Origin: Candidatus Electrothrix aestuarii
GTDB taxonomy: Bacteria > Desulfobacterota > Desulfobulbia > Desulfobulbales > Desulfobulbaceae
Reading direction: 5' to 3'
NCBI GenBank assembly: GCA_032595685.2
Contig: CP159373.1
Coordinates: 2,607,501 to 2,671,500, forward strand
DNA length: 64,000 nucleotides
Part shown: positions 1 to 64,000 of the stretch, one piece after another
Numbering within the stretch: the stretch's first letter is position 1
Layout: the number at the start of each line of letters is the position of its first letter
Notes under the pieces: model-generated
Databases searched by the model: none
Told to the model about the DNA's origin: nothing
What the model saw: only the letters and a program-made list of their open reading frames with translations
Translations under genes and position numbers: made by a program

Positions 1-1
1 C

Positions 2-619
2 CGGGTGGCGGAAAAATGGGGCGTTGGCCAGAAGGGTAAAGATAACGGCGTGCTGCTGCTGGTGGCTAAGAAAGAACGTCGAGCACGGCTGGAAGTCGGT
101 TATGGTCTGGAAGGGGTACTGACCGACCTGCTTGCCGGGAGAATTATTGATGATGTCATCACCCCTCGTTTTAAGTCCGGTCAATTTGACCAGGGATTTG
201 AGGGCGGGGTGGAGGCTGTGATACAAGCGACCCGAGGTGAATTCAAGGCTAATCCAAGCTCATCTCGACGTGGCGGTCGGCGTGAAGAATCGCCGCTGAT
301 CTCATATCTTTTCTTCGGCGGTTTTTTCATTTCCTTGCTGGGCAAGGCCTCCCGCAAGTGGGGGATGCTTGCCGGGGCGATTATTCTGCCTGTTATATTT
401 TTGCTGGCCTCATCCCCGGGCTGGCTGATGCTGCTTGTATTGATCCCCATTGGGGCACTTGCCGGTCTGGTGCTGTCGTTTATTGACTTTTTTTCCGGTG
501 GCAGCGGGAGCAGCGGGAGCAGCGGAGGAAGCAGTAGTAGCAGTGGCGGTGGATTTGGAGGTTTCAGCGGCGGCGGTGGCGGCAGTTTTGGTGGCGGCGG
601 TGCTTCAGGAGGTTGGTAA
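2..619 (+). CDS. TPM-domain protein, YgcG family (5' end outside window)
   Basis: The reading frame is open at the left edge, so this is the C-terminal part of a longer gene. The visible N-terminus carries the conserved TPM signature (EKWGVGQKGKDNGVLLLVAK, then EVGYGLEGVLTDLLAGRIID), followed by two hydrophobic segments (about residues 100-160 of the visible part) and a long Gly/Ser tail ending GGGASGGW. This is the usual layout of YgcG-like exported membrane proteins: signal peptide, TPM domain, transmembrane helices, Gly-rich tail. The related plant TPM protein is linked to photosystem II repair; the bacterial role is not settled. An in-frame GTG at position 5 could be read as a start but lies inside the domain, so it is not the real one. 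The next gene starts 3 nt downstream and is also a TPM protein, so the two probably form one operon. Confidence 0.85.
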   Translation, partial: RVAEKWGVGQKGKDNGVLLLVAKKERRARLEVGYGLEGVLTDLLAGRIIDDVITPRFKSGQFDQGFEGGVEAVIQATRGEFKANPSSSRRGGRREESPLISYLFFGGFFISLLGKASRKWGMLAGAIILPVIFLLASSPGWLMLLVLIPIGALAGLVLSFIDFFSGGSGSSGSSGGSSSSSGGGFGGFSGGGGGSFGGGGASGGW

Positions 620-622
620 GAT

Positions 623-1252
623 ATGAAATCGGAAACATTTTTTTCAGCAGCAGAGAATGCGGAAATAACCCAAACCATTCAGGAGGTGGAATTGCAAACC
701 TCTGGCGAGGTGGCGGTGATGGTGGTTGAGCAGAGCGACTCCTACCCGGAGAGCCGAATCCTGGCCGGGGTGCTTATAGGTTCCTTACTGGCCCTTGGTA
801 TAACAGATCTTTTGCTGGATGATTCGCTGTGGGGGTTCCTGCCGCTGGCTGCGACTTTTTCCTTGCTGATCGCCTGGCTTGTGGGTTATTTGCCAATGGT
901 AAGAAAAATTTTCGTCTCCGGCGCCAGGCTCGAAGAGATGGTTCGGGAGCAGGCTGTGCAGGAATTTTTTAAGCAAGGACTGTATAAGACCAGAGATGCG
1001 ACTGGGGTGTTGTTTTTTATCTCCCTGTTTGAACGCCGGGTTTGGGTTCTTGCCGATCAAGGCATCAACGAAAAAATCTCGTCGGAAAGCCTGCAAGCCT
1101 ATGCTGCCGACATCGCCAGCGGGATTAAGGAGGGGCGAGCCGCCGAGGCACTCTGCCTGCAAATCCGTGGCGTAGGCAAGGTGTTGGCAGAACATTTCCC
1201 GGTACGCGACGATGACATCAATGAATTGTCTGACCAAGTGATGTATGACTGA
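623..1252 (+). CDS. TPM-domain membrane protein
   Basis: A 209-residue protein starting 3 nt after the preceding TPM gene. Residues 1-45 resemble the start of a TPM domain (EITQTIQEVELQTSGEVAVM). Two transmembrane helices follow (about 50-65 and 72-92). The second part of the domain comes after them (about 115-195), with LFFISLFERRVWVLADQGI matching the core beta-strand pattern of TPM proteins. It fits the family of two-TM TPM proteins commonly paired with a YgcG-like gene. Function is unknown; a role in membrane-protein quality control is only a family-level guess. The start ATG follows an AGGAGG-like stretch at the end of the upstream gene, which supports translational coupling. Confidence 0.75.
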   Translation: MKSETFFSAAENAEITQTIQEVELQTSGEVAVMVVEQSDSYPESRILAGVLIGSLLALGITDLLLDDSLWGFLPLAATFSLLIAWLVGYLPMVRKIFVSGARLEEMVREQAVQEFFKQGLYKTRDATGVLFFISLFERRVWVLADQGINEKISSESLQAYAADIASGIKEGRAAEALCLQIRGVGKVLAEHFPVRDDDINELSDQVMYD

Positions 1253-1322
1253 TAACTTTTTTTCTCTTGTATTTTCTTGTTGAAAAGAGGGAGAGGTCAA
1301 TTGCGGCATCCGGGAATAGCTG

Positions 1323-4300
1323 CTATTTCTCCCTTCCCACCACATCATAATAAATCATATACAGCGCTGGCATAAGTACGAGAATAACAAGGGTGGTAAA
1401 GAGAATTCCGTAGCCCAGGGAGATAGCCATTGGGATGAGAAAACGGGCCTGGACCGATTGCTCAAAGATCATAGGGGCAAGTCCGAAAAAGGTAGTCAAC
1501 GAGGTAAGCATGATAGGGCGGAAACGCCGGGCCGCGCCATTGAGTGCCGCCTCAAAGGGCGTCATGCCCAGATCGCGATAGCGGTTTGCAGTCACCATAA
1601 AGACCAGACTGTCGTTGATCACCACCCCGCAGAGGGCAATCATTCCGAACAGTGAAATAATACTCAGGTTATATCCCATAATCACATGGCCGAGTAGGGC
1701 ACTGAGCAGGCCAAAGGGGATGGAAAGCATCACCATCAGCGACTGGATGTAACTGCGGAAGAGCACTGCCAGCAGGCAGAAGATGGCTGCCATACTGAAA
1801 CCAAGCCCTGCGATTAATTCTTTCAGAGCCTTGCCCTTTTCCCGCTGCTGGCCAGCAAAGGAATAGGTCAGGCCACTGTAACGGGCAAGCAGCTCAGGCA
1901 GGAAGTCCTTTTGCAGGGCTGCAAGGATTTTGTTTTCATTAGCCTTGCCCGCCACTACATTGGCTGTGACATCCAGAACTCGTCGTCCATCTACCCGCTC
2001 AATCTGGGTATAGGCCCGTCCCTGTATCATCCTGGCAGCCCGATCCAGGGGCATTTCGCCGCCATCCGGGGTGCGGAGGAGGAGATTCTCCAGGTGGAGA
2101 ATCGACGAGCGCTCCTCTTCGGGTAGTCGGACCAATACCTTAACCTCATTACGACCCCGTTGCTGACGCAGGACCTCAGCTCCGTAAAAAGCATAGCGCA
2201 CCTGTCGTCCCAGATCTCTGGCGGTCAGGCCAGCAGCCCTGCCTTCCGGCAACATCTTAAAATCATACTGGGGCTTGCCTTGGGCAAAGCCGTCATTAAT
2301 ATCCGTCACCCCTTCATACCGGGAAACCGCCTCAGCCAGATCCGCAGCTGCCTGTTCCAGGGTTTTCGGGTCAGGATGACTGAGCTCTATATTAATAGCT
2401 GCGGCCCCACCTGGACCAACCAGAAAATCAAAAAAGAGTTTTTCCAGGCCTGGAATATCGCCTACCTCTTCGCGCCAAGCTGTGCTGAAATCACGAGTAG
2501 TTATTTTGCGCTCATTTTGGGGCACCAGCGTGATGGAAACCTCGGCAGCATTTCCTCCTCCCTTGCCAATATCCGTGCGCATACCAATCATGATCGACTT
2601 GCCGCCGCTCTTCTCTACTGCCCGCATTCCTCCTTGCTCAACCTGGCGGACCACCCGCTTGACTTCATCCAGGCTCACCCCATAGGGCAACTCAATCTCC
2701 GCATCAATGGAATCAGTCTGAATGCGGGGGCGAAAGGAAAAGTTAATCCGGCCACTGTCCCAATAGGAATACCCGATTACCAAGACCGCCAACGCCAGAG
2801 CTGCAATCACATAACGACTCGATAGGCTCAGGCGCAGCAGGGCCGTAAAAGGACCATTAATAAGTCGATCCAGCAGGCGATCACAAAAAAGAGGGATTTT
2901 TCCGAGCAACAGCAGTAAACGATTACTCTTCTCTTTTCGTGGATAATTAAGATGCGCAGGCAGGATATAAAGGCATTCCACCAGGGAAAGCAGAAAAACT
3001 GAGATAACCACCTCGGGTAAGACCGCGAAAAAGCGCCCTGTGGAACCGGAGACAAAGAGCAGGGGCAAAAAGGCAATAATATTGGTGGACACCGCAATCA
3101 GGACTGGGGCAGACATATCCATTACGCCGGTGACAGCGGCCCGATAGGGTGCCAACCCCTCTTCTCGTTTATGGTAGATATTTTCTCCCACCACCACCGC
3201 ATCATCCACCACAATTCCCAGGGTGATGATAAAGGCGAACATGGAGATCATATTAATGCTGCCGCCGATGAAATAGAGGACGAGCAGCGCGCCGATAATA
3301 GAGATGGGAATTCCCATAGAGACCCAAAAGGCGAGACGGGGTTCGAGGAAAAGACCCAGAGTAATCATAACCAGAATCAATCCCACCACGCCATTACGGA
3401 GGAGCAGGTCCAGGCGATCCTTATAGAGCTCGGAGCGGTCTCGGTAGGAGGTCAGCTGCACACCTACTGGCAGGGTCGGGGAAAGTTCGCTAATATATTG
3501 TTGGACAGCATCGGAGATTTCGATCGGGGTTTGGTCACCGGTTCGGTAGACATAGAGGAACACGGCCCGTTTGCCGTTATACCAGGCCTCACGGTCGGTC
3601 TCGGCAAAGTCGTCCCGGATGGTGGCAATACTGCTCAGGGGCAGCTCAGTGCCATCCTTCTGGCTGATGACGCTCAGGTTGCTGAACTCCAGGGCGGTTT
3701 CCCGTCGCTCGCTGGTCCGCAGGAGGATTTCCCCGCCCTCTGTCTTGATCCCACCTGCGGGCACATCCACAGCTGCCTTGCGCACCGTATCTGCTATTTC
3801 CTCCAGGGTCAGGTTATGGGCACGCAGGATATGCTGGGGCACCTCAATGGAGAGCTCCGGGGCACGGGTTCCGCCCAGCTCTACCTGATTAATCTGCGGC
3901 AGCTGGATCAGCTCTTCCCGGATGGTTTCCGCTAAATTAAAGAGGCTGTATTCTTCCAGATCGCCGTACAGAGCCAGGCGCAGGACTTCGCGTCGCCTGC
4001 TCACCAAACTCACGGTGGGCCGCTCCACATCATCGGGAAAAGAGGTGATGCGATCTATCCCGTTCTTGATCTCCTGAAGGAGCTTATCTGGGTTCGCTCC
4101 TGAGAGGAGCTCCACCCGGATTGAGGCCGAGCCCTCCTTGGCTGTGGAGGTTACTCGTTCGATATTATCCAGGCTGCGGATTTCCTCCTCCATTGCCAGG
4201 ATGATGCCCTGTTCCACCTCTTCCGGGCTGGCTCCGGGATAGCTCATCGAGATATCGACGATATCCAGGTCATAGCTGGGAAAGACCTCCTTGGTAATTA

Positions 4301-4415
4301 CTTGGGCAGAAACGAGCCCACCAATAACCAGGAGCATCATCAGCAAGTTGGCGGCAACGTGGTTGCCTGCCATCCAGGCAATAAGACCGGAAGGATGAGG
4401 GGATGGAGTTTGCAT
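1323..4415 (-). CDS. RND-family efflux transporter, inner-membrane pump subunit (AcrB/HAE1-like)
   Basis: At 1030 residues it is close to the usual AcrB length. It has the RND layout: TM1 near residues 12-35, a first periplasmic porter/docking loop, TM2-6 (about 335-540), a second periplasmic loop, and TM8-12 from about 855 on. TM4 carries the proton-relay pair (GIVVDDAVVVGENIYHK), typical of proton-driven drug/hydrophobe exporters, and the repeat in the second half reads GVVINDSLVFMV. The N-terminal periplasmic segment has the family pattern SYPGASPEEVEQGI. No membrane-fusion or outer-membrane subunit is visible beside it: the upstream side holds only a short degenerate fragment and the downstream neighbour is convergent. 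Its partners are therefore elsewhere, or lost. The substrate cannot be told from sequence. Confidence 0.93.
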   Translation of the reverse strand: MQTPSPHPSGLIAWMAGNHVAANLLMMLLVIGGLVSAQVITKEVFPSYDLDIVDISMSYPGASPEEVEQGIILAMEEEIRSLDNIERVTSTAKEGSASIRVELLSGANPDKLLQEIKNGIDRITSFPDDVERPTVSLVSRRREVLRLALYGDLEEYSLFNLAETIREELIQLPQINQVELGGTRAPELSIEVPQHILRAHNLTLEEIADTVRKAAVDVPAGGIKTEGGEILLRTSERRETALEFSNLSVISQKDGTELPLSSIATIRDDFAETDREAWYNGKRAVFLYVYRTGDQTPIEISDAVQQYISELSPTLPVGVQLTSYRDRSELYKDRLDLLLRNGVVGLILVMITLGLFLEPRLAFWVSMGIPISIIGALLVLYFIGGSINMISMFAFIITLGIVVDDAVVVGENIYHKREEGLAPYRAAVTGVMDMSAPVLIAVSTNIIAFLPLLFVSGSTGRFFAVLPEVVISVFLLSLVECLYILPAHLNYPRKEKSNRLLLLLGKIPLFCDRLLDRLINGPFTALLRLSLSSRYVIAALALAVLVIGYSYWDSGRINFSFRPRIQTDSIDAEIELPYGVSLDEVKRVVRQVEQGGMRAVEKSGGKSIMIGMRTDIGKGGGNAAEVSITLVPQNERKITTRDFSTAWREEVGDIPGLEKLFFDFLVGPGGAAAINIELSHPDPKTLEQAAADLAEAVSRYEGVTDINDGFAQGKPQYDFKMLPEGRAAGLTARDLGRQVRYAFYGAEVLRQQRGRNEVKVLVRLPEEERSSILHLENLLLRTPDGGEMPLDRAARMIQGRAYTQIERVDGRRVLDVTANVVAGKANENKILAALQKDFLPELLARYSGLTYSFAGQQREKGKALKELIAGLGFSMAAIFCLLAVLFRSYIQSLMVMLSIPFGLLSALLGHVIMGYNLSIISLFGMIALCGVVINDSLVFMVTANRYRDLGMTPFEAALNGAARRFRPIMLTSLTTFFGLAPMIFEQSVQARFLIPMAISLGYGILFTTLVILVLMPALYMIYYDVVGREK

Positions 4416-4447
4416 ATATTTTGGGATGTATAAAAAAGGGTTGGGCT

Positions 4448-4672
4448 TTAGCTTAAGGGGATATCTTGTAGCCAGCTTTCCCGGCAGTCCGGTGAGCTGT
4501 GATACAGGGGCAAGAGTCCCATTGCCTTAACTTTTCCTGAGGGAATGATATCTGTTGGCAGCTTTTTGCTGCTGGCATCTGTGGGGAAAAGGTATAAATG
4601 GCTTTGGGTGTCGAGCAGGAGTCGGATATCTTCACTTGCAGTCAACAGGGTATCACGTATTTTGTGAGGAGA
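4448..4672 (-). pseudogene. Short coding-like fragment upstream of the RND gene
   Basis: The minus-strand frame here is open back to a stop near 4673. It reads like the C-terminal end of a protein (…HKIRDTLLTASEDIRLLLD…, ending WLQDIPLS), but no good start or ribosome-binding site is present and I recognise no family. It may be the remnant of a gene that once preceded the RND pump. A second overlapping frame (4453-4635) looks like a shadow. Function unknown. Confidence 0.25.
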
Positions 4673-5020
4673 TGTTCAGATTGAAGTCAATTCCGAAATG
4701 AGTAACCAATGTACTCCGTAACAACAAAAGGCGTCAATGCCCTTTCTCTTTTTATGCTTCCGGTTAAGACCAATGCGCTCTTCTGTCTCTTGATATGCAG
4801 GCATCTCTTTGGTAGAATATTTCGTTGATTCAGGGCGAAAGATCAGCTTTTTCTGCATGATCAAAAATAAGTAGGATTCGAACCTTCAACCCCACTCTAC
4901 AACCCGCATGCCTGCGCGGTTTGATTATTGCGACTATATTTCAGGTAATTACGACAATATTGCAGGCTATATCTGCCTGTATACAGCCTCTCTTAACAGT
5001 TTAAAATCAACGGGTCAGGC
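4673..5020. other. Intergenic stretch without a supported gene
   Basis: A 62-codon minus-strand frame (4676-4864) has no family resemblance and no convincing ribosome-binding site. Around 4872-4890 the minus strand contains GGTTCGAATCCTA, which resembles a tRNA T-arm, but the rest of a tRNA is missing. It could be a scrap of an old integration site beside the accessory island, or chance. The island's first gene ends at 5021. Confidence 0.4.
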
Positions 5021-6940
5021 TTATTCAAAAATATCCGCCCCAGCAACAGATGGACATCCCTCAAAAAACTCCTTAAAACAAACATTAGCCCGCAAGCTCT
5101 CCTCGTTTTGGGCAACAGCAGTGAAAAAGGTCTCGCTGCCCACGACAATAAGTTTGTAGCGGGCACGGGTGATAGCAACGTTGAACCGGTTAGGGTTGTT
5201 GAGAAAATCGTTCAGTATCTGATCCGGGTCGGAGCAGGTGAAGCCGAACAGGATCACCTCGCGTTCCGCGCCCTGGATGCGTTCCACGGTATCAATAAGA
5301 GGTAGGTCATCGCTGTTGCCGAGCAGTTCGGCCAAGCGGCGGCTTATCCGGTTATTCTGGGCACGATGAGGTGAGATCAGGGCCAGTTGTTCCTTGTCCA
5401 GACCATACTTGTTTTGCAAACGATAGGCCAGACGGGCCATGATTTCCGCCTCCACGATGGATTCCTGGCCGCAGCCGCGATGATCGGCACGGACCAGAAC
5501 CACCGGTTTTTCCGGATCGATAATTTTGTCCAGCGGATGGTTGCCGAGCCTGCCCTTGAGCGACAAGCGAGCAGCAGCATTTGCCGGGGCCGGTTGTAAT
5601 TGGGAATTATACCAGGTGCGACTGGGAAAGGCGCAGATTTCCGCATTCATGCGATAGGTCAGGTCTAAAAATACGCTCTGTTGCGGGTAGCGGTGCAGCA
5701 TGCAACTGAGCAGGGAGCGTCGGACTTCGCTTTCCAGGTTTTCATCATGCGTATGATGCGTATCATCTGCTTGCTGATCAAAAAAGTCACCTGTTTCCTG
5801 CTCAAGCGGAGCTGACCGGATCACCGGCGGTAACTGCTGTACATCGCCGAGAAAAAGAAAGTTCCCCTTGCCGTGTACCAGACTCAGCATGGCCTGTGGC
5901 AGCAGAACCTGTGAAGCCTCATCAAAAATCACCCAATCAAAGGGTTTGCTCGGCAGGGTTTTATTTTTCTCAACAAGATTTGTCAAACCATAGCCGGTTG
6001 CGCCGAGAATGAGGTGGGAAAAGCGCAGTACCTGCTCAGGGGCTTCCAGCGGTTCTACCTGCATTTCGTCACTGTTTTCATCAAAGTCCGGCCCGTCCCA
6101 CCGACCCCATTTGCAGCAGTGTCCCGGAAAGTCAGGCAAGTCATGTTGGTTGACCAATTTGATTACTTTGCTGAGTACCTGATCAATGGCCTGATGGGTC
6201 AAGGCGCTGACAGCGATACGAAGCGGCTCATCCCTTGCCTGGGCGTGGCGGACCAGCGCAATCAGAATCCAGCCCAGCAGATTGGTCTTGCCCGTGCCGG
6301 GCGGCCCCTGAATCAGGCTCAGGGCATGGCGAAACGGTATGTGAAGCCCCTGTTCTTGTGTCGCATTCAAGCCGGCAAGCTTGCCTTCCGTGTGCAGCCA
6401 TTCCTGTACCCATTCCTGCCAATCCGAAGGCTGGGCAAAATCCCAGGCTCCGTCAAACAAATCTACCAAAGGATGATGAATCTTATCAGAATAAACGCTT
6501 TGCACCACCTTGATGAGCTTGGGCGTGGTCCAATCATCCGCGTCTTCTTCCAGGGAATAGGAGATATTTTTCTGTAATTGTAGGGTGCCGCGTTGCCGCG
6601 AAGAAAGGGCAACCGATCCTTGCTGCGGCTCGTAGCTGTCCACAATTACGGGCATACCGCTTTGCAGGTCTTTTACTCCTTGGGGAACCAGCTTGAGGAA
6701 ATCCCCTTGGCGAAATTTGGAAACTCTGGTTCCTGCCCCATCGCTCTCTTCAATTACTTCAAAGAGATAGAGAAAACGACCTTCGTCATCCAGGCCCGTA
6801 CCGGTAAATCGGAGCGGCCCCAAGGCGCGAAATCGTTCCACCCGCTCGGCCAGAGACAGCTCTTGCAGGTCTCTGATATCTTTTTCCTGCACAGCCTGTT
6901 CTGTTTCAAGAAAATGTTGATAGGCCAGGCCCTTTCTCAA
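5021..6940 (-). CDS. Superfamily 1 helicase, DNA2/Upf1-like (AAA_11/AAA_12)
   Basis: A 639-residue predicted ATP-dependent DNA or RNA helicase. Walker A is LIQGPPGTGKTNLLGWILIA (about residues 213-232) and motif II is WVIFDEASQVLLPQA (about 335-350). Downstream motifs include FLGDVQQLPPV (motif III), LTYRMNAEI (IV-like), ALISPHRAQN, IDTVERIQGAEREVILFGFT (motif V) and NRFNVAITRARYKLIVVG (motif VI). The N-terminal 200 residues hold a beta-rich region like that seen before the helicase core in Upf1-type proteins. The start ATG overlaps the stop of the preceding helicase-nuclease gene by 4 nt (ATGA), so the two are co-translated and probably act together. In TM0106-type proteins the same helicase is fused to a RecB nuclease and RNase H-like domain; here it is a separate chain. 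Confidence 0.88.
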   Translation of the reverse strand: MRKGLAYQHFLETEQAVQEKDIRDLQELSLAERVERFRALGPLRFTGTGLDDEGRFLYLFEVIEESDGAGTRVSKFRQGDFLKLVPQGVKDLQSGMPVIVDSYEPQQGSVALSSRQRGTLQLQKNISYSLEEDADDWTTPKLIKVVQSVYSDKIHHPLVDLFDGAWDFAQPSDWQEWVQEWLHTEGKLAGLNATQEQGLHIPFRHALSLIQGPPGTGKTNLLGWILIALVRHAQARDEPLRIAVSALTHQAIDQVLSKVIKLVNQHDLPDFPGHCCKWGRWDGPDFDENSDEMQVEPLEAPEQVLRFSHLILGATGYGLTNLVEKNKTLPSKPFDWVIFDEASQVLLPQAMLSLVHGKGNFLFLGDVQQLPPVIRSAPLEQETGDFFDQQADDTHHTHDENLESEVRRSLLSCMLHRYPQQSVFLDLTYRMNAEICAFPSRTWYNSQLQPAPANAAARLSLKGRLGNHPLDKIIDPEKPVVLVRADHRGCGQESIVEAEIMARLAYRLQNKYGLDKEQLALISPHRAQNNRISRRLAELLGNSDDLPLIDTVERIQGAEREVILFGFTCSDPDQILNDFLNNPNRFNVAITRARYKLIVVGSETFFTAVAQNEESLRANVCFKEFFEGCPSVAGADIFE

Positions 6941-9900
6941 CCCGGATTGCGCAGCAGTATCATCCAGATTATCCCATGTAGGGGCGACCGGTCGGTCGCC
7001 CTACTCCAATCACTGCTCAGGTGAGAGGTAATCCATTGTTGCAACTGGCTGTCGATGTTCAGAACTGCGGCAAGGTGTTCCTCTGCTTGTAGGGGCAGGC
7101 CCCTGTGCCTGCCCGATAACTCAGGGCGAACACAGGGATTCGCCCCTACGGTGTCCGGCAAAGGATCAAAATGGATAAGGGATGTAGGGGGCGGTAACGT
7201 TGTAGGGGCGACCGGCCGGTCACCCCTGCTTAAACCCAAAACGCAGGCCAGATCATACAAGGTGAGGGTGGCGGGAACGGGCAGGGCAAAATGCTTATGC
7301 AGCACCTGTTCAAGATCGGTCCAGAAAGGATAAGAAGATGCAAGGCTGCGACGGAAAAGATTACGCAGCGGCTTATCCGCCATCATTGCTGCCCAGTCAT
7401 CCAGACTGCGCCGAATTCCTGCACCAAAAAAGAAGATATGCGGCCTGCCTTGCTTTTCAACAGCCTCTTGCCAGAGGTCAAGGAAACAGGCGGAAAAATC
7501 ACGCCAAACATCTTGCCACGTTTTTTGCCGCTCTGCTTGCGCCGCTTTATCCCCGACCACCCAGGTGAATATCTGCAAATCCTCAGCACCCTGACCATGT
7601 TGCCCCACTCCCAAGCCCAGAGCCTTGGGCAGCATGGTCACGGGATCATTGAGCAGATGAACGAAAAAACAGGTTGCCTGCGCCGGAAAGAGATCAGTCC
7701 GTTGCTGAGTCAGAATGATTTTGTTTTCCTGCAAGGCCATGACAGCATTGTGCAGACCTTCTCTTTGCGCAGGGCTGAAATCGGTATTTATGGTACATGT
7801 TGTTGTAGGGGCTGGCCTCTGTGTCTGCCCGGTAGGCGTATGATCCTGCTCGCTAGGGAAGGGCGAACACAGGGATTCGCCCCTACGATCATCGGCAAAC
7901 CAGGCCGATGCCTCCTCAATATTCCGCAGACCCAAGGCCCGCATTTTCTCCAAAGCACCCTTGGAAATCCGGGGAATGAACTGAATATCTTCTTCGTGCA
8001 AAGCCTGCTGATAACAGGAAGGAAAAAAGAGGCAATTCAGGCAATGGGCTTGTATTTGCCAGCCAGCTTGATTTGGAGGATGCGAGAGACATTGTGCAAA
8101 ATTCTTCAACAGCACTGGTAGGCTTGCCAGATAGGGCTGAAGAGCAAAGGAATGCCGCTGGGGCCTGTCATCAAGGGGTGAGCGGGTCAGGAGAAAACCG
8201 CTGTCTGCAACCTGAACGCCTTTTGTATCAAGCTGCTCCTGCTCCAAAAAGGTCTTGAGCAAAAACGCATAAAAGGCCACCTGCCATTTCTGATGATAAC
8301 GGGGCTTGGCAACGCTTTTGATGTCGCCCACTTCCAAGATGATATTTGGTTCTTCAACTGCAATACGGATGAGATCCGGGATACCGACTCCGTCCACAGT
8401 GACACCGGGAAGAACAGCTTGCTCCTTACCTGTCAGGCCAAATAACTCGGATGACTTTGGTAAAAGGGACAAGAGCGCAGGCAGGTGAAACACGCCTTGG
8501 GCCAGATAGAGCTTTCCGGCAAGATCCTTTTGTTCTAAAATACGGTGCAGGTACTCTCTGGTTTCTTCGCAACGGGACTCCAGAGAACGGGGCATCCCTG
8601 CCTGATCCTCTTTGCTGATACTATGAAATTGCTCCTTGAATCCGGCAAGCTCATCCATAATCTCCTGTTCAAAGGCCAGGCCCCGTGCCAAACGAAGGCT
8701 TGCATACTCATCGTCCACCGGGCTTTGTCGGGGCGGCTGATCCTCGGGCCGGAGAAAAGAAGCGCAGAACTGACGATCACATTGGTGGTGGCGAAAATAT
8801 TCACCGATCATGGTGCCGGTCAAGGGCCTGTTCTGATAGCGCACCTCCTTGCCCGTGATAAAGACCGGGGCAGCAGCTTCAGCATCTTCATACCGCTCCT
8901 TTTCCAAAGCCAATAATGGTTGATTCTGCGCCTCAAAAAAGGTGGGCCCTTGTTCTTCAGTCTGCTCAGGATGAAATTCAAGATTGCGCGGATCACCCTC
9001 TACGATCTCGGAGGAACTGTCTTTGTATTGCTGAAAAAAAGCAATCAGTCGCTGATCAAAGATGCAATCAACGACTTCCTGGCGCAATATCTCCGTCGGC
9101 AAGGTCGCACAAAAGGCATTGAGCGGAAACATGGCCCGCAGCTGCTTATAATGGCGTTTGACCCAGGCTGTGAAATCGTCGTGTTGTAAGGGCAGGCGCA
9201 ACTTTTCAAAAGGAATCCATTGGCTACAGATCAGGCCGATCTCATCGGAATCCACCTCAACATCCTCTGATTGTGCGGCAAGATATACCTTTACGCTCCA
9301 GGCCAGCAGCATATTTCCCACTGATCCCAGATAGGTGCGGTATTGAAAAGAACCTGTTTCGTCCCGAACCACCTCAATGCCGTTAGCAAGCAGGACTGCC
9401 CTGGCATCCTGAGTGAGCTGCTGGCGGATCAGTTTTTGGGTCCGGGAGAAAAGTCCGACAGCAGCCACATTATCAGCAGAATCTGTTGATTTAAGCACCG
9501 TCCGCATGGCCTGCGCTGTTTCCAAGGAGACATGACAGCCCATGCCGAGCCAGAGCAGTTCTTTATCATCCAGTCGCTCCTGCGTGGGCTCGGCCAGCAC
9601 CCGTTTATCAGCCTTGGTGTTGATCCACAAGATACGCAGAGGCCGCCCGGCAAGCAGGACCTTGTCGCCGGGATCAAGCTGTTTGACAATGGTCTGCGGG
9701 ATATCAGCCACAGGTTCACCTGCAACATCCAGTTTGTACTCAATCTCGGTTTCCGGGAAATTGGACCATATTTGATACTCTGTCAAGGCATCCCAATATC
9801 GCCATCCTCCTGTATATAAGCCCTCAACTTTGTCCTTGCGCAGCCATTGTTTCTTGACCAGCGATTGGAAAATGCTCTCGATCCACGTTCCTGCTTCCTC

Positions 9901-11142
9901 CTTATCCGTATCAGCACCCGGATCAGCAAAGAGATTCTGTACGGCTGCCAAAGAAAGACGCTTTTTCTCATACAAACAGGAAATGATCTGCTGGCTGAGT
10001 ACGCTGGGGAAGCTCTTGGGCAATGCCGCCTCCACCTGCCCCTGTCGAGCCAGTTTCAGCAGGGCAAGAAAACGCAATGCCTGCTGTCCTGCCTGCTCGC
10101 CTCGACAGATTCCCCAAAAATGGATGGCCTTTTGCCGCCGATTGGCCCTACCGATACGTTGCAGAAAGGCGGCAACCGAATCCGGCGGTTCAAAGAGAAT
10201 GACCGCATCCACATCTCCCACATCAATGCCCAGCTCCAGAGTGGAGGTGGCAATGCAGATTGATCTGTCCTGCTTGCGAAAACTGCGTTCCACCTGTTGC
10301 CGCTGTTTGGAGGTGAGATTGGAGTAATGGAGATGAACCCTGCCGCAAAAGGAACGGCTTTGATTCAACAGCTTAAACGTCTTGTCGCACCGTCCCCGGC
10401 TGTTGGCAAAGAGTAGAATCTTGCGATACTCCCATTCTTGGTACAGATCATCCAGAAAGCCGGTCAGCTCCTGTTCATCATGGTGCAGATGCACCAGCCT
10501 GGGCACGATGTCCCGACTCACCGTGTCAGCCAAGAATACCGTATCCGGGGAGCAGCCCAGAAAGCGGCCCACCTCCTCGGGATCGGCAAGGGTGGCGGAT
10601 AAGGCTATCCTTTGTACTCTTTGACTGATACGCCGCTCCAGACGTTGGAGCAGATAGACCAGTTGTTGACCACGATATTGATGGATAAAGGAATGGGCCT
10701 CGTCAATAATCACGATCCGCACCCGTGCAAGAAAACCGCGCAGATCCTGATTAGAGCTGCCCAGTATCACATCCAGCGACTCGGGCGTAGTAAGGAGCAG
10801 GGCCGGGCGACCGCCGCCTCGCAGTTTGAGATCACCGGTGCGAACGGCAAAACCAAGCCCCAGCCGTTCGGTGATAATTGCTTTGAAACGCCGATACATA
10901 TCAGCGGCCAAGGCACGGGTGGGGACAATATAGAGGACCGCTTTATCGGCCCCGGAGCTGATGACCCGCTCCAGACACGGGGCCAGCACAGCCTCGGTTT
11001 TGCCGGAACCGGTGGCGGATTGGAGAATAAGGTCTTTATGCGCCAGGATCGGTTCAACGGCCTGTTGCTGGATGGGATGCAGCTGCCGGAAAGCACCGTA
11101 AAAGGCGCGGTAGGTGTTGGAGAGGAGGTTGATCAACTTCAA
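6937..11142 (-). CDS. DEAH-box (Lhr-like) helicase fused to RecB/Cas4-like nuclease and RNase H-like region
   Basis: A 1401-residue multidomain protein. Residues 1-400 form an SF2 helicase: ATGSGKTEAVLAP (motif I), IIDEAHSFIHQY (DEAH), ALSATLADPEEV (III), LLFANSRGRCD (IV), TSTLELGIDVGDVD (V) and QRIGRANRR (VI). A region of unknown fold follows (about 430-830). Residues about 850-1090 look like a PD-(D/E)XK nuclease: GLAFEQEIMDEL, GIPDLIRI, ILEVGDIKS, then CLNCLFFPSC, a Cys cluster as in Fe-S RecB/Cas4 nucleases, and a helix-hairpin-helix-like stretch. The last 300 residues contain an RNase H-like segment (HIFFFGAGIRRSLDDW) and stretches encoded by GTAGGGGC dyad repeats. The start is TTG, without a good ribosome-binding site, right at the edge of a 22-bp inverted repeat, so the original 5' end or its coupling to an upstream gene may have been lost. 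Likely role: DNA unwinding and degradation in a defence or repair pathway (inference). Confidence 0.82.
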   Translation of the reverse strand: MKLINLLSNTYRAFYGAFRQLHPIQQQAVEPILAHKDLILQSATGSGKTEAVLAPCLERVISSGADKAVLYIVPTRALAADMYRRFKAIITERLGLGFAVRTGDLKLRGGGRPALLLTTPESLDVILGSSNQDLRGFLARVRIVIIDEAHSFIHQYRGQQLVYLLQRLERRISQRVQRIALSATLADPEEVGRFLGCSPDTVFLADTVSRDIVPRLVHLHHDEQELTGFLDDLYQEWEYRKILLFANSRGRCDKTFKLLNQSRSFCGRVHLHYSNLTSKQRQQVERSFRKQDRSICIATSTLELGIDVGDVDAVILFEPPDSVAAFLQRIGRANRRQKAIHFWGICRGEQAGQQALRFLALLKLARQGQVEAALPKSFPSVLSQQIISCLYEKKRLSLAAVQNLFADPGADTDKEEAGTWIESIFQSLVKKQWLRKDKVEGLYTGGWRYWDALTEYQIWSNFPETEIEYKLDVAGEPVADIPQTIVKQLDPGDKVLLAGRPLRILWINTKADKRVLAEPTQERLDDKELLWLGMGCHVSLETAQAMRTVLKSTDSADNVAAVGLFSRTQKLIRQQLTQDARAVLLANGIEVVRDETGSFQYRTYLGSVGNMLLAWSVKVYLAAQSEDVEVDSDEIGLICSQWIPFEKLRLPLQHDDFTAWVKRHYKQLRAMFPLNAFCATLPTEILRQEVVDCIFDQRLIAFFQQYKDSSSEIVEGDPRNLEFHPEQTEEQGPTFFEAQNQPLLALEKERYEDAEAAAPVFITGKEVRYQNRPLTGTMIGEYFRHHQCDRQFCASFLRPEDQPPRQSPVDDEYASLRLARGLAFEQEIMDELAGFKEQFHSISKEDQAGMPRSLESRCEETREYLHRILEQKDLAGKLYLAQGVFHLPALLSLLPKSSELFGLTGKEQAVLPGVTVDGVGIPDLIRIAVEEPNIILEVGDIKSVAKPRYHQKWQVAFYAFLLKTFLEQEQLDTKGVQVADSGFLLTRSPLDDRPQRHSFALQPYLASLPVLLKNFAQCLSHPPNQAGWQIQAHCLNCLFFPSCYQQALHEEDIQFIPRISKGALEKMRALGLRNIEEASAWFADDRRGESLCSPFPSEQDHTPTGQTQRPAPTTTCTINTDFSPAQREGLHNAVMALQENKIILTQQRTDLFPAQATCFFVHLLNDPVTMLPKALGLGVGQHGQGAEDLQIFTWVVGDKAAQAERQKTWQDVWRDFSACFLDLWQEAVEKQGRPHIFFFGAGIRRSLDDWAAMMADKPLRNLFRRSLASSYPFWTDLEQVLHKHFALPVPATLTLYDLACVLGLSRGDRPVAPTTLPPPTSLIHFDPLPDTVGANPCVRPELSGRHRGLPLQAEEHLAAVLNIDSQLQQWITSHLSSDWSRATDRSPLHGIIWMILLRNPG
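6978..7004. repeat. Short GTAGGGGC dyad repeat inside helicase gene
   Basis: A near-perfect palindrome beginning GTAGGGGCGACC and ending GGTCGCCCTAC, located close to the 3' end of the 1401-aa helicase-nuclease gene and read through in frame. It belongs to the same interspersed family as the copies at 7089, 7202, 7805 and 42801. Confidence 0.7.
7089..7149. repeat. GTAGGGGC dyad repeat inside helicase gene
   Basis: Begins GTAGGGGCAGGCCCCTGTG and ends GGATTCGCCCCTAC, with inner self-complementary arms. It lies in the coding sequence of the helicase-nuclease gene and is translated as a low-complexity segment. The right half is almost identical to the copy at 7805-7886. Confidence 0.75.
7202..7228. 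repeat. Short GTAGGGGC dyad repeat inside helicase gene
   Basis: Palindrome GTAGGGGCGACCGGCCGGTC followed by ACCCCTG. It is almost the same as the short copy at 6978 and also sits in frame within the helicase-nuclease gene. Confidence 0.65.
7805..7886. repeat. GTAGGGGC dyad repeat inside helicase gene
   Basis: Starts GTAGGGGCTGGCCTCTGTG and ends GGATTCGCCCCTAC. This is the longest of four copies inside the helicase-nuclease coding region and encodes a Pro/Thr/Arg-rich linker between the Cys cluster and the RNase H-like region. Such families are common between genes; in-frame copies within a gene are unusual. Confidence 0.75.
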
Positions 11143-11222
11143 AAGGGGGACAGATTTATTTTTTGATCAGAAACAGTTTTGTCGCCAAATGGCAAAGGGA
11201 AAAATAAAATCTGTCCCCTTTT
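11141..11222. repeat. Inverted-repeat element (GGGGACAGATTTATTTT family)
   Basis: Two arms, AAAAGGGGGACAGATTTATT at the left and AATAAAATCTGTCCCCTTTT at the right, flank about 36 nt. The element abuts the start codon of the 1401-aa helicase gene. Similar arms occur at 22051-22116, and a lone arm at 21261-21278. The form matches REP/MITE-like elements that may be moved by a transposase encoded elsewhere. The copies bracket the material that separates the two halves of the helicase/ATPase operon. Confidence 0.7.
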
Positions 11223-11257
11223 CTGCGGAGCATTTTCTGGACTTCTTGGTAAGATCC

Positions 11258-11602
11258 TTACGATTCTTCTTCATGGATGTCCGGTGCAATTTTCTCAATC
11301 GCCTCCAGAGACAAACCTGTCAAAGACGCTATTACTTCTTTATCAAGTCCTTGCCTCAGCCCGTTGATCACAATCTCGCGTTCTTTTTTTTGTTCACCTT
11401 CTTCTTTCCCCTCATCAAAGGCTGTATCAAAGAAGTTCTTCATGCTCCTGTAATGCTTGATGATCTTCTCGTAGGAGCGAATCTGGTCCGGGGTAAAGCG
11501 GGCAATTTTTGCAGTATCAAAAATCTTATTCGGCTCTTCACCGAAGATCTTTTTAAACCCGTAATCGGTGAACAGGTTGATGTAGCGTTCTTTGGTGGGC
11601 AT
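11258..11602 (-). pseudogene. Rpn-family nuclease/transposase-like gene, internally deleted
   Basis: A 114-residue frame that begins like Rpn (PD-(D/E)XK, recombination-promoting nuclease) proteins, NLFTDYGFKKIFGEEPNK, then jumps to the usual C-terminal part: FDTAKIARFTPDQIRSYE, a helical stretch with DEGKEEG, and a short C-terminal helix-rich tail. Family members are about 250-310 residues. The nuclease core that should lie between these parts (the D…ExK strands) is absent, so the product is almost certainly catalytically dead. The junction is in frame and could reflect an internal deletion. Confidence 0.75.
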
Positions 11603-11782
11603 TGTTTATGTTTTTTACGGGTTGCCGGGTACTCTAGTGCGATTTTCTATGTCGCAATCTTCCGATAGGATGAACGCCATCAGTATATTCTTATTTTTAC
11701 GGAAGTACAACTGTTGTGGTGGGGTTGGGGGAACAGTTGAGATTGTTTTGGCATTGTGACCCCAATTTAAGATTGGTAATTC

Positions 11783-11811
11783 TTGACAGAGAGGCATCTT
11801 ATACCTACAGT
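11783..11811 (+). promoter_or_regulatory. Sigma70-type promoter of the vapBC-type pair
   Basis: TTGACA (11783-11788), a 17-nt spacer and TACAGT (11806-11811), about 40 nt before the antitoxin start. The -35 box is perfect, and the -10 box has 4 of 6 consensus bases. Confidence 0.65.
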
Positions 11812-11815
11812 AGAA

Positions 11816-11835
11816 GTATGATTTTTAAAACATAC
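11816..11835. promoter_or_regulatory. Candidate antitoxin operator
   Basis: Inverted repeat GTATG-N10-CATAC immediately downstream of the -10 box and upstream of the antitoxin gene. This is the position expected for autorepression by a ribbon-helix-helix VapB protein. A further GTATG half-site overlaps the start codon. Confidence 0.45.
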
Positions 11836-11852
11836 AAAATAGAGGTAATTGT

Positions 11853-12071
11853 ATGCGAACAACATTGAATATTGATGATCGCCTGTTTCAGGATGTGTTG
11901 AGCATAACCAAGGCAAAAAGTAAAACTGAGGCCGTCCGAACTGCTTTGACAGAATTTTTACGCATGAAACGGAAAGAAAAGATACTGGCGATGCGGGGCA
12001 GGGTGGATATCAGGGGCTCGGAAAAATTGCGTGAGGAAGAACAAAGGGAATATGAGGAAATTCAGCAATGA
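11853..12071 (+). CDS. vapB: VapB-type antitoxin
   Basis: A 72-residue protein beginning MRTTLNIDDRLFQDVL, the typical start of short VapB antitoxins with a ribbon-helix-helix DNA-binding region. The next helix contains SKTEAVRTALTEFL. The charged C-terminal tail (about 45-72) would wrap the toxin. GAGG is 7 nt before the ATG. The gene overlaps the PIN toxin by 4 nt (ATGA), as is usual for these pairs. It is expected to neutralise the toxin and to repress its own promoter through the dyad just upstream. Confidence 0.9.
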   Translation: MRTTLNIDDRLFQDVLSITKAKSKTEAVRTALTEFLRMKRKEKILAMRGRVDIRGSEKLREEEQREYEEIQQ

Positions 12072-12460
12072 AAGTGCTCATTGATACGTCGGCCTGGATT
12101 GATTTTTTTCGGAACACCGGTGGAGCCGCCGGGGATGTGGTTGCAGAATTGATCCAGCTGGATCAGGCGTATTTAACAGATACTGTTATGGCGGAATTGC
12201 TGCATGGTGCCAAAGGGAAACAGGAGATGAAGAGTCTGGAGGCGGTTTTTGCGACAATTCCCATTTTGGATGTCACTGGAGAAGATTGGCTGGCTACGGG
12301 CAATACCCTTCAGGCTTTACGGAAAAAAGGTTGTACTGTACCGTTGACCGATGTCCTGATAGCTTCTGTTGCTCAGCGGAACGACATGGCTGTGCTTACG
12401 TTGGATAAGGATTTTGAATATCTTTCGGTTGAATGTGTGAAGATTTTGGAGGGGAGTTAG
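12068..12460 (+). CDS. vapC: VapC-type PIN-domain toxin
   Basis: A 130-residue PIN-domain ribonuclease. The four acidic positions of the family are present: D6 in LIDTSAWIDFF, E in VMAELLHGAK, D in LTDVLIASVA and D in TLDKDFEYL. VapC toxins cut tRNA or rRNA when released from VapB; the target here cannot be predicted. It is translationally coupled to the antitoxin and ends the operon. It appears intact. Confidence 0.92.
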   Translation: MKVLIDTSAWIDFFRNTGGAAGDVVAELIQLDQAYLTDTVMAELLHGAKGKQEMKSLEAVFATIPILDVTGEDWLATGNTLQALRKKGCTVPLTDVLIASVAQRNDMAVLTLDKDFEYLSVECVKILEGS

Positions 12461-12605
12461 GATTGTAAAACGGCTACGTCCCCTATATTAGGAAAAGATA
12501 GGTGTAATGTCTATCATAAATGACCCCAGTTTTCACATACAGCTTTTCGACAACAGACAACAAGAGAAGATCCCAAGTAAGTACAGTAGTCCACATGTAA
12601 ACATC

Positions 12606-13229
12606 TCAAAAATCAAATTGCCTTGATGCCTTCAATTTTAATTGTGCACGTATTTTGCTCATCTTAGAATCAAAATAATTTGAAGCCTCATCGTTTGTTA
12701 ATCTTATCTGGACAGTATACTCGTCGTCATAGTGTAGATATATTGCATGCAAACATTTCCCATTTTTTTCACAATTTGCATATTTTCTATCTGATTTTTT
12801 GCAATCTCCCCAGCATAAGGTGCTACTGTACTTGTTAAATCCTGTGCTAACAGGCAAACCATATTTATCCTGCAAACTCTTTTTTATATTTTCCCAGTCA
12901 GGTTTTAATCCGCTAAATTTTTTACTTGAAGAAAAATCAATTAATACTCCATCTCCTGTAAACTTTAAAAATATAGATTTTTTCTCATTATCACGAGAAG
13001 TTTTAATAACTGTGCTAGTTGGATATTCTTTATATTTAACATCATCAATTTCAATGTAATTAATATACTTTTCTAGTGATGGAAATTTTGAAATTGCTTC
13101 GCCAACGGTTGTTTTTAATGTTATCCCCATGACATCATAACTATAAATGTTATTAGCTAATAAATTAGACCATGATAACATTTGCGAAAAAAATAATAAA
13201 AAAAATATTAGTGCTTTTTTTGTAAACAT
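12606..13229 (-). CDS. Exported protein of unknown function, AT-rich
   Basis: A 207-residue protein with a clear signal peptide (ALIFFLLFFSQMLSWSNLLA, cleavage near residue 25). The mature part is small and charged, with four Cys clustered in the middle (LCWGDCKK … NCEKNGKC), suggesting disulfides. The pattern GITLKTTVGEAISKFPSLE resembles small periplasmic proteins with a repeated alpha-beta unit, but I cannot assign a family. Codon use is far more AT-rich than the neighbours, which suggests recent acquisition. It stands alone, with no evident operon partner. Confidence 0.65.
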   Translation of the reverse strand: MFTKKALIFFLLFFSQMLSWSNLLANNIYSYDVMGITLKTTVGEAISKFPSLEKYINYIEIDDVKYKEYPTSTVIKTSRDNEKKSIFLKFTGDGVLIDFSSSKKFSGLKPDWENIKKSLQDKYGLPVSTGFNKYSSTLCWGDCKKSDRKYANCEKNGKCLHAIYLHYDDEYTVQIRLTNDEASNYFDSKMSKIRAQLKLKASRQFDF

Positions 13230-13421
13230 AATTGATAACTAAGTAAAAAGGATTTTATATTGCAAACGTTGGCTACCAACTTGAGCCGGGACAACATTAA
13301 ATCATTCCCTGAACCCGGTAAAAAACGTTTTCATTACTCGTAAAATAATAGCATCGTTCCGTTATGAAAGCATTAACGGAGTAAAAGAGAGACAGACCAC
13401 GTTTATTTCAAGCCGACTCTT

Positions 13422-13617
13422 TTATCTTTCTCTCTCGCCGTCCCAATCCACCGGCCCCGTCACAAAATCCGTCAAATTCCGCACCCCTTTATCAATCCCG
13501 ATTCCAACCATGATAACCGCCCGCCCATCAGCGGCAAACGGAGCGCAATAGCGTTTTTCTGTAATCTGCCGCAGGGCCTCCTCAGCGGTTCCCATTTTGA
13601 ACTCAATAACGTAAATA
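13422..13617 (-). pseudogene. C-terminal fragment of an AAA/PD-(D/E)XK protein (DUF1703-like)
   Basis: The frame encodes HIYVIEFKMGTAEEALRQI and then KRYCAPFAADGRAVIMVGIG, the characteristic end of AAA-ATPase/PD-(D/E)XK proteins, where ExK is part of the nuclease site. The rest of the gene (normally about 500 residues) is missing. Upstream the frame runs directly into a 101-bp inverted-repeat element at 13618-13718, so the gene appears truncated at that point. Confidence 0.75.
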
Positions 13618-13718
13618 TGATGATCTCGTAAAAAGTCGGAAAATCGCAAATCGCCAACGACAAATCAAAGATTTACAATGCGATTTTTGGCAAAATTGGA
13701 CTTTTTACGAAACCATCA
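13618..13718. repeat. 101-bp inverted-repeat (MITE-like) element
   Basis: The left end TGATGATCTCGTAAAAAGTC and the right end GACTTTTTACGAAACCATCA are imperfect inverted repeats of about 20 bp, and the complementarity continues inward (AAATCGCA / TGCGATTT). There is no coding capacity of its own. It forms the boundary of the truncated nuclease fragment. Confidence 0.75.
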
Positions 13719-13824
13719 AATATACTCCTCGTTCTTGATTACCTCATCAGTGGCCCCGAAGCTGAGTTATTGGTGAGTTATTGGGGGACAAGACCACGTT
13801 TACTTCCCAGATGACGCATCCTTA

Positions 13825-14712
13825 GAGCCTGTTTAAAAACTTTTTGAGACTTTACTGCTGAAGCAGTTTCATAGCATAATTTTCTTTTCAGCCATATCAA
13901 ACAGCGAAAGGAAAAACAACATGGAACGAGCTAGCTACAGCACAGATCTCACTGATATACAATTTGAAATTATTAATAAATTTCTCCCCTCTCCTTCAAA
14001 AACCGGCAGGCCAAGATCTTATGCTCTCAGAGAGATTCTCAACGCAATTTTTTACTTGGTTCACACTGGGTGTCAATGGCGAGAAATTCCGCATGATTTC
14101 CCAAAGTGGACCAGCGTTTACTATTACTTTCGTAAATGGAAGCGGGATGGAACCTGGTTTCTCGTCAAGCAGGCAATTCACACGGACCTGCGAGAGGAAC
14201 AAGGGAAAAACGCTGAGCCTTCTGCGGTTATGATTGATAGTCAATCCGTCAAAACTGCACAGATGGCTGAGACCCGAGGCTTTGACGGCAATAAGAAAGT
14301 AAAAGGACGAAAACGCCATGTAATTTCGGATACCCTTGGTTTTCCGCTAATTGTCAAAGTTCATGATGCCAACCTGTCAGATGGAAAGCAGTCTATCTCT
14401 ATCTTTCAAACTCTTTTTTTGTGGTTTGCTTCCATTAAAATGGTTTGGGCCGATGCCGCTTATCGAGGCGATTTGGCCGACTATTTATGGTGCGCCTTTC
14501 AGTGCCGGTTGGAAATCGCTCCCACCTTGAAGACTAAAGGGTTTCAAGTGGTGCCGAAACGCTGGATTATTGAAAGGACCTTCGGCTGGTTCCAATGGGA
14601 TCGAAGACTGATGATCGACTACGAGCGACAGGCGCAATCAGCCGAAACTATGGTTTACATAGCATCAATCAGGAAGATGCTAAATAGGTATAAATAGTTT
14701 TTCAACAGGTTC
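13825..14712 (+). mobile_element. IS5-family insertion sequence (888 bp)
   Basis: Terminal inverted repeats GAGCCTGTTTAAAAACT (13825-13841) and AGTTTTTCAACAGGTTC (14696-14712), 15 of 17 positions complementary. Each end is flanked by TTA (13822-13824 and 14713-14715), a 3-bp target duplication of the type made by several IS5 groups. It contains one intact transposase gene and looks recently mobile. Confidence 0.9.
13921..14697 (+). CDS. IS5-family DDE transposase
   Basis: A 258-residue transposase. The N-terminal helix-turn-helix region contains LTDIQFEIINKFLPSPSKTG and VHTGCQWREIPHDFPKW. The catalytic triad is visible as AVMIDSQSVKT (D), MVWADAAYRGD (D) and RWIIERTFGWFQWDRRLMID (E with the usual R/K context). 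Length and motifs match complete single-frame IS5 transposases (IS1031/IS427-like). The start ATG follows an AAGGAAAAAC stretch. The frame is intact, so the element may still be active. Confidence 0.93.
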   Translation: MERASYSTDLTDIQFEIINKFLPSPSKTGRPRSYALREILNAIFYLVHTGCQWREIPHDFPKWTSVYYYFRKWKRDGTWFLVKQAIHTDLREEQGKNAEPSAVMIDSQSVKTAQMAETRGFDGNKKVKGRKRHVISDTLGFPLIVKVHDANLSDGKQSISIFQTLFLWFASIKMVWADAAYRGDLADYLWCAFQCRLEIAPTLKTKGFQVVPKRWIIERTFGWFQWDRRLMIDYERQAQSAETMVYIASIRKMLNRYK

Positions 14713-14988
14713 TTATGGTTTGCATCATATTTTGAAAATTAAACGGCAACAGGTAACCACAACTCATCGAGAGGGTCAATGTTTTTTTCTACAAAATCAT
14801 AAGGATGACAATATGACTCGTTATCAAGTTTCAAAAATCCCCTTGTGCCCCAACGAAATTTCAGAATAACCACCGGAAGCCTCAAGAACTCTCCCCTTAT
14901 CCACCTTCCCCATCCCCTGGGGAAATAGGGGACGGGAAATAGGGGACGCACCACATTTAAAGTGTTTTTTATGTGCATTTTGCTCAAC

Positions 14989-15227
14989 TTACTCATAAAG
15001 CTCAGAATGGGCACCGGCTCGAACAAAAACACTAACCCGCGCTTTCGGCTGTCATCAATCCGATAGATCAAGAGAAAGTCGCCGCCGACACGGCATTCAC
15101 GATATCCTGCCAAATTTCCAATCAAACCGTAACCAAGCCACGCCCACCCCGACTGAGCATCATTCCTGATCAATAACATCACAGAGTAACAGTTGAGCTT
15201 CCGGTAAAATTTGAATATACTGAACAT
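14989..15227 (-). pseudogene. YafQ/RelE-family toxin remnant with frameshift
   Basis: The frame encodes GLIGNLAGYRECRVGGDFLL and IYRIDD, the core of YafQ-type mRNA interferases. The expected ending VRAGAHSELYE followed by a stop is present, but in another frame: a run of five T near 15033 shifts it. The N-terminal third is not recognisable and no DinJ-type antitoxin lies upstream; a plus-strand toxin-antitoxin pair begins there instead. The longer open frame that continues to 14739 beyond the shift is spurious, made of repeat-like sequence. Confidence 0.7.
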
Positions 15228-15272
15228 ACTAAAGATTTCCAGAACGTTGAAATGCAGGGTCAGGAGATGATT

Positions 15273-15518
15273 ATGAAAGAATTAAACATGGAAATATTAC
15301 CCGAGGCCGCAAAAAGAGAACTGTTCGGCTTTTATGAATATCTCGTTGACAAATATACAAAAAAAAGGGCTATAAAGCAGCCGGATCCAGCAAGGGGTAA
15401 TAAGGTTTTGGTTGCCCTGCAAGAGTTTAAGCACCTGAGGGAACGATTACATCCTGTTGTAGACCCATCTGTGGATATCGACAAACTCATCAATACAATG
15501 AACCATGATATCTTTTGA
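15273..15518 (+). CDS. Antitoxin of a PIN-type toxin-antitoxin pair (DUF2281-like)
   Basis: An 81-residue protein, counted from the ATG preceded by CAGGAG with a 6-nt spacer. An earlier ATG at 15252 lacks such a site. The N-terminus MEILPEAAKRELFGFYEYLV has the pattern of short antitoxins of the DUF2281 type. The charged middle and C-terminal part (HLRERLHPVVDPSVDIDKLI) would contact the toxin. It overlaps the PIN gene by 14 nt, indicating coupled translation. Identity as antitoxin rests on position and general pattern. Confidence 0.7.
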   Translation: MKELNMEILPEAAKRELFGFYEYLVDKYTKKRAIKQPDPARGNKVLVALQEFKHLRERLHPVVDPSVDIDKLINTMNHDIF

Positions 15519-15924
15519 CACGAATGTCCTGGTTTATGCAGCGATAACACAGGATATTAATAAGCAAAAGATTTCTGATCGTCTGATTGAAGAGACTGTT
15601 CGGGACGGGACAATGACCCTTTCCCCCTTAGTCATCAGTGAATTTGTTTTTGTGCTGTCAAAATTAAAAATCTCCAGAGAATTAATTGAGGCAGCTCTGG
15701 CACTGTATGAACCTTTTGCTAAAAATGCCATTGAGCCCTCAATGGTTTTTGAGGCTGCTGCATTATGCAACGACTTGGGCCGAGGAAAGAGTATCAATGA
15801 TGCAGTCCATCTGAAATTTGCCGAGCAATACTGTCGAAAAATTGTGACCTTTGACAGCGACTTCAAAATGTTTAAAAAACATTCCGATTGTCATGTTGAG
15901 ATACTCTCCAACGACTCTGATTGA
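15505..15924 (+). CDS. PIN-domain ribonuclease toxin
   Basis: A 139-residue PIN protein with the acidic residues in place: D5 (FDTNVLVYA), E (LVISEFVFVLSKL), D (KSINDAVHLKFAE) and D (TFDSDFKMF). It belongs to the VapC-like group paired with short non-RHH antitoxins and should be a Mg-dependent endoribonuclease. It overlaps the antitoxin gene. The frame is intact. It is the second PIN pair within 3.5 kb. Confidence 0.85.
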   Translation: MISFDTNVLVYAAITQDINKQKISDRLIEETVRDGTMTLSPLVISEFVFVLSKLKISRELIEAALALYEPFAKNAIEPSMVFEAAALCNDLGRGKSINDAVHLKFAEQYCRKIVTFDSDFKMFKKHSDCHVEILSNDSD

Positions 15925-16384
15925 CTAACAAAAAAATGGACAGAGCCTGTTAATTACATACCCCACCGGGCAAAGCCTTCCGCCACAAAAAACAAACCAC
16001 CCCTCAGTCATGCCGGTCATTTCACCAGCACCCGCTCTTTGCAGAGAATCTTGATCCAGGAGCCATCCTGCGTCACCTGGAATTGAAAGCCGGTCGCATC
16101 ACTCCCGGTCGCACCCTTGTTTTTTTGATGAAATCTAAGTGAATTGACAAGTTACAATAACTCCATTACGCCCCAACGAAATTTTAGAATCAATAACGGA
16201 ATATTTCACCAGCAGAAGACCCCTTATCCTCTCTCCCCACTCCTCGCTATGAAAAATCAAAAACCCTTGACTTCCTACTCTTTTATTACTGAAAGACCCT
16301 TGACTTTCTACTGTAAAGTGCAATATTCTTCCTTTGTAATTCAGTTTAACTGTAAAGATCGTATGATATTAGCAAGGTGTCCAT
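15925..16384. other. Intergenic stretch with gene debris and repeats
   Basis: Holds the ATPase fragment at 16023-16136. Also around 16168-16190 is a copy of the motif GCCCCAACGAAATTTTAGAA, shared (as …TTCAGAA) with 14853-14873, each followed by a CTCTCC-rich stretch. No complete gene is visible. The final 40 nt should contain the promoter for the following ATPase gene, but no strong consensus boxes are evident. Confidence 0.5.
16023..16136 (+). pseudogene. Duplicated fragment of the adjacent DUF4143 ATPase gene
   Basis: About 115 bp closely match positions 16550-16664 inside the intact DUF4143 ATPase gene (for example GCCATCCTGCGTCACCTGGA against GCCATCCTCCGTCATCTGGA), by eye about 85% identical. 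A one-base loss in the T-run breaks the frame at the end. It is a decayed partial copy lying in the same orientation upstream of the functional gene. Confidence 0.8.
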
Positions 16385-17698
16385 TTGAAAAGAATTGTAG
16401 AAAAACAAATTATTACGTGGAAGGATTCCCCGCGCCGAAAACCCCTGATCATCCGTGGAGCACGTCAGGTCGGGAAAACCTGGCTTGTGGACAATGTTCT
16501 GGCAAAGCAATTTGAAGGATACGTCAAGATAGATCTGGAAAAACGACGCGACCTGCATCCGCTCTTTGCGGATAATCTTGATCCGGGAGCCATCCTCCGT
16601 CATCTGGAACTGACAGTCGGGCGCATCATTCCCGGTCGTACCCTTGTTTTTTTTGATGAAATCCAGGCATGCCCCAGGGCGATCATGGCCCTGCGCTATT
16701 TCTTTGAGGAAATGCCGGAGCTTCATGTTGTTGCTGCCGGTTCCCTGCTGGAGTTCGCTTTTGGCGAGATTTCGGTTCCGGTGGGACGCGTGCAGTATCT
16801 GTACATGCACCCCATGACCTTTTACGAGTACCTCCTTGCTTTGGGCAAAGAAATAGTTGCCGAGTATACGCTTCAAGCACCGGAAACGGTTGCCGAGCCC
16901 ATTCAGCAGGCTGTTTTGACGGAACTGCGGCAGTATTTTTTTATCGGAGGGATGCCGGAATGCGTCAAGACCTTTCGTAACTCCGGGTCAATGCTTGCCT
17001 CTTTTCAGGTTCAGTCAGAAATTCTTGACTCATACCGTGATGATTTTGCCAAGTACCTGCCAAGAATAGACCCTCTCTGCCTTGACGCAGTTTTTCTCAA
17101 TGCGGCAAAAGGTGTGGGAGAACAGCTCAAATATACCCGCCTCAATGCAGGTCACTCCGGCCAGATGAACCGCAAGGCCTTTGACCTGTTGGTTAAGGCA
17201 AAATTACTCCATAAGATTCCTTCCTGTGATCCCAGTGGACTCCCCCTTGGTGCAACGGCCAATCTGAAGAAATTCAAGGCATCCATGCTGGACATCGGCC
17301 TGATGCAACGGCTCTGTCAGGTACCGGCAAAGACCGAGCTGCTTCAGGAAGATCTGCTGGCGATGTACAAAGGAAAACTGGCAGAGCAGTTTGTTGCTCA
17401 GGAGCTGCTGGCCTGGCACAGTTCAGAGCTTTTTTATTGGGCACGGGCTGCCCGTAGCAGTACTGCGGAAGTGGATTTTCTTGTTGTCCGGCAGGGAAAG
17501 ATCTATCCGGTGGAGGTAAAGTCAGGTGCAGGTGGAAGCATGAAAAGTCTCCACCTGATGTTGGAGAAATATTCGAACTGTCCGCAGGGACTGGTGTTGT
17601 ACAGCGATTGCAGGCGTGAGTTGCCTGAGCAGAAGTTGTTGTTTCTGCCCCTGTACTGTGCTGCTCTGATCGGGGATATGCGGTGGGATGCGGGGTGA
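16385..17698 (+). CDS. AAA ATPase with C-terminal DUF4143 (PD-(D/E)XK-like) domain
   Basis: A 437-residue protein with a TTG start. Walker A is IIRGARQVGKTWLVDNVLA (about residues 21-39), Walker B is TLVFFDEIQACPRAI (about 88-102) and sensor 1 is ELHVVAAGSLLEFAFGE. The C-terminal DUF4143 part includes STAEVDFLVVRQGKIYPVEV followed by KSG, which has the D…ExK strand pattern of a nuclease-like fold. This is a very widespread archaeal/bacterial AAA_14 family, often found near mobile elements and toxin genes. The molecular role is unsettled. A decayed partial copy lies just upstream. The downstream neighbour is convergent and is also an AAA protein. Confidence 0.9.
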   Translation: MKRIVEKQIITWKDSPRRKPLIIRGARQVGKTWLVDNVLAKQFEGYVKIDLEKRRDLHPLFADNLDPGAILRHLELTVGRIIPGRTLVFFDEIQACPRAIMALRYFFEEMPELHVVAAGSLLEFAFGEISVPVGRVQYLYMHPMTFYEYLLALGKEIVAEYTLQAPETVAEPIQQAVLTELRQYFFIGGMPECVKTFRNSGSMLASFQVQSEILDSYRDDFAKYLPRIDPLCLDAVFLNAAKGVGEQLKYTRLNAGHSGQMNRKAFDLLVKAKLLHKIPSCDPSGLPLGATANLKKFKASMLDIGLMQRLCQVPAKTELLQEDLLAMYKGKLAEQFVAQELLAWHSSELFYWARAARSSTAEVDFLVVRQGKIYPVEVKSGAGGSMKSLHLMLEKYSNCPQGLVLYSDCRRELPEQKLLFLPLYCAALIGDMRWDAG

Positions 17699-17743
17699 TT
17701 TTCGGTTATTAATCAGAGACGACCCCTTATTTGCTTGGGCATT

Positions 17744-19309
17744 TTACACCCAAACCATAAAGATTTCCTTGCCCTGAACCGTAACTTTCTCCTGCCGGTA
17801 CTTCATCTTTTTTCGGAAATCAAAGATGACAAGAAAGCCTTGGTTCTGCCCTTGGCGGTCCAGATAATCAACAAGCTGGGCGATTCCTTTTTTATGCTGC
17901 TCCGCTCCCTTCCAGATTTTCAGTTCATTGATATATTTTTGCCGATTATAGGTGATGACCACATCCAGCCGTTTTTCTTCTGAAATCTGGACTTCCTTGA
18001 AATCAAAACCGTGGCCGTTGATGATCGGCTTGAGAAAGGCCAGATAGAGAAGCCGCCAGTTTCTTTCCACAAAAGCAGTGTCTTTCGGGCTGTACTGTTC
18101 TTTCATGAACAGCTGGAACTTCGTTAATACCTTTTCAAAGTCCAGGGTGCGTTCAGGGGTAATGAACTGATTCTGATAGCTGTACAGTTCTATGTCTTTA
18201 TCTATGAGCTGCCCGATCTTGAGGTTCAGGGTGATGTAGTTATAGATCCGTTCTTTATAGATAAGGTTATGAATATGAAGAGGTTGAGTTCTATCCCTGC
18301 CGAAAATGCCGTAGGTGACGCCCTGACTGATCAGACGGTTGTCTTCGCTGTACTCCAGCTGAATATCCTTGAGCAGGATGTTTTCCACCAGCCTGTACAG
18401 TTCGCTGTTGTTTTCCAGGTTCTTGATTAAACTCTCAAAGTTCGTGTTCTTTTCCCGCAGGATATGATCAACGGCCCGGTCAACATCTTCTTCCTGCCAT
18501 GAACTGTCAGGCTGCATGATAACGGTATCAAGAAGATAACAGAGTTTGCTGACCAGAAACGGATGGCCCGAGGTGAAAAAATGAAGGCGGCGGGCGATAG
18601 CGGCAATATCCAGAGTAACCTTTCGTTCATCTGCGTATTCCTGCAGCATGGTTGCGATATCAGAGGAAGAAAAGGTAAGATCAATCTCAAAATCCGCTGC
18701 AATGTTCCAGGGGCTGTTTGTGCCGCCGGATTCCGGGCTGATCTTATGCTTCATGTTTTTCACATCATGGACCCCGGCCAGAATCACACTGTGAAAGGTG
18801 GAGTCTTCTCCCTCGTTCCGGGCCAGATACTTACTCCGCAGCAGGCCGAGAAATTGGAGAAAAAGGGCGTTGTCCGTGGCCGCATCTGTCTCGTCGATCA
18901 GCAGGACGACTTTGTTCTCCTTGGTGAACTCGGTGATAAAAGCGTCCAGATCTGTAAAGGTTTGAGAAGAACCGGCGGTTGCGGTCTTCAGCCTTTCTTT
19001 CATGTCATGCAGGACGCATTGTTTTTTCAGCAGCGAGAGGAAGGCGGTGGAAAAAGCAGCTTCATCGGCAAAGGCGGATCGCCCCAGAGCCTCGAAGCTG
19101 ATTTTGAGAGCAAGGTGTTCTTTTTCGTTTCGCAACCTTTTTGCCAGCAGAAACATGAAGGTGCTTTTGCCGTATTGTCGAGGTCGATTGATGGTGAAGT
19201 ATTCCCCGGCATCAACCAATTCCATGACAGCATCCAGTTTAGCGGAAATATCGACAGTGAAATGCCGTTCAGGGATGCAGGTGCCGGTGTAATGAAATTT
19301 CTTTGCCAT
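17744..19309 (-). CDS. AAA-like ATPase with C-terminal PD-(D/E)XK-type region
   Basis: A 521-residue protein. The N-terminal P-loop reads FTINRPRQYGKSTFMFLLAK (about 38-57), with Walker B VVLLIDETDAATDNALFLQF (about 134-153). A winged-helix-like middle part follows (about 260-340). The C-terminus has EKRLDVVITYNRQKYINELK, giving a D…ExK strand, and GIAQLVDYLDRQG, the usual QxxxY-like helix of PD-(D/E)XK nucleases. It resembles the AAA-ATPase_like/PD-(D/E)XK families that are expanded in genomes with many Rpn-type genes. It starts 26 nt after the reconstructed zinc-ribbon gene that the IS4 element now interrupts, so both may once have formed an operon. Confidence 0.85.
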   Translation of the reverse strand: MAKKFHYTGTCIPERHFTVDISAKLDAVMELVDAGEYFTINRPRQYGKSTFMFLLAKRLRNEKEHLALKISFEALGRSAFADEAAFSTAFLSLLKKQCVLHDMKERLKTATAGSSQTFTDLDAFITEFTKENKVVLLIDETDAATDNALFLQFLGLLRSKYLARNEGEDSTFHSVILAGVHDVKNMKHKISPESGGTNSPWNIAADFEIDLTFSSSDIATMLQEYADERKVTLDIAAIARRLHFFTSGHPFLVSKLCYLLDTVIMQPDSSWQEEDVDRAVDHILREKNTNFESLIKNLENNSELYRLVENILLKDIQLEYSEDNRLISQGVTYGIFGRDRTQPLHIHNLIYKERIYNYITLNLKIGQLIDKDIELYSYQNQFITPERTLDFEKVLTKFQLFMKEQYSPKDTAFVERNWRLLYLAFLKPIINGHGFDFKEVQISEEKRLDVVITYNRQKYINELKIWKGAEQHKKGIAQLVDYLDRQGQNQGFLVIFDFRKKMKYRQEKVTVQGKEIFMVWV

Positions 19310-19495
19310 TGAGAAATGCGGCGGTCGTTTTTTTGTTACATGAATTTTTCAATTTCACTTTCACAGCGTAAGCAAAATTGTTTCACCCGGCCATCAACTG
19401 CTTTTTCATAACTGCACTGGTCGCAGTAATTCATGTTGCATTTTTCGCAAGCATACATGGAGGTCACAGGTTCCTCTGTACGTCCGCTGATTTCT

Positions 19496-19505
19496 CCAAC
19501 AGTAG
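19496..19505. repeat. Target-site duplication of IS4-family element (left copy)
   Basis: CCAACAGTAG, identical to 20945-20954 at the other end of the element. The 10-bp length is in the range known for IS4-family insertions. Confidence 0.85.
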
Positions 19506-20944
19506 CAGTAATTTTAAATTTTAATATTATCAGGTCGATAGATTTTTAATTTCAAGCTGTTTAAACATAAAGTCTATCAGCTGAGACCAACTGTTAAAAA
19601 ATAAATATCTGGTTAATGCTTTCAGGTCATTAAAAAAGGTCTTTCGGACAGACAAGACCGATCTGACGGCTTTGTATTTTGTATCAACAAGCTCCAGGAA
19701 TGTGTGAGCTAAAAATGCGACCAGATTGAGAGTCAGTAAGGTGTTCGAGAGAAATTTATTGCCATGCCCGAAATTATGCTCTAAATGGTAGCCTTTTGTT
19801 TTCAGGATATTATTATTTTCATTTTCCACCTTCCATCGAGTTCTTCCGGCTTGTACTATAGATTGAACATTGGTTCTGTCTATTTTAAAATCAGTGATAA
19901 AAGAATTTTTATACAGAACCTCTTGTGTTTTGGTGTTAATGACGGTCAACTCAACCCAATTGACAGAAGGAGCGTCATCCCCCTGCTTGAGGGGTAAGTC
20001 ATTAGCATAACGATAAGTATGAAGCTCGTGAAATTTTCCGTTCCATTTTCTTTGAGAACTTACTGTAATACCATCTTTCTTTTCAAGTTCGGCAACATAC
20101 TGATAAAGGGTCGTATGTGAGGAGGGTTTGCAAATCAGGATAAAACGAAAACTGTGTGCCGATAATAAGTTGCAAAACGGCCCTCTGGAAAACAAATCGT
20201 CTCCCAGGATGATAACTTTTCGAGCCGATAAAGAAGAGTTCCGTTCAATCCAGCGCTTAGCAGCATTCAACTCGCAATCCTGTTTTGCTGAACCATCCTG
20301 AGGGGTGACGAATTCTGGTTCCAGAGCGATGACCTTGTTGTTGTCCGGTGCAGCTACCACCGGGGTAAGAACCTTATGGGAATAACTTACCGTTCCGTTG
20401 GAGTTACGAGCAACGGAACAGTTTTCACAATGTATTTTGGAGGAACGAAAAAATTCTGTACCATCTATCGGAACCAACAAATATTCATCCAGCACTCTAT
20501 AACGATCCAAGTGTCCAGCACTTTCAAGCCGATCAAAAGTTTCTGAAAAAATTGGATAAAAATTATCAGAAGTAAGGGTGTCAAGAAGATTGCGGGTCTG
20601 ATTGTCCGACATGATCTGTGTTATTCCGAACAAACTTTGAGCATTATTATGCCCGTGAGCCTGCTGCATTGCCCGCTGATGAGATAAGAATGATGGGGAT
20701 TGGTTGAAAAACATGGAAAACGCACCTAACGCCGCATCCTTCATTGAATATGTGAGGTTTGGGCTGAATTTCCGGTAATCCGGGAGTTCATCAAATATGC
20801 TATGGATCTGATTGACAAACGTATCGAATGTTAATTCTTTGGTATTTGAAGGCATAAGCAGAGGACTCGTGTGATATTGATCATGCCTTTCAATAACACA
20901 TATTCGTTAAATAAAATAGTACGTTGTCAAATTTATAATTGCTG
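19506..20944 (-). mobile_element. IS4-family insertion sequence (1439 bp)
   Basis: Terminal repeats CAGTAATTTTAAATTT (19506-19521) and AAATTTATAATTGCTG (20929-20944) are inverted copies matching at 14 of 16 positions. Direct 10-bp duplications of CCAACAGTAG flank both ends. One intact transposase gene on the minus strand fills most of the element. It sits inside the zinc-ribbon gene, whose frame is restored when the element and one duplication are removed. Confidence 0.9.
19530..20855 (-). CDS. IS4-type DDE transposase
   Basis: A 441-residue transposase. The catalytic residues are recognisable as LVPIDGTEFF (D), VIILGDDLFSRGPF (D) and RWKVENENNNILKTKGYHLE (E, in the position of the family's YREK-like signature). 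A CENC motif between the first two strands may bind metal. The N-terminus contains FNQSPSFLSHQRAMQQAHGH, typical of this subgroup, and NIVAFLAHTFLEL-like helices close the protein. The frame is intact, so the element could still be mobile. Confidence 0.88.
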   Translation of the reverse strand: MPSNTKELTFDTFVNQIHSIFDELPDYRKFSPNLTYSMKDAALGAFSMFFNQSPSFLSHQRAMQQAHGHNNAQSLFGITQIMSDNQTRNLLDTLTSDNFYPIFSETFDRLESAGHLDRYRVLDEYLLVPIDGTEFFRSSKIHCENCSVARNSNGTVSYSHKVLTPVVAAPDNNKVIALEPEFVTPQDGSAKQDCELNAAKRWIERNSSLSARKVIILGDDLFSRGPFCNLLSAHSFRFILICKPSSHTTLYQYVAELEKKDGITVSSQRKWNGKFHELHTYRYANDLPLKQGDDAPSVNWVELTVINTKTQEVLYKNSFITDFKIDRTNVQSIVQAGRTRWKVENENNNILKTKGYHLEHNFGHGNKFLSNTLLTLNLVAFLAHTFLELVDTKYKAVRSVLSVRKTFFNDLKALTRYLFFNSWSQLIDFMFKQLEIKNLST

Positions 20945-20954
20945 CCAACAGTAG
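20945..20954. repeat. Target-site duplication of IS4-family element (right copy)
   Basis: CCAACAGTAG, identical to 19496-19505. Confidence 0.85.
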
Positions 20955-21073
20955 CACCACAAAAATGGCAGGAAGCCTTGATTTGATTGTCATAAGAAGC
21001 ATTTTTTTGCTTGTTTTTCATTGAGCTATCACCTTGTGAAAAATTTCTTTGTTTGTAGGGATCACCCCAGCAC

Positions 21074-21200
21074 AACCCCCTGTGTACAAAATCCAACTGA
21101 TTAACCAAGGCCTTTATTTTCAAACGAGCCTCCTGCGCCCCTGTTTCCTTGAGTGTGGCAGTCAACTGTTTCTGTAACTTCTTCGGTTCAGGTTGCTATT
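21074..21200 (-). pseudogene. Duplicated 3' end of the DUF2791-like ATPase gene
   Basis: About 127 bp match 22209-22335, the 3' end of the 412-aa ATPase gene; both encode TLKETGAQEARLKIKALVNQ. By eye the copies are close to 88-90% identical. The frame is lost at both sides. Together with the intact copy it brackets the six-heme cytochrome gene as a direct repeat, pointing to a duplication or recombination event. Confidence 0.85.
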
Positions 21201-21260
21201 ATGATGGACTCGCAGGCGGGAATTTTTCGGGATCATATCCGCCATCTGCTTCCGGTTCGG

Positions 21261-21278
21261 AAAATAAATCTGTCCCTT
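21261..21278. repeat. Single arm of the GGGACAGATTTATTTT repeat
   Basis: AAAATAAATCTGTCCCTT, one arm of the element seen complete at 11141-11222 and 22051-22116. It lies just beyond the 3' end of the cytochrome gene, so the cytochrome gene is bracketed by members of this repeat family. Confidence 0.6.
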
Positions 21279-21289
21279 TGAACGCTTCC

Positions 21290-22021
21290 CTATTTCGCCG
21301 CTGGCTTTTCACCGGATGCAGACGTTGTTGAGTTGTCATACCCCGGCATTTTGAGATGACATTTACTGCAATCGGTCTTGAGGTCAAAAGCCAAGGTGCT
21401 GTCATGGCAGAAGCCGCAGTATTTGCCGTTATACATGGCTTCCATGTTGAAATCAGGCTGTTCGCTCGTGCTGCCCACCTTCATTTCAAAAAGACGCATG
21501 TGACATTCGTTGCAGGCAAGACCGAGTTCCTTGTTATGTAAGGCATGATTGAAAAGAACTCCTTGTGCCGGTTTCTCAAAAAGAATGGTGTCCGGTGGAT
21601 CAACATCGTTTCCGTGACATCGCTTACAATTCGCCTCGTCCTGAATAGCAAAGACTTTGGTCCCGTTATGGCAGGCACCGCAGTATCTCCCTTCCCCGAA
21701 GGAAATTTTATTGAAATCACCACTGGCCTTTGCTGCTCCGGCTGCCATCTGAAAAATCTTGCTGTGACAATCTGTACATTGCAGCCCGGCTTCGCTCGCA
21801 TGGGCCTTATGGCTGAACAGACCGATGGCGTAATCAGGATAGCCCGTTGCCGGAGTTTTCTGTGTCGGGACTGGTTTCTTTGTACGTTCTTGCCGAGCAG
21901 CCTGTTCAGTCGGGTTCTGATCAGCTCTTGCCTCCTGTACGCCGTCCAGGTCAGCAACAACAAAAAAAAGGCCGACATAAGCTGACAGAACGACAAATAT
22001 AATTGTCTTGTTAAATTTCAT
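21290..22021 (-). CDS. Periplasmic six-heme cytochrome c (two c7/c3-like modules)
   Basis: A 243-residue exported protein. The signal peptide is in the first 35 residues (IIFVVLSAYVGLFFVVADLD). Six CXXCH haem-binding motifs are present: CTDCH, CGACH, CKRCH, CNECH, CGFCH and CSKCH, arranged as two similar three-haem modules. Each module carries the upstream distal His pattern (LFSHKAH, LFNHALH) and a conserved YCGxCHxxT segment. This is the cytochrome c7/c3 style used for periplasmic electron transfer in sulfate-, sulfur- or metal-respiring bacteria. The ATG at 22021 is preferred over 22027 because GAGGA lies 7 nt upstream. It is flanked by repeats and gene fragments rather than by respiratory genes. 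Confidence 0.9.
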   Translation of the reverse strand: MKFNKTIIFVVLSAYVGLFFVVADLDGVQEARADQNPTEQAARQERTKKPVPTQKTPATGYPDYAIGLFSHKAHASEAGLQCTDCHSKIFQMAAGAAKASGDFNKISFGEGRYCGACHNGTKVFAIQDEANCKRCHGNDVDPPDTILFEKPAQGVLFNHALHNKELGLACNECHMRLFEMKVGSTSEQPDFNMEAMYNGKYCGFCHDSTLAFDLKTDCSKCHLKMPGYDNSTTSASGEKPAAK

Positions 22022-22050
22022 TTGCATTTCCTCAGTAAAAAGTAAAAAAA

Positions 22051-22116
22051 GGACAGATTTATTTTCCGCTTTTCAGGTTGTCACGGCATTCTGTTGAAAA
22101 AATGGATATCTGTCCT
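22051..22116. repeat. Inverted-repeat element (GGACAGATTTATTTT family)
   Basis: The left arm GGACAGATTTATTTT and the right arm ATGGATATCTGTCC are imperfect inverted repeats around about 37 nt. It lies between the start of the cytochrome gene and the end of the 412-aa ATPase gene, and is related to the element beside the helicase start at 11141. Confidence 0.6.
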
Positions 22117-22197
22117 GTGGAGAACTCTTCAAAAAAACATTCATACAGGTCAACCATCGGCTCGTACAAGGCGTTAAGGCGTTACGGATCAAATGAA

Positions 22198-23436
22198 TCA
22201 CCTCAAAACAACCCCCTGCTGCACAAAATCCAACTGATTAACCAACGCTTTTATTTTCAAACGGGCCTCCTGCGCACCTGTTTCCTTGAGCGTGGCAGTC
22301 AACTGCTTCTGTACTTCCTTCGGTTCCGGTTGCCAGTCATAGGCCTTGCCATGTACATGGATCAACTTCTCAGCCAGGGTTTGCCATTCCCGAGCGGACA
22401 GACCGTGCAAGTCATGGATGTTCAGGCGACGCCAGGCCTTGGCATAGTTTTCTGCAAAATAGGGCTGCTCCGTCTCAGCACGGGTATCCACCCGCTCGTA
22501 ATCCTCGTTCTTGACTGTGGCGAAAAAATCATCGGTAAAGGCGAACACCGGATACAGGCCGTGTAACGGCTCCTCCGGGCAGAAAAAGCGTTGTAAAATG
22601 GCATAACTTTTACGACGCACATTGATCCGGGTCTGAGCAATGGCCTCGGCCTCGTCAAACAGCAGCACCCAGCCCTTATAGCCCATCTGCTGAAACATAA
22701 GGCCCAGTCCTCTGACTAAATCAAAATATGGTTCCCAGCCCTTGCAGACCAGGGATTGCTCCTTGTAAAAGGAAACCTCACGATATTTCAGGGCCTGCCT
22801 GATGCGAACCACGGGCGGCGCATTGCCGTTCAGGGCATTGCTCAGGATCCAGGGAAATTCCCGAGGCCGAAAAGCAGCATGTTTTTTCAAGCCTTTTTGC
22901 CGTCTGGAAAGCTGCATGTTTTCACTCGCCAAGGCGGTGAGCACAGCTTTAAAAACATGGGGCATATTGTCAGGAATAATTGAGAGGGGATCAGCCTTTT
23001 TGCCTTTGAGCTGTTTTGTATATCCCCCTTTGGTCCATTGCTCCCAGACCTTGACCAGCGGGTCATCGCTGTCAGGAAAGGAAATCTGGCTCACCAGAGC
23101 ACGGTAGACCTGGCGAAAGTCATGCAGCGGCACTTCCCTGGGATCAAGATTGATCAAGCTGACCGCAAAGCCCTGTTGCAAGGCCCGTTGGCGCAGATAG
23201 GTCAGGCTATGGGATTTTCCCTGACCATAGGAGCCGCACACGCAGAGATGGGTGGACTTGTTCTTGGCTACATCCTGCGCACCCTGATCAAAGACCGTGT
23301 TCAATTGGCTCTCACGGGCGGTGAGCAGGCTCACCCCGAAAGGATCAAACAGCCCCTCCCGCAAGCATTCCACGGCCCGGCGCAAGGGAAAATTATTTGC
23401 CTCTTCCAGGAGCTGAAAAAAATCTGGCATGTCCAT
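22198..23436 (-). CDS. P-loop ATPase, BrxD/DUF2791-like (second of pair)
   Basis: A 412-residue ATPase. Walker A is VCGSYGQGKSHSLTYLRQRA (about residues 66-85) and Walker B is GWVLLFDEAEAIAQTRINVR (about 255-274). The N-terminus NFPLRRAVECLREGLFDPFG follows the family pattern in which a helix ending in LRxG precedes the P-loop. The region after Walker A (REVPLHDFRQVYRALV) is shared with the adjacent paralogue. In BREX and related systems BrxD-type ATPases accompany a large Lhr-like helicase. Here the nearest downstream genes on the same strand, past an 11-kb insertion, are exactly such a helicase-nuclease and a second helicase. It starts 3 nt after the first ATPase gene. Confidence 0.82.
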   Translation of the reverse strand: MDMPDFFQLLEEANNFPLRRAVECLREGLFDPFGVSLLTARESQLNTVFDQGAQDVAKNKSTHLCVCGSYGQGKSHSLTYLRQRALQQGFAVSLINLDPREVPLHDFRQVYRALVSQISFPDSDDPLVKVWEQWTKGGYTKQLKGKKADPLSIIPDNMPHVFKAVLTALASENMQLSRRQKGLKKHAAFRPREFPWILSNALNGNAPPVVRIRQALKYREVSFYKEQSLVCKGWEPYFDLVRGLGLMFQQMGYKGWVLLFDEAEAIAQTRINVRRKSYAILQRFFCPEEPLHGLYPVFAFTDDFFATVKNEDYERVDTRAETEQPYFAENYAKAWRRLNIHDLHGLSAREWQTLAEKLIHVHGKAYDWQPEPKEVQKQLTATLKETGAQEARLKIKALVNQLDFVQQGVVLR

Positions 23437-23439
23437 TGC

Positions 23440-24738
23440 TTACTGATCCCAACTTGGCTGAAGTTGTTCCACTTTTTCCTGATCCATTTCCTGCTGGCTG
23501 GAGACGATATGCTGCTCAAGATCAAGCTCTTCAGACGGTGTTTCGCCTTGTTCCGCCATATCAAGAATGCTGATGAGCTGTTTGATGAACAGGCGTACCT
23601 CACTGAGCAGGCCCATCTTTTCCTGATTGGTGCAGACCTCCTCAACCAGCTTGTCTGGCACTGAATCCTCTGCTTCCCAGCGGTAGGATATTTCATGGAT
23701 CCGGCGTAAACAGCGACCCAGCTCAATCAGCTCTTTGCTGGTCAGGGGGGTGCGATGGAGGTCAATCAACACGCCCCGGTAGTTGAGTTTTTTCTTCTGG
23801 CCGATGCTGCGGACCCGGCTCCACAGGGCATCATAGGATTTAAAGCCCTTTTCCGAGAGCAGCACATCAGGAATAATGGAAAAAAAGATATGAAAATATT
23901 CTGCATGTTCGGAGTTATCAATGAGCAGGCGTACATTCTCATAAGCAGCATTGCGCATGGAAGCGGGCTGGGCAATAACCGTTTCCAGCTCATCCAACAA
24001 CAGGATCAAGCCCTTGTGTTCACAATGGCGCAAAAAGACATTCAGGGAATTGAGCAGCTGTTTGCTGTTGGACTTGTTGACTACCTCAAAAATACCAAAG
24101 GGTTTCAGCTCCCGCTTGGTCACCTTGCCGCCTTCAAACCAGTGGAAGATGATTTCCTGGGCAGCGTCCCGTTTTTCCTGCTCCTCGCCCTCTTCCAAGG
24201 GGACAAAGCGATTATGGGCCAGAGCCGTGAGGCCGTTGGCAAAATTGATGTTCATGCCCGGCAGATTGCGCAGGGTCTCGGCCAGATCCGCCATTTGTTC
24301 AAGGGAAGGGGCTTCTTTTTCCGCTTTTTCAGCTAAATTATACAACCATTGCCGTAAAAGGTTGCGGATGCCAACACCTTCAAAACGACCATGAAGCTGT
24401 TGGGTAATGGCCTGATAGACGGCCTCGAATTTATGAATCGGTGTTTCACGGGTCAGGATCACAAAGGAAACGCCAAAGCCTTCCTGCAGGGCAAGATGTT
24501 GGATGACCGACATGAAATGGGTCTTGCCGTCCCCGTAATCACCGCTGAGAAAGCGTACCTTGGCCCCGCCTTCGGCAATATAATTGGCCAGATCATCCTC
24601 AATAAAGGTGAGCCAATTATCGCGGCCCACTGTGAAAAACGGGACATACTGCGCCGGAACACTGCCTTTGCGCAGTTCTTCAATAATAGAACGGGCCTGG
24701 AAGGGCTTCAGCTGACCCAGCTCTTCCATGGTTTTCAT
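23440..24738 (-). CDS. P-loop ATPase, BrxD/DUF2791-like (first of pair)
   Basis: A 432-residue ATPase with LSGDYGDGKTHFMSVIQHLA (Walker A, about 64-83) and LILLLDELETVIAQP (Walker B, about 242-256). The N-terminus reads QARSIIEELRKGSVPAQYVP followed by FTVGRD, very close to the start of DUF2791/BREX ATP-binding proteins. After Walker A comes RETPIHKFEAVYQAIT, shared with the neighbouring paralogue. The C-terminal 40 residues are acidic and probably flexible. It overlaps the upstream 279-aa gene by 4 nt and precedes the second ATPase by 3 nt, so the three are one transcription unit. It probably forms ring or hetero-oligomeric assemblies with its paralogue (inference). Confidence 0.85.
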   Translation of the reverse strand: MKTMEELGQLKPFQARSIIEELRKGSVPAQYVPFFTVGRDNWLTFIEDDLANYIAEGGAKVRFLSGDYGDGKTHFMSVIQHLALQEGFGVSFVILTRETPIHKFEAVYQAITQQLHGRFEGVGIRNLLRQWLYNLAEKAEKEAPSLEQMADLAETLRNLPGMNINFANGLTALAHNRFVPLEEGEEQEKRDAAQEIIFHWFEGGKVTKRELKPFGIFEVVNKSNSKQLLNSLNVFLRHCEHKGLILLLDELETVIAQPASMRNAAYENVRLLIDNSEHAEYFHIFFSIIPDVLLSEKGFKSYDALWSRVRSIGQKKKLNYRGVLIDLHRTPLTSKELIELGRCLRRIHEISYRWEAEDSVPDKLVEEVCTNQEKMGLLSEVRLFIKQLISILDMAEQGETPSEELDLEQHIVSSQQEMDQEKVEQLQPSWDQ

Positions 24739-25574
24739 ATTGTTTTCTCCTGAAAAGAAATTCCGGTAATCTGCCGACGCTCACCATCGCTGTCAATCAA
24801 CCACAGGGAATTATTCCGTCCCGGTCGTAGCTGCAACATCATGCCATTGGATGTACCCCCGATACCTGCTTCAAAGTATCGCCACAGATCCACGCTGAAC
24901 TGGTCCAGGCTGTAGCCCCGGAACTTGCTCTTATCCATATTGATGAAAAATGCTTTGCTTTGCAGGGAAATCACATATTCCAGGTAAAACTGCTGAATCC
25001 CCACCGGATGCCCCGGAGCAGCATCTTCCTGTTGATTGATCTTTGTATAGGTTGCGTACAGGCTGTCCACAAAGGCTTGGGGATCAAAGGGGCTGTCATA
25101 GAGCTGCTTTTTTAAGCGCAGGGCTGCTGTGACTATGCGGCGGGGATCAATGGATTTGAGGATTTTTTTATTGATCGTGGTGCTGCGCTTGCTGAAATCA
25201 ATCTCCCCTTCAATGCCCTTGAGAACCGTGAACCGGGGAAAATCAATTTCAATGGGCAATTCAGCCTCCTCGGCCAGCCGGGAAAGGTCTTCGATAAAGG
25301 CAAAGCGATATTTTTCCACCTGTTCGCCGGTGTATTCCCGCAAGGTTTGGAAAAGCGGCCCGCACTCGCTCAGGGCTTCCTCGTCTTCCACATTCTGCGC
25401 TATCTTGGAGTTCAGCAGTTCTTCCAGTTGCAGAAAATCATCACGTCCCAGGCAACGCACACATTGTTTCAAAAAATCCGCCAGTCGCTGGCCACGGTTG
25501 AGCTCTTTTTGAAAGGGTCGGAGGATGTTGTTGAGATTTTCCTGATTTTCCTGCAAAAAATGTTCTGTATCCAT
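24735..25574 (-). CDS. Protein of unknown function, first gene of the ATPase operon
   Basis: A 279-residue soluble protein with no signal peptide or membrane segment. The first 100 residues are helical and acidic (NLNNILRPFQKELNRGQRLA). The second half contains FPRFTVLKGIEGEIDFSKRS, then RRIVTAALRLKKQLYDSPF and an aromatic-rich region ending NSLWLIDSDGERRQITGISF. The composition could fit a winged-helix or condensin-kleisin-like adaptor, but I do not recognise a family. Its stop overlaps the start of the first DUF2791-like ATPase (ATGA), so its product is probably stoichiometric with the ATPases. It is a good candidate for the target-recognition or adaptor part of this system. Confidence 0.7.
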   Translation of the reverse strand: MDTEHFLQENQENLNNILRPFQKELNRGQRLADFLKQCVRCLGRDDFLQLEELLNSKIAQNVEDEEALSECGPLFQTLREYTGEQVEKYRFAFIEDLSRLAEEAELPIEIDFPRFTVLKGIEGEIDFSKRSTTINKKILKSIDPRRIVTAALRLKKQLYDSPFDPQAFVDSLYATYTKINQQEDAAPGHPVGIQQFYLEYVISLQSKAFFINMDKSKFRGYSLDQFSVDLWRYFEAGIGGTSNGMMLQLRPGRNNSLWLIDSDGERRQITGISFQEKTI

Positions 25575-25930
25575 TGGTCTTTTAACTCATGTATTGTTGT
25601 CCCGATCCAAGGATAGGGAGATATAGTTGGAGCCCCGTTCCCAGGGAGGGGCAAGCTTGTTGTTCATCTGTAGAAAACAGAAGGTTAACGTATCAATAAA
25701 ATCTACTAGAGTCAAAAAAAGTTCACGGAGAAAAGAGGGCGCAGTACATTTTTTCGTTCACAGTTTTTCGTTGGGTCATTTCCCGTCGGGTCATATGGTA
25801 CAGGAGACGCAGATGGTATTGCTGTCTCTCTTTATTCTTCTTCTGTCAGTCTTTGCTTGGCTTTTCTTTCTGGTATTCTTGAAGAATTTATAGGTGTTTT
25901 GTTTTTTTATCCGCAAATATTTTGATCTCG
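25575..25930. other. Intergenic region between the ATPase operon and rpsU
   Basis: Divergent intergenic region. A short plus-strand frame at 25813-25893 could encode a 26-32-residue single-pass membrane peptide (VLLSLFILLLSVFAWLFFLV), with GGAG 6 nt before an internal ATG at 25831. It is too short to be sure of. Around 25629-25652 there is a GAGCCCCGTTCCCAGGGAGG stretch, vaguely like the GTAGGGGC repeats. No other gene is visible. Confidence 0.35.
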
Positions 25931-25959
25931 TTGACATTGTTTGTCTTGTTTCGTATAAT
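25931..25959 (+). promoter_or_regulatory. Consensus sigma70 promoter of rpsU
   Basis: TTGACA (25931-25936), exactly 17 nt, then TATAAT (25954-25959): both boxes are perfect. Transcription should start near 25966, giving a leader of about 64 nt that contains a GATGG…CCATC hairpin (about 25993-26008) before the ribosome-binding region AAAAAGGA. Confidence 0.85.
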
Positions 25960-26029
25960 AAAAAAATTTACCTCTTTAAGATAAATAAGCAGATGGGACA
26001 TGCCATCATCAAAAAGGATGTGATTTTTC

Positions 26030-26224
26030 ATGATTGAAGTAGAAGTCAAAGGAGACTTAGAGTACGCGATCCGCCAGCTCAAGAAGAAATTACAGATCGA
26101 CGGAGTAAAACGCGAACTGAAACGACGTGAATACTACGAGAAACCGAGCATTAAGAAACGTCGTAAGTCTGCCGAAGCACTGCGCAAACTTCGTAAGTAT
26201 AACCGAATGAAAAATCGGTATTAG
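26030..26224 (+). CDS. rpsU: 30S ribosomal protein bS21
   Basis: A 64-residue, strongly basic protein matching bS21 throughout: MIEVEVKGDLEYAIRQLKKK at the start, then LKRREYYEKPSIKKRRKSAE and a basic tail ending NRMKNRY. bS21 sits near the 3' end of 16S rRNA and helps initiation. It is preceded by a perfect sigma70 promoter and followed by a hairpin terminator, so it is a monocistronic, highly expressed unit. Confidence 0.97.
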   Translation: MIEVEVKGDLEYAIRQLKKKLQIDGVKRELKRREYYEKPSIKKRRKSAEALRKLRKYNRMKNRY

Positions 26225-26230
26225 TCTGCT

Positions 26231-26266
26231 CAGCCCTGTTACGCTCCCGCGTTTCAGGGTTTTTTA
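26231..26266 (+). terminator. Rho-independent terminator after rpsU
   Basis: GCCCTG and CAGGGT form the base of a hairpin with an inner ACGC/GCGT stem, followed by a run of T (GGGTTTTTTATT). It begins 7 nt after the rpsU stop codon. Confidence 0.8.
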
Positions 26267-26289
26267 TTGAATTTTTCCTCCAAGGTCCC

Positions 26290-27192
26290 CTGAAGAATTC
26301 GCCTCTCCTTCATCATCTTGATAGCTTTCTCCAATACCTCGTAGTTCATCGTCGACTATCCCAGAATACCGTAGATAGCTACGCCTCAGATCTCCATTTT
26401 TTTCTGAAATTTCTCCAGCAGCATGAAGTGAGTACGCCCAAGGCAGTTACTCCTGACTTAGCCCGAGCCTTCTTGATAGATTGCTACCAGAAAAATATTA
26501 ATTCACGAAGTAACGCCCGGCGCCTTTCCGCCCTGCGGGCCTTTTTTGATTATCTCGTTTTTCAACAGGTCAGACTGGATAATCCTCTTGCTGACATTGA
26601 TTCGCCCAAGATTGCCAGTTCTCTACCCGGTGTTTTAACTGTTGCTGAGGTGGAGCAGATGCTGGAACCGCCCAAAAAACGGACTCCGCTTATCCTGCGG
26701 AATTATTCTATGCTGCATCTGCTCTATGCCACAGGTATTCGGGTTTCAGAGTTGGTGACTCTGCCTTTGCGAGATTGTAATACCGGTAGTGGGCATGTGC
26801 GGGTCCTGGGAAAAGGCGATAAAGAGCGCATGGTTCCGTTTAACGGGAAAGCTGGGGAGTTGATTGAAGAGTACCTTGTAAAGGGGCGCCCGGTAATTCT
26901 GCGCAAGCGGGCTAGTCCTTATCTTTTTGTGACAGGAAGGGGCGGGCGGATGACCCGCAATCGGTTTTGGCAAATTCTTAAAGATATTGTCGCGGCCCAG
27001 GGTATAGAGAAAAACGTCAGTCCGAAGACCATGCGCCATTCCTTTGCAACCCATCTTTTGGCCGGTGGTGCTGACCTGCGCTCTGTGCAGATGATGCTTG
27101 GGCATACTGATATCGCAACGACCCAGATTTATACCCATGTTGATAAGGGGAGAGTGAAAGAGCTGCATAGGCGTTTTCATCCCCGTGGATGA
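26290..27192 (+). CDS. xerD: Tyrosine recombinase, XerD/XerC type (probable CTG start)
   Basis: A 300-residue integrase/recombinase likely to resolve chromosome dimers. No ATG, GTG or TTG occurs in frame until GTG at 26428, yet the frame upstream encodes the typical N-terminal SAM-like domain (SFLQYLVVHRRLSQNTVDSY, then ASDLHFFLKFL). Starting at CTG 26290 (MKNSPLLHHLDSFLQYL) gives 300 residues against 298 for E. coli XerD. Catalytic positions: R in ATGIRVSELV, K in VLGKGDKERM, R in MRHSFATHLLAGGADLR, H in MMLGHTDIATTQIY, and the nucleophile Y in QIYTHV. The first box II position, usually His (SPHxxRH), is Lys here (SPKTMRH). It lies 65 nt downstream of rpsU. Confidence 0.88.
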   Translation: MKNSPLLHHLDSFLQYLVVHRRLSQNTVDSYASDLHFFLKFLQQHEVSTPKAVTPDLARAFLIDCYQKNINSRSNARRLSALRAFFDYLVFQQVRLDNPLADIDSPKIASSLPGVLTVAEVEQMLEPPKKRTPLILRNYSMLHLLYATGIRVSELVTLPLRDCNTGSGHVRVLGKGDKERMVPFNGKAGELIEEYLVKGRPVILRKRASPYLFVTGRGGRMTRNRFWQILKDIVAAQGIEKNVSPKTMRHSFATHLLAGGADLRSVQMMLGHTDIATTQIYTHVDKGRVKELHRRFHPRG

Positions 27193-27229
27193 GATAAATG
27201 GTCGGTAAACGGGCGTTTATGGCAGCTCG

Positions 27230-27252
27230 AAAAGCCTGCTTGCTTTTTTTTG
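27230..27252 (+). terminator. Possible terminator after the Xer recombinase gene
   Basis: AAAAGC, a six-base loop and GCTTTTTTTT form a short A/T-rich hairpin with a T-run, 38 nt after the stop codon. A second small dyad (TAAACGGGCGTTTA) lies just before it. Confidence 0.45.
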
Positions 27253-27359
27253 TGGGCCTATGGTAGTATTATCTAAGTTGTATTTTGTAAGGAATATTGA
27301 GCTGTAATTCCTTATGATTTGTTTTTTATACTTGATCGTAGTATGTACTTCCGACATAT

Positions 27360-27484
27360 AGTGCAGATTGCAGGGTAGAGAAGAAGACCTCCGCGTTACA
27401 GGGGCTTTCGCGAGAAAGACAAGGCACGGGGTGGCGACGTGAAAAGTTCAAGGTCAACCGCTGCTGGGCCGGACTGCATTTTTT
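27360..27484 (+). ncRNA. Candidate structured RNA (unknown) upstream of the DHH gene
   Basis: The 321-nt gap between the recombinase and the phosphoesterase gene contains a 125-nt segment whose ends pair (AGTGCAG at 27360-27366 with CTGCATT at 27474-27480) and run directly into six T, as a terminator or closing stem would. Inside is a hairpin CTTTC-GCGA-GAAAG (27405-27418) with a GNRA tetraloop. I could not match it to SRP RNA, 6S RNA, RNase P or a known riboswitch. It may be a small RNA or a leader that attenuates the next gene, whose TTG start is 30 nt downstream. Confidence 0.35.
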
Positions 27485-27513
27485 AACACAGCGATTTTTT
27501 TGCAGGTGCGTAC

Positions 27514-28542
27514 TTGAAGCCAAAACGACTGGAAAAGATAGCAGAAGTTGTTACTCGCAGTGCCAGCCGCAATTCGGCGCTGAACCGTTTAAACGGTTTT
27601 TACGAGCTTTTTTCGAAAGATGATGAAGTACTTATCGTCATCACGGCAGATCCTGATTCATTGGCCAGTGCAATGGCCGTGAAGCGGCTGCTCAGTTATC
27701 GGGTGGGCAGTGTGACCATTGGATATCCCAACGAGATCCGGCGACTCAATAATATAACGATGGTTGAACGCCTGAAAATTCCTATCGAGCGTTTGCACAC
27801 CTTGCCGGTTAATGATTACTCAAAGCTGGTCATGCTGGACTCTCAGCCGACCCACCAACCCTGCTTTGAAAAACTCAAATTCGATGCTGTTATAGATCAT
27901 CATCCTGTCACCTCGGGATGGGATGCCAAATTTATTGATATTCGCCCGGAATATGGAGCCGTTGCCTCGATGATGGTTGAATATCTCCGTGCTGCCAATA
28001 TCACTCCCTCAGTTGCCCTTGCCACGGCCCTTTATTATGGGATAAAGGTTGATACACAGAATTTCGAAAAGAAAAATATGCAGTTGGCAGACGGAATTTC
28101 CTTCCGCTATGTATTTAACATTGCCAACCGTAATTTGGTCCGCAAATTCGATCTTACTGAGCTGCGGCGTTCAGAGTTGAAATATTTCAAAATTGCCCTT
28201 AATGAAGTGAAATCAAGTAAAGGGCGAGCTTACGCCCATATAGGGCGAGTGGGTACGCCGGATATTTTGGTTATTATCGCGGATTTCCTAAATCATGTTG
28301 ACAAGTTTGACTGGGTATTGGTATCAGGGATAAGCGGAGATAAACTCGTGGTCATTCTTCGCTGCGATGGATACCGGAAAAATGCTGGTATGTTTGCTCG
28401 CAAGACCTTTGCCGAATATGGTTCAGCCGGAGGGCATCGTGAGGCGGCACGAGCTGAATTGCCGATGAAGAATTTGCCTTTGCGCGAAGGACAGGAATTC
28501 ACAACCAGCACCTTGATGCGTATTGCCACCCGGCATATGTGA
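27514..28542 (+). CDS. DHH/DHHA1-family phosphoesterase
   Basis: A 342-residue protein with a TTG start. The DHH domain has ITADPDSLASAMAVKRLLSY (residues about 43-62), LVMLDSQPTHQP and AVIDHHPVTSGWDA (the DHH motif). The C-terminal DHHA1 domain ends with YGSAGGHREAARAELP. This is the NrnA-like organisation that hydrolyses short oligonucleotides, pAp or cyclic dinucleotides using Mn. The first metal ligand, usually His in HxDPD-type motifs, is Thr here (TADPD), so activity or metal use may be altered. It may be under control of the structured segment just upstream. Confidence 0.85.
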   Translation: MKPKRLEKIAEVVTRSASRNSALNRLNGFYELFSKDDEVLIVITADPDSLASAMAVKRLLSYRVGSVTIGYPNEIRRLNNITMVERLKIPIERLHTLPVNDYSKLVMLDSQPTHQPCFEKLKFDAVIDHHPVTSGWDAKFIDIRPEYGAVASMMVEYLRAANITPSVALATALYYGIKVDTQNFEKKNMQLADGISFRYVFNIANRNLVRKFDLTELRRSELKYFKIALNEVKSSKGRAYAHIGRVGTPDILVIIADFLNHVDKFDWVLVSGISGDKLVVILRCDGYRKNAGMFARKTFAEYGSAGGHREAARAELPMKNLPLREGQEFTTSTLMRIATRHM

Positions 28543-28626
28543 TGCTATAGACTAATAGACTGCTGACGACTCCCTGAGGGAGGAGGACTGGGTGTTAAAA
28601 AAAGTTGAGTGAGAACAGGAGTACCT

Positions 28627-29883
28627 ATGGTAATACCTTCTACATTGGCTATGATTCTCGCCGGTGGCCGTGTTGACGAATTGGGTGTTCTGACCCATTA
28701 CCGTCCCAAATCCGCAGTGCCTTTTGGCGGCTTTGCCCGAGTTATTGATTTTCCCCTGACCAACCTGATGCGTTCAGGTATTGAGCGAATTGCTATTCTC
28801 AGTCAGTATCGGTCTTATTCCCTGATTAATCATATAGGTACTGGAGCTGCCTGGGATATGATCGGGCGGCATCGTGGGATTTCCATTCTGCCTCCGTTTA
28901 AGGATTATGAGAACCCCCACTGGTACAGGGGGTCGGCAGACGCGGTGCATCAGAATTTGGATTTTGTCCGTTATCATAAGCCGACCGAGATCCTGATCCT
29001 TTCCGGGGATCATATTTATGAAATGGATTACCGTGATATGATCCGTTTTCATAATGAGCACGATGCTGACCTGACAGCGGCCTTTATCAAGGTGAAAAAA
29101 GAAGATGCGGCCCGGCGTTTCGGGGTGGCGGAAATCGGGGATGAGTACGCTGAGGGTGGATCACTGCTTTCCTATGAGGAAAAACCTGCAAACCCGAAAG
29201 GGGAGTGGGCCTCTCTGACTGTTCTTTGTTTCAAGCCGGAAGTTTTATACAAGGTGTTGCGGAGGAATCAGGCCGCAGAATCCTATGAATTCGGTCGGGA
29301 TATCATTCCCATGATGGTGCAGGATGGATTGAAGGTACTGGGGTATAAATTTCAGGGCTACTGGGGATATACCCGTACGGTTAAGGAGTATTGGCAGACC
29401 TCTATGGATCTCCTGGGGAACAATCCTCTGATTGACCTTGAAAAATGGGGTTTGCGAACTAATCTGGAACATCGGGATATTCGGGACTGTCAGCCCCTGA
29501 AGGTGGGGAGTCAGGGTGTCCTTGATAATTCCCTGGCCTATAACGGCTGTATTATTGATGGTACCGTGAAGAACTCTATCCTTTTTCCCGGTGTTCGGGT
29601 GGAAAAAGGAGCTGTGGTTGAAAATTCTGTCCTCTTTTTTAATACCTTGGTCAAAGAGGGAGGAACATTGCAGCAGGTGGTTTGTGATGTGAACACAACC
29701 TTTGGTCGTAATGTGCAGGTTGGTCGTCCTGCAATTGATATCAGTGATAGTGTGACTGTTATCGGCTGGAATAATAATATCCCGGATAATATGAACATCG
29801 GTTGTGGCTGCTCAGTAGCACCAGGTATTGCGGAAGAAAAATGGCCTGCAAAGGGACTGGAAGATATGGAGGAACTGCAATGA
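28627..29883 (+). CDS. Glucose-1-phosphate adenylyltransferase-family protein, VDEL variant
   Basis: 418 residues, counted from the ATG preceded by AGGAG with a 5-nt spacer; an upstream GTG at 28609 has no such site. It has a nucleotidyltransferase domain (about 1-260) and a left-handed beta-helix C-terminus. The P-loop-like motif reads LAGGRVDELGVLTHYRPKSA, whereas catalytic ADP-glucose pyrophosphorylases have GxGxRL at this point. The general base Asp region GDHIYEMDY and the sugar-phosphate Lys region (YEEKP) are kept. It overlaps the second, canonical gene by 4 nt (ATGA), which suggests a heteromeric enzyme with this chain as the regulatory or modified subunit. Confidence 0.85.
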   Translation: MVIPSTLAMILAGGRVDELGVLTHYRPKSAVPFGGFARVIDFPLTNLMRSGIERIAILSQYRSYSLINHIGTGAAWDMIGRHRGISILPPFKDYENPHWYRGSADAVHQNLDFVRYHKPTEILILSGDHIYEMDYRDMIRFHNEHDADLTAAFIKVKKEDAARRFGVAEIGDEYAEGGSLLSYEEKPANPKGEWASLTVLCFKPEVLYKVLRRNQAAESYEFGRDIIPMMVQDGLKVLGYKFQGYWGYTRTVKEYWQTSMDLLGNNPLIDLEKWGLRTNLEHRDIRDCQPLKVGSQGVLDNSLAYNGCIIDGTVKNSILFPGVRVEKGAVVENSVLFFNTLVKEGGTLQQVVCDVNTTFGRNVQVGRPAIDISDSVTVIGWNNNIPDNMNIGCGCSVAPGIAEEKWPAKGLEDMEELQ

Positions 29884-31157
29884 GAGAAGCAAAGGATGCC
29901 TTGGTGCTTTTGCTGGCAGGTGGGATCGGCAGTCGTCTCAATATCCTGGTTGGACATCGAGCCAAGCCAGCCGTACCCTTTGGCGGATTGTATCGCATTA
30001 TAGATTTTTCTTTGTCCAATGTCATGAATTCTGGCCTGACAAGGGTAGGGGTGTTGACTCAGTATAAGCCCCTCTCTCTGATGCGCCATATCCAGACCGG
30101 CGAAGCCTGGGATTTTACCGGTCGGACGCGAGGGGTCAAGATTTTGCCGCCCCGCACCGGAGAAAAGGACTCTGACTGGTATAAAGGGACTGCTGACGCG
30201 ATCCGACAAAATATCGATTTTATAAGGGATAACCATTCTGAACAGGTTGTTATTCTGTCCGGTGATCATATCTATAAGATGGATTTTGATGATATGATTG
30301 CCTATCATCGGGCAAAGAAGGCAGGGGTAACCATCGGTATGATGGTGGTACCGAAGAGTGAGATCCATCAATTCGGTGCCGGGATTGTTGATGACGAGAA
30401 TCGTATTGTCGATTGGGAGGAAAAACCCAAAGAACCGAGAACCAATCTTGCCTCTATGGGTATCTATGTCTTTGATACCGAATATCTGCTTAAGGCCCTT
30501 TCTCATGACCGGGAAGAGATAGATTTTGGTATGCATATTGTTCCTCGGGCAATTGAGGAAAAACAAGTCTACGCTTATCCCTTTTACGGCTACTGGCGGG
30601 ATGTGGGAACAATCCAGGCCTATTGGGATGCAAATATGGATATTCTCCATGCTGACTCTGGGATTTCTCCCGAGGAATGGGGAATACGTCCTAATACAGA
30701 GGCGGATGGTCGGGCTATGGACAGGGCACCGGCCCGTTTTGTCCAAGGATGTACTGTGCGGTCCTCAATGATTTCCGCAGGGAGTATCATTGAAGGGACT
30801 GTTCTCAACTCTGTTCTTTCTCCTGGGGTCATTGTCCGTAAAGGAGCAGTTGTTCGTGACTCGGTCATTCTGGAAGACTCTGTAATTGAGGCTGGTGCTG
30901 AGGTCGATTTGGCAATATGTGATAAGCGAGTGCATATTGGTGAGGGGGCCGTTATCGGACATGGGGACGACGAGGAAAAGAAGGTTTCGAACCAAGAATA
31001 TCCTACGCATTTATATAGTGGTATCAGTTTAATCGGAAAGGAAGTGCAGATACCGAAAAACATGCGCATTGGGCGGAATTGTATTATTCGCCCAGGTAAA
31101 AAAGGCCGAGACGAGAGAGTGTTTCCGGCGGAATTGCAACATGGCGGCATTTTTTGA
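29880..31157 (+). CDS. glgC: Glucose-1-phosphate adenylyltransferase (ADP-glucose pyrophosphorylase)
   Basis: A 425-residue enzyme making ADP-glucose from ATP and glucose-1-phosphate, the committed step of bacterial glycogen synthesis. Canonical motifs: LLLAGGIGSRLNILVGHRAK, PAVPFGGLYRIIDFSLSN, SGDHIYKMDF (catalytic Asp), and IVDWEEKPKEP (Lys contacting glucose-1-phosphate), followed by a C-terminal beta-helix (VRSSMISAGSIIEGTVLNSV). The start ATG overlaps the stop of the preceding paralogue and has GGAGG upstream, so translation is coupled. Together with the GH13 branching-type enzyme at 49.6-52.6 kb it indicates glycogen metabolism. Confidence 0.93.
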   Translation: MREAKDALVLLLAGGIGSRLNILVGHRAKPAVPFGGLYRIIDFSLSNVMNSGLTRVGVLTQYKPLSLMRHIQTGEAWDFTGRTRGVKILPPRTGEKDSDWYKGTADAIRQNIDFIRDNHSEQVVILSGDHIYKMDFDDMIAYHRAKKAGVTIGMMVVPKSEIHQFGAGIVDDENRIVDWEEKPKEPRTNLASMGIYVFDTEYLLKALSHDREEIDFGMHIVPRAIEEKQVYAYPFYGYWRDVGTIQAYWDANMDILHADSGISPEEWGIRPNTEADGRAMDRAPARFVQGCTVRSSMISAGSIIEGTVLNSVLSPGVIVRKGAVVRDSVILEDSVIEAGAEVDLAICDKRVHIGEGAVIGHGDDEEKKVSNQEYPTHLYSGISLIGKEVQIPKNMRIGRNCIIRPGKKGRDERVFPAELQHGGIF

Positions 31158-31232
31158 GGGGTAGCTGTAAAAATGCTTTGCGTTTAGGTTAGGTTCTGGT
31201 AAAAATAGGCACTCGATTTTTTGCACCTCTCT

Positions 31233-31309
31233 GCGCCCGTAGCTCAGTAGGATAGAGCACCAGATTCCTAATCTGGGTGTCGCAGGTTCGAATCCTGCCG
31301 GGCGCACCA
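31233..31309 (+). tRNA. tRNA-Arg (anticodon CCT)
   Basis: A 77-nt cloverleaf: 7-bp acceptor stem GCGCCCG/CGGGCGC, D-arm with AGCTCAGTAGGATAGAGC, anticodon stem CAGAT/ATCTG enclosing loop TCCTAA with CCT, T-arm GCAGGTTCGAATCCTGC, and an encoded CCA end. It reads AGG codons. Confidence 0.96.
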
Positions 31310-31477
31310 TTTTCCAAACCGAGAAGTTCAAGAGAACTGGTGAGCAAGGATATGTGTAGCTCATCAGTGATCCTTTGCCCTGCGGAGCTGATATCTGTTA
31401 CTCCCTTGGTATTCATTACATTAGCCCTCGATTTTGCCCTCCTTTAATATTTTCAAAGAAGAAGAGATAGGAGCAGT

Positions 31478-32443
31478 ATGAAAGCTGTGCAACAAAAAAA
31501 ACGGATTATTATTACCGGTGGAGCAGGATTTCTTGGCTCTCATCTTTGTGAGCGATTACTGGCAGATGGACACGAAGTTGTCTGTTTAGATAATTACTTT
31601 ACAGGAACAAAGCAGAACATTGTTCACCTGATGGCGAATCCCTATTTTGAGGTCATCCGCCATGATGTGACCTTTCCTCTGTATATAGAGGTTGATGAGA
31701 TTTACAACCTTGCCTGTCCGGCCTCTCCCATCCATTATCAGTTTGATCCTGTGCAGACGACGAAGACTTCAGTGCATGGTGCCATTAATATGCTGGGGCT
31801 TGCAAAACGAGTGAAGGCCAAGATTTTTCAGGCATCAACCTCTGAGGTCTATGGTGATCCCAAGATCCATCCGCAACCAGAGAGCTATTGGGGGCACGTG
31901 AATCCCAACGGCATCCGTTCATGTTATGATGAAGGAAAACGTTGCGCAGAAACGCTCTTCTTTGATTATCGTCGGCAGCATAACCTACGTATCAAGGTGG
32001 CCAGGATTTTTAATACTTATGGTCCCCGTATGCATCCCAATGATGGGCGGGTGGTCTCAAACTTTATTGTTCAGGCCCTCCAGGGAAAGCCGATAACAAT
32101 CTATGGTGATGGCTCACAAACCAGATCCTTTTGCTATGTTGATGATCTGATCGAAGCCTTTATCCGGCTCATGGGGACAGAAGACAGTTTTACCGGGCCA
32201 GTGAATACCGGGAATCCTGGTGAGTTTACCATTCTGCAGCTTGCAGAAAATGTCATAGAACTTACGGGATCAAAGTCAGAGATAATTTTTGAGCCTCTTC
32301 CTGAGGATGATCCGCAACAGCGCCAACCTGATATCACCTTGGCGAAGGAAAAGCTCGGCTGGGAACCCAAGGTGACGCTAAGAGAGGGACTGGTTCCGAC
32401 CATTGAGTATTTTGACAACTTTTTACGAGGGATTGAGGACTGA
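31478..32443 (+). CDS. UDP-glucuronate decarboxylase (UDP-xylose synthase)
   Basis: A 321-residue short-chain dehydrogenase-type enzyme. The Rossmann motif [20 protein letters not shown] opens the protein, followed by [27 protein letters not shown]-like [20 protein letters not shown] and [20 protein letters not shown], all characteristic of UXS. The catalytic Tyr/Lys pair is in CYDEGKR and the Ser/Thr in STSEVYG. It converts UDP-glucuronate to UDP-xylose for surface polysaccharides. The start is preceded by AGGAG. It is convergent with rnhB, only 11 nt away. Confidence 0.93.
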
Positions 32444-32454
32444 TTCAGGCTGTC

Positions 32455-33192
32455 TCATTGCGGATTCGTCCAGAGACCTATCTGCTCTTCTCCTGAGCTC
32501 CTTTCTTCCTGACAAAATTCACGGACGCCCTTAAAGGTCTTTCGATGAATAGGCGACGGGCCTAATTCGGCGATAAGGGCTCGGTGGGTCTTGGTTGGGT
32601 ACCCTTTATGCTGCTGAAAATTGTATTGAGGGTACTGGCGGTGATATTCGCCCATTAAGCGGTCTCTGGTCACTTTTGCAATGATAGAGGCCGCAGCTAT
32701 AGAAGCACTTTTTGATTCTCCCTTGGTCAAGGTCTGCTGCGGTAGGTCCAGAGGAACCTTGAAGGTGCCGTCAACCAGAAGAAAGTCCGCTGCTCTCCCC
32801 GTGCATTGAGTGCAGTCTTGCACAGCCCTTTGCATGGCGAGTAGGGAGGCCTGGAGAATATTTATCTGGTCTATCTCAGCTGCCTCAACAATACCAACGC
32901 CGAGAGCTGCTTTGGAGCTGTGCAACTCATCAAAGAGGATATTACGCTTGCGAGCTGTGACCTTCTTGGAGTCCTGATACGCTTGTGTATCGCAAGTAGA
33001 GGAAAAAATAACGCAGCCAGCAACGACTGGTCCAGCTAAAGGCCCACGTCCCGCCTCATCTACACCGGCAACATGGAGGAACCCTTGTTTTTTGAGGGTA
33101 CGTTCGTAGGTAAAGGTATCTCCGTCAGGAATTGACGAAAGAAGAAAAGAAGAAGAGGTGGCTTGTTTCCTGGGCATGGATTTAAGGGACAC
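32455..33192 (-). CDS. rnhB: Ribonuclease HII
   Basis: A 245-residue enzyme that removes ribonucleotides from DNA and RNA primers. Active-site motifs: HVAGVDEAGRGPLAGPVVAG (DEAGRG), DFLLVDG (third Asp), and IAAASIIAKVTRDRLM. The C-terminal part (QQHKGYPTKTHRALIAELGP) fits the family. The N-terminus is longer than usual by about 35 residues. A GTG start at 33192 is assumed; ATG at 33177 (MPRKQATSS) is an alternative. It is the last gene of the ffh-to-rnhB operon, where rnhB commonly follows rplS. Confidence 0.92.
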   Translation of the reverse strand: MSLKSMPRKQATSSSFLLSSIPDGDTFTYERTLKKQGFLHVAGVDEAGRGPLAGPVVAGCVIFSSTCDTQAYQDSKKVTARKRNILFDELHSSKAALGVGIVEAAEIDQINILQASLLAMQRAVQDCTQCTGRAADFLLVDGTFKVPLDLPQQTLTKGESKSASIAAASIIAKVTRDRLMGEYHRQYPQYNFQQHKGYPTKTHRALIAELGPSPIHRKTFKGVREFCQEERSSGEEQIGLWTNPQ

Positions 33193-33228
33193 CTCTTCGG
33201 GGCAATACTTACGCTTGTCAGAGTCTTA

Positions 33229-33579
33229 TTATACTCTTCCGCGCTCGCGAATACGAGCTGCCTTACCGCGACGTTCACGAAGATAGTAAAGACGCGAACG
33301 ACGAACCCGACCTTCAGAAACAATTTCAACTGTTTCAATACGAGGAGAGTGGAGGGCAAAGGTCTTTTCAACGCCAACGCCACCGTGAGAAATTTTACGT
33401 ACAGTGAAGCTAGCATCCATCATGCCACGTTTTCTTTTCAGAACAACACCCTGAAATACCTGTACACGCTCTTTATTTCCCTCAATAATCCGTATATGTA
33501 CCTTTACGGTATCTCCCGGACGAAAATCCGGAAGGTCATAACGCATTTGTTCCTGGTCAATCTTATCAATAATATTCAT
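33229..33579 (-). CDS. rplS: 50S ribosomal protein bL19
   Basis: A 116-residue protein matching bL19 throughout: [33 protein letters not shown] and the ending [11 protein letters not shown] with [13 protein letters not shown]. bL19 lies at the subunit interface. The position after trmD and the RNA methyltransferase, and before rnhB, is the standard bacterial order. Confidence 0.97.
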
Positions 33580-33699
33580 AGCTTTGTTTTCTTTACGGAT
33601 ATTGTTTGTTGCAATATCCTATGGATGCCTCCATTCCACCCCAGATTATATCTATCAACTAAAGAAGTTTTCTTTTTTCCTATCATTTTGGCTGAGAAT

Positions 33700-34278
33700 T
33701 CAGCCGACATCTTCCCGGTCACCACAGAGGCGATCCATACAAATTGAGGCCGCTGAACGGACTGAAAGATGGTTATATCTACCCGCTCCTTTAATAGGAG
33801 GAAGGGCTACATCTGCCTGCTCAATGACCTCAGGAGCCAAACCCCAGGCCGTGCCCAGCAGAAGAAGGACAGATTCGCCTTTTTCTAATTCCTTGCGCAC
33901 AGCCTGAAAGCTCATTTTTTTGCATGCCTTGCTCGCGCTGGTGGCCACAATAAGAGGCGTTCTCCCGTTCTGCTCCGCCATCTCAGTAATCACCTGATCT
34001 AAGGAAGCGCGAATCTGGATAATGGAGAGGGCATCGGCACGGTCAGGATTGACTGTTCCTCCGTGTCCCTCAGTCCAATGTCCCGCTATACTGGCAGCCA
34101 GTTCCTGTTGCTGCTCATATGGTGTCACGACCCAGTATGTTCCCAGGCCAAAAGTCCTTCCTGCCCGGGCTATATCATGCAAATCCAGGTTAGTGACCGC
34201 AGAGCCGACAATCTCTTGTTTTTTATTAACAACTGGATAATGAATAAGCGCGACATCAAGGCGAAAAGCGTTCTCCAT
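33700..34278 (-). CDS. RNA methyltransferase of the trmD-linked family (SPOUT type)
   Basis: 192 residues from the ATG at 34278, 4 nt after the trmD stop. The longer open frame to 34470 overlaps trmD and is not needed. MENAFRLDVALIHYPVVNKK, IVGSAVTNLDLHDIARAGRT, FGLGTYWVVTPYEQQQELAA and GHWTEGHGGTVNPDRADAL match the Methyltrn_RNA_4 family, which has a trefoil-knot SAM fold. The C-terminal LLLLGTAWGLAPEVIEQADV is the knot region. The target RNA is unproven; in other bacteria it is encoded between trmD and rplS, as here. Confidence 0.88.
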   Translation of the reverse strand: MENAFRLDVALIHYPVVNKKQEIVGSAVTNLDLHDIARAGRTFGLGTYWVVTPYEQQQELAASIAGHWTEGHGGTVNPDRADALSIIQIRASLDQVITEMAEQNGRTPLIVATSASKACKKMSFQAVRKELEKGESVLLLLGTAWGLAPEVIEQADVALPPIKGAGRYNHLSVRSAASICMDRLCGDREDVG

Positions 34279-34282
34279 AATC

Positions 34283-35056
34283 TCAGTTGTTCTGTGGAGT
34301 CCCAGCTCCATTTTTTGCCTGCTGCACTTGCTCGAAAAGCCCAGCCCGACGGAGCTGTTTTTTTTCTGCCTTGGAAAATTCAACCTGGCATAAAAGCTCA
34401 GGACGTCGTTGGAGCGTTTCGCGCACAGAATTAAGGAAGCGATATTCTTCAATTCGGGCATGATCGCCACTCAGGAGCACATCCGGTACAGCCAAGCCTG
34501 CAAATTCACGAGGGCGAGTATACTGCCCGTGTTTCAGGAGGCCGCAACTAAAGGTGTCCTTTGTCGCAGAATCTGCACATCCCAGTACACCGGGAAGGAC
34601 CCGTGTAACCGAGTCTATCAGTACCATAGCGGCCAATTCCCCTCCAGTGAGGATATAGTCGCCTATGGACAGCTCTTCGTCTACGTAGAGGCCACGAAAG
34701 CGTTCATCCACTCCCTCATAGCGTCCGCAGACCAGAATCAATTTTTCAAGGCCTGCCAAGCGCTCAGCGGTGTTCTGAGTATACACAGAACCCCGTGGCG
34801 AAAGAAGCACCACAGTGCCTGGAGTATCGGCCTGAACATCCTGCAGGCAGGCTGCCAGCGGCTCCGGTTTCATCACCATACCTTCTCCACCACCAAAGGG
34901 ACGGTCGTCAGTCATGGCATGCTTATCTGTTGCCCAATCCCGTATGTTATGAAGGTTTACCCTGATTTGCCCTGCCTGTATGGCTCGCTTTAGGATGCCT
35001 TCCTGTAAAGGGCTTGTAAACAGATCTGGAAAAATTGTCAGGATCTCAAAACGCAT
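34283..35056 (-). CDS. trmD: tRNA (guanine-37-N1)-methyltransferase
   Basis: A 257-residue SPOUT enzyme methylating G37 of tRNAs for Leu, Pro and Arg. Motifs: MRFEILTIFPDLFTSPLQEG, NIRDWATDKHAMTDDRPFGG, VCGRYEGVDERF, ELSIGDYILTGGELAAMVLI and SCGLLKHGQYTRPREFAG, all diagnostic. It ends 4 nt before the next methyltransferase and begins 14 nt after rimM. Confidence 0.97.
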   Translation of the reverse strand: MRFEILTIFPDLFTSPLQEGILKRAIQAGQIRVNLHNIRDWATDKHAMTDDRPFGGGEGMVMKPEPLAACLQDVQADTPGTVVLLSPRGSVYTQNTAERLAGLEKLILVCGRYEGVDERFRGLYVDEELSIGDYILTGGELAAMVLIDSVTRVLPGVLGCADSATKDTFSCGLLKHGQYTRPREFAGLAVPDVLLSGDHARIEEYRFLNSVRETLQRRPELLCQVEFSKAEKKQLRRAGLFEQVQQAKNGAGTPQNN

Positions 35057-35070
35057 CAGGTCATCAGCTC

Positions 35071-35607
35071 TTATCTGCTATTGATCTCAAGCAGCCCCTG
35101 GGGCAGGGAAACGGTCACCTCTTCCTTATTGATTGCCTGAATAAATTCAGGTACCAAGGGGATGAGATATTCTTCTTCCTTCCCTGTGACACAGATAAGG
35201 TCTTGCAAGCTGTTCATCAGAAAACCTGTCACCCGGCCGACGGTTTGACCATCTTCAGTTTTTAGGAGTTTCCCTTCCAGGTCCCTCAGGTAAAATTCGT
35301 CGGGCTGGAGTTTTGGCAACGCAGAGTTATGAACATATACCTGTGCCTGAACCAGCTTCTCCGCAGCATTCCGATCACTGCAACCTTTCAGTTGAAGCAG
35401 GACCGAATTCTTTTGAATTCTTGCCCGCTCAACCTGATAACTCAGGGGAGATGCGCCTTCCTCTGTTGCAAGGAGAAGCTCCTTGTACCGCAACATGGCT
35501 TCAGGGGAGCCGGAAAAAGGGTAGACCTTAATCTCTCCCCGAATAGAGTGCGCCTTGGTTACCTTGCCTACAGGAACAAAATCCTTATAGCTTCCAGCAT
35601 CGGACAT
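35071..35607 (-). CDS. rimM: 16S rRNA processing protein RimM
   Basis: A 178-residue ribosome maturation factor acting on the 30S head. The N-terminal domain has FVPVGKVTKAHSIRGEIKVY. The C-terminal PRC-barrel has FYLRDLEGKLLKTEDGQTVG, VTGFLMNSLQDLICV and YLIPLVPEFI. It is placed between khpA and trmD, the canonical order. Confidence 0.95.
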   Translation of the reverse strand: MSDAGSYKDFVPVGKVTKAHSIRGEIKVYPFSGSPEAMLRYKELLLATEEGASPLSYQVERARIQKNSVLLQLKGCSDRNAAEKLVQAQVYVHNSALPKLQPDEFYLRDLEGKLLKTEDGQTVGRVTGFLMNSLQDLICVTGKEEEYLIPLVPEFIQAINKEEVTVSLPQGLLEINSR

Positions 35608-35620
35608 ACGTACTCAGCGC

Positions 35621-35851
35621 TTACTCAACGATCTCAAGCCGAGAGCGCTTTTCTTTTTTTGCCGCCATCGCAGCCAGCACCGTCCGCATAGCCCGGGCTG
35701 TACGTCCTTGCTTCCCTATCACCTTCCCCAGATCATCCTTGGCAACTCGAAGTTCTACCGTAACAGTACCTTCATCTTCATGTTGCTCGGTATGTACTTC
35801 TTCCGGTTCATCGACAAGCCGGGTTGCAATAAAAGAGATGAGCTCTTTCAT
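35621..35851 (-). CDS. khpA: KH-domain RNA-binding protein KhpA
   Basis: A 76-residue single KH domain with the GxxG loop in VIGKQGRTARAMRTVLAAM and the preceding TVELRVAKDDLGK. MKELISFIATRLVDEPEEVH matches the family start. It binds RNA, in Gram-positives as a partner of KhpB; the gene lies 14 nt after rpsP and 13 nt before rimM. Confidence 0.94.
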   Translation of the reverse strand: MKELISFIATRLVDEPEEVHTEQHEDEGTVTVELRVAKDDLGKVIGKQGRTARAMRTVLAAMAAKKEKRSRLEIVE

Positions 35852-35865
35852 TCGGCAACTCCTTA

Positions 35866-36123
35866 TTACGCCGCCTCAACCGCAGGAGCTTGGTATTTCT
35901 TCATCAGATTTTTGACAGTTCCGGTCGGAATGGCACCTTTACCCATCCAGTCCTGAATTTTTTCCGTGTCCAAAGTGACGACAGCGGGATCCTTCATGGG
36001 ATTATAGGTTCCAACAACATCCAGGAATTTACCATCGCGTGGAGCCTGTGAGTCAGCCACGATTATACGGTAAAAGGGTTGTTTCTTACGTCCCATTCTG
36101 GTTAAGCGAATTTTTACAGCCAT
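35866..36123 (-). CDS. rpsP: 30S ribosomal protein bS16
   Basis: An 85-residue protein beginning [20 protein letters not shown] with the conserved [11 protein letters not shown] and a C-terminal helix ending [11 protein letters not shown]. bS16 is an early 30S assembly protein. It is the second gene of the ffh operon. Confidence 0.97.
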
Positions 36124-36185
36124 TGTTTTGGTTTCTCCTGTGGAATCTTGTTCTTATATGTAAGATTATTTTTATTATTGTCGAA

Positions 36186-37538
36186 TTAGCGTCGCAGTCC
36201 CTTGGGCATTTTTCGCCGTTTGCCGCCCTTGGTTACGGTGGCCTTACCCTGCATTTTTTTCATCATCTTAAGCATCATGGTATAGCTTTTCAGAACACGA
36301 TTGACTTCCTGGAGTGAGGTTCCCGAACCTTTTGCTATACGCTGTCTGCGGCTGGCATTGATTATCTTGTAATTATCCCGTTCCTTTTTCGTCATGGACA
36401 GGACAATAGCCTCGGTTTTTAGCAGCTCTTTTTCGTCGGGCATCGGGGCATTTTGCAGTTGCTTGAGCTTGTTAATGCCGGGGACCATGCCCATGAGCTG
36501 TTCAAGGCTGCCCATTTTCTTGATATTTTGCAGCTGCTCAAGAAAATCTTGCAGGGTGAAAACGTTTTTGCGAATTTTTTTGGCAAGTCTTTTTGCTTCT
36601 TTTTCATCAACAACCTGCTCTGCCTTTTCGATGAGTGATAAAACGTCACCCATTCCCAAAATACGAGAGGCGGTTCGATCAGGATGAAAAATTTCAAGGG
36701 CATCAAGGGCCTCGCCCACACCGGCAAATTTAATCGGCTTTCCTGTAATTTTTTTAACAGAGAGGGCCGCACCGCCTCGGGCGTCACCTTCCATCTTGGT
36801 CAGGACGACACCGGTAATTTCAAGGTCGGTATTAAACTTGTCGGCAACAGTAACAGCATCCTGGCCTGTCATGGCATCTGCCACAAACAAGACCTCGGAG
36901 AGGCGTACTGCTGAAGAAATTTCCTGCAACTCGCCCATGAGTTGCTCGTCAACATGGAGACGTCCGGCAGTATCTATGATGACTGTATCATGACCAGCTC
37001 GTTCCGCCTCAGCCACCGCTTGACGGGCGATATCTACCGGGCTCTGCTCTGTTGAAGAATTGAAAACAGGAACTTCAAGCTGCTCACCAAGGACGTGCAA
37101 TTGCTCAATAGCTGCTGGTCGATAAACATCCGCCGGAACCAGGAACGGTTTGCGACCTTTTTCCTTCAGCTGCCGGGCAATTTTCGCTGAAGTTGTTGTT
37201 TTACCAGATCCTTGCAAGCCAGCCATCATGATAACAACAGGCTGGGGACCGTCAAGGCGAAGTGGTTCTGCTTGGCTACCAAGCAGGGTTACCAGTTCTT
37301 CGTAAACAACTTTAATAACCTGCTGTCCTGGAGCTAAGCTGGCCAGGACCTCTTTGCCGACAGCCTTCTCTGTTACCGAAGCGATAAACTCCTTAACGAC
37401 CTGGAGATTGACATCTGCTTCGAGCAGGGCCGTGCGCACTTCGCGCATGGCTTCTTCAATATTCTCTTCTGTCAGTCTGCCGTGCCCGCGCAGTTTTTTG
37501 AACACGCCCTCAAGGCGATCTGTTAAATTATCAAACAT
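36186..37538 (-). CDS. ffh: Signal recognition particle GTPase Ffh
   Basis: A 450-residue protein with the N, G and M domains. Residues 1-90 form the helical N domain. The G domain has MAGLQGSGKTTTSAKIARQL, VPADVYRPAAIEQL, DTVIIDTAGRLHVDEQLM and GVVLTKMEGDARGGAALSV. The methionine-rich M domain ends with KMQGKATVTKGGKRRKMPKG. It targets nascent membrane proteins together with 4.5S RNA. It is the first gene of the operon, preceded by a consensus-like promoter 180 nt upstream. Confidence 0.97.
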   Translation of the reverse strand: MFDNLTDRLEGVFKKLRGHGRLTEENIEEAMREVRTALLEADVNLQVVKEFIASVTEKAVGKEVLASLAPGQQVIKVVYEELVTLLGSQAEPLRLDGPQPVVIMMAGLQGSGKTTTSAKIARQLKEKGRKPFLVPADVYRPAAIEQLHVLGEQLEVPVFNSSTEQSPVDIARQAVAEAERAGHDTVIIDTAGRLHVDEQLMGELQEISSAVRLSEVLFVADAMTGQDAVTVADKFNTDLEITGVVLTKMEGDARGGAALSVKKITGKPIKFAGVGEALDALEIFHPDRTASRILGMGDVLSLIEKAEQVVDEKEAKRLAKKIRKNVFTLQDFLEQLQNIKKMGSLEQLMGMVPGINKLKQLQNAPMPDEKELLKTEAIVLSMTKKERDNYKIINASRRQRIAKGSGTSLQEVNRVLKSYTMMLKMMKKMQGKATVTKGGKRRKMPKGLRR

Positions 37539-37726
37539 GATCCACTGATATTAGAGTAATCGCTTTTTCGCTCGCTATATAACTCCTGCCACCTTGAGGC
37601 AGGACAACAAAGCATGAAAGAGAAGCGGTACGTCGAGGACTCACCTGCTCCTTTCAAAATAATAAGCTGTCGATAAATCGTTCGCAGTCTGTCCTTTCAA
37701 TAAAAACAACTCGAACAAAGCAGCAT
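37539..37726 (-). other. Leader region of the ffh operon
   Basis: About 180 nt between the predicted transcription start and ffh. On the minus strand it contains a hairpin CCTGCC-TCAAGGT-GGCAGG (37585-37603) not followed by a T-run, so it is probably not a terminator. No coding frame of note; possibly a site for regulation of the ribosomal operon. Confidence 0.4.
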
Positions 37727-37755
37727 TATTTACCCCATGCGCGCAATTATGTCAA
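37727..37755 (-). promoter_or_regulatory. Sigma70-type promoter of the ffh-rpsP-…-rnhB operon
   Basis: On the minus strand: TTGACA (37755-37750), a 17-nt spacer and TAAATA (37732-37727). It is the only strong promoter-like pair in the gap between fabD and ffh, and is oriented toward ffh. Confidence 0.65.
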
Positions 37756-37843
37756 GCAGGAAGCCGAAACAATCGTCACCTCATAAGAATATTGAAAATC
37801 AAGAGGCTTAGAGGGGGGATTTTTGGGGTGATATCATCAGGCA

Positions 37844-37870
37844 TTAAGGTCCGCAGGGTACGGACCTTAA
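37844..37870. terminator. Strong hairpin downstream of fabD
   Basis: Perfect 10-bp stem TTAAGGTCCG/CGGACCTTAA with a 7-nt loop, located 22 nt after the fabD stop. There is no clear T-run on the minus strand, so termination efficiency is uncertain; it may act by blocking read-through or 3' exonucleases. Confidence 0.55.
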
Positions 37871-37891
37871 ACGGGTGAGGATAACGATAGG

Positions 37892-38842
37892 TTAACCTGT
37901 AATAATATCAACTGCTTTTTCGATGAGCTCAGGAGTGTCTGCCTGCACGCAGGTGACAGAACTTTTTCTCGGAAGAATTTTGCGCATCATTCCGGTGAGG
38001 ACTGTTTTGGGGCCAAGTTCAACAAAGACCTCAACGCCATCTGCAACCATACTATTAATGGATTCATACCAGCGAACCCGGGAGGCGATCTGGCGGGCCA
38101 TAATATCTCGTATTACTTGCGGGTCGCTTTTCTGGGAGGCGGTCACGTTGAAGAGGACCGGGGTATTGGGTGCTTGAAAAGAAATTTCGGCCATACAGGC
38201 TGAGAAATCAGCGACAGCACCGGCAACCAGTGGACTGTGGTTTGCCACAGAGACCTTCAGGGCAACGATTTTTTTTGCTCCGTTTTCTTTGCAGACCGCA
38301 CTGAAACCATCCAAGCCTTCCTGGTCACCGGAAATAATAATCTGCTGTTCCGCATTATGGTTGGCGACAACAACAACGCCGGGACCGCTGTAGTCTTTAA
38401 GAAGGTTATCAACCTCCTCAATGGTCAGGCCAAGAACTGCCAGCATGCCTCCTGGGTTGGCCGCGCCTTCGCGCTCCATAAATTCGCCACGCTTGGTCAC
38501 CAGGGTCATGGTGTCCTGGGCAGATAATACGCCTGCTGCCTGAAGGGCCGAGTATTCACCCAGGGAATGTCCGCCAGCATAGGCTGGGACTAAGTCAGGC
38601 AGGGCCTTTTTAAGCTGCTGCCAGCAGATCAGGTTGATGGCCGTCAAGGCGGGCTGGAGGTGCAGGACCCTGGTCAGGTCCTCCATGGGGCCTTCAAGGC
38701 AGAGCTTTTTCAGAGGGAAGCCGGAAACTTCTTCGGCCATTTCCAGTAATGCGGCCGCGTCCTGATCTGCTTCGATCAAGGATTGACCCATACCTATATA
38801 TTGTGATCCCTGGCCGGGAAAGAGAATTGCTGTTTTTTTCAT
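37892..38842 (-). CDS. fabD: Malonyl-CoA:ACP transacylase
   Basis: A 316-residue enzyme loading malonyl units onto acyl carrier protein for fatty acid synthesis. Motifs: MKKTAILFPGQGSQYIGMGQ, the nucleophile elbow AGGHSLGEYSAL (catalytic Ser), VANHSPLV with the catalytic His, and FVELGPKTVLTGMMRKI. Length is normal. No fab neighbours are present, so it stands as a single gene followed by a strong hairpin. Confidence 0.95.
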   Translation of the reverse strand: MKKTAILFPGQGSQYIGMGQSLIEADQDAAALLEMAEEVSGFPLKKLCLEGPMEDLTRVLHLQPALTAINLICWQQLKKALPDLVPAYAGGHSLGEYSALQAAGVLSAQDTMTLVTKRGEFMEREGAANPGGMLAVLGLTIEEVDNLLKDYSGPGVVVVANHNAEQQIIISGDQEGLDGFSAVCKENGAKKIVALKVSVANHSPLVAGAVADFSACMAEISFQAPNTPVLFNVTASQKSDPQVIRDIMARQIASRVRWYESINSMVADGVEVFVELGPKTVLTGMMRKILPRKSSVTCVQADTPELIEKAVDIITG

Positions 38843-39241
38843 GGATTGTTTCTGTGAGATGTTACGTGGTTTAATTATTTGTTCTTAGGGCTGTCGATGA
38901 TTATATGGCGTAAACTCTCTGGGGGTAATTCACAGGGAGTCTGGCGCCTATGGGCGATTATACTTGTAATGTCTTTTTCTGCAAAAGGATAATTTTTGTT
39001 CTTGGGAAGAGTGGGGGAGGGGGTGCTGATGGGAGGAGAACGCGGGGTGGAGAGGAAAATCGCTTGAAAAATTCGTTATGCGAGTTTTTTAGTATGGCAG
39101 GCAACCTCAAACGATGCGTGAAACGGTTGCTTGAGATTATTTGCAGATTGGATTTGATCTGACAGAAACCTCCTGAAAATCAGTAACTGTTAAATCGAGT
39201 CAGAACTACTACATGTAGAATTTCTAACGTTTTTTTATGCG
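38843..39241. other. Intergenic region upstream of fabD
   Basis: Nearly 400 nt. A 70-codon plus-strand frame (38950-39162) has no ribosome-binding site and an odd Gly/Arg-rich composition, so I do not call it. Near 39210-39222 there is a palindrome CTACATGTAG beside T-rich sequence, possibly the end of the AT-rich three-gene module's transcript. I see nothing else. Confidence 0.4.
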
Positions 39242-40069
39242 TCAAACTACTTTTTCGAGAATTTTAACCTCATTTGGATGCAACCGATGTTCCTGCCCTA
39301 CAATGGGACATAAGTAATCAAAAGCATAATCTGTATGCTCTAAAGTGCAATCGGAAAGACTAAGAGAAAGGGCAGCAATTATCGCGTCGCCAATCTTTGA
39401 ACAATAAGCACAGGTGATATCTTTGTCTGTTTTTATCTCTTTTATTTTGCATGCGATTTTCTCAAAACCTTTCCTTCTTCTATCGTTTTCTTTCATCTGG
39501 TCATGAGAATTTGCAATTTTATCAAAAATATCCTTCTTATTATTTTTCACAAAATAATTAACCCTACAATTGAGATAAGCAGAGTTGTCTTTTATTTCTA
39601 GTTGAAATTTTCTTAATGACTCTTCGATCTTTTCAGGGTCGAAATCTATTCTTAAAATTCCCTTTGGACAATAAGTGGAATCCTGCCCTACATCTTTACA
39701 CAAAAGGTGTAGTTTCCCAACTAACCTGCGAATATAATCCGCTATTGCTCTCTTACTACCTTCTTTGTCATCTGACAACTTACGATAGCTAATTATATTT
39801 GCAAGCATGATCTCCATGTTCTTATGACTTCTAATTTGAAAGTTGTTTGACCACACCAAAAGAGCTTCTGAAAATGTCTCATAATGAGGCATTGAAAGTA
39901 AAAAATAGAAATCTATACAACTAGATATGTATCCGCGTAAAAATTCCATTCTGATGTAAGCAGAATAATATCTTCCATCATGCAATGTTTCTTGATAATA
40001 TTTCTTGACCCTTTTGGAGGATGTTAACAATGGACGCAGAACGGATGTATCAAGGAAGCTTTTACTCAT
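39242..40069 (-). CDS. Enlarged PIN-like nuclease, third gene of an AT-rich module
   Basis: 275 residues. The ends carry the complete PIN acidic pattern: D7 in FLDTSVLRPLL, E42 in RMEFLRGY, D228 in SKIGDAIIAALSLSL, and D247/D251 in LEHTDYAFDYLCP. Ordinary PIN toxins are about 130 residues. Here some 140 extra residues, helical and Lys-rich, are inserted between the second and third acidic strands, and a CAYC pair immediately precedes the third Asp. The product is probably a metal-dependent RNase. It lies 2 nt after the middle gene of the module. Base composition is much more AT-rich than flanking genes, which suggests transfer. I do not know a named system with this set. Confidence 0.7.
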   Translation of the reverse strand: MSKSFLDTSVLRPLLTSSKRVKKYYQETLHDGRYYSAYIRMEFLRGYISSCIDFYFLLSMPHYETFSEALLVWSNNFQIRSHKNMEIMLANIISYRKLSDDKEGSKRAIADYIRRLVGKLHLLCKDVGQDSTYCPKGILRIDFDPEKIEESLRKFQLEIKDNSAYLNCRVNYFVKNNKKDIFDKIANSHDQMKENDRRRKGFEKIACKIKEIKTDKDITCAYCSKIGDAIIAALSLSLSDCTLEHTDYAFDYLCPIVGQEHRLHPNEVKILEKVV

Positions 40070-40071
40070 AA

Positions 40072-40605
40072 TTAAAAAGGAGTAGTATCTAGCCCTATAC
40101 TTTCTAATTTAGCGATAGACTTATCAATCTGATCGTAAGATATGTTGTTTCTGTTATTAAGATCAGTAAAAATTACTTTCATGCTTCGATATTGCTCTTC
40201 AGTTAAGCTTATCCAATTGTCATCAAACACAAGTGCATCGTAGCAAGTTGAAACAAAAGATGAAAACGAGTCCCGATAATGCTTATCTACATACTCTTTC
40301 ATACAGTTAAGCATTTGTTGAACATGTAAAATTGAGTCAGCAACAGAAGTACGTTGTCTCGAAAGCTCATCAAGACATGAAAGTATTTTTTTGGTATAAT
40401 AAGTCCTGTTTATTTTTATAGCTTGTCTCTTACCATCATCAGTTCCTCTATAAAGTTTCGAGCTAACTTCCGAATCGTCATAGGGACGCCTATCCCCTCT
40501 AATAGTACCTGATGTCGGGTATTCTTGTTCTTCATTCCCATCTGGATAGAGTGTTTCATAATTAATAAAAGGCTCGACAGAAGACTCGCTAAAAGAACTG
40601 TTCAT
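40072..40605 (-). CDS. Unknown protein, second gene of the AT-rich PIN module
   Basis: A 177-residue soluble, mostly acidic protein. The N-terminal 60 residues look disordered (GNEEQEYPTSGTIRGDRRPY). The rest is predicted helical (RTSVADSILHVQQMLNCMKE) and ends with LNNRNNISYDQIDKSIAKLE. No motif is recognised. It overlaps the first gene by 4 nt and precedes the PIN gene by 2 nt, so the three are made together. By position it could be the antitoxin or an adaptor for the PIN nuclease; this is inference only. Confidence 0.6.
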   Translation of the reverse strand: MNSSFSESSVEPFINYETLYPDGNEEQEYPTSGTIRGDRRPYDDSEVSSKLYRGTDDGKRQAIKINRTYYTKKILSCLDELSRQRTSVADSILHVQQMLNCMKEYVDKHYRDSFSSFVSTCYDALVFDDNWISLTEEQYRSMKVIFTDLNNRNNISYDQIDKSIAKLESIGLDTTPF

Positions 40606-41384
40606 TTTATTTTTTCCTCAAAAAGATTATTAACCAACTCATTCACAAAAGAGGGAATATCTTTTTTTGCAGAATCCCAAAATGTATCAATATCACTAAA
40701 AGACATCTTGGTGGTTTGAAAAAGATAATCAGTTTCTATATATAAACTTACTTCAGGGTAACCTGTGACAATATCATGTAATTCTTTTGCTCTGATATTG
40801 GTTTCCGGCCTTATATGATTGTTAATATTATACTTTATAAAATTAGGAATTTCATCTGTTTTCATAGGGCCAATCGTTACCCTAAGTTCATTAGGGCCGA
40901 TTGTAGTTTTAAGATTAACAGAAGAATCATTGATTCCAGAAAGAAAGAGGGACTTAAGGGATTCAGAATAAAATTTAAGTGTTATGATATCTGAAAGATC
41001 AGAAAAGCTCATGTTTTGCTTAATTAAAAACAGACGTTTGCAACCAACACTTTGCAGAAAGTGTTCTTTGGCAAATGCCTTTATTCCTGAGCTTATTAAC
41101 TTTATTATCTTCTCTTCTTCTTTTTCATTATATCTATCACTTTCGTAAACTGTCCTGTTATGTGCGAGTAATACACTATGTTTTTTATCGAAATCCCTGA
41201 AAGTTATCTTTAATCTATCAGTTTCCCAGTCTGGAAAATAAGAAGCAATATCATTTTTTTTGAAAATATTATCGTAAAATGACAGGTCAGGAAAATAATT
41301 AATCTGAAAAAATGTTTTCTTAGGTTTATATCTCATTTGTATCGCGTAATTTTTTTTTAAAAGGCAGCACATCAATCTATACAT
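40602..41384 (-). CDS. Unknown protein (TIGR04255-like pattern), first gene of the AT-rich PIN module
   Basis: 260 residues; ATG at 41336 (MRYKPKKTFF) is an alternative start, and neither has a clear ribosome-binding site. The alternating strand pattern DRLKITFRDFDKKHSVLLAH, a central CKRLFLIKQN region and the ending SLYIETDYLFQTTKMSFSDI followed by a FVNELVNNLF helix are reminiscent of TIGR04255 proteins, a sporadically distributed family often found in defence-type gene sets. This is a pattern-level impression, not a confirmed match. Very AT-rich codons. Confidence 0.55.
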   Translation of the reverse strand: MYRLMCCLLKKNYAIQMRYKPKKTFFQINYFPDLSFYDNIFKKNDIASYFPDWETDRLKITFRDFDKKHSVLLAHNRTVYESDRYNEKEEEKIIKLISSGIKAFAKEHFLQSVGCKRLFLIKQNMSFSDLSDIITLKFYSESLKSLFLSGINDSSVNLKTTIGPNELRVTIGPMKTDEIPNFIKYNINNHIRPETNIRAKELHDIVTGYPEVSLYIETDYLFQTTKMSFSDIDTFWDSAKKDIPSFVNELVNNLFEEKIK

Positions 41385-41789
41385 GAATTAAGTCAGAAAA
41401 ACAAACCATGTTCAAGGGGAAAAGTAAATATCAATCAGGAAAAGTAATAAAAAAGTACTCACCCTGGTATCATTCCCAGAAATCAAACCGTACAACCATG
41501 TGAATTAAAGGCCGGGATTGTAAATTCCAATCCTCAGCAATAATCATACAAAACATTCTTGCCGGAGATGCTTCCCTTAATTTTTCTATCCTTACCCTTC
41601 ACCTCCCTCATCCTCATTCTTCTCCTTTCTCCTTCTTGGCTTAAACACCTTCATGAGCGCAAGAAGAAACGGTCCTTCTTTGGCAATCTATTAATATTAC
41701 TCGGAAAGATGTTGCTCTGTTGCCGACCTATCAAGAATAAAGAAGAAGGACTCTTGGCCGATTTGGAGAAGGAAAGAAACCAAGAGAAA

Positions 41790-41908
41790 GTATATTTTTT
41801 CTCTGAAAAAGTAGAAAAAATATACCTGGAGAACCAAAAAAGAGACCTGTTGATCATTTCAATATATCTGGAGGTATATTTCTTCTTCTTGCAAAAAGAA
41901 AAAATATA
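41790..41908. repeat. Two tandem AT-rich inverted repeats
   Basis: First dyad: GTATATTTTTTCT (41790-41802) and AGAAAAAATATAC (41813-41825), perfect over 13 bp with a 10-nt spacer. Second dyad: TATATTTCTTCTT (41875-41887) and AAGAAAAAATATA (41896-41908), imperfect. The arms are related to each other, so the pair looks like a duplicated unit. A 172-codon plus-strand frame (41559-42077) spans them but overlaps the HAD gene antisense and is not convincing. Confidence 0.6.
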
Positions 41909-41966
41909 TCTTTCAGAGAAAACAGCGTACATTTTTCGCTGTTTACCAGTGCATGCACTTCCTGTA

Positions 41967-42602
41967 CTACGATATGAGTTCTCTGATATCCTGCCAGGAG
42001 CTGACGCTCGGGAGTTGATGGCGGTTGTGGTTCCAGGGTTGATGGAAAACAAAGGGGTGAACGCCAGCCCTGCTTAACTGGACGCAGGTTTCAGCGCGAT
42101 CATCAATAAAAAAGTGTAATCCTTGTTCATGGATATATTGTGGTTTGCCATCATGAGCTCCCATAGCAGTAACCTTGATAGCCTTGCAGGTGGAGGCAGG
42201 GAAAAAATGAGCAAACCAATCATGGACCGGAGCTGCAAGCGGGCGGGCCGTGATCACGGAAACCGGGCTGAGCTCTGCTAATTCTCCCAGGACCTGGATA
42301 GCATCTTTCATCGGCTGTAAACCGGTTCCCACTGAATCCAGGAGGACCTTAGTGAAGATGGCATCAACCTGTGCTCGCTCAAGGCCAAGGCATTGCTCCA
42401 CCTCAAAGTTGACAATATCTGCGCTGGTAAGGTCGCAGAGACCATAGTCTTCACAGGCCAGGCGTAGGAAAACTTCTGCGGTATCAGCAATAACCCCGTC
42501 AAAATCAAAACCAAGCAAGGCTGGGTCAATTATAGCTTTTGCCAAATTATTTTTTTCGCTTTTTTCGGGACCCCCGCAGGGTTTCCTCATTGATTTTTGC
42601 AA
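41967..42602 (-). CDS. HAD-superfamily hydrolase
   Basis: 211 residues from ATG 42602. A TTG at 42545, just after the stop of the preceding gene, is an equally plausible start and would avoid a 56-nt overlap. Motif I LLGFDFDGVIADTAEVFLRL gives the nucleophile Asp pair. Motif II is SVITARPL, and motif IV is HFFIDDRAETCVQLSRAG. The cap between I and II is helical. Substrate unknown; likely a phosphatase of the haloacid dehalogenase type. It is probably co-transcribed with the small Cys-rich protein upstream. Confidence 0.8.
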   Translation of the reverse strand: MQKSMRKPCGGPEKSEKNNLAKAIIDPALLGFDFDGVIADTAEVFLRLACEDYGLCDLTSADIVNFEVEQCLGLERAQVDAIFTKVLLDSVGTGLQPMKDAIQVLGELAELSPVSVITARPLAAPVHDWFAHFFPASTCKAIKVTAMGAHDGKPQYIHEQGLHFFIDDRAETCVQLSRAGVHPFVFHQPWNHNRHQLPSVSSWQDIRELIS

Positions 42603-42735
42603 TTCTCTCTGCTAACTCGTCTGTTACAGCTATCCGGCCTTCAAGAACGCATCCCTTGCGGGCAGGCACGCATTCTCCGGATAAACGTTTACACTGTCCG
42701 TTTTCGAGATTAAAATTCTTGCAATGAAAGGTCAT
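42547..42735 (-). CDS. Small Cys-rich protein of unknown function
   Basis: 62 residues from ATG 42735 (MTFHCKNFNLENGQCKRLSG), with four more Cys spaced as for a metal-binding knuckle (C5, C15, C22, C29) and a Lys/Arg-rich end. The frame extends upstream to 42840, but that part is encoded by a dispersed GGGGCAG dyad repeat and is unlikely to be translated. The gene abuts the HAD hydrolase. The role is unknown; metal or nucleic-acid binding is possible. Confidence 0.55.
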   Translation of the reverse strand: MTFHCKNFNLENGQCKRLSGECVPARKGCVLEGRIAVTDELAERIAKINEETLRGSRKKRKK

Positions 42736-42800
42736 GCCTTGTTCCTGTTTACTCCGGTGAGGGCATTTGAAAAAATACCCCTCCTTTTGCGGAGCAAGAT

Positions 42801-42866
42801 GTTGGGGCAGACCTTCGTGTCTGCCCGGTAAAAGGGGCAAGTAAGATAGGTTTGGTCTGCCCCTGC
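42801..42866. repeat. Dispersed GGGGCAG dyad repeat
   Basis: Left arm TTGGGGCAGACC and right arm GGTCTGCCCCTGCG are inverted copies, with an inner GTGTCTGCCC segment like the one in the copy at 7805-7886. Located between two minus-strand genes. Confidence 0.6.
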
Positions 42867-42870
42867 GTTG

Positions 42871-43677
42871 TTATTCCAGGACCTTTGCGTCCTCAATTAT
42901 TGCCGCATAGCGATATCCTGCCCCGAAGTCTTTGTCCTTATGCAGGGAGCCTTCCACGGTAATAACAGCGCCTTTTTTTGCTTCACCAGAGGTTGTCACT
43001 ACGAGATCGTGGGTTTTTTTCTCTGCATCGCCGGTGCCATCCTGAAGATGGATCCAGTTTTTTCCCATAATCATGCTGGAGAATTTCATGACTTTGCCGC
43101 GAACCCGAACGGTTTTGTTATTCAGTTCCTCGGCCTTGGCAAAACATTCCGCAACAGTCTGAGCATTTGCTCCTTCTGCCTTTTCCACCTTGACCTCATC
43201 AGCAGGAACAACGGCTCGGGCAGAGCCTCCAGAGAGTTTTTCCAGATCAGCCTCGCTGACCGGGACTTTCGTTTTTTCTGAGGCATGGGAAGTATGAGCA
43301 TCTTCTTCCGCAGCTGCCTGATGCAGAGCACCAGCATCTGCCAGACCGGAAGAGAAGATGACCACATCAAAGGTCTTTCCTAATGACTTAGACTCAAAGG
43401 ACTTCATGAGCATGCCAGGGCTGACAACCACTTCCTGGCCAGCCTCTATCTTGCTTTCAGGCAGTGCTGTCCAAATCTCGCCCTGTTCATTTTGTATCAG
43501 CAGGTAGGTATAGCCACCAGCTGACTGAACCTCCATAACCTTACCGGCAATGGGTTTGCCTGCAAGATTTGCTGCGGCTTCTGCGCTGATAGGGGCAGGT
43601 TTTGTCTCTTCTGCAAATGTGGGGCTGGTACACAGCAAGGCTAAGGCCACGGCTGCCGGAATATATTTTTTTATCAT
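42871..43677 (-). CDS. Exported protein with two OB-fold-like domains
   Basis: 268 residues with a signal peptide (KYIPAAVALALLCTSPTFAE). The first domain (about 40-120) reads GKVMEVQSAGGYTYLLIQNE, followed by TALPESKIEAGQEV and GMLMKSFESKSLGKTFDVVI. This matches periplasmic OB-fold proteins seen near multihaem nitrite reductases (NrfJ-like) in Desulfobacterota and relatives. The second domain (about 185-265) is another OB-like unit, VRVRGKVMKFSSMIMGKNWI then HLQDGTGD. The Ala/Glu/Lys-rich linker between the domains is probably flexible. It is likely periplasmic. The function is not established, and no reductase gene is adjacent. Confidence 0.7.
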   Translation of the reverse strand: MIKKYIPAAVALALLCTSPTFAEETKPAPISAEAAANLAGKPIAGKVMEVQSAGGYTYLLIQNEQGEIWTALPESKIEAGQEVVVSPGMLMKSFESKSLGKTFDVVIFSSGLADAGALHQAAAEEDAHTSHASEKTKVPVSEADLEKLSGGSARAVVPADEVKVEKAEGANAQTVAECFAKAEELNNKTVRVRGKVMKFSSMIMGKNWIHLQDGTGDAEKKTHDLVVTTSGEAKKGAVITVEGSLHKDKDFGAGYRYAAIIEDAKVLE

Positions 43678-43766
43678 GATCAGATCTCCTTGAGCAACTT
43701 AATATTGTCTGTTAGCCATACGCGATTTCCTTCCTGAGAGGCGGGCACGGCTTTTTTTACGTTTTT

Positions 43767-44798
43767 TTATACGATTCCGATTCCCTGGCGCAACTCAACA
43801 AAGGGAAGGCCGAACCAATGGGGAGTAACTCCGGCTTGCCAGCATGCCCGGGTGTTCGTGAAAATTTCCTGCATAACGCCTGTGATGACGGTTCGCAGGA
43901 CGTCACTGCCACCAACATTTGTTCCTCCATCTCTCCAGAGAGTCTCAAGCATGAGAATCAGCTGGAAAAAATTTTTCTGCAGAGGCTTATTGACCGGATG
44001 ATCCGGTTCGTCTCTCCCTGTATAGCTCTCTGGAAGGTCTTTGTTCTTTATTCGTATAAAACGTCCGAAATGGGAATAGCCATTATACGGATTTGGTCCT
44101 TCAGGATTGCTTGCAAAACGGTAGTAGGGAGGAACAGGAAAATTTTTTTCTGTCCAGGGGGGAGGGGCGAGATCTTCATTAAAGAGATGGCCTTCTCCCT
44201 GGTTGACGATAGCCTGGATGGCATCCTGTGCCTTTTGGTAGCTGTCAATGGTTTGGCAGAAATTTTGCTTATCCCATTGGCTTTGCTGGTATTTTGTATC
44301 CCAGCTGAACTGTTTAGTACCGACCCGGTTGATACCAACCACCAGGGCATCGTACATTTCTCCGATAGAATGGTAAGGATACTTTGGTTGGGTGTGGTTT
44401 ACATCTTTACGGAGCTGGGCCTGTTCCGGGGTCTCGATATCCAGCATAGTATCGAGGGTCGTATCATTCATCGGCCCTAAAGTGGCATTCAGAAAACAGC
44501 ATTCTCCGGTTTCTGGATTATAGGGGCAGATGTACGGGATGTCAGAGCCATATTGGGGAGGCTTGAAATTCGGGACTGTATCCAGCGCAAGGCAAAGATT
44601 GGCTGCCAGCTGAAGATGCAGCATCTCCTCCATAATAACGCTGTGAATAATTTGCACGGCCTCACACTGCTCTTCTTTGATGGAGCACAATGCTGTGATA
44701 TAAAAGGGCAATGTGTAGAATTCCACAGCGACTGCGGCCTGAGCATGGGCCTGGACAAGTTCTTTTGTCCATATTTTTGCAGTTCCTGATGCGTTCAT
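43767..44798 (-). CDS. Ferritin-like (VioB/IPP dimer synthase-type) protein
   Basis: 343 residues. The N-terminal part holds the ferritin-like four-helix motif: AVAVEFYTLPFYITALCSIK (Glu ligand) and HSVIMEEMLHLQLAANLCLA (E-E-x-x-H pair). The two helices that supply the other ligands follow (YHSIGEMYDALVVGINRV, and IVNQGEGHLFNEDLAPP). This is the ferritin-like domain found in VioB and in cyclic aromatic-dimer synthases. No violacein-type partners are present, so the substrate is unknown; a di-iron oxidase or peroxide-related role is possible. It is a single gene. Confidence 0.8.
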   Translation of the reverse strand: MNASGTAKIWTKELVQAHAQAAVAVEFYTLPFYITALCSIKEEQCEAVQIIHSVIMEEMLHLQLAANLCLALDTVPNFKPPQYGSDIPYICPYNPETGECCFLNATLGPMNDTTLDTMLDIETPEQAQLRKDVNHTQPKYPYHSIGEMYDALVVGINRVGTKQFSWDTKYQQSQWDKQNFCQTIDSYQKAQDAIQAIVNQGEGHLFNEDLAPPPWTEKNFPVPPYYRFASNPEGPNPYNGYSHFGRFIRIKNKDLPESYTGRDEPDHPVNKPLQKNFFQLILMLETLWRDGGTNVGGSDVLRTVITGVMQEIFTNTRACWQAGVTPHWFGLPFVELRQGIGIV

Positions 44799-45180
44799 AA
44801 CTCATGACCTCCTGGATGCAGGAAAGGCATTTGCTGGATACTCTGATAAAAGCAGGGGTGCGACAAAGGACGTTATTTTGCCGAGAGAAAAGGCGATAAA
44901 AAAAAGAAGGCGATGTTCAGAAAAAGCTTTCTCATATTTTTCCCTATGCTATGTTGAATTCCGTTGAAAGAGTTCCTGTTGTTTTTTGAAAAAGGGTATT
45001 ATGCCGAAAAAATCGGCAGACTTTGCAGGAAGAAAGAAGTGCCGAGTTACCCTTGTATCCAGCTTAAAACCTTGACATGTTACTCTATGAAAACTTCCCT
45101 GTCAAAACATTCTCTTTGCGGGAAGATATGAAGCACTGAAAAAAATCTATTTCGGGTTTTTCTTATTAAGAAGAGCAGGC
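44799..45180. other. Intergenic region upstream of mutL
   Basis: A divergent region. On the plus strand there is a hairpin TGCCGA-N5-TCGGCA (about 45002-45018). A TTGACA at 45073-45078 could be the -35 box for mutL, but no good -10 follows at 17 nt. No gene is seen. Confidence 0.4.
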
Positions 45181-47226
45181 ATGTCTACAATACGCGTCCT
45201 TTCCGATCATCTTGCCAATCAGATAGCTGCCGGTGAAGTTGTCGAGCGACCCGCCTCGGTTGTCAAAGAATTATTAGAAAATGCCCTGGATGCCGGTGCT
45301 GATCGGGTCAATATTCAGGTAGAAGGAGACGGAACCCGGCTTATCCGGGTCATGGATAATGGTGGCGGTATGGATCAGGATGATGTACTGCTCTGTCTCG
45401 AACGCCATGCGACCTCGAAACTGATCGAGGAAAGTCAACTATCTGCAATCACCACCTTGGGATTTCGGGGCGAAGCATTGCCCAGTATCGCTTCAGTTTC
45501 CCGGATGTCCATCCTCTCTCGCCTGCAGGATGCGGATATTGGTACTAGGGCAGAGGTGCGTTATGGGGCTCTGCATGATCTTCATGATCACGGCTGTGCC
45601 TGCGGTACCATTATTGAAGTCCGTAATCTGTTCGGGAACCTTCCTGCCCGAAAAAAATTTCTGAAGACAAAACGAACAGAGCTTTTTCATATTGAAGAAG
45701 TGATCCGCAATCAGGCGCTCGCTCATCCTGAAATATCTTTTGCCCTTCAGGTGGACGGACGTAAAACCATCACCTTGGCTGGAGCAGATCAAGAGCAGCG
45801 TGTCCGGGATGTTTTTCGTTATTCCGGGAGAATGCTTGATGTTAGCTGGACTGGCGAGCCTGAGGCTCTGATGCTCCGGGGGGGTCTTCTCCTGCCTGAT
45901 ACCTCCTCCACAGCACCTCTCCGTATTTTAGTAAATAACCGGTCGGTCCAGGACCGTATGATTCGCTATGCCGTTGCCGAGGGGATGAAAGGGCTGCTGA
46001 TGAAGGGACAACAACCTGCTGGAGCTTTATTGCTGGATCTTGATCCGCAGCAGGTTGATATCAACGTCCATCCAGCCAAGCGTGAGATCCGTTTCCGCGA
46101 GCCCAATGAGATTCGCCGCTTCCTGGTCCGGGCAGTGGCTGAGGCTGTGCTTCGTCATCAGGAAGAGGTTCGTTTCGAGCTTTTCCAACCTCGATATAAC
46201 GAACAGCGCGAACATCGTAGGGACGAACCGCTGGGGGGGGCTTTGCATAGCGCACAGACCGAGCAGGTAGAAGAGGCTGCCTCTACAGCATATACAGCAG
46301 CATATACAGCCACAGGTACAAGCGTCTCTCCCCGCTCTTCCGGTTATCTCAGTACAACGGAACATAAGCCGGAGCAGCAAGCAGAACGGCAGGTATATAG
46401 TGCTGAGCCTTTACCGTTTTCTTCTTTCTCTGCAACCGGCAAGGAAGAGGAGAAGAGAGAAAAAAAAATACAGGAGGGGGATTTACGGACCGCGCCGGAG
46501 CAACAGGATTTTTCGCTGAGTTCGCTGAGTTCGCTGAGAAAGCAAGCTCCCCCGCAATTGGGGCAAGGAACTAAACCGGTTGCGGCTGCACAGGAAGAAC
46601 CTGAACAGCCAGAAGAGCGGCAAGCTGGGCCGCAAGAGTACAACGGCCTCCGTTTGATCGGGCAGTTTCTCAATCTCTATCTGCTCTGCGAGCATGATGG
46701 CGAGCTGGTCGTCATAGATCAGCATGCGGCCCATGAACGGATTTTATACCAACAGCTTCGTGCTGCCTATGAGCAACGAGAGATTGCTGTGCAGAATCTG
46801 CTCTTTCCAGTCACTGTGGAGCTGGGGCCTGATCACGCTGATATCCTGGAGCAGGAGGCGGAAGCTGTGGCTACTTTGGGGGTGAATGTGGAGTTTTTTG
46901 GTGATACCACCTGGGTCATCAAGGCGGTTCCGGCAATGGTGGGGAAGGCACCGCCCCAGGAAGTTTTGTTTGACATCCTTGATGGACTGGCCTCCCATTC
47001 CGGTGCTTCACACTCTGAGATACTTCCCGAGTTCATTGAGAATGTACTGGCCTCAATGGCCTGCAAGGCTGCTATTAAATCAGGAAACCACCTCCATCCA
47101 GAAGAGATGCTTGCTTTGCTCCGGCAGATGGAACAGAGCGAATTTTTTTCACACTGTCCCCACGGCAGGCCAGTTCTGAAAACTTTTTCTCGGCTTGATG
47201 TGGAAAAATGGTTCAAAAGAACCTGA
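45181..47226 (+). CDS. mutL: DNA mismatch repair protein MutL
   Basis: 681 residues. The GHKL ATPase domain has IAAGEVVERPASVVKELLEN, ALDAGA, TTLGFRGEALPSIASVS and NLFGNLPARKKFLKT. A variable Gln/Glu/Pro-rich linker (about 330-480) leads to the C-terminal dimerisation/endonuclease domain. This carries VIDQHAAHERILYQQL, in which the last Glu of the endonuclease signature DQHA(X)2E(X)4E is Gln, plus SMACKAAIKSG and HCPHGRPVLKTF. Most endonuclease motifs are therefore present, with one substitution. No mutS is in the window. The PAS kinase gene follows after 53 nt. Confidence 0.96.
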   Translation: MSTIRVLSDHLANQIAAGEVVERPASVVKELLENALDAGADRVNIQVEGDGTRLIRVMDNGGGMDQDDVLLCLERHATSKLIEESQLSAITTLGFRGEALPSIASVSRMSILSRLQDADIGTRAEVRYGALHDLHDHGCACGTIIEVRNLFGNLPARKKFLKTKRTELFHIEEVIRNQALAHPEISFALQVDGRKTITLAGADQEQRVRDVFRYSGRMLDVSWTGEPEALMLRGGLLLPDTSSTAPLRILVNNRSVQDRMIRYAVAEGMKGLLMKGQQPAGALLLDLDPQQVDINVHPAKREIRFREPNEIRRFLVRAVAEAVLRHQEEVRFELFQPRYNEQREHRRDEPLGGALHSAQTEQVEEAASTAYTAAYTATGTSVSPRSSGYLSTTEHKPEQQAERQVYSAEPLPFSSFSATGKEEEKREKKIQEGDLRTAPEQQDFSLSSLSSLRKQAPPQLGQGTKPVAAAQEEPEQPEERQAGPQEYNGLRLIGQFLNLYLLCEHDGELVVIDQHAAHERILYQQLRAAYEQREIAVQNLLFPVTVELGPDHADILEQEAEAVATLGVNVEFFGDTTWVIKAVPAMVGKAPPQEVLFDILDGLASHSGASHSEILPEFIENVLASMACKAAIKSGNHLHPEEMLALLRQMEQSEFFSHCPHGRPVLKTFSRLDVEKWFKRT

Positions 47227-47242
47227 AAGCCTGAAAAGGGTG

Positions 47243-47257
47243 ACGTATACTATACGT
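47243..47257. promoter_or_regulatory. Perfect palindrome upstream of the PAS kinase gene
   Basis: ACGTATA-C-TATACGT, two 7-bp arms around one base, 23 nt before the kinase start. It could be an operator or part of a -10 region; there is no direct evidence. Confidence 0.3.
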
Positions 47258-47279
47258 ATAACATACCAAGGGGGCAGAT

Positions 47280-48332
47280 ATGATGAGTCAAGGCCAGCTG
47301 AACAGTCTGATTATAGCAGAATTACCGGTTGCTCTTTTTGTCGTGGATAAGGACTATAAAATTGTCGAGTTTAATCCTGCTGCCGAGAAAATCACCGGGA
47401 TGACGCGGCAGCAGGTGCTGGGATGCTGCTGTTCGGAAGTACTCTCTTCGAATATCTGTGAGTATGATTGTCCGTTGAAGGAGAGCGTGACAACAGGTCA
47501 ACCCTGCTTAGGAAGAGAGGCAATCATTCGGACGCGCAGTGGCAATAAGGTCCCTATTATCCTCTCTGGAAGAGCGATCACCAAGAAAACCGGTGAGCTG
47601 CTCTGTTGTATAGAGATCTTTCGCGATGCCACGGACACCAAGGAACTTGATGCCCATAAACGCAACCTGATTTCTCTCTTCACCCATGATCTCAAGGCGC
47701 CTGTTATGATAACCGGTGGTTTTGTCAATCGTCTCATCGATGGGAAGGCAGGACCTCTTAATGAGAAACAAACCAGTTATCTCAAAATCATTCAGAATGA
47801 GCTCAGGCGGCAAGAGGAGTATATTCAGTCTTTCCTCGATGCGTCAAAGATAGAATCCGGTCGGATAGAGTTAGAGCTTCAGCCTTGCGAATTGGCGGGT
47901 TTGCTCAAGGATATTGTCACAGGTTTTAAGGTGCAGGCATCCCTGAAGCAGATTGATATAAAATTGGAAATGGAGCATGATCTCGGCCAGGCCCTTCTGG
48001 ATAAATTGCATTTTGGCCGAGTTATCTCCAATTTGCTGGATAACGCTATAAAATATTCGCAAAAGGATACCTTAGTCCAGATGCAGGTACGCCAGACAGG
48101 TAAACATTTTATTTTTGAAATCAATGATCAGGGACCTGGCATTGCTCTACAGAATCAGCCTCATATTTTTGAACATTATTATCGCCCTACCCGACATTGC
48201 TGTGAGCAGGCTAAGGGGAGCGGGTTAGGGTTGGCAGCGGTGAAGGCCATTGTAGAGGCCCATTCCGGCTCAGTCTGGCTGCACAGTATCCCGGGGGAAG
48301 GGAGTACTTTTTTTGTTTCTCTTCCTAAGTAG
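47280..48332 (+). CDS. PAS-domain sensor histidine kinase
   Basis: 350 residues, soluble. The N-terminal PAS domain (about 8-120) begins IAELPVALFVVDKDYKIVEF and has a cluster of Cys (CCCSEVL, CEYDCPLKE) that could bind metal or sense redox state. HisKA: NLISLFTHDLKAPVMITGGF with the phosphorylatable His. HATPase: VISNLLDNAIKYSQ (N box), INDQGPGIAL (G1) and AKGSGLGLAAVKAIVEAH (G2). No response regulator is adjacent. A membrane anchor is absent, so the signal is probably cytoplasmic. It sits between mutL and a degenerate amidohydrolase gene. Confidence 0.9.
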   Translation: MMSQGQLNSLIIAELPVALFVVDKDYKIVEFNPAAEKITGMTRQQVLGCCCSEVLSSNICEYDCPLKESVTTGQPCLGREAIIRTRSGNKVPIILSGRAITKKTGELLCCIEIFRDATDTKELDAHKRNLISLFTHDLKAPVMITGGFVNRLIDGKAGPLNEKQTSYLKIIQNELRRQEEYIQSFLDASKIESGRIELELQPCELAGLLKDIVTGFKVQASLKQIDIKLEMEHDLGQALLDKLHFGRVISNLLDNAIKYSQKDTLVQMQVRQTGKHFIFEINDQGPGIALQNQPHIFEHYYRPTRHCCEQAKGSGLGLAAVKAIVEAHSGSVWLHSIPGEGSTFFVSLPK

Positions 48333-48367
48333 CCTTTACCGCGCATAGAAAAAAACAGAGCAAATCA

Positions 48368-49546
48368 ATGGCAGAGACAGAGTACATTCTTGCAGGTCGT
48401 CTTATTGATGGTAGCGGCTCCCCGGTACGCCGGAATATCCTGCTGGAAATGAAAGACGGGGTTATTATCGCGCTTCGCTCCGCAGCGGAGGTGCCTGATA
48501 AGCCCGCAATCGTTGACGTTGATCTCTCCCATTGTACGCTTGTGCCAGCCTTGGTTGATTGTAGTGTGGCCCTTTTGCAATCGCCTTCTGTAGGTGGCAA
48601 CAAGGGGGAGGAGACTGCGGAACAGGAGAATATACAGAGGGATATGCTGGAGCGGCATATTCGTTATTGCTTTACTCACGGTGTGTTGGGCCTGCTTGCC
48701 CAGGATAAGAATAGCCTGCTGCAAGAATATCAAAGGGTAGATGAGGATAATGACCAGAAGAAGCAGAAAAAGCAGGTAAGGGGGCTGGACATCCGAACAG
48801 CCCATGACGGTGCGGATGCTGATGTGCTCCGTTTAATGTATTCACCCAGCATTGACGAAAATACTGAAGAGAGGGCAGGAGGTTCTCTCCAATTGAACTC
48901 TGCGGCCCTCTGCCATCTCCTGCAAAATCGGGACAGGAAAAAGGCTATCGTTGTAGCGAACGGTTCCCAACAGGTGGCTGAGGCACTGGAAGCAGGTTGC
49001 GATGCCATTGAGCAGGGCTATGCTATCGGTGAGGCCAATCTCAGGGTAATGGCGGACAAGGGCGTGCTGTGGATTCCGAATTTGGTGCGGGCCAAGAATG
49101 CTCTGGATGGTGCTAGCGGGGGAGGCTCGGTCTGTTGCCGTTTTTCCACCCGCTATGTTGCACCGGGTGATCCGATTCCCGGTGCAGAGGCCCATTGGAA
49201 AAAGGTCCTGGAGGAACAGCTGGCCCAACTGCGTCTTGCCCGAGAACTCGGGGTAAAGGTAGCTGTGGGAACCGGCGCAGGCTCAGTGGGTATCCTACAC
49301 GGAGAATCCGTGGTGGAAGAGATAAAGCTCTTCATCAAGGCTGGATACTCTCTGGAAGAGAGTATCCAATGCGCCTCAAAAAATGGAGCTGAATTCTTCG
49401 GGATGCAGGAGTTGGGGCAGCTTGCAGTCGGACAACGGGCTACCTTTCTTTTTACCCGAGGCACGGCGGGGCAGTTGCCGCGAAAGCTTGCTTATCTGGA
49501 GGGGATCTTTATGAACGGCCAGCCCAGTCCAGAGTATAAAAAATAG
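48368..49546 (+). CDS. Amidohydrolase-fold protein lacking metal ligands
   Basis: 392 residues with an amidohydrolase/imidazolonepropionase layout: small beta domain with YILAGRLIDGSGSPVRR, then the TIM barrel, then GMQELGQLAVGQRATFLF at the end. Family enzymes have HxH after the first strand (GLIDCHVH); here it reads LVPALVDCSVAL. The later His positions are also lost: AIVVANGSQQVAEAL where a VHA-type His is expected, and CDAIEQGYAIGE where the family has EHG. The catalytic Asp of the GTD motif is Gly (VAVGTGAGSVG). It is therefore very likely a non-catalytic relative. It may have a binding or regulatory role with the PAS kinase 35 nt upstream (inference). Confidence 0.8.
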   Translation: MAETEYILAGRLIDGSGSPVRRNILLEMKDGVIIALRSAAEVPDKPAIVDVDLSHCTLVPALVDCSVALLQSPSVGGNKGEETAEQENIQRDMLERHIRYCFTHGVLGLLAQDKNSLLQEYQRVDEDNDQKKQKKQVRGLDIRTAHDGADADVLRLMYSPSIDENTEERAGGSLQLNSAALCHLLQNRDRKKAIVVANGSQQVAEALEAGCDAIEQGYAIGEANLRVMADKGVLWIPNLVRAKNALDGASGGGSVCCRFSTRYVAPGDPIPGAEAHWKKVLEEQLAQLRLARELGVKVAVGTGAGSVGILHGESVVEEIKLFIKAGYSLEESIQCASKNGAEFFGMQELGQLAVGQRATFLFTRGTAGQLPRKLAYLEGIFMNGQPSPEYKK

Positions 49547-49556
49547 TGCCTGTCGA

Positions 49557-52500
49557 TCAGCGCCTCTCTAGTACAACCACTCCGTAATCTGGGATATGAA
49601 GATGACGATTATCTCCTCGATAAATATGAGCCTCCCAGCCGCCATTGGCGTGTTCATCTTCGCCCTCAACCCTGTATGCCCCCCAGGTTGAGTTCAGCAG
49701 CTCTTTATAGTTACCGTCAGGCAGATTCAGGTTATTGAGAGAGCGCCATCCTGCCCAGGGACTGAAGTTGAGCAGAATAAAAAGATCGTTTCCCTCGCCA
49801 CGGGTAAAGGCCAGTATGCCTTCCTGAGCAAAGGTAATCCGAAGTAATGAGGGACCTTCTAGGCGGGTATTGCCTCGGCGGATTTCCGCAAGTCGATTCC
49901 ACCAATTACGCATATGGCGGGCCGTTGTGTCCTGTTCATACTGATCAAGATCCAGTGCCCGATTTTCGTCTTTGGGAAACTGCCGCCACTCTCCCACCTC
50001 TGCCCCCATAAAAGAGAGCGGAACCCCCCGGCCAAGTAATGTTGCTGCCGCTGCCACCTTGCTCCTGCGCATTCCCTGCCCATAGCCAGCCACATTACTT
50101 ATGCGGTGCGGTTCATTGCCCACCTCATCGTGACTTTCCGCGTATATGGTTGCTTCGTGCCAGCGCTCACAGGCAGTGTGGGAGATTTTCATGGCATTAG
50201 CCAGCCTGCCCATGACATCCCAGCCCCGGCAGGCATCAACAAGGCAATCGTGAAAATCATCGCACCATTGAGTGTCCATAGGGCCTCCCGGATGGGTGAG
50301 ATTCCAATCATTGGGGAGATTTTCCGCCATAAGCAAGCAGCGATTATCGATATTATGAGCGACCTGCCGCAGTCGCTGGAGGAATTCCCAACCTCCGCCT
50401 GAGCCCGGTCGCCGAACATGGTAGGTCCATTGATTACCCATATATATAACCCTGGTAAAGTCAAAGCGGAAGCCGTCAATCCGGTAGTTTTGCATGAAAT
50501 GGGCCATGTTCCGCTCAAAGAAATGGATGACCTGGGGGTGATCAAAATTGAGCATGGCGCCCCAGTCCGTATCGCCGTCAAAGAAGCTTGATCCAGCTAC
50601 TGTCCAGAGAGGATTATCCGAAGCGCTGGCATGATTAAACACGACATCCAGCAGGACTGCTTTGCCTTGTTGATGTGCAGCGTCCACCAGTCGTTTAAGG
50701 GCATCCGGTCCCCCATAGGCGGATTCCACGGAGTAGAAGAAGGAGGGGTTATAGCCCCAGCTATGATCTCCGGCAAATTCGCAGGTGGGCATCAGGAGCA
50801 GGGCCGTGGCCTTGACCTTGCGGAGGTAGCCAGCTGGATCATTCAGTTCACGGGTTATAGCATCAAGTCCACTGAGTCCGGCACGTTTGCTGAACAGTGA
50901 GGGGTGGAGCTGGTAGATGTTGAGATACTCCCAGCCCGGTCGCTGCCAGGTATCACTTGTCCAGGAAAAGAGCTGATGGTCCACGAGTTTCGAGGCCCGT
51001 TCCGGGTCAGAGTTTTCCACCCAGTCTGCTGCCGGGTCTTGCACGTTATATATTTGATTGAGGCGAAATTTATAAAGCATGCCATGTAGTGGCCTGGTGT
51101 CTCCATTGGTGAGCTCGTCCCGCGAAATCTCCGCCCACCAATAGGCACCGTCACGGGTTGAGCGCATGGGCAAGGGCTCCTGCTCCCAGTTGGTCCATTC
51201 TCCTATGACCTCAAGGCAGGCAGCACTGGGGCAATGGACAGCAAAGCGTACCTGATCATCATCAACCCAGACCCCAGGCCTCTCTATAGTGAAGGGCGGG
51301 TCAAGGAAAAGGTCGGATTGAGGTCGCACAGGCAGTACATCGGCCCGCCCCAGAACGACGTAGCGATGGGTGCTATTGTCTTTCGCCTTGAGGAAATGGC
51401 GTTCTATGGGCTCGACCTGTTCCCCTGCTGAGAAGCGAAATGAGGTCACGGTACCCGGATAGATGGAGAAGCGGAAGTAGCCGTCCTCATCTGCCTGAAG
51501 GCCGGTATAGAGAGGGGCGCGAGCCCGGTTGATCCAAACCTCCAGGGTCAAGGGCTCTTCCTGTGGCATATCAGGGGCCTTATCCACAACCTCAAGAGAG
51601 ATCTCTTTTTCTCTGCGGGGGAGGTTACCATAGAGGGCATTATCTCCCTCCAGAGCCCAGACTCCTTCCAGGCCGAGTTCACTGGTGCTGCCGTCACCAT
51701 GTATAGCCCAGGCTGTGCCGTCTTCGGTCAGAAGGACTGTCCGACGTGCCTCCTTATTCTCCCAGGCTCTCTCTAAGTCAGGATTGTAGAACATGAAACG
51801 GTAGGGACGTCCGGTATAGACAGGATACTCAAAGCGAACCCAACCTTTTGCATCCACTATGCCGTTTGCAAGCGTGGTGGCGAAATCAGAGTCCTCCTGC
51901 CAGAGATGGATATGCAGGGGGGCGGAGATATTGAATTGGCGGGCATGAATAATCAGGGGCTTTTTCTTCGGTTCTTCCGAACTGATTGCTGAGGCCTGAC
52001 TGTGTACCCAGATTTCATTCCCATCCTGGGCCACCCAAAGACGGTTGGCGTAATCTGGCTCGTAATGGCCTTGCCGGTCAATGAACTTGAAGAGGAACAT
52101 ATGCTGCTCATCTTCTTGCAGCTCAACCTCGTAGAATGGACCAAAGTTATCTTCCCCGGTAGCCTGGACAGTGCGCCCTTCCTTGCCTGGAAGCCAGAAG
52201 TACAGCTGCCCATCGCGATATTTTTTTGCCGTGATAAGATGGATGGTCACTTTCTGTACGGCATCACCTGTAAAGGGATTCTCTGATACCACCCGCGCCG
52301 CATCTTCAGACATCCAGAGGTTTTCGGGAAAACGAAATTCCTTGGTACGGGGGATATTCTTCGGGTGATCCTTCCAGGCCCAGTCCCCGGTATAGAGCCG
52401 CAGGTGGGCTGGCTGGTGGATTTGGTGGTCAAGATTGGTCGTAAAAACTCGGAATCCATTATTTCCTTTTCCCTTATCCTGGGCATTATAAGCCAACTCG

Positions 52501-52580
52501 TGGTTGTCTCCTGCCTTGCGATCACGCCATACCCATAGACGTGGGGCTGATTGTTGGGTCAATATATGGAATGTGTTCAT
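49557..52580 (-). CDS. GH13-family glycosidase, branching-enzyme-like
   Basis: 1007 residues. The N-terminal ~430 residues are beta-sandwich carbohydrate-binding-type modules (several WxxxGRP/Y-rich stretches). A CBM48-like segment follows (VRFAVHCPSAACLEVIGEWT). The catalytic barrel has region I VLLDVVFNHASASDN, region II RIDGFRFDFTRVIY (nucleophile Asp), region III CLLMAENLPNDWN (acid/base Glu) and region IV YAESHDEVGNEPHRI (transition-state stabiliser Asp). A C-terminal beta domain closes the chain. It resembles glycogen branching and related alpha-glucan enzymes. No signal peptide is obvious, so it is cytoplasmic. It likely works with the glgC-type genes at 28.6-31.2 kb. Longer than usual GlgB (about 730) because of the N-terminal modules. 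Confidence 0.85.
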   Translation of the reverse strand: MNTFHILTQQSAPRLWVWRDRKAGDNHELAYNAQDKGKGNNGFRVFTTNLDHQIHQPAHLRLYTGDWAWKDHPKNIPRTKEFRFPENLWMSEDAARVVSENPFTGDAVQKVTIHLITAKKYRDGQLYFWLPGKEGRTVQATGEDNFGPFYEVELQEDEQHMFLFKFIDRQGHYEPDYANRLWVAQDGNEIWVHSQASAISSEEPKKKPLIIHARQFNISAPLHIHLWQEDSDFATTLANGIVDAKGWVRFEYPVYTGRPYRFMFYNPDLERAWENKEARRTVLLTEDGTAWAIHGDGSTSELGLEGVWALEGDNALYGNLPRREKEISLEVVDKAPDMPQEEPLTLEVWINRARAPLYTGLQADEDGYFRFSIYPGTVTSFRFSAGEQVEPIERHFLKAKDNSTHRYVVLGRADVLPVRPQSDLFLDPPFTIERPGVWVDDDQVRFAVHCPSAACLEVIGEWTNWEQEPLPMRSTRDGAYWWAEISRDELTNGDTRPLHGMLYKFRLNQIYNVQDPAADWVENSDPERASKLVDHQLFSWTSDTWQRPGWEYLNIYQLHPSLFSKRAGLSGLDAITRELNDPAGYLRKVKATALLLMPTCEFAGDHSWGYNPSFFYSVESAYGGPDALKRLVDAAHQQGKAVLLDVVFNHASASDNPLWTVAGSSFFDGDTDWGAMLNFDHPQVIHFFERNMAHFMQNYRIDGFRFDFTRVIYMGNQWTYHVRRPGSGGGWEFLQRLRQVAHNIDNRCLLMAENLPNDWNLTHPGGPMDTQWCDDFHDCLVDACRGWDVMGRLANAMKISHTACERWHEATIYAESHDEVGNEPHRISNVAGYGQGMRRSKVAAAATLLGRGVPLSFMGAEVGEWRQFPKDENRALDLDQYEQDTTARHMRNWWNRLAEIRRGNTRLEGPSLLRITFAQEGILAFTRGEGNDLFILLNFSPWAGWRSLNNLNLPDGNYKELLNSTWGAYRVEGEDEHANGGWEAHIYRGDNRHLHIPDYGVVVLERR

Positions 52581-52595
52581 GGCTATTCCTCATAA

Positions 52596-52622
52596 AAGAA
52601 GAGCCGCTTCTTGGCAGCTCTC
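52596..52622 (-). terminator. Possible terminator downstream of the RNase T2 gene
   Basis: On the minus strand AGAGC and GCTCT pair around TGCCAAGAAGCG, followed by TCTTTTATG. It separates the secreted RNase gene from the GH13 gene. Confidence 0.4.
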
Positions 52623-52684
52623 TTTGCTCTCAATGTTTATACAGGATGTATAAGTTGTATACTACAGTGCGCGGGGAAGTGAGC

Positions 52685-53671
52685 TCAGTCCTTGCCGGAA
52701 CGCTCGATATAGATCTCCTTGTCGCATCTTGAGGTAAAGCTGTTGAAGGTCTTAGCCCCAGAAACCATCTTGGCGATGTCATCGTCTGGTACGATTTCTT
52801 TTGGGAGATTGATCCTGATTTCCTGAAGGAATTTTCTCTTGGAGCAGAGAACTTGCATCCTTTCAGCTACCTCTTTTCCTAGATTTTCTTCAACATGCTG
52901 GCGATACTCATTAAGGTTAATGGTCTCGCCAATACTCTCTCGTAGATAGGTGCCAACAGCAGACTTGTCCACTCGTTGCAGGAGGTCTTTTGCCAGCAGG
53001 AAATAGGTGTCGTCATCCCGTTCCTGGCAGGTGCCATGCTTGCTCCACTCATAATTACCGAAATTGGTGGAAAAATAGAAGTTAGGCATCCAGGGGGCCA
53101 TCGTGGCAACAGTATCTTCTCTCAGATCCATTTTTATCTTTGAGCAGTTGCCATACTTTTTGCCGCATTCATCTTTGTTTGGCCAAAGACCGTGCAGGGT
53201 CAGGTGAGATATAACCAGTTTTTTATCACCTTCCTCCATCATTGCGTCGCACTCAGGTTTTTTGCCTTTATACGAGTAATGCTCACAAAAACCGGGCTGC
53301 CATGTCATAGCCAGGACGTAACTATCGTACTTGTTAGGGGTGGAACAGACGGGTTGTCCCCCGTGCTCCGACTTTTGGTCAGAAGATATGATCTCCGTAT
53401 TGCCGCACTCTTTAGCGACCCAGCGAAGGTTATTGCTTGGACCATCCATAGATATACGAATCCAGTTCCACTCCTTTGGCTTATTAACCTCAACTATTTC
53501 GTAGCTGCTCCCCGCTGTTACTTTAATAAGGCCTGGATTTGTTCCTTTCTTAAAGGAACTATAGGCCTCGCAGGACCGAACGGCTTCAAAGGTGCCGCTT
53601 GCCTTTTCAGAAGCGAGCGCAGTTCCGCTGCACAAGACGACGATCAGGGCTGTGAGAATACGCTTTTTCAT
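52685..53671 (-). CDS. Secreted ribonuclease T2-family protein with N-terminal SH3-like domain
   Basis: 328 residues from ATG 53671, which has the strong ribosome-binding site AAAGGAGGAAAT directly upstream; an upstream in-frame start at 53719 is not needed. Signal peptide ILTALIVVLCSGTALA. Residues about 20-90 look like a bacterial SH3 domain (AGSSYEIVEVNKPKEWNWIR). The RNase T2 domain has both catalytic motifs: LTLHGLWPN (CAS I His) and NYEWSKHGTCQ (CAS II Glu/His). Eight or more Cys fit disulfides. It would degrade RNA in the periplasm or outside the cell, either for nutrient scavenging or as an effector. Neighbours give no hint. Confidence 0.9.
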   Translation of the reverse strand: MKKRILTALIVVLCSGTALASEKASGTFEAVRSCEAYSSFKKGTNPGLIKVTAGSSYEIVEVNKPKEWNWIRISMDGPSNNLRWVAKECGNTEIISSDQKSEHGGQPVCSTPNKYDSYVLAMTWQPGFCEHYSYKGKKPECDAMMEEGDKKLVISHLTLHGLWPNKDECGKKYGNCSKIKMDLREDTVATMAPWMPNFYFSTNFGNYEWSKHGTCQERDDDTYFLLAKDLLQRVDKSAVGTYLRESIGETINLNEYRQHVEENLGKEVAERMQVLCSKRKFLQEIRINLPKEIVPDDDIAKMVSGAKTFNSFTSRCDKEIYIERSGKD

Positions 53672-54105
53672 ATTTCCTCCTTTCATTGTTGCATGATGTG
53701 TTGAATCCCCCGGAACCATCCGGATTTCCGGGAGATGTGCCTCTGTTGTTTATTTTGAACGGGGATGAAATGGAATGAAGTTATTGAAATTACCTGATGC
53801 AATGGATAGGAGCATAGTAGACGGAATATTGTTTTTATTCCAGGTAATTTCAGAGCAAAAAATGGAACTTTTTCTTCATGAAAGGGCTGGTGACAGGGCT
53901 CTAGAAGCAAGGGATAATCCAGCAATGAGTATCTCGTCTGTGGTGTTTTTTCTTCTGCCCGAAGGAATGAGCTACGATTATTTACGCCGAAACAGGAGGT
54001 AAAGTCCTTGCAGGAGGAGACAAAGCGGAGTATCATTTTTTATATATATCTTTGCGCGGGAATTGCTCAGGATAAATAATATTCGCTATCGGAGTTCTCT
54101 CTGGT
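53672..54105. other. Divergent intergenic region between RNase T2 and rhomboid genes
   Basis: Should hold promoters for both flanking genes. A 75-codon plus-strand frame (53775-54002) lacks a ribosome-binding site and any recognisable motif, so I do not call it a gene. No strong -35/-10 pair is seen. Confidence 0.4.
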
Positions 54106-55287
54106 ATGTCTGAGTCTATACAGTCCAACAAGGCAGAATTTACTTTCACAGATTATGGGCAGGGAGGAGATATCTCCGAGGAGTATACATTCCCCTGGAT
54201 AACCTGGGGTATCATTCTTTTCTGCACCATGCTCTGGTCCTACCTGCATTTGGGGAAGGACTGGCCTTTACACTTAGAGGTTATGCATGCTGTCGCCCCG
54301 GAAGGCTTCCGTATATGGACCGGTGCGGTATGGGGACTTGTGACGACGGCCTTTGTGCATTTTGATATTTGGCATATCCTGTTCAATATGTGGCTGGCAG
54401 AGAGCTTCGGGCGCATATTTGAACCGAACATGGGACGCAAGCATTATCTGCTCTTCATTCTGAGTGCTGCTTTTGTCAGCTCTGGTATGCAGCTGTTTTT
54501 ATCTGGGCAGCCAGGTATTGGTTTTTCTGGCGTCCTCTATGCGATGTTCGGGTATGCCTTAGTTGTTCGGAGGGTATATCTTCAGTATCAGGTGATCGTT
54601 GATAAAAGCACCTCTCAGTTTCTGATAGGATGGTTTATTCTCTGCCTGCTTCTGACATCCTTTAATATAATGGAAATTACCAATGAAGCCCATGTCGCAG
54701 GACTTGCCTTTGGGATTTGTGTGGGGCAGCTTTATATTTCCCGTGTCTATGTTAAGACATCGCGTATTGTTCTTGTGGGGATGGTCGCGATGACTATTCT
54801 TTCTACGACCTACCTCCCCTGGTCTGATCGTTGGCGCGCCCGAAACGCAACTCTTGAGATTGTCGACTTGGAAGAAAGGGCCGAAGCCGGTATCGCTGAG
54901 GCGCAGTATCTCTACAGTGATGTGCTGATGCGGTGCGGGGAGGGGAGGGCAGAGGGCATATTATGGTTAACAAAGGCAGCTGACCAGAAGTATCTTCCTG
55001 CCATGAATAGACTGGTCCGGATATTGGCAACTGATCAAGACCCTGCGTTTCGCAATGCTGAGCAGGCCGTTGAATGGGGTTTAGAGCTCTGTGAAAAAGA
55101 TCGGTGGAGAAATATGGAGTACGTCGATACCTTGGCTGCTGCCTATGCGGAAGCGGAAAGATGGGATGTGGCGATTGCCCTTCAGAAACGAGCTCTTGAA
55201 AGACTGGGTGATGAGAATACCTTGGCAACGGCTTCTTTTCAGGAACATCTCCAGAAGTATCAGCGGCATGAGAAAGTGAGGGAGTAG
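54106..55287 (+). CDS. Rhomboid-family intramembrane serine protease with C-terminal Sel1/TPR-like repeats
   Basis: 393 residues. The membrane domain (about 28-245) has TM helices starting ITWGIILFCTMLWSYLHL, the loop HILFNMWLAESFGRIFEPNM (conserved HxxxN), the catalytic Ser in GIGFSGVLYAMFGYALVV (GxSG), and the catalytic His in NEAHVAGLAFGICVGQLY. After the last TM the soluble C-terminus contains AEAGIAEAQYLYSDVLMRCG and WLTKAADQKYLPAMNRLVRI, Sel1-like helical repeats that may bind substrates. It cleaves membrane proteins; targets are unknown. A small membrane-protein gene follows. Confidence 0.9.
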   Translation: MSESIQSNKAEFTFTDYGQGGDISEEYTFPWITWGIILFCTMLWSYLHLGKDWPLHLEVMHAVAPEGFRIWTGAVWGLVTTAFVHFDIWHILFNMWLAESFGRIFEPNMGRKHYLLFILSAAFVSSGMQLFLSGQPGIGFSGVLYAMFGYALVVRRVYLQYQVIVDKSTSQFLIGWFILCLLLTSFNIMEITNEAHVAGLAFGICVGQLYISRVYVKTSRIVLVGMVAMTILSTTYLPWSDRWRARNATLEIVDLEERAEAGIAEAQYLYSDVLMRCGEGRAEGILWLTKAADQKYLPAMNRLVRILATDQDPAFRNAEQAVEWGLELCEKDRWRNMEYVDTLAAAYAEAERWDVAIALQKRALERLGDENTLATASFQEHLQKYQRHEKVRE

Positions 55288-55317
55288 AGAAATGATCAAG
55301 AGAATAGAGTGTCTATA

Positions 55318-55740
55318 ATGAGTAAGCGGAGTCCGCATAGTGAGGGGAAATTACGAGATAGAGCAATCCACTTGCCAAAGCTCCGACGTTGTGTCTCAAT
55401 CGCTTGCGGACTTTTCTTTCTGCTCGGTGCCGTTTATTTGTTCTTTGACGCAATATACCTCCTCGCAGGAGTGTTTCTTTTGCTTGGAGGGACCTTGGTG
55501 GTGAATAAGGTCTGGACTCATCAATGTGCCGCATATCTCTTTGTCTTCGTATCAATAATTATTCCATTGGGAGCAGTCAATCCTTTTCATACAAGTGAGT
55601 TCATAGCTGCTCAGTATGTTCATACCCCTTCTGTACCGCAGATCCTTGCCTGGCTCATTCCTTTGGAGATGAGTTTGCTCTGCTTTGTCTGGCTTATTGA
55701 GCAACCAAGGTCCAGCAACGTCGAGGACTATAACGACTAA
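55318..55740 (+). CDS. Small multi-pass membrane protein of unknown function
   Basis: 140 residues from ATG 55318; a GTG at 55309 would add three. Four hydrophobic segments: CVSIACGLFFLLGAVYLFFD, YLLAGVFLLLGGTLVV, CAAYLFVFVSIIIPLGAV and IPLEMSLLCFVWLIEQ. The N- and C-termini are charged. No family recognised. It begins 30 nt after the rhomboid protease gene on the same strand, so it may be co-expressed and could be a substrate or partner; that is conjecture. Confidence 0.6.
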   Translation: MSKRSPHSEGKLRDRAIHLPKLRRCVSIACGLFFLLGAVYLFFDAIYLLAGVFLLLGGTLVVNKVWTHQCAAYLFVFVSIIIPLGAVNPFHTSEFIAAQYVHTPSVPQILAWLIPLEMSLLCFVWLIEQPRSSNVEDYND

Positions 55741-56333
55741 GGTACATTGGTCATTTTCTACGTGCCCCTTTTGCCCCTTTGTATATTTGGCTCATCTTAT
55801 ATACTGACCTCCCCCAAAGATATTCCACAAACTCTGTGGTTGAAAAATTGCTATAAAATAAAGTCCGTTAAGTCTCAATTGCTTGATTTTCTCATGATAC
55901 ATATGTAATCCTACCACAAAATTTGGTCAGATCATCCTGTCAGCTCTTACGGCCTTCAAAAAAATATCGGGCCATGAAAATACCGGCACTTTGCTGTATC
56001 AAAGTATGGAGCAGCTTGCGGGTAAAGTGATGCTCGGAGCTTTCACCTTACTTGTCTCGGTAGTCCGAAACGCGGTTTTATGTCGCGCTAGTAACGGCGC
56101 GACGATGTGTAACGGAAGCGTGGGGGGGGCTGCTGCCGACAGGACTCTCGAAGAGCTATGCGGGAGTTACTTTTTGACTGGTTGAACCCAAGAAGTAGAG
56201 CAGAGTTTGAGGAGATGGTATATCTTACTTGATTGTACAAATCTTGATATGAGATTCAGATTCTGATATTTTTAAGATGACAACTTTGTACTAACCGGTC
56301 GAAAAAGAAAAACTATGCTGTATGGAGGAGTGT
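55741..56333. other. Long intergenic region with structured, possibly retroelement-derived remnant
   Basis: Contains a perfect 7-bp hairpin GTCGCGC/GCGCGAC (about 56082-56103), a G-run GTGGGGGGGGCTGC, and then GAGCTATGCGGGAG (about 56153), which is faintly like the start of a group II intron domain V. Just after, a short frame reads ELLFDWLNPRSRAEFE (56160-56231), loosely like the end of intron-encoded reverse transcriptases. All of this is weak. No intact gene is present. The promoter of the FecR-type gene should lie in the last 100 nt. Confidence 0.35.
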
Positions 56334-58673
56334 ATGTGTTACCGGTTTATCTTGGATCGCAAGATTTTTCCCGGAAGCAGGCCCCTTCTCTTTCTGCTCT
56401 TCTCTGTGCTTTGCATTTTTTTTTCAGGCGCTTCTTTGTTTGCGGCCTCCTCTCCTGAGGAAGCCCACGCTACGATTGGTGTTGATGGTTCCCTGCGCCA
56501 GATCAGTGAACATCTACTCGGCGATAAGGATGCCTGGCCGGTTATCCTCCGCTGCAACGGCATCCCTCATCTTGATGCTGCACCTCCTGGCACGACCCTG
56601 CGTGTACCTGTAGGCCTCTATAAGAAACTTAGTTTGCATCTTGAGCGTATCGCCTCATTTATCAACCAGGCTAACAGCGTGGGAGCTGCTCTGCTGGCTA
56701 AGGATGATATTACTGAAGCAGAGCAGTTGCGCGACCAGGCCTTGCGCCTCAGGCTGGAGGCCCGTTTGCAGGATGCCGTCGAACAGGCTGCTCTGGCAGA
56801 AAGCAAGGCTCGGGTAGCCTTGGACAAAGCGAGAAACGGTCAGAACCAGGCTACAGCAGCATGGCTGGAGTGGAAATCCGGCACGGTGGAGAATCGCCAA
56901 CCAGAGGCCGCACGTTGGCAGAAGACGAAGCTGCAACAACGCTTTGAGGAGCGGGAGCGGGTTCGCACCCTGGCAGATTCACGAGGCAGAATTAAGTTCA
57001 GTGATCAGAGCCAGATATCCCTGGACGAACATGCGCTGGTTGTTATCGGCAGCATGGAAAAAAACGTCATCCGCTCCTCCTACAGCAACAGTGTGTCCAT
57101 GATCAAGGGAGATATCCAGTTTCACCTTGCCTCCATTAGTCAGCAAAAGCGGTTTAAGGTCAAGCTACCTAACATCACCACGGATATCCGTTCGCTCGAT
57201 TTTCTCACCTCCCTTGATGAGGAAAACGTGGCCAGAATTGCAAACTATGACGGTGAAATAGATATCAGTGCTGGCGGCGGTCAAGTCACGGTGAAGAAGA
57301 ATCAGGGGACCAAGATTGTTCCAGGGCAAAAGCCGACCAAACCGAAAGAGCTCCTCCCTCCTCCCACCATGCTGACTCCGAAACCAGAACAGAAGTTCTA
57401 TGGAGCGCAGGTCCTTTTCACCTGGAAGCCGGTTAGCAGGGCTCGGCGGTATCAGATTGAACTCAGCAATACATCCAGCTTCAGCATGCTGCTTGCTGCG
57501 GATAAAATTTCTGGTCAGCGTTTTCAATGGCAGGCTCCTTCTGCCGGAGTATACTTTTTTCGGATTAAAACCATTGATCAGGATGGTTGCCCTGGTCCCT
57601 TTGCCGATCCTCTGGTTTTTTCTGTTGATCCAGATACAGAGCCGCCTTTTCTCGCCATACACTCACCTGGCAAAGATATCCAAACGAGAAATAAAGAGAT
57701 TGAAGTACGGGGTGAAGTGGAAAGAAATGCTCTGCTGCGGATTAATGGTCAGGAGGTCAGGTCGGATGATGCCGGGCGTTTCAGCTACATGTTTTCCCTC
57801 AGCGGAGGAAGTAATGTTCTTCATGCAAAGGCTGTTGATGCCGCAGGCAATATAAGTTCGGTAGAGCGGACTGTGACCCGGCAACAGGATAGTCAGCTTC
57901 TTCGGCTTGATAATCCTGGGAACATCCTTAGTAAAACAGAGGAGGTGGCGATTTCCGGCTGGCTTTTACCGGGTACGCGCCTTTTTGTTAACAGAACACC
58001 GGTGCAGGCGCGTGGCGATTTTACCTACCTCTTGCAGCTTAGCGAGGGGGAACATGAGATACAAGTTGAAGCTCTCGGTCAGGATGGGCAAGAGGAAGGA
58101 AGAAGTCTCCATGTGCTTATTGACCTGCATCCTCCTGAAATTAAGATTGGAAAAATAAAGCAGGCCCAGGTTGGTGGGCAGGTCATTGTGAAAGGGTCTG
58201 TTTCTGAAGAAGGGGATGTTACTCTGAATGAGAAGCCAGTGAAATTGACAGGGCTGAAGTTCGAAGAGACGGTTTTGTTGAGAGAAGGGAATAACGAGTT
58301 GCGGCTTGATGTCCAGGATTCGGCAGGCAATAGGAACTCCTGGAAAAAGAAGGTTTTTCGTGATTCTATTCCCCCGGAAATACTCAAGCATGAGGTGTCA
58401 CCGCGCAAAACCAAGGGCGGTGAGGTTGTGCAGCTCACGGTTCAGGCCAAGGATGAAGGGGTAGGCCTGGCGCGGACAGGCTCTTTCACCCTTGAGGTCA
58501 ACGGAACGCCCTTGAAGGGAGTCCTGAATCGCAGCAGTGAAGACAGCACAATGTACACTGGTAATGTCTTTGTCTTGCCCGGAGTATCAGGGGCGGTGCT
58601 GGTGCGGGAAATCCGGGTTCAGGACCTGCTTGGCAATCTTGCAGAGTATAGAGCGAAGAAGAAGGAAAAATAA
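56334..58673 (+). CDS. Exported FecR-domain protein with Ig-like repeats
   Basis: 779 residues from ATG 56334, which has GGAGGAG right before it. A signal peptide follows ([20 protein letters not shown]). Next come a short LysM-like N-terminal region and a helical coiled-coil stretch (about 100-220). The FecR domain (about 230-330) contains [20 protein letters not shown] and [12 protein letters not shown]. Then come fibronectin/Ig-like beta modules, with repeated [10 protein letters not shown] and [10 protein letters not shown] endings typical of bacterial Ig-like and glucodextranase B-type domains. It would be a periplasmic or cell-surface protein. It is followed after 2 nt by a hybrid sensor kinase, so it may supply the external sensing part of that pathway. 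Confidence 0.85.
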
Positions 58674-58675
58674 AG

Positions 58676-61600
58676 ATGTCCCAAAGTCCTACCCTACAGC
58701 CTGAGTCCTCTTCTTTACGGATCTCCCGTTTTAATAAGAAAATTCTCTTTAATACCTTCCTGTTTTCCTTCCTGCTCATCGGCATACTTCCCTACAGTAT
58801 CGTGGCCTGGAAAATGCTGCGTAATGTGGAGGATCAGCTGTCCAGCTCACTCAATAATGAATTTTCTCTGCTTGCCCGCCAGATTACCTCGCAGATTGAC
58901 CAGGCAAATAGCCTGACATGGCAGGCAGGCAGCGAGCAGATCAGCAAGATTCTCGCGGAAAATGTGGATTCAATGGAGCGTAATGCCCTGCTGAATACCT
59001 ATTTTCAACAGTCAGAAGATATGCTGGCCTTGGTGGTACGTGGCGAGGATGTGCCTTTGTATCTCCTGCGGAATGAAGAACTCGCCCTGCTTTCAGCGGC
59101 TGATTCTGATGGGGTCAAGAGGCTATTGACTGAATCCTGTGCTACCGGTCATCCGGGAAAAACGGTGGCTTGTGATCCGGTTTTTCTAAAGAGCGAGCAG
59201 AGGGCAGAAATTTTTCTTCCCATAGATATGTCGCTTGTTGGGCCGACTGGAAAAGAGATACAGGCACGCTGCATTTTTCGGATATCTCCTGCCTTAGCCA
59301 AGATCGGTCAAGAAGCTACCAAGTTCGGCATCGAAAATCATTCCACAGAAGTCTATATTACGGATGCGCAGGGGACCATCCTGTATGCAGATTCAGTAGC
59401 CCCTTTTCCCATCGCAAGCCCCTTGCCCTACCCCCTGACGCAGGATGTTGCCGCCAGCCTGGGCCATACGAGTTTGGGTAGGGTGGCAAAACTGGACAGC
59501 TTTGACTATAGCGGAACGCGCTATGTCGGGAATTATTATGTTGCGGAGTCAATCGATTTTGCAGCCGTGCTGGTCAGCCGGGAGGATACAGTTTATGCCC
59601 TGGTCCGGGACTCCCTGCATGATATCATGATCCACATCGGGGTGTCTCTGGTGCTCAGTGTTGTTTTTTCCGTGCTTCTGGCCTGGTTTTTCTCCCGTTT
59701 TATTATCCGGGCGGAAAAGGCTTGGTGCGAGGCTAAAGAGGCGGCAGAAGAGGCATCAAAGGCCAAGGCGGGTTTTCTTGCCTTTATGAGTCATGAAATC
59801 CGTACCCCTATGAACGGTATTATCGGTATATCCGAGATTCTGCTGGACACCAAGCTGAATAAGGAACAACATAATTTTGCCTCGATTATTCATGCCAGCG
59901 GCAACAGCCTGATTCGTCTGGTGAATGATATCCTGGATTTCAGTAAGATCGAGGCCGGGAAGATGGAACTGGAGACCCGGCCCTTTCTGTTGCATAAGAG
60001 CGTGGAAAAGGTCCTGACCCTGATGAGTCCCAAGGCCGGGGCCAAGGGCATTGAGCTGATTGCCGACATAGACCCGCAACTGCCCTGCCGGATTCTCGGT
60101 GACTCGGCCCGTATTGAGCAGATTTTGCTTAATCTGGTGGGGAATAGCCTGAAATTCACGGAAAAAGGCGAGGTGGAGGTTGCGGCGCGAATGGATGAAA
60201 GCAGAAGCCTGCTGACCTGGAGCGTCCGGGATACCGGCATCGGGATTGCTGAGGAAAATATCAAAAAGCTCTTTCGTTCCTTTTCCCAGGCTGAATCCTC
60301 GACCAGTCGTAAGTACGGGGGCACCGGTCTGGGCCTGAGTATCTGTGCGCAACTGACCGAGCTCATGGGAGGGCACATCTCGGTGGAGAGTAAGCTCGGA
60401 GAAGGGGCCTGCTTCTCCTTTACAGTCCCCTTACAGATTGCAGAAAAACAGCCTGCAACCTGGATGGATTTGCCTGTTCCTGAATTTTCCGGGCAGCATA
60501 TGCTCCTGCTCATCTGTAATTCAGCTTTGGAAAGAACTGTAGACAGACCCTTACAATTTCTCGGGCTGCATACCCTGTCTGTTTCAGTTGAACGCTTTGC
60601 CACAGCAGAGCTGGCCCCGCAAACCGATATGCTCTTGGTTGATGATACGGCCTTGTATCGTTTGGACATTCCTGGGCGGGAACGCCTTAAGCAGCTCATC
60701 AGTACCTTGTCCAGGCCGCCCATCCTCTTAACCTATCCTATTCATTCTCTGGAATATGATGTGTTTATGCCGGAGGGAATGGAACCACTGATCATCAATA
60801 AACCGCTGACCATGAGAGCGCTTATGCTGGCCTTAGCCAATGGACAGACTCGGGAGGAAGCTGTTGTTCCCTGTCAGGAAGAAAAGAGGCCTGACGTTGC
60901 TGTTGCTTCTCGCGAGAAAACAGCCTTGCATGTTCTGGTTGCGGATGATAACCGGGGCAATCAGATGCTTATCCGTACCTTTCTTAAAAAATTTCATCTG
61001 GTAGCGGATTTTGCTGAGAACGGGGAAGAGGCCTTGCGGCAGGTCCGGGAAACACAGTACGATCTCGTGTTTATGGATGTGAACATGCCGGTGATGGACG
61101 GACTTGAGGCGACCAGGCGCATCCGGGAGGAGGTCGCTGCGGATCGTCAGCCCTGGGTTGTTGCCATTACCGCCGCTGTGGCAGCGGAGGACCGACAGAG
61201 TTGCCATGATGCTGGCATGAATGATTTTCTGGAAAAGCCCTTTGCTATGGCGGCCTTTCAACGGGTGCTGGAGACTGTGCGGGAAAAGAACACAACGGAA
61301 TCTGTGTTCTGTCATGACAAGAAAAAAACAGAAGTTGTTGCGCCGGGCAAGCCAGACGAATTAGTCGATTCGGTAGAGCCGGATAAAGCAGAATCCCCCG
61401 CTGAAGTGGCAGAGCCAAGCGAGTCTGTTGCGTCAAAGGAGCTCCGGGTACTGGCGGCTGATGATAATATGGGCAATCAGGTGCTGATCCGCACTTTTCT
61501 CAAGAAATTTGGTCTTGCTGTGGACATTGTCAAGAATGGCGAGGAGGCCTTGCAGAAGATGCATGAGGCTTCCTATGACCTGATCTTTATGGATGTGAAT

Positions 61601-61828
61601 ATGCCGGTCATGGACGGACTGGAGGCAACCCAACGCATCCGAGCGGAGATTACTGCGGACCGCCAGCCGTGGATTGTCGCTCTGACGGCCAATGTGGCAG
61701 AGGAAGATCGGCAGCGTTGCCTTGAAGCGGGTATGAATGATTTCCTGGAAAAGCCCTTTGCGATGGCGGCCTTTCAGCGGGTGTTGGATGCGGTGCGGGA
61801 GGGACGTTCAGGTGTGGTCAGGAGTTAA
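58676..61828 (+). CDS. Hybrid sensor histidine kinase with two receiver domains
   Basis: 1050 residues. TM1 about 22-42 ([20 protein letters not shown]), a Cache-like periplasmic sensor (about 45-318), TM2 about 325-345, then HisKA with [20 protein letters not shown] (His at residue 373), HATPase ([40 protein letters not shown]) and a degenerate receiver-like segment (about 600-720). Two complete receivers follow, with phosphoacceptor Asp near 801 and 973 (both in [15 protein letters not shown]). The two receivers are highly similar, so they arose by tandem duplication. No Hpt domain is present; output partners must be elsewhere. Starts 2 nt after the FecR gene. Confidence 0.9.
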
Positions 61829-61837
61829 GAGGAGCAG

Positions 61838-62866
61838 ATGACGAATACAAAAGACATGGTGCCGGAAAGATCGCAGGTTCTTATTTACCAGAGTGCAAAC
61901 GGCGAAATAAAAATTGATGTTCGTCTTGAAGAGGAGACGGTCTGGTTAACTCAGGCACACATGGCTGAGCTTTTTCAGGTAAAACCGCAGAACATAACAA
62001 TGCATCTAAAAAATATATACGCCGAAGGGGAGTTATCCGAGCAGGCAACGTGTAAGGAATTCTTACAGGTTCAAACGGAAGGTACACGCAGGGTTGAGCG
62101 GAAAAGAAAATTTTATAATCTCGATGCCATTATTTCTGTAGGTTACAGGGTGAAATCACATGTTGCCACCCAATTCCGTATCTGGGCGACTCAGTGTTTG
62201 AAAGAATACCTCATTAAAGGTTTTGTTCTGGATGACGAGCGTTTTAAAAGTGGCAGTTCAATGAACTATTTTACCGAATTGCAAGAGCGGATTCGGGATA
62301 TTCGGCTGTCGGAACGGTTTTTCTATCAGAAAATCAAAGATATTTACGCAACCAGCATTGATTATGATCCGAAAGACGAGAAGACGGTCGAGTTTTTTAA
62401 GATTGTGCAGAATAAGCTGCTCTGGGCGATCAGTCGGCAGACAGCTGCGGAGCTTGTCTACCGCCGGGCCGATGCGGAACTTCCGTTGATGGGAATGCTG
62501 TCTTTTGATAAAAAAGGAGATGTTGCTGTTCGTAAAAGCGATGTCAGTATTGCGAAAAATTATCTCACGGAAGAGGAAATGAAACTGCTCGGTCTGCTGG
62601 TCGAACAATTCCTTGCCTTTGCGGAAACTATGGCGCAGCAGCATGTTCCCATGTATATGAAGGACTGGAGACAGCGCCTGGATGCTGTTCTTCAGCTCAA
62701 CGGGCGGGAAATCCTCAGCCATGCCGGGAAAATCAGTCACCAGAAGGCTGTAGAAAAATCGGCTTTGGAGTATGCAAAGTATAAAGAGGTACAGAAGCAG
62801 GTTCAGCGGGAGGAGAGTTTGCGGGAATTGGAGAGTGATATTGAAAAGATTGGAAAAAATATTTAA
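61838..62866 (+). CDS. RhuM-family protein
   Basis: 342 residues. IDVRLEEETVWLTQAHMAEL, FQVKPQNITMHLKNIYAEGE and GYRVKSHVATQFRIWATQCL form the conserved N-terminal KilA-N/RhuM region. A helical C-terminal part follows, ending in a Glu/Lys-rich coiled coil. RhuM-type proteins are widespread near mobile and defence genes; the DNA-binding KilA-N-like start suggests regulation or a toxin-like role, but this is not shown. It starts 9 nt after the hybrid kinase stop, and the long open gene at 62884 begins 17 nt after its own stop, so the three may be one operon. Confidence 0.85.
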   Translation: MTNTKDMVPERSQVLIYQSANGEIKIDVRLEEETVWLTQAHMAELFQVKPQNITMHLKNIYAEGELSEQATCKEFLQVQTEGTRRVERKRKFYNLDAIISVGYRVKSHVATQFRIWATQCLKEYLIKGFVLDDERFKSGSSMNYFTELQERIRDIRLSERFFYQKIKDIYATSIDYDPKDEKTVEFFKIVQNKLLWAISRQTAAELVYRRADAELPLMGMLSFDKKGDVAVRKSDVSIAKNYLTEEEMKLLGLLVEQFLAFAETMAQQHVPMYMKDWRQRLDAVLQLNGREILSHAGKISHQKAVEKSALEYAKYKEVQKQVQREESLRELESDIEKIGKNI

Positions 62867-62883
62867 TTCTAAAGTGTTTCTTG

Positions 62884-64000
62884 ATGCTCCGTTTTAACGA
62901 ATCACGAGAACATGATTTCGCACAATCTGTGAAACTTGGGGAAGATAATGCTGAGTGCATCAGAGGGATGCAGCTATGGTGTTCGCATGTAGAGATTGAA
63001 CGAGTTTCAGAAGGTCTTTACGCTCAGGTCACAGGGCTGCCAATCGCGAGCCACAGTATAGGCTGTCCCAAGGTGGAAGGAGGTTGGCAATCTATGAACC
63101 TCCGCTGGATTTTTTCGGACTTCCTTGTGCAGCACTGTGCAGATTGTTTGCACCATACATCGAACGGCGATACATCGTGGGGTAGTAAAATTATTCACGA
63201 CTATAGGGAAAAAGAGCTGAAGCGTGCGCAAAATATTGAGAAAGAACAGGCGCGGATAACACAGCTCCGCTCTGAGTTACGTTCACAGTCCCAAAAAATA
63301 ATCCAAAAAACGGGAAACGAATCATACAGAATAGTTGAGTTTATTGAAGCATTATTCTCCGAAGATGAAACCGAATGCGCTGATGCTGCAAAACAGTTGA
63401 AGCAATCAGCACGTCTTGCTCCTGATCTTTTTCCATCCGCAGCAATCAACCTTCTTGCAGCTCTTGCCGGTTCCAAAGAGTTTTCCAAGTTAATTCTGCC
63501 TGTCTGTGCAGAGCTTGCTAAAAGACGTGCCGACGACTTTGCTTTATGTTTTCAGCAGATGGCGTTCGATAACCTCGAAAAACACTTGTTCCCGGAACGT
63601 TCTGCCGCTGTTCTTGATGCACTCGGCAATGCAGTTGCATACCCGCTTGAAGAAAAATACCTCGAAGGAGTTCTTTTATCACAGGACCATCATCGACCAA
63701 TCGGCGATTGGCCGGAAGGAAAGCCTGATTACTCGCACAGCACAACAGTCCTCATTCGTAGTTTTGATGCTGACCCGGAAAGTGTGCAACGTATCATCCG
63801 ACGTGAACTCCAAAATGAGAATGATTACTTGCGTGCTCAATTGTGCGGAGCAATCAAATTGATTCAGCGTGACCGACCGCAGATAGCTTTAAATCTGCTG
63901 AAAGAACTCACTTCCTCACTTGAACTGTACGAAAATGGACGGTTAAGCAGCGATATACCATCAGCTCGGATTGTTCAAATCTTTCAGTCTGCTTTTAAGT
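62884..64000 (+). CDS. Large protein of unknown function with Cys/His N-terminus and helical repeats (3' end outside window)
   Basis: The frame is open from ATG 62884 to the right edge (at least 372 codons, no stop). The N-terminal 100 residues contain several Cys and His (CIRGMQLWCSH, SIGCPKVEGG, FLVQHCADCLHHTSNG), suggesting a zinc-binding module. A charged coiled-coil stretch (about 110-145) and then alpha-helical repeat-like sequence follow (ARLAPDLFPSAAINLLAALA, RRELQNENDYLRAQLCGAIK). I do not recognise the family. The context next to RhuM suggests an accessory or defence function, possibly with a catalytic domain beyond the edge. Confidence 0.6.
   Translation, partial: MLRFNESREHDFAQSVKLGEDNAECIRGMQLWCSHVEIERVSEGLYAQVTGLPIASHSIGCPKVEGGWQSMNLRWIFSDFLVQHCADCLHHTSNGDTSWGSKIIHDYREKELKRAQNIEKEQARITQLRSELRSQSQKIIQKTGNESYRIVEFIEALFSEDETECADAAKQLKQSARLAPDLFPSAAINLLAALAGSKEFSKLILPVCAELAKRRADDFALCFQQMAFDNLEKHLFPERSAAVLDALGNAVAYPLEEKYLEGVLLSQDHHRPIGDWPEGKPDYSHSTTVLIRSFDADPESVQRIIRRELQNENDYLRAQLCGAIKLIQRDRPQIALNLLKELTSSLELYENGRLSSDIPSARIVQIFQSAFK

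Follow-up and report, generated by a model that had tools for sequence, protein, structure and literature searches.

CRMP-4 has the Amidohydro_1 fold and keeps two of the six metal residues, with Leu in place of the bridging Lys (PMC4051505). In the part of that report that is available, its cavity is described as retained and its DHPase activity as absent, a value of 58% is given relative to dihydropyrimidinase, and the CRMPs are described from the nervous system. A bacterial case is the pseudo-dihydroorotase of Pseudomonas, which according to the available part of PMC7053772 is inactive yet required by its partner, in a supporting role within the aspartate transcarbamoylase complex.

The gene analysed here lies at 48368..49546 (plus strand) of a window of 64,000 nucleotides, the whole stretch of DNA that was studied, from the genome of Candidatus Electrothrix aestuarii (5.11 Mb, one contig). 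It belongs to a family of amidohydrolase-fold proteins that lack the metal ligands. Among the literature matches listed, as judged by titles and the beginnings of abstracts and with subscription papers mostly uncovered, no description of this ligand-less family was found.

Fold, metal-centre positions and barrel mouth

The open reading frame starts with ATG and encodes 392 aa. Its product scored 44.6 bits against the Pfam family Amidohydro_1, for which the cut-off is 25, and an AF2 model built from an 81-row alignment had a mean pLDDT of 89.2 and a pTM of 0.91, with pLDDT below 50 at residues 170–172 and 254–263. The top solved match to the model was the Xaa-Pro dipeptidase 2qs8 (Z 36.9, rmsd 3.5, 350 residues), and the structure search also returned a putative prolidase, Cc2672, arginine carboxypeptidase and ochratoxin-hydrolysing enzymes. 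The model and the PDB matches cover residues 2–392, in agreement with the claim of an earlier note, made on the letters of this DNA, that the fold is kept over the full length; on fold, a barrel with a small beta domain, the protein thus belongs to the Amidohydrolase superfamily. The CRMP and dihydroorotase branches were absent among the 50 structure matches listed, beyond which they may still lie. The best rows are prolidase-like, and we assign the Xaa-Pro-dipeptidase / arginine-carboxypeptidase / ochratoxinase-like enzymes as the nearest group. With 54.3 bits against a cut-off of 500, the protein falls outside the NCBIfam equivalog NF051886 (Xaa-Pro dipeptidase), and no PADLOC defence family matched the gene at E up to 1.

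The metal centre of the superfamily is taken here to consist of six canonical residues, namely HxH, a carboxylated Lys, two further His and an Asp. This assignment is borne out by the aligned relatives that bear the ligands, because all six residues are conserved in 29 out of 29. In the window protein the same positions hold S66, A68, R155, V196, Q216 and G303, and none of the six ligands remains. The sites, all encoded on the plus strand and located by alignment, are as follows. In strand 1, the HxH has become S and A within D64-C-S66-V-A68-L69 (48557..48574); in strand 4, R155 occupies the position of the carboxylated lysine (48830..48832); in strand 5, the first His of HANG is replaced by V in V196-A-N198-G (48953..48964); in strand 6, EHG is changed to EQG (E215-Q216-G, 49010..49018); and in strand 8, GTDAG is changed to GTGAG (G301-T-G303-A-G305, 49268..49282). 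The H311-G-E313 segment after strand 8 (49298..49306) is kept, with H311, G312 and E313 each present in all 65 members of the ligand-less family.

These 65 full-length members, the window protein included, were placed in an alignment (A1) out of 96 de-duplicated rows; A1 omits other rows, comprising fragments, L082 and further full-length members. Three replacements are fixed: S at position 66, Q at position 216 and G at position 303 were found in 65/65 members, as against H, H and D respectively in 29/29 ligand-bearing relatives. The same letters dominate the whole 96-row set when rows with a letter at the site are counted, with S in 86 of 90 at position 66 (H in three, L107–L109, and R in one, L112), Q in 89 of 93 at position 216 and G in 91 of 95 at position 303. 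Positions 68 and 196, formerly ligands, are not specially conserved. Position 68 is S in 46/65 members and His, the second of HxH, in a single one (L012), and position 196 is V in 56, I in 4, A in 2, T in 2 and M in 1, with His in none. Position 155, a Lys in all 29 ligand-bearing relatives, is basic throughout the family, with K in 51 and R in 14 of the 65. Five of the six ligands, all but the Lys, are therefore gone in 64/65 members, and all six are gone in 14/65, including the window protein. The earlier note had stated that every metal ligand is lost, naming the HxH, the two His and the Asp; the alignment confirms this and adds the carboxylated Lys, which the note had left unmentioned. It had also named the alternative that the ligands sit at shifted positions. 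We saw none and reject this alternative, the motifs aligning free of gaps and three of the replacements being invariant.

The family also differs from its ligand-bearing relatives around the barrel mouth. After strand 7 it carries an inserted-loop region (residues 253–277, 49124..49198, plus strand, by alignment) with the motif C257-R-F-S-x-R262-Y263. The insert is about 16 residues long and corresponds to a gap in 16 ligand-bearing rows of A1. Its CRFSxR motif occurs in 65/65 members and Y263 in 64/65, and the part at residues 254–263 is one of the two low-confidence segments of the AF2 model. When the CRFS motif was sought in the alignments of ligand-bearing relatives, none was found to have it. 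Conversely, the family is without a loop, about 20 residues long, that joins strands 3 and 4 in these relatives. Within the pocket, N198 (65/65 members), E215 and H311 are common to the family and the ligand-bearing relatives.

Conservation of the mouth as a whole was assessed with a mask drawn from the DSSP string, with the insert included. Out of 391 circular shifts of this mask, only 5 gave conservation equal to or above that of the masked positions. This conservation is uneven: the mouth positions of strands 2–4 had conservation percentiles of 0.35, 0.27 and 0.42, against 0.76, 0.49 and 0.77 in ligand-bearing relatives. Because the strand 2–4 side of the mouth is relaxed, the pocket may not be whole.

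Ancestry, distribution and selection

The ligand-bearing set of 29 was made up of L107–L109, L118–L130 (the top 13 by score among the more distant matches, with L132–L142 outside the alignment) and 13 of 20 loci (L152–L162, L169 and L170). L151, L163, L164 and L112 lack one or more of the six ligands and were set apart. A careful tree of 60 rows was then built from 27 of the 65 members, the 29 ligand-bearing rows and these four, leaving out the broken copies L165–L168; its bootstrap was unsettled (0.979), and the supports below are to be read with this in mind. The ligand-less family formed one clade (support 100/99), and the sister of this clade (100/96) was L151 from genome G389, which has a dead site and no insert. 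The degenerate L112 (G008) branched next (91/90), on a long branch of 1.89 that makes its place unsure, followed with weak support (90/65) by L163 and L164, in which most ligands are kept and the Lys region is absent. All 29 ligand-bearing rows fell outside these. Shared ancestry with the ligand-bearing relatives of the same order is shown by this tree and the underlying alignment. Because the sister sequence has a dead site without the insert, the ligands were probably lost before the loop was gained, unless L151, a single sequence, shed the loop.

L163 (368-1378) and L164 (386-1480) keep the HxH, the strand-6 His and the Asp, and have the Lys region deleted; L163 has an Asp at the position of the strand-5 His. 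Since the family keeps K or R where these two have a deletion, they look like a separate route, and possibly represent a second, different way to a changed site.

In the window's order, some match was found in 107 of 159 genomes, with a match above 300 bits in 74 and none above that value in the other 85, where all genome tallies are by bit score and not by the residues read at the site. In a sample of the phylum, 63 of 297 genomes matched; five of these exceeded 400 bits, all belonging to the window's order or to closer kin, and the remaining 58 scored no more than 132 bits. A contig scan gave 83 confirmed loci. Among the best 80 of these, many carried labels of Desulfobulbaceae or relatives and others of Deltaproteobacteria or Proteobacteria. 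One locus (L007) lies on a 3,060-base contig labelled Planctomycetota, a label that we take for a binning error. Desulfosediminicola flagellatus IMCC35005 (L036) also carries a family member, as does Desulfobulbus alkaliphilus.

The gene seems dispensable in places, because broken copies (L165–L168) were found in four genomes and more than half of the order's genomes are without a match above 300 bits. Two further kinds of remnant were observed. In G008 a degenerate relative is split between two contigs, its parts L111 and L112 each lying no more than about 0.4 kb from a contig end, and this gene may have been interrupted by a mobile element. Partial C-terminal copies lie a few kb from a full copy in L110 (1713-2207 and 7644-7841) and L004 (2126-2671).

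Where the gene is kept, it is well conserved. The frames of the 65 aligned members are open. Identity between pairs averages 0.64, with a minimum of 0.43, and at 74 positions 64 or more of the 65 rows have the same residue. Over eight member pairs, dN/dS ranged from 0.11 to 0.39, one of the eight, the window gene against L083, having a high dS of 1.1; for the copy in G007, 96% identical to that of the window, dN/dS was 0.12. The gene is, on these ratios, held by purifying selection. It has kept the fold, has lost the metal ligands and is under selection, which are the marks of a pseudoenzyme. Taken together, the fixed replacements, the CRFSxR insert, the single clade and the dN/dS range argue from sequence that the gene is a conserved pseudoenzyme of the amidohydrolase superfamily. 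That an intact frame with a dead site points to a new role, as the earlier note had suggested, is made likely by the same dN/dS values, the invariant replacements and the insert, and the new job of the protein is probably metal-free.

Possible roles of the protein

The explanation we prefer, with a probability that we put at about even, is that the protein binds a ligand or regulates a partner without a metal, making new use of the old pocket, which the new loop closes. Such a protein would bind no metal at the old site and would carry out no hydrolysis by the old mechanism. The mouth on the side of strands 1 and 5–8 (D64, S66, N198, E215, Q216, H311 and E313) would hold a ligand or a partner. 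The CRFSxRY loop, modelled with low confidence, would form a lid or a docking element at the mouth and become ordered on binding. Because the loop contains two Arg and position 155 is always basic, an acidic group on the ligand would suit this arrangement. The function would then be binding-coupled regulation or sequestration. A bolder reading, which we consider rather unlikely, is that a dead amidohydrolase pocket gave rise, a single time and early in the order Desulfobulbales, to a metal-free catalyst or an obligate binding protein: the ligands would have been lost first, giving the state seen in L151, and the invariant CRFSxRY lid would have followed, producing a new activity typical of the order.

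The residues that support a binding role could also support catalysis. In a metal-independent enzyme the old pocket would have been refitted, for example with C65, S66, E215, Q216 and H311 together with C257, R258 and R262 of the loop. The LigI lactonase provides a case of metal-free catalysis within the amidohydrolase superfamily. Potentially reactive residues at the mouth and in the insert show little or no variation (C257, R258, S260 and R262 in 65/65, C65 in 61/65), and the mouth is conserved, but this invariance suits binding equally well and we know of no matching catalytic arrangement for such a refitted pocket. We regard a metal-independent enzyme as rather doubtful.

It is unlikely that the protein is a supporting subunit without a ligand of its own. 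This would make it comparable to the pseudo-dihydroorotase that serves aspartate transcarbamoylase, the superfamily precedent given in the available part of PMC7053772. Nine genomes (G011, G017, G371, G377, G379, G385, G397, G404 and G435) have a copy above 300 bits, broken in G379, alongside a ligand-bearing copy that was checked, so mixed oligomers would be possible there. Against this, 59 of the 74 carriers, defined as genomes with a match above 300 bits, have a single match, so that no ligand-bearing copy was found there at that threshold. Neither did clustering of the neighbours at 80 loci and of 43 same-strand upstream ORFs bring out a widely shared neighbour gene that might be an operon partner. 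At 7 of the 80 loci there was no upstream ORF of 100 aa, the gene lying near a contig end. The two commonest clusters were found at 10 of the 80 loci each; one of them, presumably aspartokinase as recognised by eye, is always on the opposite strand. In the window, the gene is convergent with that of a 1007-aa alpha-amylase-family protein (49557-52580) with pullulanase-associated and CBM48 domains by Pfam. Beside this GH13-like protein, on the minus strand at 52685-53719, is an RNase T2 family protein (Pfam, 69 bits), and a RhuM-family protein (61838-62866; Pfam, 351 bits) directly follows a large hybrid histidine kinase. The flanks of 20 ligand-bearing regions, among which L177 gave no anchor, contained a multi-gene block common to L180, L181 and L190 and a shorter one in L176 and L179.

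A rebuilt metal site at the mouth, formed by C257, C65, H311, E313 and D64, is quite improbable. All five residues are invariant or nearly so, as such a site would require. Nevertheless, C65 is missing in 4 of the 65 members, and D64, H311 and, in the listed ligand-bearing members from the order, E313 also occur beside the normal metal site and so need no new metal role.

The earlier note had also proposed that the protein works, perhaps in sensing, with the adjoining PAS kinase. This PAS-HisKA-HATPase histidine kinase is encoded upstream at 47280..48332 (plus strand, by Pfam), 35 bases from the gene and on the same strand, and is itself preceded by mutL. We searched for the kinase in 57 genomes and then in the 159 of the order, and inspected its flanks in G004, G003, G001, G012 and G023, where MutL was identified by eye. 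Kinase and gene were adjacent in four genomes (G000, G007, G003 and G006), all of one genus. In G004 and G001, of the same genus, the kinase is present and followed by something other than this gene, G004 having no match to the pseudoenzyme gene and G001 carrying it, and in G012 about 0.8 Mb of the same contig separates the two genes. Close kinase relatives (E up to 1e-80) were found in 11 of the 74 carriers and in 2 of the 85 other genomes of the order (Fisher p 0.007, uncorrected for kinship). The excess fell to 6 carriers against 2 others when the window's genus was left out (p 0.14, likewise uncorrected), and 63 of the 74 carriers had no close relative at this cut-off. Kinases are also abundant, first-look candidates numbering as many as 173 in one of the genomes listed. 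The second of the two commonest neighbour clusters consists of large sensory proteins. Two of them match the window kinase at 45–50 bits, but the position of the cluster members varies from locus to locus and they occur on both strands. Adjacency is thus confirmed within a single genus and rejected as a general feature, leaving a weak co-occurrence in place of the co-conservation that the note had looked to. The link to the kinase is local, or a minor theme at best, and hardly a fixed partnership; a joint function is very unlikely, and the kinase is read as outside the system.

That the gene is a functionless, decaying pseudogene is scarcely credible: the broken L165–L168 and the two-piece copy in G008 fit decay, but the 65 open frames, the low dN/dS values, that of the G007 pair included, and the invariant replacements and insert do not.

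Comparison with known systems

A profile search labels the protein an amidohydrolase, though the metal site has been lost across a family that is widespread. Living proteins provide a natural series, from six ligands (29 sequences) through partial loss (L163 and L164) and a dead site without the insert (L151) to a dead site with the loop (65 sequences). Because this series exists, the order of events from metalloenzyme to pseudoenzyme can be tested, and the same genomes supply ligand-bearing controls.

In the searches made, the relatives nearest to the family are ligand-bearing proteins from within its own order and phylum, which have N198, E215 and H311 in common with it; they differ in keeping HxH, Lys, His, His and Asp without exception and in lacking the CRFS motif. 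The Xaa-Pro dipeptidase, arginine carboxypeptidase and ochratoxinase-like enzymes (2qs8, 3mtw, 3be7, 8ihq and 4c5y) are alike over the whole fold, and phmmer also matched several of them. A model of a ligand-bearing sister matched 2qs8 with Z 43.4, higher than the family protein. Compared with these prolidase-like enzymes, the window protein is without the metal ligands and has the strand-7 insert, and its strand 3–4 region is shorter than that of the ligand-bearing sisters.

The pseudo-dihydroorotase and the CRMPs can be likened to the window protein by description, as far as the available parts of the two reports extend. The former is a bacterial, inactive dihydroorotase homologue with a supporting role, but it has a known partner enzyme, and none is evident for the window protein. 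The CRMPs have likewise kept the fold and lost most of the metal residues; they are close to dihydropyrimidinase and come from the nervous system, whereas the best matches of the window protein are prolidase-like.
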